DNA from: Mycoplasmataceae bacterium
GTDB lineage: Bacteria > Bacillota_I > Bacilli_A > Mycoplasmatales > Mycoplasmoidaceae
NCBI GenBank assembly: GCA_031257095.1
Contig: JAIRPI010000011.1
Span: 1-64,000, forward strand
Length of the DNA stretch: 64,000 nucleotides
Direction of reading: 5' to 3'
The notes beneath the pieces were generated by a model, which saw nothing but the letters and a program-made list of their open reading frames with translations, searched no databases and had not been told where the DNA came from. Shown here in pieces: positions 1-64,000 of this stretch. Position 1 is the stretch's first letter, and every line of letters begins with the position of its first letter. The translations under genes were made by a program, and so were the position numbers.

Positions 1-957
1 GAAGCAAAAACAATTGAAATAAAAAATATTTTTTACCATAAATATATCGATCCACTACGAGAAAAATTATCCTTTGCTTCTATTAATCAAAAAAAAGAAG
101 TTGGGATATTAATAAACGCTACAAAAAAATCGATTGATGATATTGTTAATAATCATCTTAGTAAAATTATTGTTGCCAACGAAAACAAACAACATGTAGT
201 AAACTATGATTTATCCATTGATACATATAAGTCAACTAGTGGCTCTTTGAATCCATTGACATTAATAACCAATGATATTATTGATTTTTTTGTCAAAATG
301 AATTTTAAAATTGTGAGTGGCACCGAGGTTGTTCCTATTAAATATAATTTCGATTATTTAAATATTAATAAAAACCATCCAGCGCGAACACCACAAGAAT
401 CATTTTATATTAATGATAAAAATATGCTAAGAGTTCATTGCACGGCAGTAACGGCAATGATTCTTGAAAACAACAAGGAAGAAGATATTCGTGTTGTTAC
501 CTTTGGCAATGTTTATCGTAACGATGAAGACGACGCTACTCATAGTCACCAATTTAATCAAGTTGATATTGTGTGAGTGAAAGAGGGGATTAATTTACGT
601 AACCTAAAATGATTACTTACTAAATTATTAAAACATTTATTTGGTAACGACACACGACTACGATTTCGTTTATCACACTTTCCATTTACTGAACCATCTT
701 TTGAAGTAGATATCTCATGTTTTAAATGCAAAGGGCAAGGGTGTAATATTTGTAAACATAGTGGATGAATTGAAATTCTTGGTGCAGGAATGTTACACCC
801 AAATGTTCTAAAAGCAGCTAATATTAATATTAGAAATGGTATTGCTGCTGGTCTAGGGATTGACCGAATCGCTATGTTAAAATATGGAATTAGTGACATT
901 CGTGATTTATATAGCAATGACTTTAGAATATTAGAACAATTCACTAAACTTAACTAA
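1..957 (+). CDS. pheS: Phenylalanyl-tRNA synthetase alpha subunit (5' end outside window)
   Basis: The alpha subunit of PheRS carries the catalytic core that charges tRNA-Phe; it works as an alpha2-beta2 tetramer with PheT. The frame is open from base 1 with UGA read as Trp. The class II core is recognisable: the motif 2 region ([20 protein letters not shown]), a Cys-rich stretch [11 protein letters not shown], and the C-terminal motif 3 region [17 protein letters not shown]. The gene ends in TAA at 955-957, and pheT starts one base later, so the two are co-transcribed. The true start lies upstream of the window. The identification is secure. Confidence 0.95.
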
Positions 958-958
958 T

Positions 959-3313
959 ATGCGTATTTCCAAACAATTAATAGCTAAATATTTACCACAC
1001 ATTCATGAAATTGAAGATAAAGTTTTTATTGATGTTTGCAGTGCCATCGGGATAGAGGTTGAAAAAGTTATTACTCATCCTTTTACAAAGAATATTGTCG
1101 TTGGGCAAATAATTAGTATTGTTCAACACCCAAATGCTGAAAAATTATCGGTATGTCAAATTAATGTTGGTTCTAGTTTACCAACATTAACAATTGTTTG
1201 TGGTGCAAAAAATATTAATGTTAACAACAAAGTTGTTGTTGCTTTAGATTCATGTGTACTTTATAACGATAAAAAAATTATTAAAACTAAAATTCGTGAT
1301 GTTGAATCTGAAGGAATGTTGTGTGCATATTCAGAATTAACACCGCATAACCATGAATACTTATCATCAAGCGACGCTAATGGGGTGATTATTCTTGATG
1401 ATAGTGCAATTATTGGCGATACTAATCCAGCAAAATACATTGGCTTAGATGATACAATATACGAATTAACACTACCAAGTAATCGCAATGATCTTAATGG
1501 TGTAATTTCTTTTTGTCAAGATTTTGCCGCTTATATGAATCTACCATTTATTTGACCAGAAATTAATATTAACAAAGGTAGTTTTGCTAGCACACTTAAA
1601 ATTAATTTTGATCAACACATATGTAATGGATGCAGATTTCTACAAATCAAGAATATTAATAATTCGCCAACACCATGATTAATTAAAAAAGTGTTAATCA
1701 ATAATGGATGCAAGCCCGTTGAATCAATTGTTGATTATTTCTCATTCATTTCATTGTTAACCAATGTCCCAATGGCAATATATGATACTGAGAAATTGCC
1801 AGGTGAAGAAATTAATATATGTCTAGCAACAAAAGACAATAATTTTATTGGTTTCAATGATAAACAATATCAAATAGCCACTAATGATATTGTTGTATCG
1901 GCAAATAATAAGATTTTAAGTTTGGCTGGTATACTAGGGAATAAAGAGTATGGTGTTGATGATAAAACAAAAAATATTACGATAGAAATTGCCAACTTTT
2001 CATTTATCAACATCAGACAGACTAGCTCGCGTTTAAATATTAATACTGCCGCTGCTAAAAGTAATAGTAGGGAAATTTCGCCATATTTTATCGATTTAAC
2101 AACTACACTAATTTACAACATATTGAGCAATTATGAAATAAGTAATGTTGTTGGCGATGTTAATTTACCATCACCAACAACGATAGAAATTGATGCAAAG
2201 TTTATTTCTTCAATTATTGGGATGAATATAACAAACCAACATTTAGAACAGTTTCTTACTCGTTTTGGTTTTGTTATTAAAAATGAAATTTGTTATGTTC
2301 CGCTTCACCGCATCGATATAAAAAACAATCAAGATTTAGCGGAAGAGTTATTAAAACTAATAAATATTAACGACATTACAGCGGCTCCAATAATCGCTAA
2401 TGTTGAGAATGATCAAACCAATATCGAGTATAAACTAATTAGTAAAATTAGTAATTGATTAATCACTAATGGATGTTACGAAACTAAAACCTACAATTTA
2501 GTTTCTGAAAATAGATTAAGCAAGTTTAATATTTATCGTTATAGTAATTTTGTTAAAATTAGTAACGTAAATAATCAACAACGAGAATTCATGCGTACTA
2601 ATCTTATTGACCGTTTGCTTGATGTATATGCTAACAATGCCAAACGTAAAAATCCCTTAGTACCAATATTTGAGATTCAGGATATTTATACTAACACCAT
2701 AGAAAAAAACATAACCTTGCTTGTTCACGATAGTTTATTAATTGATCCACTATCTAAATCTAAAGTTTGCTATAACGTTAACTATTTAAAAATGTTAGTT
2801 AATAAAATTGCCAATATTTTAAATGCAGAAATTACTTACCAACCAATTAATGATAGTAATTTCTTCTACCCAAATGAGACACTTTGTATTACATATAATG
2901 GTGAAACCATCGGATATATTGGATTAATAAAAAAATCGCAACTTGCCGATTACGATTTAAAAAACAAGAACATTTATTGTTTGTCAATTAACATTACAAG
3001 GATGTTAACTAATTTTACGGACGATAAATTTAGTTATCAACAACCATCAAATTTAATGCCGATTATTAAAGATATATCTTTCCTAGTTCCTAATCGTTTC
3101 CGCTTAAATGATTTAATTGTCGCAATTAAAAACCTTCCATTTGTTCAATCAACTTTTTTTGTTGACCAATACGAAATTGATAACGATAACAAGTCCTACA
3201 CTTTACGGATTACTTTCAAAAATGATAAAGTTCTTACTTCAGAACAAATAACTAATTATTTAATCCAAATTGAACAAGTGGTTATAGAACACCACGTTAT
3301 TATTAGGAAATAG
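959..3313 (+). CDS. pheT: Phenylalanyl-tRNA synthetase beta subunit
   Basis: This is the 784-residue beta subunit of PheRS, which binds tRNA and carries the editing and B5 domains. The N-terminal tRNA-binding OB-fold domain is clear (residues about 40-150, including VVGQIISIVQHPNAEKLSVCQINVG read in parts). The C-terminus has the anticodon-binding FDX-ACB fold (SYTLRITFKNDKVLTSEQI). Two in-frame UGA codons (1553-1555 and 2456-2458) are read as Trp. The ATG at 959 directly follows the pheS stop. The last 11 bases overlap, tail to tail, the end of the alanine-dehydrogenase-like gene on the other strand. The length is typical of the family. Confidence 0.95.
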
Positions 3314-4442
3314 AAGAAAGGTTAGTATATTCTAAACGCAACGAAGTGGCGATATTTTTATTAGTAATTTTTTTACGATGTGTTAATGTCGCAGCTGATA
3401 AATATTTATGTTTTAAAATAGCTCCATCATTCTTAGTGTGATCACATTCTAATAAATAATCAGTGAGCAATTTACTAATTGCAACACTTATTGTTTGATT
3501 AAATAATGCTGGTACATTATCAAAAGCAAAGTGAGTAATATCATTGCCGACAAAACACGGTTTGTTAATTTTTGTCGGTCGTTTTTCATCGTCGCTTGAC
3601 ACGCCTTGGTCAATCGCAATATCAACAAACACTCCGCCTTTATTCATAGACGTAATCATTGGATTAGTAATTCTTTTTGAAGTTAATGAACCTGGCGTTG
3701 AGTTGGTATAAATTAACACATCACAACCAGCAATATATTGAGTAAGGTTACTATAATCAGCATTAACAATTTTTAGTTTTGCTTTATTTAATTTAGCAAG
3801 CTCATGTAGTATATGGTGTTGATGTACTTGATCTAACAAATTAGTGTTATTTTCTAAAATTGTTAAGTCAGCACCAAAGGATAATATAGTTTTTGCTGCT
3901 TCAATTCCAGCGTACGAAGCATTAACAACTACAAATTTAGCTGGACTTTCATTGTATGAAATTGAAGTAAATAATTTACCCATACCATTTTTGTTTAATT
4001 TAGAAAGATAATAGCAACCAAGAATTGCTGCAAACCTACCTTTGATTTGTTCGTTTGGTAATAAAATGGTATAAACTCCAGACTCATTAACTGCTTCAAT
4101 ACCAATTGCGGTAATATTATTTGTTAAGAATGAACGCAATGTTTTGGGGTTATTGGCAAGATTATAATGACCGATAATAATTTTATTGGCTAATAATTTA
4201 CTTTCATCACTTGTCGGTGCACTTAGTTTTAATAAAACTTGGCATGTTTCAATAAGTTTTTTATTATTAACAACAATTTTCGCACCTGCTTCGATATATT
4301 GCTTGTCAAGAAAATTATTGGCAACCCCCGCATTTGCACACACAAAAACTTCGTTTTTAGCTGCTACTAGGCGTTTAACATCATTGGGAGTAATTGCTAT
4401 TCTTAATTCAGTTTTATTTTCTTTTAATATCCCAATACGCAT
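3303..4442 (-). CDS. Alanine dehydrogenase-like protein with altered active site
   Basis: The 379-residue protein has the alanine dehydrogenase / transhydrogenase-alpha layout: an N-terminal MRIGILKENKTELRIAITP block, a central Rossmann region, and a late VDIAIDQG motif with the conserved Asp. Known alanine dehydrogenases interconvert pyruvate and alanine using NAD(H). By-eye alignment to the mycobacterial enzyme suggests that the catalytic Lys of LKVKEP is Ser here (LLKLSAP), that the catalytic His of FLHLA is shifted or replaced (GHYNLA), and that the GxGxxG nucleotide loop has become NASYAG. It may be inactive or have another role. No strong promoter box is obvious. It converges with pheT and overlaps it by 11 bp. 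Confidence 0.72.
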   Translation of the reverse strand: MRIGILKENKTELRIAITPNDVKRLVAAKNEVFVCANAGVANNFLDKQYIEAGAKIVVNNKKLIETCQVLLKLSAPTSDESKLLANKIIIGHYNLANNPKTLRSFLTNNITAIGIEAVNESGVYTILLPNEQIKGRFAAILGCYYLSKLNKNGMGKLFTSISYNESPAKFVVVNASYAGIEAAKTILSFGADLTILENNTNLLDQVHQHHILHELAKLNKAKLKIVNADYSNLTQYIAGCDVLIYTNSTPGSLTSKRITNPMITSMNKGGVFVDIAIDQGVSSDDEKRPTKINKPCFVGNDITHFAFDNVPALFNQTISVAISKLLTDYLLECDHTKNDGAILKHKYLSAATLTHRKKITNKNIATSLRLEYTNLSSIS

Positions 4443-4476
4443 AATATTTTTGTTAGATTAATTAAGTTGTGGCTAA

Positions 4477-4653
4477 TTATTTAACCGTAATTACTTTACG
4501 ACCTTTATAATAACCGCAATAAGGACAAACACGATGTGGTTTAATAGGTTTTCCGCATTTTTTGCACAAAGTTGTTGTTGTAGCCCTAAGTGCATGGTGG
4601 CTACGACGCATTCCTTTTCTTGATTTACTAACTCTTCTTTGTTGAACTGCCAT
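4477..4653 (-). CDS. rpmF: 50S ribosomal protein L32
   Basis: A 58-residue protein beginning MAVQQRRVSKSRKGMRRSHH is the typical bL32 N-terminus. A four-Cys zinc ribbon follows (CKKCGKPIKPHRVCPYCGYY). The start ATG is at 4653-4651. A different longer reading frame overlaps here but is a shadow. A TATAAT box on the minus strand (4667-4662) lies 8 nt before the ATG and no Shine-Dalgarno is seen, so the transcript is probably leaderless. It is divergent from the Asp23/fakA operon, whose own -10 box is adjacent. Confidence 0.95.
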   Translation of the reverse strand: MAVQQRRVSKSRKGMRRSHHALRATTTTLCKKCGKPIKPHRVCPYCGYYKGRKVITVK

Positions 4654-4661
4654 AGGTGATA

Positions 4662-4673
4662 ATTATATATAAT
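4662..4673. promoter_or_regulatory. Back-to-back -10 boxes for rpmF and the Asp23-fakA operon
   Basis: The AT-rich palindromic run holds a plus-strand TATAAT at 4668-4673 (7 nt before ATG 4681) and a minus-strand TATAAT at 4667-4662 (8 nt before the rpmF ATG). Transcription from each would start at or next to the start codon. There is no recognisable -35 or Shine-Dalgarno. Confidence 0.6.
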
Positions 4674-4680
4674 ATAAAGC

Positions 4681-4965
4681 ATGTATAAAGCACCCCCAAT
4701 TATCTATGATGATTCGCTCATACGTTCAATTGTTAATGAAATAATTAATCGCACACCGGGGATAAACACTGTTATTAAACCAAAAATAACGATTTCTAGT
4801 GACAAATCAATCATTACTATTGCTATCGCCCCCCTTAGTTCGATTAATAATGTGTTAAATATTGCCACAACACTACAAATCAATACCATTAATACCTTAA
4901 AAAAGAATATGGACGTTCACCCTAAGCAAGTCAATGTCCAAGTAATTAGTGAGGAACATGATTAA
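4681..4965 (+). CDS. Asp23/Gls24 (YloU-like) family protein
   Basis: This 94-residue protein resembles the small Asp23/Gls24 envelope-associated family. It has alternating short beta strands and helices: SLIRSIVNEIINRTPGI, then a basic KPKITISSDKSIITIAIAP stretch. In Firmicutes yloU sits directly upstream of yloV (fakA), and the same order is kept here, which is the strongest support. The family is linked to cell-envelope homeostasis, but the molecular role is poorly known. Its 3' end overlaps fakA by 8 bp. The start is 7 nt after a -10 box, so the operon mRNA is likely leaderless. Confidence 0.75.
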   Translation: MYKAPPIIYDDSLIRSIVNEIINRTPGINTVIKPKITISSDKSIITIAIAPLSSINNVLNIATTLQINTINTLKKNMDVHPKQVNVQVISEEHD

Positions 4966-6652
4966 TTTACCAATTGCAACATTAAAATTAATGATTAAAC
5001 ACGGTGTTAACCGTGTTGTTAAGGAAAAAGATCATCTTAATGCATTAAATGTTTTCCCTGTACCAGATGGTGACACTGGTACTAACCTCTCAATTACATT
5101 AGCTAACGCTTATGAAAATATTGAAAACAAGTCATTTGTTGATATTGAAGAATTTGGAAGAGAATTTTCACGAGCGCTATTGATGAATGCTCGTGGTAAT
5201 TCTGGAGTTATTTTTAGCCAAATTATTAAAGGCTTTGTTTCAACATTTAAAACCCAACAACAAGATGTTAGTTTAGCTGATTTTGTTGAGTCATTTTCTG
5301 AAGCACAGAAAAAAGCATATAAAGTCGTTGCTAATCCAATCGAAGGAACAATCCTAACGGTTATTAGATTAACAGCGAATGCTTTGCAACAAAAAAAAGG
5401 TACGTTTCAAACTATTGAAAGTGTCATGAAAGAAGCGTGCAAAGCATCATTAGCAGCGCTTAAAGAAACACCAAACATGCTGCAAGAACTAAAAGAAGCA
5501 GGTGTAGTTGATTCTGGTGGTTATGGTTTATGTTGTTTTTTTGATGGAATGTTAAGTGCCTTACAAGGCAATAAAATTGAGGACGACAAAGAAGAACTAA
5601 ATATTAATAAATTATCGTTTAAACCGCAATCAATTATTAGTAATGCACTAAACGATGATAACAATGATTTTGGTTATTGTTGTGAATATATTTTACTTTT
5701 AGGAGCAAGAGTATCGGCTGATCAACCGACAAAAGAAAAGTTCAATTTAGCAAATTTTAAAAATGATTTATCTAAACATGGTAATAGTTTAGTGGTAATT
5801 AAAGAACATGACATGGTAAAAGTTCACGTTCACACCCAATCGCCACATTTAATTTTATATCCAGCAAAGAAATATGGTGAATTTTATCGAGTTAAAATAG
5901 AAAACATGACACAACAGTTTCTTGAAAATAACCCTGGTTCTTCGCTTGACACAAGGCCATTGCCTGCATCAAGAACAATCAATGAGGTACGAGTAGTTGC
6001 AACTGTTAGCTCAGAAGCACTAGCTAAAATTTATAAAGATGATTTATTTATTAAACAAACAGTTGATGTTGATGTTAACGGTGCGCCATCTATTCAGCAA
6101 TTCTTTAATTTAATTAAAAACACCGCATCAACAAATGTAATTATTGTCATTGATGATTCTAACCTTATTATGGCCGCAACTGAAGCTTGTAAACTTGCGC
6201 CAAAAGATATTAATACCGAAATAATTAATGTTCACAATTCGGTTAATTCTTATTTAGTGTGTGAAGCTTACGACCCAATGGCAAACATGAAGAAGAATTT
6301 GCAAACGATGTGAAAAACTTTAAAATCTATTAGTTCTGGTTCGCTTTCACAAGCAATAAAGGATGTTAAATATTCCCACATTTCTGTTACTAAAGGACAT
6401 TACATCGGTATATATGATAAGAAAATTGTAGCAGCAAATTTTGATACATTAGTTGCTGCGAAAGCCCTTATCGATCATCTATATAAAATGGATAAAAAAG
6501 CGAGAAATGCAACTATTATTCTTGGTAAAAATGCCTTACAAACCAACAACAATGCTATTAGAAAATACTTAACTGAAAGATATAGAATTAAAGTAAGATT
6601 TATCCAAGGATTGCAATCAATATTTATGTACCATATCGCCTTAACCAAATAA
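4958..6652 (+). CDS. fakA: Fatty acid kinase FakA / DAK phosphatase-domain protein
   Basis: The 564-residue protein has an N-terminal DhaL-type kinase domain with the Mg-ATP motif VFPVPDGDTGTNLS at residues about 30-45 and MNARGNSGVIFSQI after it, then a middle region and a DegV-like C-terminal domain. FakA phosphorylates fatty acids bound to FakB proteins and supplies acyl-phosphate to the PlsX/PlsY pathway; plsX lies in the same operon. One in-frame UGA at 6311-6313 is read as Trp. I chose ATG 4958 because upstream GAGG is close to it and the family normally starts near this point; GTG 4949 is the alternative. It ends TAATG, overlapping the next gene by 1 bp. Confidence 0.9.
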
Positions 6653-7614
6653 TGATTGACAGTTCAAAAAAAATAAGAAAATATTTATACTTGCAATATT
6701 TCGCTCGCAATAATATTCTTTTTACTTTATCAATATTTTTTATTTGGTTTAGCCATCTTGACTTTATATCACGAATCGTTCTCGATAGTTTTATGTTTAA
6801 ATCTAGTTTAAGTTTAAGCCATGTCTTTATTGATTTAGCAATTGTTTATGTAATGCTTTCAGCTGCTTTAATTTTAATTTATATTATTATTCATTGAGTC
6901 CTTGTTGGTAAGAAAATAATACCAAAAGCCGGTCGCTATTCACAATTAATGGTTTGTGAATTATTATTCTTTTTATTTATTGTTACACCAATCGTTATTG
7001 CATTTATTTGAAAAAGTGATTCGATGGATGAATTATCTTATACCATCCCAATTATTGATATTTTTGCTATTTTTCCATTAATTTGTCATTATGCATTTGT
7101 TAATGTTGATGCTAGTCCAAACAACATTAATTTAACTACCCAACCAAAAAACATCCGATTTAATATGATTGGTGATCAACTTTTATTAATTGTTTCTGGT
7201 TGTATGTTTGCTATTTTTATTCACTTTGATGTTTATCAACAATTATTTAAAACAATATTTAATTCTTTCAATAAGCATAGCATTTCATCAATCATTCACT
7301 TAATCACAGTGTTTATTCCGTTTATTTTAATTGGTGTTGGACATATCTTATCTATTGTTTTAATTATTTATTCATTAAAGACAATTAACAACCAACCGCC
7401 ATTGCAAAAGAAAATAACATTTACGAAATTACTGTTAATTGCTAGTATTACCATTTCAATTGTTGCTGGGGCGACAGTAACATTTTGATATGATGATTCG
7501 CTATATTCATTTGCAATTTTAGGTACATATGATTTTGTTTTTATTTTAACAGCAGCGATGGCATATTTGTTTTTTAATGGATCAAACATTATAAGGTACA
7601 ACAAACATGGTTAA
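6652..7614 (+). CDS. Eight-TM integral membrane protein of unknown function
   Basis: This 320-residue protein is not recognised as a known family. It shows about eight hydrophobic segments (for example NILFTLSIFFIWF, AIVYVMLSAALILIYIIIHW, LLFFLFIVTPIVIAFIW, LLLIASITISIVAGATVTF) joined by short polar loops. Several UGA-coded Trp residues lie near membrane edges. The start overlaps the fakA stop by 1 bp, and the 3' end overlaps the following membrane gene by 8 bp, so it belongs to the fakA-plsX-rnc-smc-ftsY operon. Its place between FakA and PlsX makes a membrane or lipid role possible, but that rests on position only. Confidence 0.6.
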
Positions 7615-8479
7615 AATTAAAAATAAAGATCGTAATCTATTAATTGCCATGTGTATTATTGGTATCGTGTTTGGTTTAGCTAGTAACGCTTTATCTTTGA
7701 TAACTGTTGTGTTTAAACCAGCAGATATTTCGATATTTGCCAACAACGGTTATCGATTTATCTTAGAATGGTGCATGCAATTTACCCATTTAACAAATTT
7801 ATTACTCATTGTTGCATATTTTTTATTCATTTTTGGTTGAAATAAATTAAAAATATTTAAAAATAATAATTTCTTAACACGAGTTGTTTCCTATATTACG
7901 TTGGTTATGATTGTTGCTTGATTTGCTTTAACACCAATTGTTGCCCTAAATCACTTTGGTGGTTCTGATAATACTGCGATTGCTAGAACATTGTTTGAAC
8001 ATACAACGTGTCCAATAATTTTTATTATTTTTTATGTTCTTCAATGTAAATACAACCCTAATATAAAATATCAACAAGTTAATTTATGAAAACAATTATC
8101 GATATCTTTTATTTATCCTACAGTTTATTTTGTTTTCATCGTTATCTTTAACCATATTCCTATGCCAAGTAGTGTTTTTAATCAAAGCTCGCACGTTTTA
8201 AATTTCGATAAAAACATTCCGCATTACCTTATTGTTTACCCGCAAGTAACAAATTACAACCCAAAAGCATATGAACCAAATGTTATCAATGGATACGTTT
8301 ATTGAAATGATAAAGATGTTAATTTTTATCCAAAAAGCGCACAGTTCATTAAAGGTAATTATCTAAACTTAATTGAAGTAATTGTTATGCTTTGATCCTT
8401 CTTTGTTTTTTATATACTCTTTTTATACATTAGTTTGTGATTAACACAGTCAAAGCTAATAAAAAGAGGAAACAAATAA
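7607..8479 (+). CDS. Six-TM protein resembling the Pr6Pr family
   Basis: The 290-residue protein has six hydrophobic helices, several with a central Pro or a conserved small motif: FTHLTNLLLIVAYFLFIFG (helix 2), MIVAWFALTPIVALNHF (helix 3), FEHTTCPIIFIIFYVL (helix 4), SFIYPTVYFVFIVIF (helix 5). This layout resembles the Pr6Pr membrane proteins annotated in many mycoplasmas, whose function is unknown. An extracytoplasmic loop of about 80 residues lies between helices 5 and 6. It overlaps the previous gene by 8 bp and ends 1 bp before plsX, so it is a mid-operon gene. The family assignment is by pattern only. Confidence 0.55.
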
Positions 8480-8480
8480 T

Positions 8481-9476
8481 ATGCGCTTAGCAATTGACGT
8501 GATGGGGTTTGAGAACGATATAGGTCAAGCAACAAAAGCGTGTGATATTTTTTGTACTAATCATCAAGATGTTGAGATCACGTTAGTGGGAGATCAAGAA
8601 TTAATAAAAAAATGTTTGCCAAGTGAGCATAATTACAAAATCTTTCACACTACACAAGTGGTTATGATGGATGATAATCCATTAACTGTTGTTCGTGCAA
8701 AAACCGACTCATCAATGTATCGAACAATTGAATTAGCTAAGCTTGATAAAGTTGATGGAGCATTAAGCGCTGGTAGCACTAACTGCTTTATTGCCATGGC
8801 ATATATTTTGCTAGGCTTAATTCCTGGCGTTAATAAGCCTGGGTTTTTAGTGTCAATCCCAACAACCATTCGTAATAAAAACACATTAATGATTGATGTT
8901 GGAGCGAGCAAAACTTGCACTGGTGATGATTTATATCAATTTGCTTTAATGGCAAATGTCTATGCTAAAAAAACATTAAACATTCCTAATCCAACAATTG
9001 CCATTCTCAATATTGGTACTGAAAAAACAAAAGGGCTAGATTATCACCGCCAAACATACGATTTATTAGAGAAAGACAAATCATTGAAATTTCATGGATT
9101 TATTGAACCAAGAAATATTCTTGATGGGGTTGTCGACATTGTTGTGTGTGATGGATATTCTGGTAATTTAACATTAAAATCACTTGAGGCTGGATTAAAA
9201 TCAATTTCAACGGTTTTAAAGAGAGAGTTTAAAAAACCTTTGAATTGATTAGGTGCTTTATTCTCTTTTGGGACTATTCGTGGTGTTAAAAGAACTTTTG
9301 ACTATCGTAACAATGCTGGTGCGATAGTTTGTGGACTAAAAAAACCACTCATTAAAACACACGGTGATGCAGATTCATTACAATTTCTTAGTGCTTTAGA
9401 ATGTTTATATAAAACTGTCAAGAATGATGTAGTTAATACCATTAAGGAGGCGATTCATGACCCAAAAAATTCTTAA
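8481..9476 (+). CDS. plsX: Phosphate acyltransferase PlsX
   Basis: PlsX interconverts acyl-ACP and acyl-phosphate at the membrane surface and feeds PlsY in phospholipid synthesis. The 331-residue protein has the family blocks MRLAIDVMGFENDIGQA at the N-terminus, DGALSAGSTNCFIAMA, MIDVGASKTCTGDDLYQFA, and DIVVCDGYSGNLTLKSLEA. One UGA (9246-9248) is read as Trp. With FakA four genes upstream, this fits a route from exogenous fatty acids to acyl-phosphate. The 3' end overlaps rnc by 20 bp, and the rnc Shine-Dalgarno AAGGAGG (9444-9450) lies inside plsX. Confidence 0.93.
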
Positions 9477-10143
9477 TTTTCTTAGTAAGTTTCACATTGT
9501 TCCAAAAAAAATGAGCATTTATTTAGATGCTTTTATCCACCCAACATACGCGAATGATAAAAAAATAAAAACTGATTTTCAGCGACTAGAATTTCTTGGT
9601 GATGCTGTTATCAGCATGCAAGTAGCCGAACATTTATATAACAAATATAAAAACAAGGATGAGGGGCAAATGACACGTGATAAGATATTAATGATTCAAT
9701 CGCGAACGTTTGTTAAAGCGGCAAAAGATCTAGGATTAATGAATTTAGTTAAACTTAGTGATTCGGTTTTGAAAAATGCTAATAACTATGATAAGGTTTA
9801 TGAAGATACATTTGAAGCTTTTATTGGTGCAGTTTATTTAGATCAAGGCCTAATTAAAGTAAAAAAAATTCTTAAAAACACAATCATTCACTATTTTGAA
9901 ACAAACGCTTTGAATTTATTCAAAGACTACAAATCACTATTACAACAACTTACGCAAACCATTAACAATCATGCACCTCAATATGTTATTGAAAAGAAAG
10001 AAAAGAATTTTGTAGTTTCTGTATATTTCAATAAAATTAAGTATGCAAGTGCTATTAATGTTAATAGTAAATTTGCCGAACAGTCTGCGGCCATGATCGC
10101 TTACCGTAAAATTGCCATGAAATACAATAAGGAGCACAAATAA
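9457..10143 (+). CDS. rnc: Ribonuclease III
   Basis: RNase III cleaves double-stranded RNA in rRNA maturation and mRNA decay. The 228-residue protein has the endonuclease domain with signature [16 protein letters not shown] and the second catalytic stretch [16 protein letters not shown], followed by a C-terminal dsRNA-binding domain ([20 protein letters not shown] onward). A strong SD, AAGGAGG, 6 nt before ATG 9457 sets the start. The gene ends TAATG, sharing one base with smc. The rnc-smc-ftsY order is the usual Firmicutes/Mollicutes arrangement. Confidence 0.95.
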
Positions 10144-13106
10144 TGATCTTTCTTAAACGATTTATTGCCCAAGGATTTAAATCATTTGCCAAGCCCGTTG
10201 ATATTACCTTTGACACCAATATGACGGGCATTGTTGGCCCTAATGGATCGGGTAAATCAAATATTGTTGATGCAATAAAATGAGTTTTAGGTGAAAGAAG
10301 TCATAAAACACTTCGAGGTAAATCTAGTGAAGATGTCATTTTCCATGGTTCTGATAGTCTACCAAAAGCTGAAGCAGCTGAAGTTACCTTAGTTTTTGAT
10401 AATTCCCAAAACGCTTTAAAAAGCGATGTTAAAAAAGATATTGCCATTACCCGTAAAGTACGTCGCGGTTCAGGTATTACTGAGTTTTATATTAATGATG
10501 AACCAGCACGCTTAAAAGATATTGAAGATTTGTTCATTGATACGGGGTTAGCTAAAGGTTCCTTGGGAATAATTTCCCAAGGAACAGTGCAATATTTTGT
10601 TGAGTCTAAGCCAGAAGATCGTCGTCAAATTTTTGAAGAAGCAGCAGGAATTGGTTTATACACCAAAAACAAAGAAGAATCACTTAAGCAATTAGAAAAA
10701 ACTCAAGAAAACTTAAATCGGATAACTGATATTGTTGATGAGTTAGATCGCGATGTAAAAAAACTTTCGAAACAAGCCGAAAAAGCGCAAATCTATAATG
10801 AGAAACGCAAAGAGTTAATTCGTTTAGATGTTACTATTCTTATTAAAGATCTTAACTTCTTTGGCGAAAAATTAAAAGTTATTAAAAAAGAATTAGAACA
10901 GTCAAAAACTGATTTAAAACTTTATGAGCCAGACATTAAAGCCACACAAAATTCATTACAAAGTTCAAAACAAGAATTAGATGAAGCTGATAAGCAAGTT
11001 GAAGCGTTAACATTGCAATTAACTGATATCGTTGGTGAGATTAATCAATTAGAAATTAAGAAAAACACATTAATCAATTCTTTGCAAAAAGATATTGAAA
11101 GCGACAATGTTGAAAAGAAATTACAAGCATTTAAAAAAATAATTGATATTAATACCACTGAATTAGAAACAAACGCTTCACGTGCTGATCAACTTAGTGA
11201 GGAAATAACTGTTTTTGCTGAAAATCTAACTTCGTTAACCCAACAAAAACAAGAATTTTCAGCAAACATAAATTCCTTATCAATTAAATTAGCAGAAATT
11301 AGAATGCAAATTAAGATGACTAATGATTCGATTGCTGATAAGTCACACTTAGATGTTGGTTCACAAACAATTATTGATAATCGCCAAGCATTATCTGGGA
11401 TTTGCGGTATTGTGCGTGATTTATTTAATACTGAAGATCAATATAAAAAAGCGATTTATACCGCGCTTGGTAAAAGCATTGAAAGCATCGTTGTTGAAAC
11501 AACCCAAGATGCTAAAGACGCAGTCAACTTTCTTAAAAGAAATAAGTGTGGTAAGACAACATTTATCCCATTAGATACCATTAAACCTCGCAACATTAAA
11601 GATGAATACTTACAAATGCTAGCCCAAAAAGATTTAGCAATTAATGTTGGTAACGAATTAATTCAAATTGATGAAAAATATACCCCAGCATTTTCGTATT
11701 TGCTAGGCAATGTTATTATTGCTAACAACATTGACGATGCTTTATTAGTTTCAAAATATACTTCCCAACAATTCCGTATCGTTACTCTTGATGGTGATTC
11801 AATTGGTGCAGGTGGCGCTGTTAGTGGTGGTTATAATAAAGTTAATGTTTCAAATATTAATGATTTACAACAACAATTAGTTGCGCTAAACGACCAATAT
11901 CAACAGTTAGATACGGAATTGATTGGCAAGAAATCTGATTTTGATCGCATTAATATTCAACACAACACCGCGACAATTAAATTGAATGAAAAAAAGATTT
12001 TGCACAAGCAATATCTTGATGCGGTAACTACTATTCGGAATCAGTTATCTAATTATGAAGCTGATTATCAAGCTTTATTATCAAAAACAAAAAAAAGTGG
12101 GTCTTTAAAAGAAACTACAATTGATTCTATTCAAGAAAAATTATCATCTTTATTAACCAAAAAAGATAAGATAACTGAACAAATAAATATTGCGCGACAA
12201 AATAAAATACTTTACAAATCATCAGTCGACGATTTAGAAGCAAAGTTAATGGAATTACGTACAAAACTTGATGAAGTTAGAAATGTAATTGGTTCACATG
12301 AAACTGATCAAGTTCGTTGTGAAGCAATCGTGTCCCAAGCGAAAACCAAAATTAGTCAAACATATAAAATGACTGTTGAGTTTGCTCAACAAAATTATCG
12401 TGATGAATTACCAATGACTGATAATCAAGCACGTGAAGCAATTATTCAATTACAAAACGATATCGAACGTCTTGGAGCAATTAATATGGAAGCAATTGAA
12501 GAATTAGGTGATAAAAAACAACGTTTAACTGAATTAGTTAGTCAAAAGGACGAACTAGAACAAGCTAAACAAAAAATGCAAGCTTCAATTACTGAACTAG
12601 ACAATAAAGCTCGTGGTGATTTTGCTAAAACAATCGAACAAGTTAATGAAATGCTACCACCAATTGTTCATTATTTATTTGGTGGTGGAACTTGTCGTGT
12701 TGAATACACAAACCCCGATGATATTTTATCAAGTGGGATCGATGTTGCAATTAATCCACCGGGTAAAAACGTTGTTAACCTCAACCTTTTATCAGGTGGA
12801 GAAAAAACACTAGTTGCCTTGTGTATTTTATTTGCAATATTAAAAAACAAAACATTCCCGTTGATTATTCTTGATGAAGCAGAGAGTGCGCTTGATCCAG
12901 CAAACGTTGAACGATTTGCTAATATTATTCGCCAAAACTCAACTAACACACAATTTTTGGTGATTACACACCGTTCTGGGACAATGACTCATTGTAATAA
13001 GTTGCACGGAGCAACAATGCAATTTCCTAACAAGGGAACAACTAGTTTCTTTACTTTGACTATTGAAGAGGCAGTTAATAAATATAGTTCTAATAAAGAG
13101 GAATAA
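10143..13106 (+). CDS. smc: Chromosome condensation ATPase SMC
   Basis: SMC organises and segregates the chromosome. The 987-residue protein shows the N-terminal ATPase half with Walker [17 protein letters not shown], a first coiled coil, a hinge around residues 415-560 ([27 protein letters not shown]), a second coiled coil, and the C-terminal half with signature [14 protein letters not shown] and Walker [17 protein letters not shown]. The start at 10143 gives [15 protein letters not shown], the canonical beginning. One UGA near the start is read as Trp ([14 protein letters not shown]), so a TGA-terminated reading would miss the first 130 residues. It overlaps ftsY by one base. Confidence 0.96.
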
Positions 13107-14134
13107 TGGGTTTTTTCTCTAAATTAAAATCATTATTTAAGAGAAAAACTAGTGTTGAAAAAGATATCTCAGCAACAATTGAGCAAAAACAAGTTATTGA
13201 ACAAGAAAAGTTTGACACTGGTTTAAAAAAATCGGCCGATGCTTTAAGCGATTCAATCAATAAAATTGCTAAGAAATATCGCCAACTCGATGATCAATTA
13301 ATAGAAGATATCGAAACATTACTATTATCACTAGACATCGGTCCTGCTTCTTGTTACAAAATCCTTGATGCGATTGTTGAGGAAATTAAATATCAAAATG
13401 TAAATGATCCAGCATTAATTAAGCAAATTATTGTCGATAAATTATTTGTTTACTACATTCAAGACACTGATGTTGATACAAGTATCAATCTAAGCAAAGA
13501 AACACTTAATGTTATTCTCGTAGCGGGTGTTAATGGTGTTGGCAAAACAACAAGTATTGCCAAACTCGCTAACAAATATAAAAACGAGGGATTTAATGTT
13601 TGTTTGATTGCGGCTGATACATTTCGTGCAGGTGCTGTGGCCCAATTAGAAATATGAGCAAATCGTATTGGTATTCAAATCTATAAACCACAACGCGATA
13701 AGCAAGATCCCGCAAGTGTTGTTCATGGAGGATTAGAGTTTGCAAAAAACAACAACATCAACCTTGTTATTTGTGACACATCAGGCAGACTACAAAATAA
13801 AATTCATTTAATGAATGAGTTAAAAAAGATTGATGGGGTTATCAAGAAATTTGCACCCACCCAACCAATTGAATCATTATTAGTGCTTGATGCGACAACT
13901 GGACAATCAGGAATCGCCCAAGCAAAAGCCTTTAGTGAAGTATCAAAAATTACGGGAATAGTTTTAACAAAGATGGATAGTACATCTAAAGGCGGAATTG
14001 TATTAGCAATTAAAGATGCTTTTAATTTACCAGTTAAATTTATTGGGTTAGGTGAAAAATTAGAAGATTTAGAACCGTTTTCGTTAGAAATGTTTATTCA
14101 CGGATTAGTTAAAAACTTAGATATCGAAGATTAA
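13106..14134 (+). CDS. ftsY: Signal recognition particle receptor FtsY
   Basis: FtsY is the membrane-associated GTPase that receives SRP-ribosome complexes for co-translational insertion. The 342-residue protein has a basic amphipathic N-terminus ([14 protein letters not shown]), the helical N domain, then the NG GTPase with P-loop [15 protein letters not shown] (about residue 141), [19 protein letters not shown] (about residue 224) and [16 protein letters not shown] at 13655-13657 is read as Trp. The acidic A domain of longer FtsY proteins is absent, as in many Mollicutes. It ends the operon and meets the Cof hydrolase gene tail to tail with a 4 bp overlap. Confidence 0.95.
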
Positions 14135-15009
14135 CTTTCTCAATCTAAAATATTATCTATTTCTTTACCTACCGCACCTTCTTCATTAGTAAATTTAGAA
14201 ATATGATGAGCACTAATTAATGAAGCATAGCAAGCATTTTTAACAGCGATGGAATTAGAATAATGTTTTAATACCGGTGCATCGTTTTCACCATCGCCAA
14301 AATAATGAACGTTATTATCAGGAATATCATAATAATCTTGCAATGTCATAATCGCTGCTAATTTATTAGCAGAACGATTATTTAATTCTAATATTGTTTG
14401 GTTCTTAAAATGACTATCATCACGATTATTAATTGATCATCTAGTTATCGAGATGTTGTGCGTAACAGATTTAATTTCTCTAACAACATTCACGATATCA
14501 TGACCCTTTTTGATAATAAGAATAATTGAGAGCATCCCACTATGACGATCAGTGAATTTAATAAGAACTTCTTTTTTTACATCTTTTGATTTTTCTAGAT
14601 TGATATGAAAAATTTCTTCAAATCTTTTAATAACAACTGGTGAAGTTGGAATTTTATTAATGTAATAACCTTTATCAGTCTTAATAATAAAATATTCAAC
14701 TTCGTCCTGTAGTAAATTGTTATTTCATAGTTTATAAAACATCACATTGGTCATTGTTTGTTGATATGGAAGAAAGTGTTTATCATTTGGATGGAACATT
14801 CTTGCCCCATTATCGGCAATAATTGGCGTGTTCAATTTTAATTCGTTATAAATATTTTTTATTTCACTAAACGATCGGCCAGTAACAAAAACAAATAAAT
14901 GCCCCTCTTGTTGTAGTTTTTTAATACTTGAAGCAACGGATTTAGGAACAGTTTTATCTCTTGTTAATAACGTTCCATCCAAATCAGAACAGAATAATTT
15001 TTGATTCAT
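14131..15009 (-). CDS. Cof-type HAD phosphatase
   Basis: The 292-residue protein is a HAD hydrolase of the Cof/YidA class, phosphatases acting on small sugar- or nucleotide-phosphates; the substrate cannot be told from sequence. Motif I is SDLDGTLLTRDK with the two catalytic Asp (residues 9 and 11). Motif II lies around VFVTGRSFSEIK and motif IV is YFGDGENDAPVLKH near residue 238. Three UGA codons are read as Trp, including one three codons before the true stop at 14133-14131. A TAAAAT box 6 nt before the ATG suggests a leaderless monocistronic transcript. Confidence 0.88.
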
Positions 15010-15050
15010 ATTAATATTTTACTTGTTTTTAGTTAAAGTTAAATATTATT

Positions 15051-15056
15051 TATAAT
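15051..15056 (+). promoter_or_regulatory. -10 box for the pyruvate oxidoreductase gene
   Basis: A perfect TATAAT sits 16 nt before ATG 15073, giving a leader of roughly 10 nt. No convincing Shine-Dalgarno is present between them. Confidence 0.5.
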
Positions 15057-15072
15057 ATTTTTATAAATAAAT

Positions 15073-18570
<3,498 letters not shown>

Positions 18571-18582
18571 GCTATTTTAAGA

Positions 18583-18640
18583 AATTGTAGATTGAATAGA
18601 AGTTTATTAATTTGTGTTTTTTATTCGCTAACCTACAATT
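18583..18640. terminator. Possible bidirectional terminator between nifJ and alaS
   Basis: Inverted repeats AATTGTAG (18583-18590) and CTACAATT (18633-18640) enclose a second pair, GAATA (about 18594-18598) and TATTC (18622-18626), with a T-rich run TTTTTTATT between. The right arm includes the alaS stop. The structure is imperfect with a large loop, so a terminator role for these convergent genes is only plausible. Confidence 0.35.
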
Positions 18641-21326
18641 GTTTCAAATAATCAATAGCTTTTTGTAAAGTTTCATTGCTAGCAGATCCACCTTGAGCAA
18701 AATTCACTTTCCCGCCACCTGTACCATTTAATAATTCATTTATTTTGGTAATCAATTCTTGAGCATTGATTGCAAAACTATATACATAGTATTGAACTTT
18801 TGTATTAACGAGATTAAATAAAACGTATGTTATATTTTTATTTGTTTTTGCCAATGTAGACAATGCATTGATAATTGCTTTCGGTTGAAGATTGTTAGTT
18901 GTACAATAATTAATTGTTTTTGAAATAGAAACATTTCATTGTTGTCCAATCAAATCTTTTGTAGATTGTTCAACATTTAATTTTTGCTTTGCAAAGGTTA
19001 ATAAGTGAAATTCTTTCTGTAAGTTTGTTAACGCGATCCTAAGTTTGTCAAGATTTTCTTGTTCATTCTCATAATCTAATTCATTTACCTTGTTAATGAA
19101 TGACTTATCATCAATTTTTAATTCTTTCAGACTATTAACCATTTTTTCAACTTCGGATCTTATAAAACATATTTCCCTGTTCAAATATTTGTAAATTGTA
19201 ACCTTGGTTGTTATTGCTTCAATACGATAAGCATTATCACCCTTAGAAACTAATTTTACAATTATAAATTGTTCAATTTTACTAGTATTTTTTACATGTG
19301 TTCCACCACATATCTCTTTTGATATGTCACCAATAGTAATAACTCTTAAATCTCCCTTGATTTTAGCATATACGTCTTCAAATCAAGCTAATGCGCCATA
19401 TTCTTTAGCTTTCACTAAAGACATATAATCCACTTTAACATTTAGCGATTGTTTAATTAGTTTATTCACTTCTGTTTGAATCAATTTTATTTGTTCATCA
19501 GTTATTTTTTTATTGTAGTGAAAATCAAAAGTAACTTTTTCACTAGACTTAAACGCTCCTTCTTGTTGGATGTCTTGACTAATATATTTTCTTAAAACAT
19601 ATTGTAATAAATGTTCCACAGTATGATTGGCACTAGCTTTTTTACGATTAGCCGCATTGATGTATAAAGAAATTCCTTTATTAATAGTTAGCGCCCCGTG
19701 TTTTAGTTCAACTAAGTGAAGATGCTGACCATTAGGCATTTTTATGACATTTAAAATATCATAATGCTTCCCATCTATTATTGCATAACCACTATCACAT
19801 ACTTGTCCGCCGCTTGTTGCATAGAAGCATGTGATATCGGTAACAAAATAACCATGACTTACTTTATCTACTTGTTTAAAATCTAAATCAAATAAACCGA
19901 TGATTTTAGTATTCTCAACGGTGGTGATGTCATAATCAAAAATGCTAGGTTGTACAAAATTAATTAAATCGTTATGTTGTTGTAACATTCCTTTTGTTTC
20001 AATATTCGCCCGTGAAACATCTTGATGCTTACTAAATCTTTGCTTATAAGCATCAAGATCGATAGTTAAATGGTTTTCTTTTGCTAGTTCTTGAATAATT
20101 TCAAAGGGAAAACCATATGTATCTACTAGTTTAAATATAGTGTCAGTTGGTAATTCATTTTTATTTTGTATGAGCGCTTGTTCAAATAATTTATAACCAT
20201 TCTCTAATGTTTTAGCAAATAATTCTTCTTCTTTAGTTAGAGCATTAGTTATCTCATCTTGCTTAGTAACTAAGTAAGGATAGTAATTAGCCATAGTTTT
20301 AATCACCACCTTGCTAATTAATGCCGTAAATTTATTTTCAATTTTTAAACGTCTAGCACAAACCATTGCCCGACGAATTAAACGACGAATAATTGAACCA
20401 CGCTCTTTATTTGATGGATGCACACCATCAGCAATGGCAAAGGTGCATGCTTTAAGATGATCGGCAATTATTTTAAAATCACGATTAATATTTTTTTGTT
20501 TAACATTATCACTAAAATACGCATTAACGTCATATTGATATGAAGTTAAAGTATTAATTTCTTTAATAATTGGCATAAACATGTCGGTATCAAAATCTGT
20601 TGGTACATCTTGAATAATCGACGCTAACCTTTCTAAGCCAGCACCAGTATCAATGTTTTTCCTACTTAGTTCTTGATAATTATTGTTTCCGTCATTATTA
20701 AATTGACTAAAAACAATATTTCATATTTCAACATAACGGTCATTTTCAATATCATCAAAGATTAACTTTTCACCAATATTTTTTGGATCATATTTTATGC
20801 CGCGGTCATAATAAATCTCTGTGCAAGGACCACATGGTCCTTGACCTATTTCCCAAAAATTTCTTTCTTTATTACATTTAATAATATGACTTTGCTTTAT
20901 CCCTAATTTAATCCATAGATCGTATGATTCTTTGTCTTGTTCATATACAGTAATGTAAAGACATTCATGAGCAAACCCAAAATGTTGTATTAATAACTCA
21001 TATGCTCAATTAATTGCTTCTTTTTTAAAATAATCACCAATTGAAAAATTACCAAGCATTTCAAAAAATGTGTGGTGTCTTGAAGTTACACCAACATTTT
21101 CAATATCGTTTGTTCTAATTGCACGTTGACTATTTGTTAAACGATTATTATTTGGTGTTAGCTCGCCAGTAAAATATTTTTTAAGCGTAGCAACGCCTGA
21201 GTTGATTCATAACAATGAATCATCATTAATAGGGACAAGTGATTTTGATGGTAATATTTCATGATTTTTACTTTTAAAAAAGTCTAATCACGTTTGTCTA
21301 ATTTGGTCAAAAGTTAATTTTTTCAT
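18633..21326 (-). CDS. alaS: Alanyl-tRNA synthetase
   Basis: AlaRS charges tRNA-Ala and edits mischarged Ser/Gly. The 897-residue protein has the class II aminoacylation domain at the N-terminus ([37 protein letters not shown]), the tRNA-recognition helical region (GIKYDP through [20 protein letters not shown]), the editing domain with [13 protein letters not shown] and EICGGTHV, and a C-Ala domain ending near [18 protein letters not shown]. Five or more UGA-Trp codons split it into short open pieces if read with the standard code. The downstream order on the minus strand is yebC then alaS; the yebC stop and alaS start share one base (TAATG). Confidence 0.96.
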
Positions 21327-22042
21327 TATTCTTGTGGTTGGTAATTAGTAACTACTCATTGAATATCAGCATCTTCATCACATAGATTAGTAAATGTTTC
21401 TAATCTATTCTTTGTATCTTCATCTAAGGTTGTTATTGGGTTTTGCGCAATTCATGTTATTTGTGCAGAATATATGCGACATTTGTTATCAAGTAATACA
21501 TGTTTAACGGCGCTAAAATCTTTTGGCGAAGTCTTAATTTCAATCGCATCTTCTTGTTCAATAATATCAATTATTTCATAAGACAATGTTCAATTCATTA
21601 TTTGATCAACATTGATGTTGGGATCTTTGTAGACAACGATATAACCAACATTATCAAAAAAGATTTTAACACTATTTATTTTTGCAATTTGGGCATGTAA
21701 TTTTGATAAATAACCGTTAATGTTACTAATCGTACGGTTAACATTATCAGTTAATGTATTGATAACGATTTGTAAACCATTCGGACCGTAACATTCAAAT
21801 TCCTTTGTTGACAGTTCGGCTTCATCTTTAGCCGAGCCATTCATGTTACGATTAATAGATTCTCATGATAAATTATTGTCTAACGCTTTATCAATCGCAG
21901 CTTTTAATCTTGGATTAGCATCAGGGTTAGGCCCACCAACACGACTAGCCGCTTTAATTTCCCGTGCTAATTTTTGTCACAACTTTGCTTGTAGTTGTTG
22001 TTTTTTATTAGTTTGACTAGCAACGAGGTGCTTACGTGGCAT
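21326..22042 (-). CDS. yebC: YebC/PmpR (TACO1) family protein
   Basis: The 238-residue protein starts [18 protein letters not shown] and has the family blocks [23 protein letters not shown] (seen in parts), IDRNMNG-like [13 protein letters not shown] and [20 protein letters not shown]. YebC proteins act as transcriptional regulators in some bacteria and as ribosome-associated translation factors that relieve polyproline stalls in others. Two UGA codons in the N-terminal third are read as Trp. A TATAAT on the minus strand (22056-22051) lies 8 nt before the ATG, so the yebC-alaS mRNA is probably leaderless. Confidence 0.92.
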
Positions 22043-22050
22043 ATGCAATA

Positions 22051-22056
22051 ATTATA
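22051..22056 (-). promoter_or_regulatory. -10 box for yebC-alaS
   Basis: TATAAT on the minus strand, 8 nt upstream of the yebC ATG, with no SD. The 113 bp to the divergent PQ-loop gene also hold a 9 bp inverted repeat, TTGTATAAA (22083-22091) / TTTATACAA (22103-22111), of unknown meaning. Confidence 0.5.
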
Positions 22057-22143
22057 TGTGACATAATAAATTTATTGAAGGGTTGTATAAATTAATAAAC
22101 CTTTTATACAAAAGACTGCTAAACATTGATTTTGATAACAATG

Positions 22144-22149
22144 TATAAT
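22144..22149 (+). promoter_or_regulatory. -10 box of a leaderless PQ-loop gene
   Basis: TATAAT ends 6 nt before ATG 22156, so transcription should begin at the start codon itself. Confidence 0.55.
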
Positions 22150-22155
22150 CGATAT

Positions 22156-22818
22156 ATGAATCAAACACTATCGATATTTATTCAAATTAGCATGTGAATT
22201 GCCGTACTATTATCATTCATTGTATTAGTACCAGGAGTTGTTAATATTATTAAAACTCGTAATACAATGGGCGTAAGCAAATGAATGTATATTCTATATC
22301 CAATTTGTAGTGCAGTATGGATCACTTATGCTATTTTGCTTATCTTCCAACACGATATCCCAATCGGTGAGCTAGTTGGAATGATTGTGTCAGATACTAT
22401 CTCCGTTGGGCTTTCATTATGAATCCTTTTTATGAAACTACGTAATGTTTCATTAGCAAAAAAACAACACATGACAGAATACGAATGATATAAAGCCTAT
22501 GTTAAGCAAAAAAAGGAAAAAGAAAGATTAAAAGCTTTAGGAATTCATTCGACTGCTGATCTAGTTAATAGCAAGCAACACCAAGACTATATGTCTAAAA
22601 TCATTGATTCATTAGCCGTTGAACATCCAAGTATTGTTGATGATCGGATTACTTCTAGTCGTGAATATCGTAAAATGACTAACAAATCAATAAATACTGC
22701 CCAAAAACGCATTGAACATTATAAAAATGTGGCTTCTAATGCTGATATGGCAAAAACCATTTCATTAGTCTATCTTGATTTATATCAAGGTCGTGATGCA
22801 AAACGACAATCAAGTTAA
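22156..22818 (+). CDS. Single PQ-loop (SemiSWEET-like) membrane protein with cytosolic tail
   Basis: The 220-residue protein has three N-terminal TM helices (about residues 13-33, 44-63, 72-95). The first carries a PQ-loop-like motif, LSFIVLVPGVVNIIKTRNTM followed by GVSKWMYILYPICSAVWITY. One three-helix bundle is the size of a SemiSWEET half-transporter, which dimerises to move small sugars. Unlike SemiSWEETs it carries a charged, helical cytosolic tail of about 120 residues (KKQHMTEYEWYKAYVKQKKEKERLK onward). Substrate and function are unknown. Five UGA codons, read as Trp, lie in the first half. It precedes the CIRCE-controlled clpB but has its own -10 box. Confidence 0.6.
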
Positions 22819-22830
22819 CAAATTACTAAA

Positions 22831-22857
22831 TTAGCACTCTACATGTGAGAGTGCTAA
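22831..22857 (+). promoter_or_regulatory. CIRCE operator (HrcA binding site)
   Basis: The arms TTAGCACTC (22831-22839) and GAGTGCTAA (22849-22857) form a perfect 9-9-9 CIRCE inverted repeat. In Firmicutes and Mollicutes CIRCE is bound by the HrcA repressor to control heat-shock genes. It lies just upstream of the clpB -10 box (22866-22871), where bound repressor would block RNA polymerase. Confidence 0.96.
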
Positions 22858-22865
22858 TTTTATTG

Positions 22866-22871
22866 TATAAT
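22866..22871 (+). promoter_or_regulatory. -10 box of heat-shock promoter for clpB
   Basis: TATAAT ends 6 nt before ATG 22878. No SD fits in the gap, so the heat-shock mRNA is predicted to be leaderless. Confidence 0.65.
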
Positions 22872-22877
22872 GGTACT

Positions 22878-25007
22878 ATGAACTTTTCACATACACCACC
22901 AGACGACAATAAAAACCCATTAGGTAAATATGCTCGTAATCTTAACCAAGATGTTATTGATAATAAGATCGATCCGATTATTGGTCGTAATGAAGAAATT
23001 AGACGGATTATTGAAATTATTTCAAGGAAAACTAAAAATAATCCAGTGTTGATAGGCGAACCGGGTGTTGGTAAAACAGCCATTGTTGAGGGCTTAGCCC
23101 AACGAATTGTTAATAAAGATGTTCCTGATAGTTTAAAAAATAAAATTATTTATGAACTATCATTACCAGCAATTATTTCTGGTGCTAGTTTTCAAGGACA
23201 ATTTGAAGAGAGAATGAATGCCATTGTTAAACAAGTAAAAGAAGCAAATGGTCAAATTATTCTATTCATTGATGAAATACATCAATTAGTAGGAATGGGT
23301 TCTTCTGGTAAATCGTCGATGGATGCGGCTAATATTTTAAAACCAATGATGGCTAGAGGCGAAGTAAAAATCATTGGTTCAACAACATTAAGTGAATATC
23401 GACAAAACATTGAAAAAGATGCTGCCCTTGAAAGACGTATGCAAAAAATTTATGTTAAAGAACCGTCAAAACAGGAAACGCTAACAATTATGCGTGGGTT
23501 AAAAGAAAGATGAGAGTTATTCCATCAAGTAAAAATCCATGATTCAGCATTAATTGCTGCGGTTAATTTATCAGAACGTTATATTAACGAACGATTCCTT
23601 CCCGATAAAGCAATTGATTTAATAGATGAAGCAGCAGCTAAGGTTAAAACAGAAATTCACTCCTTGCCAATTGAATTAGATCAAATTAACCGTGAAATTA
23701 TTCATACTGAAACAGAAAAAGCCGCCTTACAATCAGAAACCGACACGAAGTCTAAAACACGTTTAGAAGCCGTTGAGAAACAATTAATTGCGCTTAAAAA
23801 GGAACAAAAAACACGACACGATGAATGATCTAAACAAAAACAAGAACATACGAAACTAATTGAATTAAAAAAGCAATTAGATGACAACAAACAAAAAGCT
23901 GAAAGATTACAATCAGAAGGTGAATTTGAAAAAGCTGGTAAATTAATGTATGTTGACACCCCTAATTTAATTAAACAAATAGAAGCCCAAGAAAATAAAA
24001 TTAAGAACAACCAAAAGGTTATAATTCGTGATTCAGTAACTGCTGATGAAGTTATGGAAGTTATCTCGAAAACTACTGGCATTCCATTAAACAAATTAAT
24101 GAATGATGAGAAAACTAAGTTAATGCAATTAAAAATTTCGCTAGGTGCAAGAGTTAAAGGCCAAGATGCTGCCATTGATTTAATATCACAAGCAGTTTTA
24201 CGTTCGCGAGCAGGAATTAATGATCCTAACCGCCCGACCGGTTCATTTTTGTTTTTAGGTCCAACAGGTGTTGGTAAAACGGAATTAGCCAAAGCGTTAG
24301 CATACGAATTGTTTGATTCACAAAAAGCAATGGTGCGATTTGATATGAGTGAATTTATGGAAAAACACAGCGTTAGTAAACTAATTGGTGCTCCACCAGG
24401 ATATGTCGGCTATGAACAAGCTGGTGCATTAACCGAAGCAATTAGACGTCGGCCATATAGTGTAATTCTATTTGATGAAATTGAAAAGGCTCACGCTGAT
24501 GTTTTAAATATTCTTTTACAAGTATTAGATGATGGCCAACTAAAAGATTCACAAGGACGATTGGTCAATTTCAAAAATACGATTATTATCATGACTTCAA
24601 ATATTGGGCATTCAGAAATCCTAGAAGATAAAAGCAATGAAGCGATTAATGAATTAAAGAAATATTTAAAGCCAGAATTTATTAATCGTATTGATGAAAT
24701 TATTATTTTTAATAAATTATCTAAGAAAATCGTTAATGATATTGTTGTTAAATTGTTAGATGAATTAGTTGAACGCTTGAAAAATGATGACATTAACATT
24801 AAATACACCAGTGAGGTTGTCAATAAAATAAGTTCAGAAGGTTATGATGCTGTCTATGGGGCTAGACCAATTAAACGTTATATTCAAAAAAATATTGAAA
24901 ATATGTTGGCATCGAAAATTGTTGACAACACAATTATTAAAAATAAACCTTACACAATTGATGTTGTTAATAATAACATTGTCATTAGTAAACAAAGTAA
25001 AAATTAG
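22878..25007 (+). CDS. clpB: Disaggregase chaperone ClpB (lacking the N-terminal domain)
   Basis: ClpB is a hexameric AAA+ protein that pulls apart aggregated proteins. The 709-residue protein has AAA-1 with Walker [15 protein letters not shown], a long coiled-coil middle domain (about residues 255-365) that distinguishes ClpB from ClpC, and AAA-2 with [18 protein letters not shown] and a typical C-terminal D2 domain. The Clp_N repeat domain is missing, as in other mycoplasma ClpB proteins. Two UGA codons are read as Trp. Start ATG 22878 was chosen over an upstream in-frame codon inside the CIRCE/promoter region. Regulation by HrcA is expected from the CIRCE. Confidence 0.95.
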
Positions 25008-25023
25008 CTTGTTAAGTAATTGA

Positions 25024-25029
25024 TATAAT
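25024..25029 (+). promoter_or_regulatory. -10 box for the flavodoxin-like gene
   Basis: TATAAT lies 11 nt before ATG 25041, implying a leader of only about 4-5 nt. Confidence 0.45.
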
Positions 25030-25040
25030 GTTTTAACAAT

Positions 25041-25502
25041 ATGTCAAAGAAGATTTTAATCATTTACAACTCACGGGAAGAAACCCAAAATACAAAAAGA
25101 ATTGCAACATATATGGCACAAGCTATTGATGCTCAACTTATTAGTATTAGTGAGGTTGACAATTATAAAATTGAGGATTATGATTTAGTTGGTTTTGGTA
25201 GTGGCGTTTATTTTGGTAAATTTGGTAAATCATTAATAAAATACATTAATAACCTCGAACCTTTTAATCAATCATGTTTTGTATTTTATACAAGTGGGGC
25301 TAAAAAATGCGATAAAGCAATGAATAATTTTATTGATCTTCTACTTAGCAAAAAAAGAAAATGTATAGGTTCATGACATTGTCTTGGTCGCGATGTTGCA
25401 TTTACGTTGTTTAAGAAAACTGGCGGATTTAATAAAGGACGACCAAGTGAGCAAGATTGCCAAGATGCGGCTATCTTTATTAAAGAATTATTTGACAAAT
25501 AA
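25041..25502 (+). CDS. Flavodoxin-like protein
   Basis: The 153-residue protein begins MSKKILIIYNSREETQNTKR, an FMN phosphate-binding loop of the flavodoxin type. The following strands are DYDLVGFGSGVYFGKFGKSL and CFVFYTSGAKKC, the usual positions of the flavin-binding loops. The C-terminal part (HCLGRDVAFTLFKKTGGFNK) resembles flavodoxin-family proteins related to NADPH-dependent quinone/FMN reductases. One UGA is read as Trp. Flavodoxins accept low-potential electrons from pyruvate oxidoreductase in anaerobes, and nifJ lies about 6.5 kb upstream, so a redox partnership is plausible but not shown. Confidence 0.75.
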
Positions 25503-25504
25503 TT

Positions 25505-25510
25505 TATAAT
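25505..25510 (+). promoter_or_regulatory. -10 box of a leaderless GTG-start gene
   Basis: TATAAT ends 6 nt before GTG 25517, and no SD is possible in between. The exact spacing supports GTG 25517 as both transcription and translation start. Confidence 0.5.
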
Positions 25511-25516
25511 AATCTC

Positions 25517-28500
25517 GTGACCGACATCAACCTGCAAAGACCAACTTTTGATACTCGTAACATAAAGAAGTATTCATACTTGTGAACATTTATTGGTATT
25601 TTCGCCGTTTTTGTTTCATTAGTTATATCAACGCTTATATTGTTACCTCCATTTGACACAAAAGGGAATGGGGTTTTCCAAATTTTAGGATTATGAACTT
25701 CTTCAGATAATGTTCCAACATTATCACTATTCTTTTATATTGCGATTGGGTGTTTATTGGTTTTATTGCTTTTTGTTATCATTACGACAGCGATCGACCA
25801 ACGTGTCTATCGATTTCGATTTTCAGCACCATTTATTCGGACTGGATTTTTAAATATTTTTTATGGTTTAATATTTATTATCATTGGTTTAATTTCACAA
25901 CCAACAACAGCTAATGAACATGTTAATAATTTAATATGAAGTTATTACAACAATGCTCATCATGTCACTGTTGCTGGAATAATTATTGGTTCAATTGATA
26001 TTCTTTTTCTTGCTTACTTTATATTTGAAATCGTTGTGGGAATCGTTCACGAAAAAAGATGTATTCGTCGTTATGAGAAAATTAAACACTTGGCTAATAA
26101 ATCAATTGCTTTAGTTGTAAGCACATACATTGATGGTATTAGTTTATTTTATCGACGCGTTTTTGGTGTGTTCAAAAACGCTTACTATAAAAATGGGTTT
26201 AAACAAAAGCTAGTCAAATGAAGAATAATTAATCGTTATATTGTATTTAATTTCTTTTTTTCATTCTTTTTCACCTTTTGTCTAATTTATCTAATAGTTT
26301 TTTTATGTTGTTTTGATAAATTCAATCCATTAATCATGAATAAGTGGTTTATTCCTACTATGTTGTTTCTTATTTTTTTATTGTCATGAGTAATTTTTGT
26401 TTTTCTTAACACCTCCCACACATTAAGAAAACTAAGAAATATCAACAAAAACATTTATTACAAGATTCATCGCTTTTATGTTGCTGGTATTTTTATACCA
26501 TGAGTGGGAATGATTTATGAATGTATTTATCGTCGTAATGTAAATGCCGAATTAAAACAAACAGTTATTATTAAGAAGAACAAAAATCTTCCAATGCACA
26601 TCACGTTTAATGTTGTCAAAATATTAACATCTATTATCACATGTATTGTTATTATTCCCCTATCATTTATCGGTGCAACGCTAATGGACAAATATAACCC
26701 AACACCAAACCAAACGCTACCATTAACAACAACAAATATTGATTCACCACACTATGAAGCGAATAAACCATTTTTGAACGGATTTAAATTAGATAATTCG
26801 CCTCATAGCGCTTTAACTTACAATGTTGGTTTTGGTGCATACAATCACGACATGCATTTTTTTAATGACCAAGCTGGCCATTTTTTAAATGGACAAGCAT
26901 GGGCTGAATCGTCGAATGCCGTTCAACAATCGATGAATGGTATTGCAAGAACTTTAGGTGCATATCATGATACCAATTGAAACGGACAATATCATAAATT
27001 TAACTGAAGTTCATTAGAAAATGAAGCTCTTAACCTTCGCGGGGTAAGAACTGTTTGGCAAACATTATTTAATGATGACAAAATAAATGATGGCCTTAAT
27101 TATGGTAATTGATCTCGTGATGAAAATATTTATTCTCCAATAAAGGGTTCATTAAATGTTTTTGATGATGAATCTTATCAAAGTCAGTACAGTGTTGTTA
27201 ACCCTGATACAATATTAGGGACGCATAACGGATTATTTGATTTCATTAGTATGGAAGAGTTAGACCGCAACTCTACTCGTTCTTATTATGTTGATGAATA
27301 CAAAAGCATTCTCGATTCAAGCATCGTTGCTTTTGAAAATAATGAATGTAATGAATTTAACGAGGTTAAAGATTATTATTCAGGAACTTATGCCTACAAT
27401 TACATTTTACCATGAGTTCCAGTTCCATTAAATCAAATGCAGGGGCAAGTGGTTGGTGGATTAAGTACACTAATGCGTTATCCTAGTACAGCGAAGCGTT
27501 ATGCATTGACTAGTATTCCTGGTATTATGGGATTATTTCAACTAAGACGATGTTTAATTATTAATCAAATACCTATTGTTGATGAAAATGGCAAACAAGA
27601 ATATTATCATTCAAATGGCACTTATTCTTCAAGTGATAAATCTGGCATTCCAGTTCATTTTACTTATATTTCTGGTCACCTTGATGCTTACGATAATGGC
27701 GGAGCAATTCGTCGTTTACAATTAAAAGCCATCAATCAAATATTCGAAGATGAATTATTTGTTCACGATGATAATGGTGGCAGACAACAACCAACTGGTA
27801 ATTTTGTTTTAATGGGCGCTGATTGAAATTTAACACTACCTTGATCAAAAGGGTATGAAGGCAATGGTGAGCTTAACGACCCAACAATTCCTCCGTTTGA
27901 TTGAGATGAATATGAAACTAAAGCCGATCCAGTTAATAGTAATGATCCAAATAGTTGACAAAATTTAAAAAGCAACAAATATGACTCATCAAAAACTTAT
28001 AAGAAAGGCGATATTATTAGTGCACCGATTTATACTGCTAATACACAACTCTCACCAAGTGGTTTAGACGTAAATGTCGTGAAAGGAATTAATCCCGACG
28101 TTGTTGATGGAAAAACAACAACTTCAGATTCTGAATATTCTGATGATTATGATTATCTTGACAACGGCATTACACTTAATCATCGAGGAACATGTTTATA
28201 CGAAGCAGTCAAAGATGTACCAGTTAACAATGGCCCAGTTGACAACAATCACAAATTCAATAATACTTACTGAAAAGTGTTTGTTCATCCAACTTATCGC
28301 GGTACATCGTTAACGAAAAGTGTTCGTGAGAATTATTTGCCAGTAACCGATCCGGCTAAGCCAATATACGCACCTTCAACACCAAAACCACAAAATCTAA
28401 ATGATTGTCGAATCGCTACATTTTTCGGCAATCATGCTACTCCATCTTCGCGAAACGCAGGAATGCGTTATTATGGTGATAATGAAAAAGTAAACCCATT

Positions 28501-28645
28501 AAGTGACTGGAACCAATACAAACACACAATTGATGGCTTTTTAGCATCTTATAACATTAATGTTAATGGTACCTTTAGTTTCGATAATAATTTTATCTAT
28601 TCTGACCATATGCCAGTTAGCATCAAGTTTAGCTTAGATTACTAA
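25517..28645 (+). CDS. Membrane protein with C-terminal endonuclease/exonuclease/phosphatase (EEP) domain
   Basis: The 1042-residue protein has eight hydrophobic helices in residues about 20-410 (for example IAIGCLLVLLLFVIITTAI, FNFFFSFFFTFCLIYLIVFL, VVKILTSIITCIVIIPLSFI), then an EEP domain. That domain shows LTYNVGFGAYN (Asn near 436), SMEELDRNSTRSYYVDEY, GLFQLRRCLIINQIPIVDEN, GHLDAYDNGG, the GDFN-like GADWNLTLP (near 769) and SDHMPVSI (His near 1031). EEP enzymes cleave nucleic acids or phosphoesters using Mg. The domain probably faces outward, given Trp- and Asn-rich extracytoplasmic-style sequence, which would suit a secreted-type nuclease for nucleotide scavenging. Many UGA-Trp codons fragment it under the standard code. 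It overlaps the next minus-strand gene by 17 bp, tail to tail. Confidence 0.82.
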
Positions 28646-29081
28646 TAATAATCTCGTCTTTTTTCTTTTTCTTAGGTAACATTAAGAAATGGCAAATAAT
28701 GATTGTTAATGGATATAACATGACAATTGCAATTAATACATAAATATTAAAATGTTTTTGCAAACAACCACCAATAATTAAAGGAACAACAACAACAACA
28801 CAAACTAATGTGTGTAAAATAATTGCTAGTGTTACAACAGATTTTTTCCCCACTTGATTTTTTATTAACGCAAAAATAAAATTATTAACTAAATGCGCTA
28901 ATAAAATAACAAGAAAATTAAATGGAATACCTAGCAAACATGCATAACCAATGTTTTTATAATTATTTCCAACTTTACAAAATATTAAAATTGCACAGAT
29001 GATAAAACATAAAGAAGATAGACATGAGCAAACGATTAATGAATGCTTAAAATATTTATTTTGTTCCGAAGATTCGATCAC
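28629..29081 (-). CDS. Four-TM small membrane protein of unknown function
   Basis: The 150-residue protein has four hydrophobic helices (LIVCSCLSSLCFIICAILIF, LLGIPFNFLVILLAHLVNNF, LHTLVCVVVVVPLIIGGCL, VLIAIVMLYPLTIIICHFLM) and a Lys-rich cytosolic end, KKKKKDE. I place the start at GTG 29081, which has GGGAG about 6 nt upstream; the frame is open to 29114 inside upp, so a longer form is possible. It overlaps the upp 3' end by 26 bp and is surely co-transcribed. Size, topology and the position after upp recall AtpI-type proteins, but no sequence match is claimed and no ATP synthase genes follow. Confidence 0.55.
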   Translation of the reverse strand: MIESSEQNKYFKHSLIVCSCLSSLCFIICAILIFCKVGNNYKNIGYACLLGIPFNFLVILLAHLVNNFIFALIKNQVGKKSVVTLAIILHTLVCVVVVVPLIIGGCLQKHFNIYVLIAIVMLYPLTIIICHFLMLPKKKKKDEIIISNLS

Positions 29082-29706
29082 CGGCGTCTCCCAATCCTGG
29101 AACGATATAACCATTCTTATTTAATTGTTTATCAATCGCACAAGTGAAAATGTGTATTGTTGGATGTTGTTTATTAACAGTGGCTATTCCTTCTTTTACA
29201 GCTAGTAATGTCACTAAAACAATAGATTTAGGTTTGTATTTTTTAATGATTTCTATTGCATTAGCTGAAGAAAAACCTGTTGCTAGCATTGGATCAATTA
29301 ATAAAACATGACTTCCAGCAATTGAATTTGGCATTTTACAATAATACTCAACTGGGCGTAATGTTTTTTCATCCCGATACAAACCAATAAAACCAACAGG
29401 AGCTGATGGAATAATATTTTTAAAGCCATCTAGCATTCCTAACCCCGCTCTTAAAATTGGTACCAGCACAATTTTATCTTTCAATTTATAACCCGTTGTT
29501 GGTCCCATTGGTGTTTCAATGTTAAATGGCATAGTTTCAATATGCTTAGTTACCTCATAAGCCATTAATTGACTTAGTTCTAGCAAGTTGGCTTTAAAAT
29601 CACGTGAATCAGTATGTTTATTACGCATTCGTGATAATTTAACCCGGATGATAGGGTGATCAATTAAATGAACATTTTTAAAGCACGACTTGTTTCGCAT
29701 TGTCAA
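29056..29706 (-). CDS. upp: Uracil phosphoribosyltransferase
   Basis: Upp salvages uracil to UMP with PRPP, a key step in organisms without pyrimidine synthesis. The 216-residue protein shows VPILRAGLGMLDGF, the PRPP loop LLIDPMLATGFSSANAIE, and the C-terminal uracil-binding YIVPGLGDAGDRIFGTK. Two starts are possible: ATG at 29700, or TTG at 29706 with GGAG (29720-29717) 10 nt upstream. The TTG start gives better SD spacing. Read with UGA as Trp, the upstream purE extends into this gene, so translation is probably coupled. Confidence 0.93.
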   Translation of the reverse strand: MTMRNKSCFKNVHLIDHPIIRVKLSRMRNKHTDSRDFKANLLELSQLMAYEVTKHIETMPFNIETPMGPTTGYKLKDKIVLVPILRAGLGMLDGFKNIIPSAPVGFIGLYRDEKTLRPVEYYCKMPNSIAGSHVLLIDPMLATGFSSANAIEIIKKYKPKSIVLVTLLAVKEGIATVNKQHPTIHIFTCAIDKQLNKNGYIVPGLGDAGDRIFGTK

Positions 29707-30157
29707 ATAAAAATTTCTCCTTCATATTCTTACGTCACTCAATTAGTTTCGTATTAAGTTTAGGATATTTTAAAGCAAGAATATGGACTGCTAGCAAACC
29801 GGCGTTATAACTATTGTCAATACCAACTGTCGCAACCGGAATTGCTTTTGGCATTTGTACAATTGATAATAAAGAATCAATGCCACCAATAGAACCATTT
29901 AATGGTACACCAATAACTGGTAAAGTTGTTTGACTAGCAATAACACCAGGCAAGTGGGCTGCTAACCCAGCCCCAGCAATAATGATTTCACACCCTTTGT
30001 TTTGAATATTACGTAAAGTAATAGCTAATTTTTCTGGCACACGGTGGGCAGATAAAATGTAAGATTCATACTCAATCCCGAACTCTTTTAATACACCAGC
30101 GGCGGGTCGCATTTTTTCTGTATCTGATTTACTACCAAAGAAAATAGCTACTTTCAT
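29678..30157 (-). CDS. purE: Phosphoribosylaminoimidazole carboxylase catalytic subunit PurE (orphan)
   Basis: PurE acts on N5-CAIR/AIR in purine synthesis. The 159-residue protein is clear: KVAIFFGSKSDTEKM, YILSAHRVPEKL, IIIAGAGLAAHLPGVIAS, VIGVPLNGSIGGIDSLLSI and QMPKAIPVATVGID. Start ATG 30157 lies 6 nt after a TATAAT, so the message is likely leaderless. The codon at 29737-29735 is UGA; read as Trp it adds a 22-residue tail and puts the stop at 29680-29678 inside upp, matching the usual PurE length. No other purine-synthesis gene is in the window, and such genes are usually absent from Mollicutes, so the role is unclear. Confidence 0.9.
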
Positions 30158-30163
30158 AATGTT

Positions 30164-30173
30164 ATTATATAAT
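30164..30173. promoter_or_regulatory. Overlapping divergent -10 boxes for purE and rpsO
   Basis: The palindrome ATTATATAAT contains a minus-strand TATAAT (30169-30164; 6 nt before the purE ATG) and a plus-strand TATAAT (30168-30173) that would start an rpsO message with a leader of about 53 nt. The two boxes share two bases, so use of one should exclude the other. Confidence 0.55.
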
Positions 30174-30180
30174 AACCACA

Positions 30181-30232
30181 CGTTTTCGATATTTTGGTTT
30201 TGGCTGGGATATCGTGAAGCTAAAACAAGCAT
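30181..30232 (+). promoter_or_regulatory. rpsO 5' leader
   Basis: This is the longest predicted leader in the window (about 53 nt), with no classic SD before ATG 30233. S15 autoregulates through structured leaders in other bacteria. No specific fold is proven here. Confidence 0.3.
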
Positions 30233-30502
30233 ATGGCTATCAATAAACAAGAAAAAGAAAGAATCATTAAAGAATTTGGTGGTAAAGAATTAAACACCGG
30301 TGCAGTTGAGGTACAAGTAGCAATTTTAACTGCTGACATTAATTCAATTACTAACCATGTTGAAAAAAACAAAAAAGATCATTCATCTAAACGCGGTCTA
30401 TATCAAAAGGTTAGTCGTCGTCGTAAATTACTAAAATATTTAGAAAGAACAGATATTGAAAGATATCGTGCTCTAATTGCTAAATTAGAAATTAGAAAGT
30501 AA
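30233..30502 (+). CDS. rpsO: 30S ribosomal protein S15
   Basis: S15 is an early 16S rRNA-binding protein. The 89-residue sequence has standard blocks: NKQEKERIIKEFGGKELNTG, VEVQVAILTADINSITNHV, the DHSSKRGLYQKVSRRRKLL RNA-binding region and LERTDIERYRALIAKL. The length is exactly that of the family. It is a single-gene unit between a divergent purE promoter and a hairpin. Confidence 0.96.
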   Translation: MAINKQEKERIIKEFGGKELNTGAVEVQVAILTADINSITNHVEKNKKDHSSKRGLYQKVSRRRKLLKYLERTDIERYRALIAKLEIRK

Positions 30503-30513
30503 TTTTTAGTAGT

Positions 30514-30538
30514 TTATCTAGTGTCTGTCACTAAATAA
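30514..30538. terminator. Hairpin after rpsO
   Basis: TTATcTAGTG (30514-30523) pairs with CACTAaATAA (30529-30538) around a TCTGT loop: nine pairs with one mismatch. It sits between rpsO and the convergent small-family gene. No long T tract follows on either strand, so it may be a transcript-end stabiliser rather than a classic terminator. Confidence 0.4.
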
Positions 30539-30550
30539 CATATAAATTAA

Positions 30551-30856
30551 TTATTTTAAGTTATTTCTTTTAAACACATTCAATACTTGTTTATTAAATT
30601 TAACTTGCTGTGCGTTAAATTCAGTTTGTTGTTTAATAAAGTCACCAACATATTTATTAAACTCTTCTTGTCTTGCTCAACGAACGTCATTCTCCGCCCA
30701 CCTTGCATCATTCTCTTTTTTGAAAGCTTCTGCTCAATCTCTAAATCATTTTGGCGCCACATTGACTCCTTTATTAATTATAACACATTCAAAAATAGCA
30801 CCTATTAGTCTTGAATAAGTAGCTTTTGTTATTTTATACTCTTTATTATTTTTCAT
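30551..30856 (-). CDS. Small coiled-coil repeat-family protein, copy A (N2-C1 type)
   Basis: Not recognised as a known family. The 101-residue frame starts MKNNKEYKITKATYSRLIGA (N2 module), passes the junction IINKGVNVAPKWFRDW, and ends with a C1 coiled-coil module rich in EEFNKYVGDFIKQQTEFN and closing VFKRNNLK. Three UGA codons are Trp. An internal SD (AAAGGAG) precedes an in-frame GTG at 30760, which would give a 69-residue short form beginning at VAPKWF. A conserved leader lies upstream. Related copies are found at 37.3-37.9 kb and 62.0-62.6 kb. Confidence 0.65.
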
Positions 30857-30920
30857 TTTCTCTTTTATTCCTACACATATATTTACAAGAATTTCACCCA
30901 TTTTTCTCAAAGATTTTTAA
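30857..30920 (-). repeat. Conserved 5' leader of the small repeat family (copy A)
   Basis: The minus strand reads AATTTTAAAAATCTTTGAGA followed by AAAATGGGTGAAATTCTTGT and AAATATATGTGTAGG. It is nearly identical to the leaders of copies B, C and D. It may hold the promoter (TTGAGA then an A/T-rich -10). Confidence 0.6.
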
Positions 30921-30967
30921 AATTTCTACAAAAAAAGCAACTTTCTAATAGAAACTTTACGATAACA

Positions 30968-30973
30968 TATAAT
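30968..30973 (+). promoter_or_regulatory. -10 box of leaderless cysS-rlmB-nadD operon
   Basis: TATAAT ends 6 nt before ATG 30980, with no SD. Transcription should begin at the start codon. Confidence 0.55.
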
Positions 30974-30979
30974 AAATAA

Positions 30980-32302
30980 ATGAAGATTTATGATTCATTA
31001 ACTAACAAGAATATTGAGCTTGTTACTAATAAAATCACGATATACAATTGCGGGCCAACCGTTTATAACGATGTGCATATTGGAAATATTCGCCCTGTTA
31101 TAACTTTTGATGTCTTGCACCGCTTATTACTAGCGTATGGTTTTAATGTGCAAATGATCCATAATATCACCGATATTGACGATAAAATTATAAATCGCAG
31201 TCAGGAATTAAATATTAGTGAGTCTGAAGTGTCTAATATTTATCACAAAAATTATTTAGAAATTCTTAAAACTTTTCGCATACCTTATTCAAACTACGTC
31301 ATGCCAAAGGTTTCTGATAACATTGATGGAATTATTGAATATATTCAAAAATTAATTAATGTTAACGCTGCATACACCACTCCTACTGGCGATGTATATT
31401 TTGATGTTAATAAAATAAAAAATTATGGTTGTTTAAGTCATCAAAATATCGATGAATTAAAAATAAATACTAGATCGACAATCGCTAACGACAAAAAGTC
31501 GCCGCTAGATTTTGTATTGTGGAAAACAACCAACAATGGATTGAAATGATATTCACCATGATCAACTGGCCGACCAGGTTGACACACCGAATGTGCATAT
31601 TTTATTAATAAATATTGTGTTGACCATGTAACGATTCATGGCGGTGGCATTGATTTAAAATTTCCGCACCACGAAAATGAAAATGCACAAAACAACGCTT
31701 TATTTAATCGTAATATTGCCGATATTTGGATGCATGTTGGTCACATAAACGTTAACAATGAGAAAATGGCTAAGTCGGCTAATAATTTTATTTTAGTAAA
31801 AGATATTCTTAAAACTTTTGCCCCAAACATTATTCGTTGGTTTATGTTTTCAACAAAGTACCAAAATCCCTTAAATTATTCATTAGAAATTTTGCAACAA
31901 ACAAAAAAAGATTTTATTAAGTTTGTCAAAAATATTAATTTAGTTTGTATTGAAGCACACACAAAGAACCATCCAGTTAAATTTAACCTAGAAGCTAAAG
32001 CTATTCCAGATTTCTTATTAGCCTTACAAGATGATTTGGATTTTCCTAATGCCATTGCTGCTATTCATAAACAAGCTAAACAATTAATGGGTTTATTGAA
32101 AGCTAAAAAATATGATGAACTTCAACAATCAATGAATAGTATTTATAAGAGCTTATTTATTATTGGGATTGAAATTTATCATCCGATGGAACAACCAGCT
32201 ATTTCCTCATTAATTATTGAATGAAAATCAGCCATCGATCGTAAAGACTATGTGCTAGCTGACAAGTATCGCTCGCAACTTGAAAAAAAAGGGATTATCT
32301 AA
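30980..32302 (+). CDS. cysS: Cysteinyl-tRNA synthetase
   Basis: This class I synthetase charges tRNA-Cys. The 440-residue protein has YNCGPTVYNDVHIGNIRPV (zinc Cys plus HIGH-like motif), GWHTECAYFINKY (second zinc Cys), FPHHENENAQ (zinc His) and the KMSKS-like EKMAKSANNF. Four UGA codons are read as Trp, including two in KWYSPWSTGRPGWHTECA. The length is typical of minimal bacterial CysRS. Its stop shares bases with the rlmB start (TAATG), giving a cysS-rlmB-nadD operon like the Firmicutes cysS-rlmB arrangement. Confidence 0.95.
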
Positions 32303-33015
32303 TGAGTAATTTATTATTTGGTAAGAAAGCATTATTAGAAAACATTAATTCAATTAATAAAGTTCATATTTTGAAAATCGAGCAAAAGACAATTAGTCTT
32401 TTAAAAGCCCATGACATTCCATTTATTATTGAAAAGCAAAGTTACTTTGCTAAATTTAATAAAAATTTAAACCATCAAAACATTGTGTGTGAATTAAAGC
32501 AAACAAAAACTATAACACTAGATGAATTATTAGAATCAACAAAACAGAAATCAATTATTCTTGTGCTTGATAGTTTGCAAGACCCGCAAAATTTTGGGGC
32601 AATTATTCGTAGTGCCGAAGCATTAGGAGTTGATGCAATTATTTACAAAAAAGATGGTCAAGTACAAATAAACGATTTTGTTATTAAAAGTAGTACCGGA
32701 GCCATTAACCACATACCACTAATACGTGTCACTAATTTAGTTGAAACTATCAAACAATTAAAACAACATAATTATTGAGTCTACTGCTCTACATTAAACG
32801 ATAAGTCTAAAAATTTTAACCATGTAAACTTTGATGATAAAGTTGTTTTAATTGTTGGCAACGAACAAAAAGGGGTATCTCCATTAGTTGCGTCTATTGC
32901 TGATTTTCAAATTAAAATACCAATGTATGGTTCCACTCAATCATTAAATGTTTCTGTTGCTACTGGGATATTGTTAAATCATATCGCTCAAAAACATAAA
33001 GGAGAGAAGTGGTAA
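32302..33015 (+). CDS. rlmB: 23S rRNA / tRNA 2'-O-ribose methyltransferase, TrmH (SpoU) family
   Basis: The 237-residue protein has a short N-terminal substrate-binding domain (GKKALLENINSINKVHILK) and a SPOUT knot domain with VLDSLQDPQNFGAIIRSAEA, the motif IVGNEQKGVSPLV and IPMYGSTQSLNVSVATGILL. RlmB methylates G2251 of 23S rRNA in E. coli; the exact target here is not provable by sequence, but the position after cysS supports the RlmB/YacO assignment. One UGA is Trp. It overlaps nadD by 7 bp, and its 3' GGAG (33001-33004) serves as the nadD SD. Confidence 0.88.
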
Positions 33016-34130
33016 TTGTTATTTTTGGTGGTAGTTTTGATCCACCACATAATGGTCATTTAGCACTATATAAATGCGTTAAACAACATATTAAATTTAA
33101 TAAATTTATTGTTGTTCCAACGTGTTGCTCTCCATTTAAAAAAAATACACAAATAAATTCTTTTCCTGAATCACGTTTAACAATGACTAAATTATTATTT
33201 GACAAATATCAGGATATTATTGTCGATGATTTTGAAATTAAGAAAACAAAAATTGTCAATGAGAAAATTAATAGTTCTGTTGTTTTTTCAATTCAAACAA
33301 TTAACTATTTAATAAATAAATACCCAAAAGCGAAAATGTATTTTGCCATTGGTTATGACCAATATCTAGATTTTCCAAGATGAAAATCGTGACGGCAAAT
33401 ACTAACAAAAACACAATTGTTAGTTGTTTCGCGTTATAACAAAATTAAACAATTAAACCCACTAAAAGATTGGAAATTATTTGATGTTAAGAATGATGAT
33501 AAGATTATTAACAACATTAAACTTTTACATATGCCACTTATTAATTGCTCTAGCACCAAGCTACGCGATTATTTTGACCCAAAATACATACCTAAATCTG
33601 TTTTAATGTTTATGCAACAATCTGCACCATATATGCCTTATATTAGAGAAGTTAATAAAATTTCTAATAAACGCTACGACCACACACAACGAGTTATTAA
33701 AATGGCAAATTACTTATTAAAACGTAATTACTCATCTGTTGTTAGGCAACAACTTAATCTTGCTGCAATATATCACGATATATGTAAAGAATGAAGTGAC
33801 AATGATATTAAATCATTTGTTGGCAAATATGATAAGAAAAAATTTCCATCAATTCATTGTTTACATGGGTTAGCTGCAAGTAAATGATTAAAACAACACA
33901 ACTATGTTAATGATCCGGCAGTTCTTAATGCCATTACTAATCATGTTGTTCCACCAGAAAAACCTGACTTTTTAACAATGATTTTATATTTAGCTGATAA
34001 GTTAGAAGAAAAACGGACAAAAAAAGACCTTCCTGAAAATAGAAAAAAGCTAGTAAATGAAGCGTTAATAAACTACCAAAGAGTTTTTGATAAAATTTTA
34101 CTTTTTAATAAGCGACTTTTTAGACACTAA
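33009..34130 (+). CDS. nadD: Nicotinate-nucleotide adenylyltransferase fused to a YqeK-type HD domain
   Basis: The 373-residue protein joins two enzymes. Residues 1 to about 200 are NadD, which makes deamido-NAD from nicotinate mononucleotide and ATP: FGGSFDPPHNGHL nucleotide-binding motif and NCSSTKLRDYF. Residues about 215-373 are a YqeK-like HD phosphohydrolase: YDHTQRVIKMANYLL, LAAIYHDICKEW, SIHCLHGLAAS; in Firmicutes YqeK hydrolyses Ap4A. The genes are adjacent in Bacillus and the fusion is known from other mycoplasmas. Start GTG 33009 has GGAG five bases upstream. Several UGA-Trp codons are present. Confidence 0.93.
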
Positions 34131-34141
34131 TTTTCATTTTA

Positions 34142-34147
34142 TATAAT
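34142..34147 (+). promoter_or_regulatory. -10 box for the phosphatase-kinase pair
   Basis: TATAAT lies 10 nt before ATG 34158, giving a leader of at most 3-4 nt. Confidence 0.45.
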
Positions 34148-34157
34148 CTTATTATTA

Positions 34158-34943
34158 ATGTCTAACAAACAAACATGTATTAATTTTTCCTATCATACTG
34201 CTAAAGGATTACGCGATATTAATGAAGATGCTTATTGACAAGGCATTAATAAGTCTAACCAAATTCTTTGTGTTTTATGCGACGGAATAGGTTCACAAGA
34301 TGATAGCCAAATTGCTTCGCAAATAACCGTTAAAGAATTTCAAGATTATTTTTCAAAAAGAAGAAAAATATACAATTGTAAGAAAATGTTCCATATTTGT
34401 TTAGAACGTGCTTATAAGAAAATTACCAATTGTTCTAATAAAGATTTAAACGGTAAGAAAATAGGGACAACATTAGTTGTATTGTTCATTAACAATGACC
34501 AAGCAACTTGTTTTAATCTTGGTGATTCACGTCTCTATCATTTTTCATTACAACAAAATAAATGAGACCAGATCACAAAAGACCATAATCTATACAATCA
34601 TATTATGGAATCGGTAGAAGCTGACCCATCATTAGATAAGAATCTATTAATTGAAAAATACAAAAATCAATTGCATGCTTTAACACGATGTTTAGAAAGC
34701 AACGCGCTTGTTCATAAAAAATATGATACTTTTTCATTTGCTTTTGAAGTTGGTGATGTATGTTTTTTAGCAAGCGATGGCGTTTATCACTTTATCAATT
34801 TAAACGACATTAATAAGATAATTAGCGATCAACGTAATTCTTTTGAAAAAGTTGCGCAAAAATTAGTTGACAAAGCCCTTCAAAACAAAAGCAACGATAA
34901 TCTCACGTGCATTATTGTTGAAAAAACTAATGCCTGCCAATAA
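34158..34943 (+). CDS. PP2C-family Ser/Thr protein phosphatase
   Basis: The 261-residue protein removes phosphates from Ser/Thr and is the usual partner of the kinase encoded next. PPM motifs are in order: GLRDINEDAYW (metal Asp), LCVLCDGIGSQDDS, IGTTLVVLFI, CFNLGDSRLYHF, FLASDGVYHFI and SNDNLTCIIV. Two UGA codons in the first half are Trp. It overlaps the kinase gene by 14 bp, giving the prpC-prkC arrangement of Firmicutes. Confidence 0.92.
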
Positions 34944-36138
34944 ACCAACATTACCAAAATTAACAATGTCTAACGCTAAAAAAGTTGGTGATATTGTCGT
35001 TGGTGAATATAAAATTTTACGCGAAATTGATCGCGCTGGTTTTGGTATTATTTATTTGGCACAATATCTTGGTACGCGAAGCGATATTGACAAGGAAGTT
35101 GCAGTAAAAATAGTTAAACGAACCGAAGATCATAAAGATAGTGATTGAAGTAAATTGCTAGCTGAGCAAATTACTAGTATTCGTGTAACTGGTTTTCCAA
35201 ATATTGTTAAAACTTTTGATTTTATTACCTTAAAAAAAGGTGAAATTGTTCCAACCGACCACAACCCAGACGAATATATCATTGTGATGGAATACATTGA
35301 TGGTAAAACACTTGATCATTATCTTAAAGATAATATTACGGTAAATTTAGATGATGCGGTAGGTATCTTTAAAAAAATTATTATTGGTGTGCAAAGCTTA
35401 CACACACTTGGCGAAAGAATAATTCATCGTGACTTAAAGCCAGAGAATATTATGATTAGTGATGATTTAATTGATGTAAAGATAATTGATTTTGGTGTTT
35501 CTTCAGTTTTCGATGTTGCAACCGGACAATATAAGACTAATGAAGAAACACATTTTGGCACTGCTTATTATTTACCACCAGAAATATATAGTAGCAAAAT
35601 GTATGATGGCATAAAGTGAAAACCAATACCTGAGCAAATTGATTTTTATGCTGCGGGTGTAATGTTATATGAAATGTTAATGGGACAAAAACCATGGTTT
35701 TTTGATCGTAAGAAATATAAAGCGGATGAAGAAAAAAGATATGTTAAGGATTATGCTTTAGCCCCAGCGAAATTTGACATGTTAAATATTAGTAAAATCG
35801 ATTCTACTATTCCAGTCGCTATTGAAAATATTATTTTTCGTTGCCTAGCATCTAAACAAGAGGACATAAAATATCGCTACAATAGCGCTAGTGAAATTCT
35901 CGAAGATCTAAAATCTTATGAAAATAAGAAAAATAATAATTTATTAGGTAGTGATTTTCTAATTAAACCGGCACACAAACGTTTTTATCAAAATAGCATG
36001 TTCCCAAATATATATGGTGACAAAGTAAGAAGACGTTTATTTGAACAAAAATGATTTTATATCATGGTTACAATTATTATTCTCACCGTTATTATTGTAA
36101 TAATTATTTACCATGTGCTTCGTCCTAACGATTTATAA
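34930..36138 (+). CDS. Membrane-anchored Ser/Thr protein kinase (PrkC-like, no PASTA domains)
   Basis: The 402-residue protein has a Hanks-type kinase domain: a variant glycine loop EIDRAGFGIIYLA, VAVKIVKR with the catalytic Lys, IIHRDLKPENIMIS, IIDFGVSSVFD and a YYLPPEIYSS activation-loop end. A TM helix (MVTIIILTVIIVIIIYHVL) lies near the C-terminus, followed by only a few residues, so no extracellular sensor such as PASTA repeats is present. This suits a wall-less cell with no peptidoglycan ligand. ATG 34930 overlaps the phosphatase gene. UGA codons at several sites are Trp. Confidence 0.93.
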
Positions 36139-36157
36139 TTGGCAACAATTTCTATGT

Positions 36158-36163
36158 TATAAT
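36158..36163 (+). promoter_or_regulatory. -10 box of leaderless pyrB
   Basis: TATAAT ends 8 nt before GTG 36172, and no SD is present. Confidence 0.5.
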
Positions 36164-36171
36164 TTTAATTA

Positions 36172-37047
36172 GTGATTAAGCATTTATTAAGATTATCAGA
36201 TCTAACAATCAAACAAATTAATGATATTATCGATTTAGCCATCGCCTATAAAAACAAGAAAAAAACATTACCTGATTTATCAAAATATTTAGTCGCTAAT
36301 ATATTTCTAGAATCTTCAACTCGTACGCACTATAGTTTCTTAGCAGCGCAGCAGAACCTTAAATGTAAGATTTTAGATTTTGCATCATTAACATCTTCGA
36401 TGAACAAAGGTGAAACTTTTTATGATACATGTAAAACTTTTGTTGCGATGGGTGCTAATGCAATTGTTTGTCGTAGTAGTCAAAACCAATGGTATAAAGA
36501 AGTATTACCACTAGATGTTCATTTAATTAATGCTGGTGATGGCACATTAGATCACCCCACTCAAACATTACTAGATTTAATGACTATTAAAGAACATTTC
36601 CATAAATTTAACGGCTTAAATGTTGCCATTGTCGGTGATATTGTCCACTCGCGTGTTGCACATTCTAATATTGATGTTATGAAAAGGCTAGGAATGAATG
36701 TATATATTTGTGCACCAAAAGAGCTCCAAGATAAAAAATATAAATATGTTGAATTTGATAAAATTATTCATAAATTAGATGTTATTAATTTATTAAGAAT
36801 ACAAAATGAAAGACTAGAACAAACGCTACAAATAAGTTTATCTGATTACAATAAACAATATGGTCTGAGCACACCCCGATTAAATAAGACAAAAACCAAA
36901 TGCATTATTATTCATCCAGCGCCGTTTAATCGTAATGTTGAGATTAATGATGATTGTGTTGAGCACAAAAAATCAAAAATATTCACACAAATTACTAATG
37001 GTGTGTTTATTAGAATGGCTGTATTGAACCTTATTTTAAATAAATAA
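36172..37047 (+). CDS. pyrB: Aspartate carbamoyltransferase catalytic chain (orphan)
   Basis: ATCase joins carbamoyl phosphate and aspartate, the first committed step of pyrimidine synthesis. The 291-residue protein carries the carbamoyl-phosphate motif FLESSTRTHYSF, the lysine loop SMNKGETFYDT, DHPTQTLLDLMTI, GDIVHSRVAHSN and the aspartate-type IIHPAPFNRNVEI, which separates it from ornithine carbamoyltransferase. Key residues look intact. It uses a GTG start after a close -10 box. No other pyrimidine-synthesis gene is in the window, and Mollicutes normally salvage pyrimidines (upp is present), so its role is puzzling. Confidence 0.9.
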   Translation: MIKHLLRLSDLTIKQINDIIDLAIAYKNKKKTLPDLSKYLVANIFLESSTRTHYSFLAAQQNLKCKILDFASLTSSMNKGETFYDTCKTFVAMGANAIVCRSSQNQWYKEVLPLDVHLINAGDGTLDHPTQTLLDLMTIKEHFHKFNGLNVAIVGDIVHSRVAHSNIDVMKRLGMNVYICAPKELQDKKYKYVEFDKIIHKLDVINLLRIQNERLEQTLQISLSDYNKQYGLSTPRLNKTKTKCIIIHPAPFNRNVEINDDCVEHKKSKIFTQITNGVFIRMAVLNLILNK

Positions 37048-37067
37048 TTTTTCGGCTAAAAAATTAA

Positions 37068-37169
37068 CTTTTTAAAAATATTTTGAGAAAAACAGGAAGA
37101 GTTAAATAAGATGTCAAGGAATTTATGAAATATGTGGTTGATGTTTTCCAAAGAAACAATCTAAAATAA
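37068..37169 (+). pseudogene. Remnant F of the small repeat family (internal deletion)
   Basis: The family leader (TTAAAAATATTTTGAGAAAA) runs directly into the 3' part of a C1 module: GAAGAGTTAAATAA at 37096-37109, then the frame 37110-37166 encoding DVKEFMKYVVDVFQRNNLK and a TAA at 37167-37169. The N module and junction are missing. This is a deletion derivative, with no start codon for a useful product. Confidence 0.6.
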
Positions 37170-37295
37170 ACGTTTATATATACAGAGATTTAATACCATT
37201 ATTTATCTATTTACGCTCGTAAAATCTTAAAAATTTAAAAATAATTTGAGAAAAATAGGTGAAATTCTTGTAAATATATATGGAGGCATACAAAA
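37170..37295 (+). repeat. Conserved spacer/leader of the small repeat family (copy B)
   Basis: About 120 bp shared with the spacers before copies D and E: a TTATTTATC-TTTACGCTCGTAAAA segment, then AATTTGAGAAAAATAGGTGA and AATTCTTGTAAATATATATGGAGG. A candidate -35 (TTGAGA, 37246-37251) and A/T-rich -10 (around 37269-37276) precede an SD, GGAGG (37282-37286), 9 nt before ATG 37296. Confidence 0.6.
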
Positions 37296-37568
37296 ATGAA
37301 AGAGAATAAAGAATATGAAATAACGAAATCAAATAGAGAAGACTGAGTCGGTGTCACTTTTCAATGTCATATAATTAATAAAGGAGTTAGCGTGGCACCA
37401 AAGTGATTTAGGGATTTTGCAGCGAAACAAGAAGAATTTAATAAATATGTGGGTGATTTTATTAAACATCAAGAAGAGTTTAATAAACAACAAACTGAAT
37501 TCAACGAACGTGTTAGTCATTTCATTAAACACGTAACAGACGTATTTGAACGAAATAATTTAAAATAA
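37296..37568 (+). CDS. Small coiled-coil repeat-family protein, copy B (N1-C1 type)
   Basis: Not a recognised family. The 90-residue frame has the N1 module MKENKEYEITKSNREDWVGV and FQCHIINKG, the junction VSVAPKWFRDF, and the C1 heptad-like module KQEEFNKYVGDFIKHQEEFN ending VFERNNLK. Two UGA codons are Trp. Two translation starts look usable: ATG 37296 (SD GGAGG) and the in-frame GTG 37392 (SD AAAGGAG at about 37380-37386), giving a 58-residue short form. It is followed 53 bp later by copy C in the same direction. Confidence 0.7.
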
Positions 37569-37621
37569 TTGTGGAAAAATAGGTGAAATTCTTGTAAATA
37601 TATATGGAGGTATATACAAAA
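37569..37621 (+). repeat. Shortened leader of the small repeat family (copy C)
   Basis: The sequence GGAAAAATAGGTGAAATTCT followed by TGTAAATATATATGGAGG is the same as the leader of B. The upstream spacer half is missing: the gene-B end AATTTAAAATAATT appears fused to the similar leader sequence AATTTAAAAATAATTT, as expected for recombination between short homologies. Confidence 0.6.
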
Positions 37622-37882
37622 ATGAAAGAGAACAAAGAATATGAAATGACTAAATCAAGTAGAGAAGACTGAATCGGTGTCGCTTTTCAATGTCATATAA
37701 TTAATAAAGGAGTAAACGTGGCGCCAAAATGATTTACTGAATTCGTTAATAAGCAATTCAAGCCGCTAGCTGAGAAAGCTTCAAGGATTGAAGTCGATGT
37801 CAGTGATATTAAAGTCAGACTAGCAAAAGTTGAAAATCGACTAGAATCCATCATTAAACTTAACAATTTAAGAACAGAGTAG
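37622..37882 (+). CDS. Small coiled-coil repeat-family protein, copy C (N1-C2 type)
   Basis: The 86-residue frame has nearly the same N1 module as copy B (MKENKEYEMTKSSREDWIGV) but a different C-terminal module, C2: FTEFVNKQFKPLAEKASRIE then a heptad pattern VRLAKVENRLESIIKLNNL. The internal SD (AAAGGAG) and GTG at 37718 are conserved and would yield a 54-residue form. Two UGA codons are Trp. Pairing of an N1 head with a C2 tail, against N1-C1 in the neighbour, shows module exchange. Confidence 0.7.
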
Positions 37883-37904
37883 ATTATATACTTGCAAACA
37901 GCTA

Positions 37905-38471
37905 TTATTCTAATTTGCTAATTATTGCAAGTCCATCACCAATGTCAACAATTTTTAATGAGAAACTTGTTTGCGAAACTAATCATTCTCTAAAAATATT
38001 TACTTTTTCAACTAATTTTTTCTGATTTTTAGACAATGTTTTATTGTTAAATTTTTTTAAAAAAATATTATCGATTACCATTTTGCCATTATTTTTAAGT
38101 AGTGGCAAATACTTATTTACAAGTAATTCCTGATGGGATTTAGCTCCATCGATAAAAATTAAATCAAATGCTTGCGAAGAATCTAGATTGTAAGCGTGTG
38201 CATCCTCGTTTACAATAGAGATTTTTTTATTGTTACTTAAAAAAGCGCATGCTTTTTTATAGCGCGTACTATCTTTTTCAATAGTTAATATTTTATCAAT
38301 GCCATCAACCTCGCTGAAACATTGAGCACTATACCCATAAGCAGTACCTATTTCTAGTATTGTGTGGTATTTGTTGTCAATAATGAGTTTTTTAATAAAA
38401 GCTAGTGTATCGTTATTTAAATAAGGAATTTTGTCTTGAATACAATTTTCTTTCAATTCTTGACAAGTCAT
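37905..38471 (-). CDS. SAM-dependent O-methyltransferase (YrrM/TrmR-like)
   Basis: The 188-residue protein has a class I methyltransferase fold of the O-methyltransferase 3 family: SAM loop TILEIGTAYGYSAQCFSE, acidic IEKDSTRYKKA, and FDLIFIDGAKSHQ. Read through a UGA at 37985-37983 it continues to a typical end, SLKIVDIGDGLAI. The Firmicutes homologue YrrM (TrmR) methylates 5-hydroxyuridine in the tRNA wobble position; that function is likely but not proven here. The start ATG immediately follows the stop of a 33-residue ORF, so the two are translationally coupled. Confidence 0.85.
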
Positions 38472-38573
38472 CTATTCTTTTTCGAATGACTTTTCTAAGC
38501 GATTACGTTTAAAAGCAAATCCACGGTGTGCCGACGGGGTCTTTTTCCTTCATTTTTTTTGTGTTGGTTGCAT
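38472..38573 (-). CDS. Small basic 33-residue ORF upstream of the O-methyltransferase
   Basis: The ORF reads MQPTQKKWRKKTPSAHRGFA and ends RNRLEKSFEKE. It is about one third Lys/Arg and has one UGA-Trp. It is not recognised; it is not L34 or L36 by motif. Two facts support expression: a minus-strand TATAAT (38587-38582) ends 8 nt before its ATG, as in the other leaderless genes here, and its TAG is directly followed by the methyltransferase ATG. It may be a tiny RNA-binding or ribosome-associated protein, or a leader peptide. Confidence 0.5.
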
Positions 38574-38577
38574 TTGT

Positions 38578-38587
38578 TATAATTATA
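38578..38587. promoter_or_regulatory. Overlapping divergent -10 boxes (ktrB / 33-residue ORF)
   Basis: The palindrome TATAATTATA gives TATAAT on the plus strand (38578-38583, 8 nt before ATG 38592) and on the minus strand (38587-38582, 8 nt before ATG 38573). The arrangement is symmetrical, with equal spacing to both start codons. Confidence 0.6.
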
Positions 38588-38591
38588 GCAA

Positions 38592-40319
38592 ATGGGTAAA
38601 CGCTCATCTGCACCGTCTGATAATATAGGCAAAGCCGCTTACCGTCGTAAGTTATTAAAAAGAATTTTTTTCGGTTCAACCATTTCACAAATTCTTTTTC
38701 GTGGCTATTTGTTAATCGTTATTCTTGGTTCTATTTTTTTATATTTACCAATATCTATTCAAGCACATAATGGTCAAAAATATATGATGGTCGTTGACAA
38801 TGATGGAAAAACAGATCCCTACACATTCTGGGACTCATTATTTATTACTATTTCCGCCTTAACTAACACTGGCTTGTCGCCGGCAATTATTTCACGAACA
38901 ATGACAATTTTTGGGCAAGTAGTCATGCTGATATTAATGGAAATTGGTGGTTTAGGTTTGTTAACCATTGTTTTCTTGGTTTGGAATATGTTTAAACGTG
39001 GTGAAAACCAAGTCAATATCAACCAACTAATTATGTTGCAATCCGAGCGTGGTCAGCAAAAAGTTAGTGGTACACTAAAATCATTACGAACATGTGTTGC
39101 TTTTATTTTAATTTGTCAAGTGTTTTTTTGTTTACTCTATACATTTTGATTGTGTTGGTACCCCCACATATACGAGCAAATATCCCCGATACCAGGTGAC
39201 TATACAGTTGGAATGAATTCTGCATTAACCATTGATGACAAAGCGCACCACTACTCTTCTTATCATAACTTTCCTTCAGCCTTATGACAAGGACTATTTT
39301 TTAGTATTTCCTGTATTAATAATGCTGGTTTTGATAATTTCAATAATGGTGTTTCTTTAGCCGCACTACGAAATGATTGGAATGTAATATTCCAATTATT
39401 TGTTTTATGTGAATTATTTTTAGGTGGTATCGGGTTTCCGGTAATTTATGATTTTATTTGCGCGATAAAAGCCAAGCGTAAAAAGCAACCTTTTTCTTTT
39501 AGTCTATTCACAAAAGTTGCTTTGACTAGTTATTTTTTATTTACTATTGTTGGCTTAATATTAGCATTTGGTTTTGAATTTGCTGACAAGACATATCACT
39601 TGGTATATCCACCAACAGGTGAACATTTCTTTTATCTTGATGTTTACGATATTGCTCATTATGTTGACGCTTACAAACAAAAAGCAATACCACCTGGAAT
39701 AGTGCCGGCTGTCCCCGCTTTTGGAAAAAATGAAATGTTTAATAAATGTTTTGCAATTTTCTTTAATACATGTGCCACACGAAGTGCTGGCTTTTCTACA
39801 GTTAACTGTAGTATCTTTTCAGGTGGATTAACATGAACGTTCACCGTATTAATGTTTATTGGGGCTAGTCCATCATCAACTGGTGGTGGTATCCGATGTA
39901 CCACTTTGTTTATTATTTTCTTAACAATGTTTTCACGACTCATTGGTCGCAATGAAGTGCGAATATTTAAACGGCGTATTAGTGAAAAAACTATTCATGA
40001 TTCATTTTTTATTATTTTCATTGCCTTCGCTTTAATTCTATTTTGTGCGGTTTTACTTTATTATTGTCATCCACTTGTGAACGAAAACCAAAGTGCTTAT
40101 AATGTGCAACAATGTTTATTCGAAGTCTCTAGTGCTTTTGGTACCGTAGGTTTTTCTGTTGGTGTTACGGCGATTATGAATAATGTTGGACTAGTAATAC
40201 TATGTATTGTTATGTTTATTGGGCAAATTGGAATTAGTGCTGCGATTTTATCATGAACACGAAGAGTACCACGTGGTAATAGGATTCATTACCCCGAAGA
40301 AGATGTGAGGATAGGATAA
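38592..40319 (+). CDS. Potassium uptake channel subunit TrkH/KtrB family
   Basis: The 575-residue protein is a K+ (or Na+-dependent K+) translocating subunit with four MPM repeats. Their selectivity-filter loops are visible: ISALTNTGLSP, SCINNAGFDNF, CATRSAGFSTV and SSAFGTVGFSVG. About ten TM helices and a large loop between repeats 2 and 3 (HLVYPPTGEHFFYLDVYD) are seen. It needs a regulatory TrkA/KtrA partner, which is not in the window. Several UGA codons are Trp. Its TAATG overlaps gmk by 1 bp, so ktrB-gmk-rlmN form an operon. Confidence 0.9.
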
Positions 40320-40906
40320 TGAAAAAAGGGTTATTAATTATTATTAGTGGTCCAAGCGGGGTTGGCAAGGGAACGTTGTGAAAACCACTCATGCTTGATC
40401 CAAAATACAATTTAGCATATTCTATTTCAATGACAACAAGACCAATGCGTGAAGGTGAGGTTAATGGTAAGCAATATTTTTTCAAAACAAAAGCAGGTTT
40501 TAAAAAAGCAATTAAAGATGGTGAGTTGTTAGAGTATGCTACATATTGTGACAACTACTATGGGACACCAAAACATTACGTTGAACAATTACGTAATAAA
40601 GGGAAGAATGTATTATTAGAAATTGAAGTACAAGGTGCTATTGATGTTATGAAGTTTATGAAAAAACAAAAAGATCATAAGTTGTTAACTATTTTTGTTT
40701 TACCACCATCAAAAGATGAACTATTAGCACGTTTGAATAAACGAGGTACTGAATCAAAAGAAATCGTTCAACAGCGAATTACCACCGCAAAATTTGAATT
40801 AGCACAAGCCAAATATTATCAACACACAATAGTTAATGATGATATTACAAAAGCTCAGTCGCAATTGCGTGAGATTATTTCTAATGCTATAAACAATAAT
40901 GTCTAA
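40319..40906 (+). CDS. gmk: Guanylate kinase
   Basis: Gmk phosphorylates GMP to GDP. The 195-residue protein has the P-loop ISGPSGVGKGTLW (one UGA-Trp at its end), SMTTRPMREGEVNGKQYFF for GMP binding, and LLEIEVQGAIDVMK. Start ATG 40319 overlaps the ktrB stop. The 3' end overlaps rlmN by 8 bp. Confidence 0.95.
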
Positions 40907-41933
40907 ATCGTCAATATTTTCTTTTTCACTATCAGCATTAGAAAATCAATTAATTTCATTAAATCTTAAAAAACATAATGCTACCCAGATTTATAATTGA
41001 ATTTATCAAAAACATATTGATACATTTAGCAAAATGACAAATATTGCTAAATCTAGTCTTGATGTACTCGACGAAAATTTTAATATTAACAAATTAACAA
41101 TTGTTGATATGCAAATAGACCCAAATGACCAAACAACAAAATTTCTATTTCGTTTATGCGATGATAATTGTGTTGAAACGGTTTTAATGAAATTTGATTA
41201 TGGATATAGTGTTTGTGTTTCCACACAAGTAGGTTGTAATATGGGGTGTAAATTTTGTGCTTCTGGTTTACTAAAAAAGATTAGAGATTTAACCATTGAT
41301 GAGATGGTATTGCAAATATTACATGTAAAACAACATCTAAACAAATTAAATGGTCAACGATTAAATAACGTTGTCTTTATGGGCATAGGTGAACCATTTG
41401 ATAATTACAAAAATTTAACTGAGACAATTAAAATCATTAATGATGATCACGGTTTAGCTATTGGTAGTAGACATATTACTGTTTCTACCTGCGGGTTAGT
41501 AGATAAGATTATCTTATTTGCGCAAACATTTAAGCAAATTGGACTAGCGATATCCTTACATGCACCTAACGATGAACTACGAAATGAACTAATGCCAATT
41601 AATAAAAAATATAATTTAGCAAAATTAATGGATGTTTGTAAGCAATATATAAGGATTACAAACCGCCGGATTACTTTTGAATATGTGCTATTAAAAGGCA
41701 TTAATGATTCATTATTACACGCCCAGCAATTAAGCGCTTTATTAAAGAATATGTTATGTTATGTTAATTTAATTGTTTATAACAAAACAAAAATAAGTAA
41801 ATTTAGTAAATCGAATAATGCAAAATTATTTTTAGATTATTTGCTAAAGCACGGTGTCAACACAACAATTAGATTGGAACGAGGCAAAATAATTAATGCC
41901 GCATGTGGGCAATTACGCGCTAATAATTTATAG
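40899..41933 (+). CDS. rlmN: Radical-SAM 23S rRNA/tRNA adenine-C2 methyltransferase RlmN
   Basis: The 344-residue protein methylates A2503 of 23S rRNA and A37 of some tRNAs. The cluster motif is CNMGCKFCASG. The two extra cysteines needed by the mechanism are present: one in CVSTQVGC and the methyl-carrying Cys in NAACGQL near the C-terminus. Also seen are NVVFMGIGEPFDNY and ITVSTCGLVDKI. One UGA near the N-terminus is Trp. It is the last gene of the ktrB-gmk-rlmN operon; 194 bp of AT-rich DNA with no gene follow. Confidence 0.95.
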
Positions 41934-42113
41934 TATTTTAAATAATTTTGCTTTAAATCACACATCACAACGATAAAAAACTAAAAAAATATTTTCTATA
42001 GATATTAATAATGTTTGTGAAGCCAATATTTCCTATATATTCACACTTAACAATAATACAAAAAAGCAATTATTCTATTGTTAAAAAAGTTTTAACATAA
42101 GTTTAAAAAAGTA

Positions 42114-42119
42114 TATAAT
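42114..42119 (+). promoter_or_regulatory. -10 box for the NrdD-like mini-gene and exporter cluster
   Basis: TATAAT ends 8 nt before ATG 42128, with no SD. It is the only clear promoter before the run of closely spaced genes that ends at 46704. Confidence 0.5.
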
Positions 42120-42127
42120 GTAGTCAT

Positions 42128-42313
42128 ATGAAAAAGAGTAAAGCGACTGTTACTTATTTAAGTCCAACTGACAATAAGTGCCCTGTTTGTGGCTCAACAA
42201 ACATTCAATCTATTACAAGGGTAACTGGTTACCTATCTTTAGATGAAAGATTTGGTCCAGGAAAGGTTGCTGAACGTTCAGCACGAATTCCCCACGCTTC
42301 TGTAGCGAAGTAA
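42128..42313 (+). CDS. Free-standing NrdD-type glycyl-radical/zinc domain protein
   Basis: The 61-residue protein matches the C-terminal end of class III (anaerobic) ribonucleotide reductase NrdD: CPVCGSTNIQSITRVTGYLS then RFGPGKVAERSAR. In NrdD this end holds a four-Cys zinc site and the glycyl-radical residue in the RVxGYL motif; here that is Gly34, and only one CxxC pair (Cys18, Cys21) is kept. No larger nrdD frame precedes it, and it has its own start, promoter and stop. By analogy with GrcA/YfiD, which rescues damaged pyruvate formate-lyase, it might act as a spare radical domain; this is inference. Confidence 0.7.
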   Translation: MKKSKATVTYLSPTDNKCPVCGSTNIQSITRVTGYLSLDERFGPGKVAERSARIPHASVAK

Positions 42314-42315
42314 TA

Positions 42316-42939
42316 ATGAATAAAGCATGGTTGGGATTAGCCATTGCTGGGGGTGTGATATGCCTATCATCAATAATAGTTCCAACGATTTTATCAACAA
42401 CCATTTTAAATAATAACCACGATTACAATCGCGGTGTTAACTTGTTAAATATCCACGAAGGTGATGATTTATCTAATAAAGTGCTTCATTTTGATAAAAA
42501 CTATACATTACCTTATATAGCAAATGTAAATAAGAATGTGTGGGTGAGATGTGTAATTTACTTTTATGAAAGACCTAGTCTTCAATTCTATGCTGGCACA
42601 GCCAACAATAAGGGTGTGTTTGGCCAAGATGTTTGGGAAAGGGTCTTTGGAGATGTTGGAATTAATAAAGACGTTTTTAACACTTATCAGTTTGCAGCTT
42701 TTGTGGCAGTAATTGAAAATCAAGTTGATCCAAATAAATGTTGGTGTTTTTATACAAAAGACAAAACTAATCCAAACGCTGACCCAAAATGATTGCCAAA
42801 TAATAATGAGCGAACCGACACATTTACATTTCCACCCAACTCAAAAGTTGGCCAGCTAAAAGTTGCAATCGATGATTTTTCCGGTGCTGGGAATAAATTT
42901 TATAAATTTCTCGAGCACCAGATTGTTAAAAACCATTAA
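42316..42939 (+). CDS. N-terminally membrane-anchored extracytoplasmic protein
   Basis: The 207-residue protein has one N-terminal TM helix (WLGLAIAGGVICLSSIIVPT) and a soluble domain facing outward, with no recognised fold. That domain is rich in aromatic and Asn residues (VWVRCVIYFYERPSLQFYAG, PNKCWCFYTKD). One UGA is Trp. It begins 2 bp after the NrdD-like mini-gene and ends 5 bp before a lipoprotein gene, so it belongs to the exporter cluster. It may be an accessory surface protein of that transporter. Confidence 0.6.
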
Positions 42940-42944
42940 TAACA

Positions 42945-43754
42945 ATGAAAAAAAGCATAACAAAGATAGTGACATTTATTTGTTCATTCTCTGTTACCTT
43001 TGCAACCGTTTGCCTTTCTAGTTGTAAACCACAAACATCACATTATTGGTCGTTTAAAAATTATGAGAATCTTACCAATTTTACTAATACTCAAAAATTT
43101 ATTTCTTTAACTTCTAAAAAACCAGCTGTGCAAGATATTGACCCAAACAGTAGTAATTTTGTAAAATCCGAAGAATTAGGTGCCACATTAGAAAACATCT
43201 TAACTGCCGGTGATATGGCACAAATTATGATTTATAGTTTGTTCAATTTTTTCCAAATAATTTCTTTTACTGAATTTTTGCTAGATCATCGTGGGCCACA
43301 ATTCAATCCAAATACAGATGTAAGTAACATTTTCTTAGCAATTACTAAGGAACAAAATGGTTGAGAAATAAAGATGGGTTTTGATTTTAATGATGGACAG
43401 CAAATTAAAAAACCATTTGTGTCATACAATCCAGATGCTCCGCAATGAAAAGATAATCAAAACTTCATTGGCGGCCTAGATGTACCGCCAGAACCACCAG
43501 AATATTTACCATATGATATTTTTGTTACTTTTTTTAATCGAACTACCTACGAATATGAATATTGAAACACAAATAATTGAGCACAACAAATAATCGAGGG
43601 TTTTGGTACAATTGCCTCCTCATTTATTGACGATTTGATAGACAATGAGTGGGTTACGTTGTTGGAATGACAATTTAAAATTATTTTCCCAAATTGAGAA
43701 CTAAAATTTTTTGATAGTCAGAAAAATGTGGAGGAGGCATATAATGCGTGCTAG
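42945..43754 (+). CDS. Lipoprotein of the ABC exporter cluster
   Basis: The 269-residue protein has a lipoprotein signal (KKSITKIVTFICSFSVTF) ending in lipobox LSSC, then an outward-facing domain with many Asn, Trp and Tyr residues. No fold is recognised. At least eight UGA codons are Trp. It lies between an anchored protein and an ABC-2 permease and overlaps the permease by 11 bp. It is probably a surface component tied to the exporter. Confidence 0.7.
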
Positions 43755-44958
43755 TTTTGCAATTATTAACAAAACAATATATAAATCCCCATTCAACATT
43801 ATTTTTGGAATAATCGTTCCGATAGTAATATCAGTTATTGGTATGAATTTATTTGCTTACTCTAATGACTTTAGCAATGTGGGTGTAAATTTTGTATTTA
43901 ATTTAATCCCAACTACATCATTACTTCCTACTTACTCATTAAATGTCGTAACTGCGATGACGATTAGTGTGTTACCTGTTTTTATTTTTTCTTTTCGCAA
44001 ATCTGATATTATTCAAAGACTAACATTTAATAGTAAAAATATTGTAGTTTCCTTTATTGCAATCGTTATCTATTTTTTCATATTTTCGTTTGTTATATAC
44101 ATCATATCTTTCGGTTTATTCTCTGCGATTGCAATACTAATTGGAGCAATTAATGATAAATTTAATCATGCTAATACATCCTTCCAAAATGTTTGCCATT
44201 CATTGCGCTATATTTTTATACACGCGAATTATGTAGAAATTTTTTATGCTTTATCAATTTATATTATTTTAGCAATATCGATTGGGTTTTTAATTGGTTT
44301 ATATGTACGATCATACATCGCGATTGTTGTCATCTCAATATCGATTCTACTAATATCATATGTATGTGGCGGTGTTATGCCATTACAAATGTTGTGTCAG
44401 GCTGGACAAAACGGATATGACAAAGGCTTAAATTTTTGAAATTTTACTTATTTCTACCCGCTTCGGCCAGTTATGTTACCACTAATTGAGGCATGAACAC
44501 AAGGGCCTGTTCAAAACCGCGGATCGTTAGATTGAAATGCTTACATATTCCTTGGGCTTTCTGAACAAATTCCATGGAATCTTGTGGGAAAGTTTGGTCA
44601 CACTTCAATATTTGATATTACTCACCCATTTGTTACTAACTTTGTCCAAATGCCGTATACTAATTTCACCCCCAAAGGAGTTAACTACTCATTCAATACT
44701 TGGTATCCAAATAGTGACCCTGACATTAAGTCATGGAATTACAATATAACATTGTGAGGTATATTATGAATGAACGCGGATATTCCACCCCAATTTGCTA
44801 GTTTTGGGTTAAAAAGCATAAGTGTCTTTACATTTGCTAGTGAAACTGACAAATTGCTTGATTTAATTCTTCCATATATTTTTATTTTAATAATATGATC
44901 AATTGTCATATCTAACAAATACATTCGTAAGGAGAAAAAATATGAAAATATGAAATAA
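43744..44958 (+). CDS. ABC-2 type transporter permease, subunit 1
   Basis: The 404-residue protein has five or six TM helices in residues 1-235 (for example IIFGIIVPIVISVIGMNLF, IAIVIYFFIFSFVIYIIS, IAIVVISISILLISYVCGG), an extracytoplasmic loop of about 140 residues, and a last helix (LILPYIFILIIWSIVIS). The ATG at 43744 has GGAGG 8 nt upstream. The frame is also open upstream of it, inside the lipoprotein gene. The gene is followed by the ATPase (17 bp overlap). Substrate unknown. Confidence 0.75.
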
Positions 44959-45793
44959 AAAACAAGTAAAGAATTCGATAGGTTTACTTTCTACCGATAA
45001 TAATCTATATGCACAAGTAGAAAGAAATGTTTTACACTATCCAAAAAAAGATTTGTCATTACTACAACCAGATAAACCAATCATCTCTTTAAAAAATGTT
45101 TCAAAATTTTTCGCTAGTTTTGAAAATGGTAAACCAGTAAAATTTTATTCCTTAAAAAATATTTCTACTTCGATCAATCAAGGAGAAGTAATGTTTTTGA
45201 TGGGCGCTAATGGTAGTGGTAAATCAACATTAATTAATTGTTTATGTAATATTTATCATCCATCATCAGGATTTTTTGAATACAACTACGAATTTAAGCA
45301 CAACCCATGTGAAAAATTTGGTGTTGCATTCCAAATTAATAAATACATTGATGTTTTGAGCGTTTGAGATTATATCGTATTCACCCAACGCTTATATAAA
45401 ATTAATACCGACATCGCTAACGTTGCCTTTTTATTAAAGTTATTTGGTGTTGATCAATATTTAGATAAAAAAGCAGTTAAGCTATCAGGAGGGCTCCAAC
45501 AACGTTTAAATCTTGTTTTAGCTATTTTATCGGGAGCAAAAATATTAATTTTTGATGAAATTACTAATAATCTTGACCAAAAATCACGAACATTAATAAT
45601 TGACTTTATCAAAAAATATATAAGAATTAATAACATTACTACCATCATTGTTTCGCATGATAGTTTAGAAGTTCAAAAATTAGCAACACGCATTCTAATT
45701 CTAAACAAAGGTGAAGTAGTTTATGATGACACATACAAAAAAGCTATTGCTAAATTTAAAAGCATTCATCGTTTAATTGATAGGTGGAAATAA
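44942..45793 (+). CDS. ABC transporter ATP-binding protein
   Basis: The 283-residue protein powers the adjacent permeases. It has Walker A MGANGSGKSTLIN, signature KLSGGLQQRLNLV, Walker B ILIFDEITNNLD and the switch His in VSHDS. An N-terminal extension of about 40 residues precedes the ATPase core (VERNVLHYPKKDLS). The start ATG 44942 lies inside the permease gene after an SD (GGAG). Three UGA codons are Trp. The ATPase and the second permease share a TAATG junction. Confidence 0.93.
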
Positions 45794-46704
45794 TGGGTAG
45801 TCATCTACGTCTTGTATCTAAAATCGTATTTAAGAAACCAATTAATTGGTTTTTAATGCTAATATTACCTATTATTTTAACGGTTATTATTACATTCTCT
45901 TATAAGGTAATTACCGAGCTAGATATCGCGACATTATTACCAACAACAAGTACCATTCCAATCATTACTTTGGGTTGTTTAATATTACCATTTGTAATTT
46001 ATGAATGTCGTAAAAATGACATTGTTTTTAGATTAAAACTTGGCTCACAAAGCCCAACCACACTTTATATGACTATGGCATTATTTTTTAGTGGGTTGAT
46101 GTTCATCTTATATTTCATCAATGCGGGGATTGCTTCATTATTTATGATGAATCGTGTTAATTTCAAATTTGTTTGAGCTAGTGCTAATTTTGGTATGGTA
46201 TTTTATTCATTATTTTGACTAATCGCTTGCTCGATTGCAACTGGTTTCTTGTTAGGTTTATTAATAAATAATCCATCAGTTTTAATTGTCACAGGTATCT
46301 TATTATTTCTTTTTAGCACTGTTTTAGCCTATATTTTTATCTCACCAACTTTCTTTATTTTGTTTACTGGCCAAAAGGATGGTGATAAAGGCAAATATGA
46401 TGTTGGATTCAATATTGCTAAAATTGCGGCATACTTTATGATTTTTCATTATCCAAACGGAATGCTAAGTGAATCATGATTTCAAGCTGCTCCGCAAGAA
46501 ACACTATTCCATTCTTCAATTTTTAATCTTAGCGTAAATTGAAGAATGGCAGCATCATATTATGGTTCGCAAATCATAACGCGAACTTATTTGGAAGTTT
46601 TAACGATTACCGATAAATGATTAAATATTTTTGTTCCAGTCTTTTACACAATTTTTGCAACCGGTGGTTGTTTATTGTACGATCGTTTTAAAAAATCTGT
46701 ATAA
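45793..46704 (+). CDS. ABC-2 type transporter permease, subunit 2
   Basis: The 303-residue protein has about six TM helices (WFLMLILPIILTVIITFSYK, LGCLILPFVIYECRKND, LIACSIATGFLLGLLI, GILLFLFSTVLAYIFIS). It shares the start pattern and the RKNDIV/RKSDII segment with subunit 1, so the two probably form a heterodimeric membrane part. GTG 45784 is a less likely alternative start. Several UGA-Trp codons are present. Substrate unknown. Confidence 0.75.
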
Positions 46705-46773
46705 AATAATATTTTTTTATCAATTTATATTATAATATACAAACTTTATACACAAATGTTAGCTACCAGCATG

Positions 46774-46779
46774 TATAAT
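46774..46779 (+). promoter_or_regulatory. -10 box for rpoB-rpoC
   Basis: TATAAT lies 13 nt before ATG 46793, giving a leader of about 6 nt. There is no room for the long ribosomal-operon leaders seen in other bacteria. Confidence 0.5.
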
Positions 46780-46792
46780 ACCGCACAAAAAA

Positions 46793-49700
46793 ATGGATAA
46801 AAATAATAATAAAAACAGATACCAAGAGGCTATCTATTCTAATCTTATCAAGAGACGTAATTACTCAAAAATTGAGACCGACAATTTTATTAGTAATGTT
46901 CTTGATGTGCAAAAAGAATACTACAACAACTATTTAGAAAAAGAAATTGAAGAAATATGTACAACATATTTCCCAATTACGCACCCAAAGTCTAAATACG
47001 AGGTTCACTATAACGGATTAGCTTTCTCTAAACTAGAAGCATCTGATGAACAAGAAGCAATTATTGGCGGTAAATCATATGATCGCCCACTATATCTTGA
47101 TTTATCAGTTGTTAATAATGAAACCGGTGAAGTTAAGCGTGTTCGCCAAGAAAAGAAAGCATTAGCAAAAGGCATTTTCTTTGGTCGTATCCCGTTAATG
47201 ACCAATCGTGGAACATTTATTATTAATGGCGTTGAAAAAATTGTTGCTAATCAAATTTTACGTTCACCTGGTGTTTATGCTTTAAATAAATCACACATTA
47301 AATTAAGTACAAAAAAGAAACAATTAAGCGGCTATATTTGTGAAATTCTTCCTTATCGTGGCACACAATTACAATTTGTCATTGACATTATTGAAAAAGA
47401 AGATGCTTTAGGAAATATTCACCACCACGATACATTTATCAAAGTTGTGGCACGAAATGCTACAGGCGATGAAGCGGTAACCTTCCCAGCAACTAAAATT
47501 CTAAAAGCATTAGGGTTTACCCAATCAGAAATAATTGATACTTTCAAACACGATGAATTTATTATTAACACGCTTAATCACAAAGACGAATACAAACACA
47601 GCACTATTTTCCAAGATGAACAAGTAAGAGCGTTAAAGAAAATTTATAATGATTTAAAAACATCAAGCAAAGATAAGAAAACTTTATCTTCGCTTGATAA
47701 TAAATTACGTGAGGCGGTATTTGCGGCTTGTGAAGCGCAAGAAAAATTGACCGCACTTAGAGAAGAATATAATAATCGTTTATTAGAAATCGAAGAATCT
47801 AAAGGTGGTGATAATAATGAAAAATTATTAAATAGTGTCAATAGTCTTCATGAAAAAATTCAAAAAACTGAAGCAGCTTTAAATGAACAATTAGACATCA
47901 TGATTACTGAAAGATCGGCAAGTGATATTATTAAAGGATTGTCGATTTCTATTCGTGCAGCTGAAGCAAACTACAGCGACCGTAATAAAATATCTTATCA
48001 AGATGTAATTGTTGATCACTTCATGAATCCACGTTATTTTGACTTATCAGCAGCTGGTCGATATCGCATGCAACGTAAGTTAAGAATTACAGAGCGTTTA
48101 TACAAAACAACCATTGCCGAAGATTTAAAAATTGGTACCAAGACAATCCCAGCAGGAACTTATATTGACAAAGAACACCTTGACAATATTAAACAAAGTT
48201 TACGTGTTGGTAAACTTGAACTAAGTAATATTAAACTTCACACGCTTGCTAGTGCCCAAAAGAAACACAATAACACTGTTGAGACAATTTCTATTTACAA
48301 CGACAATGAAAAGAAATCGTTTATTATTCCAATCATTGGTGTATCAGCCGATGTTGAGACAACAACATTAACAATTGCTGATTTTATTTCCACAATTTCT
48401 TATTTAATTAGTTTCTACTATGGTGTTGGTAAAACAGATGACATTGATCATTTAGGAAATAAACGTATCCGTTTAATCCATGAACAATTAAAAAACAAAT
48501 TAAAAGCTGGTATGTCAAAAGTAGAAAGATATGTTAAGGAAAAACTTTCTACTATTTCATCAAAAACAGCCAACGAGGAAACCCAAGCAAAGATCGATTT
48601 AAAAGCCACAGTTAATTCAATTGTTAATACCAAAGCTTTTCAAGGGGCAATTCGAAACTTTTTCAATACTTACGATCTAACCCAATTGCTCGACCAAGAT
48701 AATCCACTAAGTGAAATAACTCATAAACGTCGTATTTCTTCAATGGGTGAGGGCGGTATTAGTCGTGAAGACCCAAACCTTTCTATCCGTGACGTTCACT
48801 ATTCACAATATGGTCGTATTTGTCCGATTGAATCGCCTGAAGGACAAAACATTGGTTTAATTCTTTCTTTAACTTCGTTAGCAGAAATCGATCCAAAAAC
48901 TGGATTCTTAATGACACCATATAAACGTGTTATTAAGGGTGTAATTCAAAATGAAGTTATTTATATGACTTCTTTACAAGAAGAAGAATACAATATTTGT
49001 GAAGCCACAATCCCTAAAGACAAAGATAACAAAAAAATTATTGGTTATGATGGGATGGCTATTGTTCGTTATCGATCAAGTCAAAACGTTGTACCAATCG
49101 AACACGTTGACTTTATTGAAGTAACACCAAGACAAATAGTTTCTGTTGCTGCTAGTTGTATTCCTTTCTTAGAAAATGACGATAATGCTCGTGCTTTGAT
49201 GGGTGCAAACATGCAACGACAAGCTGTGCCATTACTAAAACCATATGCCCCAATTGTTGGTACTGGTACCGAATACCAAATTGCTCACGACTCAGGGATG
49301 GCAGTTATTGCTAACGATAGTGGTGAAGTTGTTTCTGTTGATGGTAATAAAATTACCCTACAAACAGAAAAAGCTAAAAAACACTACAAACTTACTAAAT
49401 ATCGTAAATCTAACCAAGGAACTTGTATTAACCAAACACCAATTGTGACAATTGGACAAAAAATAAAAGCTAACCAAACTATTGCTAATGGACCAGCAAT
49501 GCAAAATGGTGAATTAGCATTAGGAAGAAACCCGTTAGTTGCTTTTACTACTTGAAACGGTTATAACTTCGAAGATGCGGTAGTTATTTCTGAAAGATTA
49601 ATTAAAGATGACATCTACACTTCAATTAGTATTATTGACAAGAAGATTGAGTGTAAACACTTAGACAAATTAGGTGATGAAGAATTCACTCGTGATATTC

Positions 49701-51085
49701 CTAACGTGTCAGAAGAAAGTAAAAAAATGCTTGATGCTGATGGTATTATTCTTGTTGGTTCGCATGTTAAAGAGGGTGATATTCTTGTTGGTAAGGTAGC
49801 ACCAAAACCAGAAGGTGAAACTAACCCAATTGATAAATTGGTAAGATCAATAACTGGTGACAAATATAAAAATAAACGTGATGTTTCTTTAACTGTTAAT
49901 CACGGTGAAGAAGGTGTGGTTATTAGTGTTAACCACTTCAAACAACGTGATGGTGCCCAATTAGAAAATGATGTTTTTGAACGTGTCGTTATTTGTATTG
50001 CGCAAAAACGTAAAATCCAAATTGGCGATAAAATGGCTGGCCGTCATGGAAACAAAGGTATTGTTTCGATTGTCGTTCCCGTTGCTGACATGCCTCATCT
50101 AGAAGATGGCACACCAATTGACATTTGTTTAAATCCACTTGGTGTTCCAAGTCGTATGAACATTGGACAAATCATGGAAGTTCACTTAGGTTTAGCAATG
50201 CGTAAAGCTATTCGTAAGTCATTAATTGAATTTTATATTAATGATGAGAATGCTGATAAGTACGTGCAAGAGTTTGGTTTAGAAAAAACCAAAGTAAAAC
50301 AATTACTTGCTGTATTAAAGAAATATATTGCTGAAACTGAAGAACTTAAAAAAGCTACTTCATTCAATACTTTATATGATAAGTTTACCGACACTGACCT
50401 TACATTAGTACTACGTAATGCTGGATTAGATATTGAAGACTTAAGTATTAAAGCCGCAACCCCAGTTTTTGTTGGTGCAAACATTGACGATATTACCGCT
50501 GCTTTAAAAGATGTTGATGTTGATGCAATTAAAACACAAGGTAAATTTAATTTAATTGATGGTAAAACCGGTGAATATTTTGACGGTAAGATTACCGTGG
50601 GTGTTATGTATATGATGAAACTTGACCACATGGTTGACGATAAGATCCATGCTCGTTCGGTAGGCCCATATAGTAAGCTAACCCAACAACCACTTGGTGG
50701 TAAGGCGCAAAATGGAGGTCAACGATTCGGAGAAATGGAAGTTTGGGCGTTAGAAGCTTATGGTGCAGCATATAACTTGCAAGAGTTATTAACCATTAAA
50801 TCTGATGATTATAAAGGCAAGAAAGCTGCTTATAGCGCGATTATTAAGGGTCGCCCACTACCAACCCCTTCAATCCCAGAATCATTCAAATTATTTACTA
50901 AATTAATTCAAGGATTGTGTTTATCATTAACTGTTGACTTTAATGACGGTTCAAGTCCAGTTGATGTTAACGACTATGTCGCAACCAACGTATTTGATGA
51001 TGAGGATGATGAACAAATCGTTGTTAAACACTACGAGGCAGTTGAAGTAGAAGACCAACCAGAAGAAGAGAACGTAAACTTATAG
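46793..51085 (+). CDS. rpoB: RNA polymerase beta subunit with coiled-coil insertion
   Basis: The 1430-residue protein holds the standard RpoB landmarks, including [20 protein letters not shown], the rifampicin region [34 protein letters not shown] and [18 protein letters not shown] at 49553-49555 is Trp. Compared with Firmicutes RpoB, residues about 285-405 are expanded: after KKIYNDLK comes a Lys/Glu-rich predicted coiled coil ([20 protein letters not shown] and on) before the familiar [18 protein letters not shown]. The region normally spans a few tens of residues, so roughly 80-110 extra residues are present. rpoC follows after 7 bp. Confidence 0.96.
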
Positions 51086-51092
51086 GAACAAT

Positions 51093-54989
<3,897 letters not shown>

Positions 54990-54990
54990 T

Positions 54991-54996
54991 TATAAT
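54991..54996 (+). promoter_or_regulatory. -10 box for rplM-rpsI
   Basis: TATAAT directly follows the rpoC stop and lies 11 nt before ATG 55008, suggesting separate expression of the two ribosomal genes. Confidence 0.45.
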
Positions 54997-55007
54997 TAGA
55001 TAACGTT

Positions 55008-55448
55008 ATGCAAAAATCAACGATGACAAAAAACGAACAAGCACAAAAAGATCGTGTTTGATATTCAATCGATGCTAGTGGGGTTATTTTAGGTAAATTA
55101 GCCGTAGTAGTTGCAAATTTACTACGCGGTAAAACAAAACCAACATTCACCCCCAATATTGATTGTGGTGATTACGTTATTGTTCGTAATGCTAAACTTA
55201 TTCGCTTATCAGGAAACAAATTAACTGATAAGAAATATTATTCTCATTCTGGATATATTGGTGGATTACGTACCCGTCAAGCAAAAGAAATGATCGACAA
55301 ATACCCAGAGGAAATGATTAGATTAGCTGTTAAAAATATGATCCCTAAAAACCGTTTAGGAAGAAAGATTATTACTAAATTACACGTTTATGCCGATCAA
55401 GGTAAAGAGCATGCGGCACAAAAACCAATAGAATATAAGGTAAAATAA
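55008..55448 (+). CDS. rplM: 50S ribosomal protein L13
   Basis: The 146-residue L13 has [58 protein letters not shown] and [13 protein letters not shown]. The early Trp is UGA, which is why the N-terminus is missed under the standard code. I kept ATG 55008, which gives an N-terminal extension like that of Bacillus L13; ATG 55023 is possible. It pairs with rpsI 4 bp downstream. Confidence 0.95.
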
Positions 55449-55452
55449 GAAT

Positions 55453-55836
55453 ATGGAATATAAAGGATTAGGACGACGTAAATCATCAGTAGCAAGGGTC
55501 TTATTAGTAGAAGGAACTGGGAAAATATTAGTTAATAATAAAACACCCCAAGAATATTTCCCAAACAAATTAGTTATTCAAGATATGGAGCAACCCTTAA
55601 TTGTTGCTGATGTTCGTGATAAATTTGATATTAAAGTAAAAGTAATTGGTGGTGGTTTTAATGGGCAAGCGGGGGCAATTCGTTTAGGGATTGCCCGTGC
55701 TTTATTAGCTTTTAATCAAGATAATAAAGTTAAATTACGTTCAAAAAAATTATTAACTCGTGACGCACGAAGTAAAGAACGTAAGAAATACGGTAAATAC
55801 GGGGCAAGAAGAAGTCCACAATTTACTAAACGTTAG
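55453..55836 (+). CDS. rpsI: 30S ribosomal protein S9
   Basis: The 127-residue S9 begins [20 protein letters not shown] and ends with the conserved basic tail [13 protein letters not shown] that reaches the ribosomal P site. [20 protein letters not shown] is the central motif. The order rplM-rpsI is near universal. Confidence 0.97.
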
Positions 55837-55846
55837 TTTTTATTTA

Positions 55847-55852
55847 TATAAT
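55847..55852 (+). promoter_or_regulatory. -10 box for tRNA-Ile
   Basis: TATAAT lies 10 nt before the first base of the mature tRNA, so the 5' trailer would be only a few nucleotides. Confidence 0.5.
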
Positions 55853-55862
55853 TTACTAACAT

Positions 55863-55939
55863 GGAAGTATAGCTCAGTTGGTTAGAGCACACCCCTGATA
55901 AGGGTGAGGTCGATGGTTCGAATCCATTTACTTCCACCA
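55863..55939 (+). tRNA. tRNA-Ile (anticodon GAT), CCA encoded
   Basis: The 77-nt cloverleaf is complete: acceptor GGAAGTA/TACTTCC, D arm GCTC-GAGC, anticodon stem CACCC/GGGTG around loop CTGATAA with anticodon GAT, T loop TTCGAAT, discriminator A and an encoded CCA. GAT reads the Ile codons AUU and AUC. Confidence 0.97.
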
Positions 55940-55944
55940 AACCA

Positions 55945-55965
55945 GTGTGTAATGCGAATACACAC
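55945..55965 (+). terminator. Hairpin in the tRNA-Ile 3' trailer
   Basis: GTGTGT (55945-55950) pairs with ACACAC (55960-55965) around AATGCGAAT, starting 6 nt after CCA. No T run follows, so it may protect or mark the precursor end rather than terminate on its own. The rest of the gap to 56133 holds no gene that I can see. Confidence 0.45.
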
Positions 55966-56133
55966 CTTAAAAGAGATGTTAAACCTTAAGATATTCATTA
56001 TCTATACATTATTGCTAATTATTTATGAGTAATATTAAATTTTCATTTTTAATCAACTAATCCAAAAATTAATACATTTTTTTTATTAATAATAACATCC
56101 AAATTGCAATCTCTAGGAATAGAAAATTAATTA

Positions 56134-57153
56134 CTAATTAGATTTTAGAGTAACCATACAAGTAGTTTTAAGTGTTGAGTTATCTTTGGCTATGGCACTT
56201 ACATTGATAATTAAATCAAATTCATTAAAATCCTTATAATTTTTATTCTCGATGGTTATAATGTTATTTATATCACCACCACCAGGAGTCATTTCATAAA
56301 AGTTTTTATCTCCGAGAATATTATAATCAAACTTTAAAAGAACAAAATTTGAATCGCTTACACCAAAAGTCCATGTAGCTTTTTGATGTAATTCGAGTTG
56401 CGTAGCCCCGCCGCTACAAGTTATTTTTACAGGAAGTATCTCTATTGAGCAAATATTACAGTCTTGAAGACGTGGATCTGTAGAAACCGCTTTGGTTTCG
56501 AGTGTAAAACGTTGTTGAGTTATATTTGCATTTGTAATTTGCCGTTGCGCATTAGAACCAGTTTTGTTATCAACAACGTCTCAATTGTCAGTAGAAACAC
56601 CATATGTTGTTGCAGTTGTAAAATTAATTGTATCAGCCGCAAAACTCGCCTCGGAAAATGTTCAAGCGGTAATTGTTGCTGCTTCATAATATCTAATAGA
56701 ACGCTTATTAGGCACACACATAATAGTAGCTTCAAAATCCTTTGTTATTGGATTTAATGACAAATTAATTTTATTTGAGGTATATTTACCATCAGCGGTT
56801 TGTGCATATATATTATCAATGGTGTAAATTTTATTAGATTCATTGTTGTGATTTAAAATCGTTAATTCTATATTATTGTCATCTTCTCCACTTTGACTAT
56901 AGATAGCTTTTTGTTGATTAAGTTCATCAACAGGTGTACCATCAACATATCATCGTAACTGATTATTATCAATATCAATATCTTTTACTGTGGCTGTAAC
57001 AGAAATAGCCTCTGAAAAATTGCAAGATGTATCCGATGCGGCAATTTTAAGGCTTGGATGACTACAACTTGTTAATGCGATTGGAATGCTAGCTAAAGCG
57101 CCACATCCAATTAAAGCAAATGATGTTGCTCCTAATACTTTTAGTTTTTTCAT
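56134..57153 (-). CDS. Surface lipoprotein of unknown function
   Basis: The 339-residue protein has a lipoprotein signal (KKLKVLGATSFALIGCGALA) with lipobox LTSC at about residue 30. The mature part looks like tandem beta-sandwich, Ig-like units: repeated phrases such as ISVTATVKDIDIDNNQLRW, KINLSLNPITKDFEATIM and ITIENKNYKDFNEFDL. It contains several Cys residues (CNICSIEILPVKITC). Two UGA codons are Trp. It is a single minus-strand gene downstream of secDF and probably antigenic or adhesive, but no family is recognised. Confidence 0.75.
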
Positions 57154-57275
57154 ATTTTAATATTCTTTCATTATTATTATATACATAAAAAGCTATTTTT
57201 GCATTTAATGTAAATAACTCCACGGATTCCAAATTTAAAATTTGATAGTTTATGTGTGGTATTTACTAATATTAA

Positions 57276-60200
57276 TTAAACATTCTTGTTTTCAATACGC
57301 TCAAAGGAATTGATTGTTGTAATTAATTGTTCATCAATAATATCATAATTCTTAGCATTGATTAATTCTGATAATCTAAGCTTAGATACATAATTTTTAT
57401 GCGATTTAATAAATGGATAAATTAATGCTGGTAAGCATATATAAACAACTACTCCAGACACTAATAGCTGGATTATCATATATAGATAATAAGTGGTTAA
57501 TAATTGTTTAGTTGATGTTATGCCAAATAAAATGATTATGCCAATGAATATTGCATAAACAATAAGATAGAAAGCTAACCCACCACGAATTTCATCATTA
57601 AATGCTGATCGTATTTTATCAGCTTTAAAATTATTATCAACAACGGAACGATTAACAAGGTTAGTGGTAAAGTGAATAATGATAATTGAAGTTAAAACAG
57701 AGACAATGCCAAAAGCATTCATTGTATCGTAGTTAATATTTATTTTAAATAATGCCGCTAGGCATATGCTTATTAATGGTGTAATTAGGCTACAAGCAAA
57801 TATTGGGATGATACTAAATCATTTTAAATGAATAAATGCTAACACAGCAATTATTGCTGTACAACAAACAACAATTAATAAGATATGAACCGCATATTTT
57901 ACTAATTCGATATTGTTAACCGTAGTAATAATGGCTCCTAATCCAGCCCCAAACAAGGTTGAAACGGATAAAACACCCGTTGGTAATGTTGGTAATGAAT
58001 TGTAGTAAATGTAAACAAGCTTATCGGCTTCACCAGTGTTTACGATAGTAAATGAATTATAACTGCCCCATTTCCCCGCATAAGTATTTCATGTAGTTAA
58101 CGAAACAATTACACGATATTGGGCAATGTGTGAAGAAGAAAAACTACCTTTTAATAAGAATACTAATCCAACAATCGCTAAAGCACCAATTATGCCAACA
58201 ATTAACCATTTCCATCACGCAAATAAATTACCTTTCTTTTTAAATTTAAGTTTATTTGTATACATCGGCATATAACTATTAGGAGCAATATTTGCAAATG
58301 GTGTGATGGCTTTAGCTGAAAAGAATAAGTTATAAGATTTCTTATTAATTTTATTAATTAACAATAATCAACAACTAATTGGCCATAAAATAGCAACAAA
58401 TGGGATGGCTAAGATACCAGATAACATTAGCACGTTACCTAGTAATGCAACTTGTGGCAACCCGAAATAAGTAAAAGCCACACCAAATGTTATTAACACT
58501 ACAATAATTAACACACTTTGCCATATTGTACTTCTAAACGATTTACGAATAGCCAAATCATATTTCTCATTATATCTTGTCCATCCCTTCACCCGTTCAC
58601 CAAAGTTAAATACAACTAACATTAAACCCGCAAATGCAATCACCATTCCTAAAACAAGATTAGTGCTTAATGCTGAACCAGTGGCTAATAAAATCATCAT
58701 CGCTAATCCGCTAGCACCTAAACAAGCAAGAAAACCTAATAAACCAGGAATGCGATATAGAAGTGAAACAACTAAACCAATTAACAATAACGCACAAACA
58801 ATCGAGATTATTAGCCCGTAAAAAACATGTAAGTTAATAAAGTCATTATCGTTTGTACGGTCAATTTTAAAAGTAACATTATTAGCAAAATTGTATGAGC
58901 CGTTGCTAGTGTTTAAATTATCACCTAACGGGTTATCGTAAATTAACCTGTTAGGAATAACATTAGTGATATCGTTATTTTTAATTAAATTAAGGTATTG
59001 GTTAGCCGCAAATAACGATGGCATGCTTAAGGTAATTCACTTGTAATAATCGCTTGAACTAGCATCGGCAGGGTTAGGATTATTCTTTTCGTGTTTTTTG
59101 TTAGGATCACGTGGGTTTATCAATTTTAATCAAGAATTTGCATCAGGTGAAGCGTTTGTATATTTATCTAATTGACCTACACCATAAACATAGTTCTTGA
59201 AAAATGAATAATTCTTACCAGCATCATTGCCCTTATTATTGTAATTACCTTCATCACCATTAAAAGAATTAAACAATATTGGGAGAATGTTTAATGAATC
59301 GGCTCTAGCATTTGTTGTAATTGGTGAATTGGTTAAAGATATATTGTTATTCCTTGTGTCGTAGTCACAAAAATTCATTGTTAATTTAACTTTTTCATTA
59401 GATCCACCATTACTAATTCGTTGTACATCCCATAACACCGGGTTTTTAGGATCATATTTTGGCATGTCATGAATTTTTTTGTAATTTGTAATAAATGTTT
59501 TAATTGATGGGTCAGTTGTAGTTAATCAATCTTCTAAGTTTAATGCATCGGATTGAATTGCGGCTTTTTGATCTACTTGTAAAAAGAAATTAATGAAGTT
59601 ACAAAGACCATTATAATCACGAATTATTGATATTTGTGATATGCTATCATCTTTGCCTTTAGTGCCATCACCAGTATCATTAACTGCCTTATCAACAACA
59701 CCGGCTAAACTTGTGTTTAAAGGTAACACTATTTTTTGTCGATCACCGCTAAGATTTTCAGCTTTATTAAAATTAATATATTTGTCTAAGGGAATAATGG
59801 TAATGTCGCTAATACTAGCCTTATCATCGCTAATCCTACGACGATCAACAACCATTGTTAAATCAGTGCCAAAAGCATTTTGGGCATATACTCCTGCTTT
59901 TGGCAAATTTACTTGTTTATTTTTTTTCTTGTCGGTAGATGACGAAGAAGAAGGCAAATACTTGATGTTTGGCAATTGGGTGTTAACAAAAGCATTTGAT
60001 GATGATTGTTTTGTATCAAATTGAGAATAAACATCAATGTTATTCTTTTCCATTGTGTTTAAATAATATGCGTATGTGTTGGCTGTATTTGTAACCGCTT
60101 TACTTATATCATCAACATTAGTTTTTATTTGGTGACTTGGATCTAATGATGGTGAAACGTCGTAAGCGGCATATGGACTAGTTCCTTGAGGTTTACCAAC

Positions 60201-60470
60201 ATTTAATTGATAGCGGGTGTCATATGAAATATCAAACTCTGAACCCTTTTGTGCATATAATGCACTAACAGTCGCACTTAATACAACAGCACCTAAACCT
60301 AAGACACCGATTGAACTAGCAAGAATAATTTTTAAGATATCTAATTTTTGCTGTTTTTTATTAGCCGTTGCAACGTCAGGGTTCGTTGCTAATAAACGAC
60401 GTTTAACAGTAAAAAACGAACGAACATTATTTCAAAACCTTTTCCATCGCGATGGTTTTTTGTCTATCAT
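57276..60470 (-). CDS. secDF: Divergent SecDF-like protein-export membrane protein
   Basis: The 1064-residue protein has one N-terminal TM, a large outward domain (residues about 75-530), and two six-helix bundles. The first, HVFYGLIISIVCALLLIGLV and VVFNFGERVKGWTRYNEKYD, mirrors the SecD region with DANxxIFERIK. The second, MNAFGIVSVLTSIIIIHFTT and FNDEIRGGLAFYL, mirrors SecF. SecDF uses ion flow to finish Sec export. Several motif residues, including the acidic DAN motif, are changed, as is common in Mollicutes. Position next to hisS fits the Firmicutes secDF-hisS neighbourhood. A TATACT box ends 9 nt before the ATG. Many UGA-Trp codons. Confidence 0.68.
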
Positions 60471-60485
60471 GTGATATTAAGTATA

Positions 60486-60491
60486 TATAAT
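60486..60491 (+). promoter_or_regulatory. -10 box of leaderless hisS
   Basis: TATAAT ends 9 nt before ATG 60501, so transcript and translation starts nearly coincide. It overlaps the divergent secDF promoter region (minus-strand TATACT at 60485-60480). Confidence 0.5.
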
Positions 60492-60500
60492 ATTTATATT

Positions 60501-61832
60501 ATGTATACAAAACCACGAGGGACAAGAGACATTATTGGTAATGAAAGTGAGTTGTTTAATCGGGTTGTTAATAAGTTAGGGTGAGTTTGTCGACGTTTTG
60601 GTTACATCTCAATCGAAACTCCTATTTTTGAAAATAGCGAGTTATTTATTCGTTCGATTGGTCAAACTAGTGATATAGTACAGAAAGAATTTTATAGTTT
60701 TACTGATCGGAGTGATAGAAATTTAGTATTAAGACCAGAAGGAACAGCGGGGGTTATTAGATCGGTTGTTGAAGAAAAACTACTTTATAACTCCCCAACC
60801 CCACTAAAACTTTATTATTCTGGACCAATGTTTCGTTATGAACGTCCACAAAGTGGACGATATCGTCAATTTCACCAATTTGGTGTTGAAACAATTGGTG
60901 TTAAAGCATATGCCAATGATTTAGAAATTATTACTTTAATTTGTCAAATGATTAAAGAACTAAATCTATCATTTAAAAATTTGCGATTACGTTACAATTT
61001 TATTGGTTCTTTTGAACAACGAGCAAAATGAATTGAGTTGCTAAAAGAATATTTTGCTAAATATCAAGACCAATTAACGCCCATTTCACAAGACAGATTA
61101 AAAATTAATCCGTTAAGAATCCTTGATGATAAAGAAGATGGAGTTAAACCATTTGTTAAAAAAGCCCCATCATTAGTTAGTACACTAGCAAATGGATTCC
61201 CAAAAGATTTCTTACAATTTCAAAAAGAATTAGAAAATGTTTGCAAATCATTTGGTTTAGATCTAGTTTTTGATCAGACACTCGTTCGTGGCTTAGATTA
61301 TTACACTGATTTTGTCTTTGAGTTAGAATCAAATGATATTAAATTTGCTGACCAAAAAACAATTGTTGGTGGTGGACGCTATGAGCGGTTAGTAGCTGAA
61401 TTAGGTGGTCCAGAGACAGCTTGTATTGGCTTTGCTATTGGATTAGAGAGATTTATTAATGAAATTAAATCACAATTTCCTAATGTTATTGATTACATAA
61501 CTAAAACATTTATTAACAACCAACCAATAAAAACAGTTGTAATTGCCGACTTAGTAAAAGATGATAATACAGCAATTCAAAAATTGTTATTGACATTACT
61601 TGATCATCAAGATAGACATAAATACAAGTTTTTTGTTAACTATGATCTAGTTAAGTTAGATCAATATTTAAAGTTTGCTAACAAACTTAATGCTAATTAC
61701 ATATTAATTATTGGCGATAAAGAGAAAAAAGATAACACGATAACTATTAAAAATTTAGATTCTCGTGAGCAAATAAATATTAAAAACGATAAAAACTTTA
61801 TTGATTCATTATTTGAATTTTTGAATAGGTAG
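60501..61832 (+). CDS. hisS: Histidyl-tRNA synthetase
   Basis: The 443-residue class II synthetase has the N-terminal KPRGTRDIIG, motif 2 SGPMFRYERPQSGRYRQFHQ, the histidine-specific LVRGLDYYTDFVFE and VGGGRYERLV, motif 3 ACIGFAIGLERF, and a C-terminal anticodon domain. Two UGA codons are Trp, one in GWVCRRFGY. It is not followed by aspS, as it often is elsewhere; the next 157 bp hold no gene that I can see, and then the repeat family begins. Confidence 0.95.
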
Positions 61833-61989
61833 GTTAATGTTTTAGATGGGTATCTACTCACGATATTCGAATAATTTGCTGCCTTTAAGATAAATAGCTA
61901 TTTATAGACACTGAACTATTGAAGTATTTTTTAAACAAACCATAGACTATTTAGTTGTAATTTTCATTTAAACATTAAAAATCAAATAT

Positions 61990-62163
61990 TTATTCGACAA
62001 GTTTATTCTTTTTTACTATATTATCCAATCTCGCATCAATTTTTACTAAATGTGCATCAATTCTGTTTAGCCGTGCATCATTCTCAGCGAGACGTTCATT
62101 AATTTCACTAATGGCTGGGTCAAATCGCTTTTCTACAAATTCTCTAAATCATTTCGGTGCCAC
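61990..62163 (-). CDS. Small coiled-coil repeat-family protein, copy D short form (C2 type)
   Basis: The 57-residue ORF starts at GTG 62163, preceded by an AAAGGAG SD, and reads VAPKWFREFVEKRFDPAISE with a C2 heptad tail NERLAENDARLNRIDAHLVK. It matches the C2 module of copy C. Here the N module cannot be joined to it, because a 5-bp duplication upstream ends that frame. Thus the internal GTG must be the start, which supports its use in the other copies. One UGA is Trp. Confidence 0.65.
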
Positions 62164-62180
62164 GTTATCTCCTTTATTAA

Positions 62181-62264
62181 TTATATGACATGACATTGAA
62201 AAGTTACACCGATTCAGTCTTCTCTGTTTGATTTTGTTATTTCATATTCCTTATTCTCTTTCAT
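62181..62264 (-). CDS. Truncated N module of copy D
   Basis: The 27-residue ORF, MKENKEYEITKSNREDWIGV then TFQCHVI, is the N1 module with a UGA-Trp. It ends at TAA 62183-62181 because GTCAT is present twice (62194-62185 on the minus strand) where copies B and C have it once. It is followed 17 bp later by the GTG of the C2 ORF. The change looks like a slippage duplication and would be reversible. Confidence 0.55.
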
Positions 62265-62392
62265 TCTTGCATATACCTCCATATATATTTACAAGAATTT
62301 CACCTATTTTTCTCAAATTATTTTTAAAATTTTTGAGTTTTATGAGCGTAAAGTGATAAATAACGGCAATAAATTTTTGTATGTAAGAACGC
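62265..62392 (-). repeat. Conserved spacer/leader of the small repeat family (copy D)
   Basis: On the minus strand, after the stop of copy E: GTTCTTACATACAAAAATTT, TTATTTATCACTTTACGCTC, ATTTTAAAAATAATTTGAGA, AAAATAGGTGAAATTCTTGT and AAATATATATGGAGG. Same order as the spacers before B and E. Confidence 0.6.
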
Positions 62393-62644
62393 TTATTTCA
62401 GGCTGTTTCTTTGGAAAACATCAACCACATATTTCATAAAATCTTTAACTTCTTTATTAAATTCTAGTTGAGCTTTATTAAACTCTTCTTGTTTTGCTCA
62501 ACGGGCATCGTTCTCTTTTTCAAATTCTTGGAATCAAATTGGTGGTTTATTCACAATCTTATTTATTATAACACATTCAAAAGTAGCGCCTATTAGTCTT
62601 GAATAACTAGCTTTTGTTATTTTGTATTCTTTATTATTCTTCAT
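62393..62644 (-). CDS. Small coiled-coil repeat-family protein, copy E (N2-C1 type)
   Basis: The 83-residue frame has N2 module MKNNKEYKITKASYSRLIGA, a changed junction IINKIVNKPPIWFQEF, and C1 module KENDARWAKQEEFNKAQLEF ending VFQRNSLK. The internal SD is lost (AATAAGATTGTG instead of AAAGGAG-GTG), so only the long form seems translatable. It mirrors copy D, where only the short form is. UGA codons are Trp. Confidence 0.65.
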
Positions 62645-62770
62645 TCCCTTTTTTTACTCTCCATATATATTTACAAGAAAAAAATATTTTTTCTCTAGAT
62701 ATTTTTAAAATTTTATGATTTTACGAGCGGAAAGTGATAAATAATGTTATTAAATCTTTGTATGTAAGAA
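62645..62770 (-). repeat. Conserved spacer/leader of the small repeat family (copy E)
   Basis: On the minus strand: GTTCTTACATACAAAGATTT, TTATTTATCACTTTCCGCTC, TTTTAAAAATATCTAGAGAA, then CTTGTAAATATATATGGAGA. It is slightly degenerate relative to B and D (AGGTGAAAT replaced by a T/A run). Confidence 0.55.
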
Positions 62771-62774
62771 CACT

Positions 62775-62862
62775 TATTTTTGGTTGTTTCTTCGGAAAAA
62801 CAACTACCTTAATAAGAGTTTTTCACAACGTGCATCATTCCCTTTTCGTGCTCTAGAATTTG
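62775..62862 (-). pseudogene. Remnant G of the small repeat family
   Basis: The minus strand contains a decayed C1 module. GAAAAGGGAATGATGCACGT matches the GAGAATGATGCACG part of copies A and E, and GTAGTTGTTTTTCCGAAGAA matches GTGGTTGATGTTTTCCAAAG of copies E and F. The frame is broken and no start is present. It ends beside the methyltransferase promoter. Confidence 0.5.
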
Positions 62863-62885
62863 AGAGTATACTAATACTGTTTTGT

Positions 62886-62891
62886 TATAAT
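62886..62891 (+). promoter_or_regulatory. -10 box for the DNA methyltransferase gene
   Basis: TATAAT lies 21 nt before ATG 62913, giving a leader of about 15 nt without an evident SD. Confidence 0.4.
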
Positions 62892-62912
62892 TATAGAAAA
62901 TACACAAAACTT

Positions 62913-63251
62913 ATGCCTAAATCACAACCCACTCGTGAGAGAATGACGAACATAGAGAGCTCTAATAAACAAACCAAAGATTCTTTAATAGAATCTTTGG
63001 AAGCTGAAAAAAATGCTGGTAGTTTAGAACCAAACAATTTTGACTTATTAAAGAAATTAATTTTAAATGCCGACAACATTGATGAAGCGATATCGATTCG
63101 TTCATTAGGCTTAACGCTTAAAAAGACAGGGCTATATTATCAACAAAAACTTGAAAAAAAAGAATCAGACATGATTCATTATCTTAAAAAAGATAATAAA
63201 TTAAGTTTTGATCAAGGTGGCGTTAAACATAAATTAATTATTGGTGAATAA
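62913..63251 (+). CDS. DNA methyltransferase, N-terminal piece (frame ends early)
   Basis: The 112-residue ORF MPKSQPTRERMTNIESSNKQ ends HKLIIGE and then TAA (63249-63251). In type III Mod and related adenine methyltransferases this point normally continues, as in LIxGDNxxALxxLL, and those very residues follow in another frame. Skipping one base (T63249) gives IIGENYQALKNLL. So the gene appears split by a single-base frameshift. It could be a pseudogene, a phase-variable gene, or a sequence error. Its N-terminus may also start at ATG 62943. Confidence 0.7.
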   Translation: MPKSQPTRERMTNIESSNKQTKDSLIESLEAEKNAGSLEPNNFDLLKKLILNADNIDEAISIRSLGLTLKKTGLYYQQKLEKKESDMIHYLKKDNKLSFDQGGVKHKLIIGE

Positions 63252-64000
63252 TTATCAAGCATTAAAAAATTTATTAATTACTCATAGAAATAAAATTGAT
63301 GTCATTTACATCGATCCACCTTATGGTTGTAACGATATGGGCGAATTTGCTCAAACCAATTATGTAAATAACATCACCAGGGATAATTTGTTATCAATGT
63401 TAGAACCAAGATTAAGGTTGGCTAGAGATTTGCTTAATGATTCAGGTGTAATATTTTGTAGTATTGATGATAAGAATCAAGCGTATATAAAATGTTTATT
63501 TGATGATGTTTTTGGTGAAAATAATTTCATCGCGAATTTAATTTGACACGCAAGACGAGGAGGGGGCAACGATGTTAAACATGTAGCGATAGATCACGAA
63601 TACATAATTACTTATTCAAAAAATAAAGATCAATGTTTGTTGATTGGTAAAGTTAAAGGGAATGAATCATTCAAACTTGAAGATAAATGAGTTAAAGAAA
63701 GAGGGAAGTATAATTTACAACAATTTGACTGAGCATCACTAACATATACCTTATCTCTTGATTATCCAATTATTTCACCTGACGGCAAAGAGATTTATCC
63801 GGGGCATGTAGATAAAAAAGAATGATTGAAAAGAAGAAAAGATAAAAGTAAAAGGAACGACTGGCGTTGGATGATGAGCGAAGAAACTTTTAAAAACGCT
63901 AAAAAAAATGATTTTATTATTTTTGATAAAAATAAAAATGGTGAATGGAATGTCAGAGTTAAAACCTATCAGTTTGTTGATTACAAGCTGCAATTAAAAA
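63244..64000 (+). CDS. DNA adenine methyltransferase (type III Mod-like), main piece, runs off window
   Basis: GTG 63244 overlaps the stop of the N-terminal piece and opens a frame to the window end: NNYQALKNLLITHRNKIDVI, the catalytic DPPYG (Asp about residue 24), RLARDLLNDSGVIFCSIDD and a target-region-like part with several UGA-Trp codons. Mod enzymes methylate adenine using AdoMet; the FxGxG motif should lie beyond the window. TTG 63241 is another possible start. Whether this piece is made alone by re-initiation is not known. A res gene cannot be assessed. Confidence 0.8.

What the first reader, a model, noticed from the sequence alone, without database searches (positions are those of the whole stretch)
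42128..42313. Free-standing NrdD glycyl-radical domain as a possible spare-part protein
The 61-residue protein keeps the RVTGYLS glycyl-radical motif and a CxxC, but not the catalytic barrel of anaerobic ribonucleotide reductase. It has its own promoter, start and stop. Established precedent: GrcA (YfiD) is a detached glycyl-radical domain that rescues pyruvate formate-lyase. An NrdD counterpart would be a new variation, suited to an anaerobe that meets oxygen. Loss of one CxxC pair means that the zinc site differs or is shared between two chains.
Basis: partly seen in the sequence, partly recalled or inferred. Interest (0 to 1): 0.62.

Follow-up and report, generated by a model that had tools for sequence, protein, structure and literature searches.

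The report
Detached radical domain of split NrdD
A gut mycoplasma and its relatives make their only detectable ribonucleotide reductase, the enzyme that makes DNA building blocks, in two separate pieces; this 61-residue protein is the small piece that carries the reactive glycine radical, a layout I found no earlier report of for this enzyme.

Summary
In detail: window 42128-42313 encodes a free-standing NrdD C-terminal domain (CPVC + RVTGYLS). The "spare part" reading is only half right. The same genome has nrdG and an NrdD barrel on other contigs, and the barrel has no glycyl-radical domain: it stops 17 residues after the first zinc CxxC (YCRDC). Neither piece is complete alone; together they make one complete class III RNR, cut between the two zinc CxxC pairs.

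This is not one broken gene. 34 of 36 genomes of the genus carry the domain as its own gene and 33 of these carry the truncated barrel, often as barrel-nrdG-domain. A second genus of the family has it too. All four zinc cysteines and the glycine are invariant; dN/dS is 0.03-0.08 in the closest pairs; the two genes diverge together (Mantel r 0.94). None of the 36 genomes has a class I/II RNR hit. The closest relatives outside the family (Clostridium) have one continuous chain. A TGA=Trp phage carries the domain with no barrel or nrdG found in 39 of 43 kb, which supports action in trans.

Best explanation: the obligate, trans-acting radical subunit of a split anaerobic RNR. Activity, zinc sharing and oxygen-exchange are inferred. 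PFL in this genome is split the same way.

The parts
42128..42313 (+). Gene for the free-standing NrdD glycyl-radical domain (61 aa + stop): radical subunit of the split NrdD
   Evidence: PF13597 518-562; TIGR02487/PRK07111 C-termini; orthologues in 34/36 genus genomes
42179..42190 (+). CPVC (Cys18, Cys21): second CxxC of the structural zinc site; the first CxxC (YCRDC) lies at the end of the barrel on contig C6
   Evidence: Invariant in all aligned free-standing domains; partner CxxC C617/C620 invariant in 18 barrels
42218..42238 (+). RVTGYLS loop; Gly34 (codon 42227-42229) is the predicted radical glycine, equivalent to Gly711 of P. copri NrdD
   Evidence: alignment to 8p23; invariant R, T, G, Y; Gly711 role from PMC11226230
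42092..42119 (+). sigma-70-like promoter TTAACA-16-TATAAT just upstream of the ATG (probably leaderless mRNA)
   Evidence: consensus scan, 11/12; not evidence of function by itself

Best explanation
The ORF is the radical-bearing subunit of a two-chain class III (anaerobic) ribonucleotide reductase. The large chain (contig C6) has the ATP-cone region, the NxN flap, the ten-stranded barrel with its two catalytic cysteines and the first zinc CxxC, then stops. The small chain (this ORF) has the second CxxC and the glycine loop. The two would dock through a zinc site built from two cysteines of each chain, with the loop of the small chain threading into the barrel so that Gly34 lies beside the finger-loop cysteine (Cys359 of the large chain). 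NrdG installs the radical on Gly34. Shown: gene anatomy, complementarity of the two pieces, genus-wide conservation, selection, co-divergence, and absence of detectable class I/II RNR. Inferred: complex formation, zinc sharing, catalysis. More speculative: detaching the domain lets the cell replace an O2-cleaved 7-kDa piece rather than a roughly 75-kDa enzyme.
For: Own genome: barrel at C6 covers NRDD 1-522 (E 7.9e-166) and ends ...FHIRYCRDCASRANSSHNEEIFTQCK*; this ORF covers 518-562; NrdG on C25 passes its cut-off. Clostridium NrdD has one chain, FHIRYCRxCGTYLxxxxxKCPxCGSxxIQGISRVTGYLSLDERFG: the split falls between CxxC and TYL and no conserved motif is lost. Genus: the domain is a separate gene in 34/36 genomes, the barrel is in 33 of these, and two genomes lack both. 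Operon barrel-nrdG-domain in at least 13 genus genomes and in G204 of a second genus; domain directly upstream of barrel in G003, so gene order is free. Barrels read end 2-29 residues after CxxC. Catalytic Cys, NxN and CxxC invariant in 18 aligned barrels, matching P. copri C416/C171. Barrel model pTM 0.76, best PDB hits P. copri NrdD. dN/dS 0.03-0.08 in the closest pairs; Mantel r 0.94, 0 of 2000 permutations. No PF02867 hit in 36/36 genomes. Phage with a lone domain.
Against: No biochemical or direct interaction evidence; a two-chain complex could not be modelled here. The domain alone models poorly (pLDDT 56), which fits dependence on a partner but also a shallow alignment. The genome is a MAG about 83% complete, so an intact NrdD or class I RNR could be missing. 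G001 has the domain but no barrel was found; G001 and G034 also have a different, full-length NrdD.
Confidence: 0.88

Rival explanations
1. GrcA-like spare part: the domain rescues an intact, O2-damaged NrdD that the assembly misses.
For: GrcA/YfiD and phage T4 Y06I do this for PFL (PMC8683613); PflB-G734A works in E. coli only if GrcA is present (PMC12338860). The genome is about 83% complete. A phage carries the domain alone.
Against: The barrel is present but truncated here and in 31 further genus genomes whose barrel ends were read; barrel-nrdG-domain operons show the domain replacing the missing end, not added to an intact enzyme. The genus genomes at least 90% complete with NrdD show no intact NrdD of this type.
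Confidence: 0.06
2. Degenerate remnant of nrdD: a broken gene on its way out.
For: Mollicute genomes shrink; in the window genome the three genes are scattered over three contigs.
Against: Invariant zinc and radical motifs, dN/dS 0.03-0.08 in close pairs, co-divergence with the barrel; same split in two genera; no class I/II RNR hit to replace it.
Confidence: 0.02
3. The two pieces are rejoined by trans-splicing of RNA or by a split intein, giving an ordinary one-chain NrdD.
For: RNR genes are frequent hosts of introns and inteins (established knowledge).
Against: No Rfam intron at four loci; barrel tails are 2-29 aa and domain N-termini up to about 20 aa, too short for usual split inteins and unconserved; both genes have normal start and stop codons and gene order varies.
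Confidence: 0.02
4. The small protein does something else, for example a zinc-ribbon protein with an unrelated role.
For: Weak hits to other zinc ribbons.
Against: The whole glycine loop is kept, and it occurs with the truncated barrel in 33 of 34 genomes and in the nrdG operon.
Confidence: 0.02

Closest known systems
Class III ribonucleotide reductase NrdD (P. copri 8p23; Clostridium NrdD; T4 1h7a)
   Same: Same barrel, catalytic Cys pair, NxN flap, ATP-cone region, four zinc Cys and glycine loop; same NrdG-type activase; formate-type pattern (no third Cys, Asn in TIN)
   Different: Encoded as two proteins, cut between the two zinc CxxC pairs; radical and half the zinc site are on a 61-residue chain
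GrcA/YfiD and T4 Y06I (autonomous glycyl radical cofactor of PFL)
   Same: Free-standing glycyl-radical domain that works, or is predicted to work, in trans with a barrel
   Different: NrdD-type zinc-ribbon domain rather than PFL-type; required rather than a backup; no long N-terminal extension (61 aa against 127 in YfiD)
Split PFL of Mollicutes (barrel + separate PFL radical domain), present in this genome
   Same: Same architecture, same genome, same logic
   Different: Different enzyme, no zinc site; more widespread (other Mycoplasmatales and apparently other Bacilli)
Split class II RNR NrdJa/NrdJb
   Same: An RNR whose C-terminal zinc-finger part is a second chain (PMC9669993)
   Different: B12-dependent, no glycyl radical; [quoted passage not shown]

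Membership tests
Class III RNR (NrdD) | Barrel with finger-loop radical Cys, beta-1 Cys and NxN flap | tested here: met
   C359, C143, N88/N90 invariant across 18 barrels, aligned to P. copri (roles in PMC11226230)
Class III RNR (NrdD) | C-terminal domain with two CxxC (zinc) and R(V/I)TGYL glycine loop | tested here: met
   All present, but divided between two proteins
Class III RNR (NrdD) | Barrel and glycyl-radical domain on one polypeptide | tested here: not met
   Separate genes in all family members with this type of NrdD whose ends were read; fused in all 59 Clostridia-group/phage relatives classified
Class III RNR (NrdD) | Cognate radical-SAM activase NrdG | tested here: met
   TIGR02491 156 bits, above its cut-off, with CxxxCxxC, contig C25
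Class III RNR (NrdD) | Glycyl radical formation and NTP reduction | not testable with these tools
   needs EPR and enzyme assay
GrcA/YfiD spare-part proteins | PFL-type Gly_radical domain (PF01228) | tested here: not met
   Only NRDD matched as a glycyl-radical family; no PF01228 hit
GrcA/YfiD spare-part proteins | Backs up an enzyme that has its own radical domain | tested here: not met
   NrdD barrel in the genome lacks the domain; MAG 83% complete
GrcA/YfiD spare-part proteins | Restores O2-cleaved enzyme | not testable with these tools
   needs biochemistry

The most novel reading that the evidence does not exclude
These Mollicutes run both of their glycyl-radical enzymes (RNR and PFL) on exchangeable radical subunits, so oxygen damage costs only a small, quickly resynthesised protein; phages exploit the arrangement by supplying their own NrdD radical subunit to drive the host barrel and make dNTPs with one roughly 50-codon gene.
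Probability: 0.3. Interest if true: 0.87.

Novelty: new variant of a known kind. Interest (0 to 1): 0.73.

Why it matters
In the glycyl-radical enzymes described in the sources read, the radical glycine sits on the same chain as the barrel; GrcA was the exception, as a repair part. A conserved RNR that depends on a radical domain supplied in trans, with a zinc site apparently made by two chains, would show that the domain can be an exchangeable subunit in an essential enzyme. It makes testable whether detachment protects against oxygen, and it gives a natural two-part system for studying how NrdG reaches the glycine and how dATP-driven release of the domain works, since in P. copri NrdD the domain becomes disordered when dATP binds (PMC11226230). 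Annotation pipelines would be likely to call the two genes a fragmented nrdD.

Tried and rejected
Chance ORF: rejected by family hits and conservation. Pseudogene remnant: rejected by selection and co-occurrence. nrdD interrupted by an intron: no Rfam hit. Assembly break: the ORF lies 42 kb inside a 198-kb contig and the barrel has its own stop and unrelated downstream sequence. Genomes seeming to lack the domain with Pfam (G007, G008, G011, G012, G028, G030 and others) were recovered with an alignment-based search. One or two origins: the divergent trio G003/G015/G017 falls outside Clostridium + main split clade, but one clade is not rejected (p-AU 0.119). Search for intact relatives of the trio used too strict an E-value (1e-100) and showed nothing. 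AlphaFold of the domain alone was low confidence; a complex could not be submitted. One search was an idle look-up. Papers: no report of a split NrdD found among open-access PMC papers; one search was swamped by 'split green'. Subscription journals were not searched.

Full report
WHAT IS THERE. Window 42128-42313 (+) is an intact 61-codon ORF. It matches only the end of the NrdD family: PF13597 positions 518-562 of 562, E 1.3e-8, above the curated cut-off, and the C-termini of TIGR02487 and PRK07111. It carries CPVC and RVTGYLS; Gly34 aligns with the radical glycine of P. copri NrdD (Gly711 in PMC11226230). A TTAACA-16-TATAAT element ends 8 nt before the ATG, suggesting an own promoter and a leaderless message (inference).

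THE OTHER HALF. The genome (unnamed MAG, 664,759 bp, 27 contigs, about 83% complete, TGA read as Trp) holds exactly two NRDD matches: this ORF and, on contig C6, a barrel covering 1-522, E 7.9e-166. The barrel ends ...NYIGMNFHIRYCRDCASRANSSHNEEIFTQCK-stop, and the sequence after the stop encodes no radical domain. Its 5' end is cut by the contig edge. NrdG is on C25 with an intact radical-SAM motif. No class I/II RNR (PF02867) was found here or in any of 36 genomes of the genus, so as far as these drafts show this is the only RNR.

THE SPLIT IS CONSERVED. Of 36 genus genomes, 34 carry the domain as a separate gene, and 33 of these have a barrel whose match ends at profile 516-535; two (G002, G026) have neither; G001 has the domain but no barrel was found. 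The 32 barrel ends read (31, plus G029) all stop after the first CxxC; the 31 measured stop 2 to 29 residues after it. In at least 13 genus genomes the order is barrel-nrdG-domain; G204, from a second genus of the family, has the same order. In G003 the domain gene lies 3 nt upstream of the barrel frame. Named records place relatives among uncultured Mycoplasmataceae and 'Ureaplasma' MAGs. In the order, other families with NrdD have one full-length chain. In 392 genomes of the phylum the only free-standing zinc-bearing NrdD-type domains seen were in this genus; some short frames in TGA-reading mollicutes are ordinary NrdD cut by TGA codons, and the match list was truncated. All 59 relatives classified outside the family, mostly Clostridium, are fused.

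WHERE THE CUT LIES. Clostridium NrdD reads ...GINFHIRYCRxCGTYLxxxxxKCPxCGSxxIQGISRVTGYLSLDERFG.... The mollicute barrel keeps everything up to CxxC; the mollicute domain starts with a new Met and keeps (V)TYL...CPVCGS onward. No conserved motif is lost. Two zinc ligands are on each chain, and all four are invariant. If the zinc site were no longer needed, one pair should have decayed; the simplest reading is one zinc held by both chains (inference).

FUNCTIONAL STATE. Barrel residues known from P. copri are kept: finger-loop Cys (C416 there, C359 here), beta-1 Cys (C171; C143 here), NxN flap (N88, N90), and Asn rather than a third Cys, the formate-using pattern. The barrel model (pTM 0.76) matches P. 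copri NrdD best. Domain dN/dS is 0.03-0.06 in the four closest pairs and 0.08 in a fifth close pair; more distant pairs give higher, saturated values (median 0.30 over 372 pairs). Domain and barrel distances correlate at r 0.94 (0.88 without the divergent trio), 0 of 2000 permutations each.

ORIGIN. The barrels group with Clostridium-type NrdD, not with the NrdD of the other mollicute families, suggesting transfer then fission. One origin of the split is not rejected (p-AU 0.119), nor is it shown; the trio G003/G015/G017 has a distinct barrel and a domain with a 15-residue insertion.

INDEPENDENT SUPPORT FOR ACTION IN TRANS. (a) A 43-kb IMG/VR contig with phage-type genes (DNA polymerase, primase and reverse transcriptase by PHROGs; a weak tape-measure match), using TGA for Trp, encodes a 52-aa NrdD radical domain (PF13597 519-562) and, in the 39 kb examined, no NrdD barrel or NrdG. 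A lone domain is most easily useful to a phage if it works with a host barrel; T4 Y06I does this for PFL (PMC8683613). (b) PFL in this same genome is split too: barrel at C3 (L198:1248-3401) and an overlapping 105-aa radical domain; 22 of 36 genus genomes have it so, 8 have a fused PFL. Other Mycoplasmatales show the same, with the domain sometimes about 100 kb away. In Ca. [quoted passage not shown] (c) In E. coli, PflB with its radical glycine mutated still makes formate if GrcA is present (PMC12338860).

INTERPRETATION. The ORF is best described as the radical subunit of a split class III RNR. It works like GrcA in acting in trans, but is not a GrcA: different domain type, no fused enzyme to rescue, and apparently required. 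The advantage is unproven. Oxygen cleaves glycyl-radical enzymes at the glycine; with a detached domain only a 7-kDa chain is lost. That two separate glycyl-radical enzymes show the same detachment in one genome makes this attractive, but drift in small genomes could also produce and keep gene fissions.

LIMITS. MAG incompleteness; no two-chain model; no biochemistry; literature limited to open-access PMC. A solved 687-residue 'formate acetyltransferase' (38la) ends where the mollicute PFL barrel ends, so split PFL may already be known to others; nothing comparable was found for NrdD.

Noticed in passing
G000:C3 (L198:1248-3401 and 3343-3672); L199-L234: Pyruvate formate-lyase is split as well: barrel without radical domain plus an 80-110 aa PFL radical-domain gene, adjacent or far away, in 22/36 genus genomes and in other Mycoplasmatales; 8 genus genomes have a fused PFL. 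Many other Bacilli show PFL radical domains in short frames too, not examined one by one.
   Followed up: partly
L235:10001-10156 (IMGVR_UViG_3300001598_000013): A TGA=Trp phage with a reverse transcriptase and 7-deazaguanine-like genes (the latter by eye) carries a lone 52-aa NrdD glycyl-radical domain just before a tape-measure-like gene; no barrel or nrdG in 39 of 43 kb.
   Followed up: yes
L057:2046-2318, L058:328-627, L171:1462-1710: Three genomes (G003, G015, G017) have a divergent split NrdD whose domain has a 15-residue insertion after GYLSFSE; in G003 the domain gene precedes the barrel gene.
   Followed up: partly
L062 (G001), L063 (G034): Second, full-length NrdD of another type (565-582 aa frames, ..RRVSGYLE..) in two genomes of the genus.
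   Followed up: no
G002, G026: Two genus genomes (85% and 90% complete) show no NrdD and no class I/II RNR hit at all; they may rely on scavenged deoxynucleosides, or the genes are missing from the assembly.
   Followed up: no
L072:1959-2480 and 3097-4455: In the window genome nrdG lies near a formate-tetrahydrofolate ligase-like ORF (identified by eye); the formate link may be coincidence.
   Followed up: no
L061 (G029:C2): A 729-aa NrdD frame without TGA codons in G029 is probably contamination from another bacterium.
   Followed up: no
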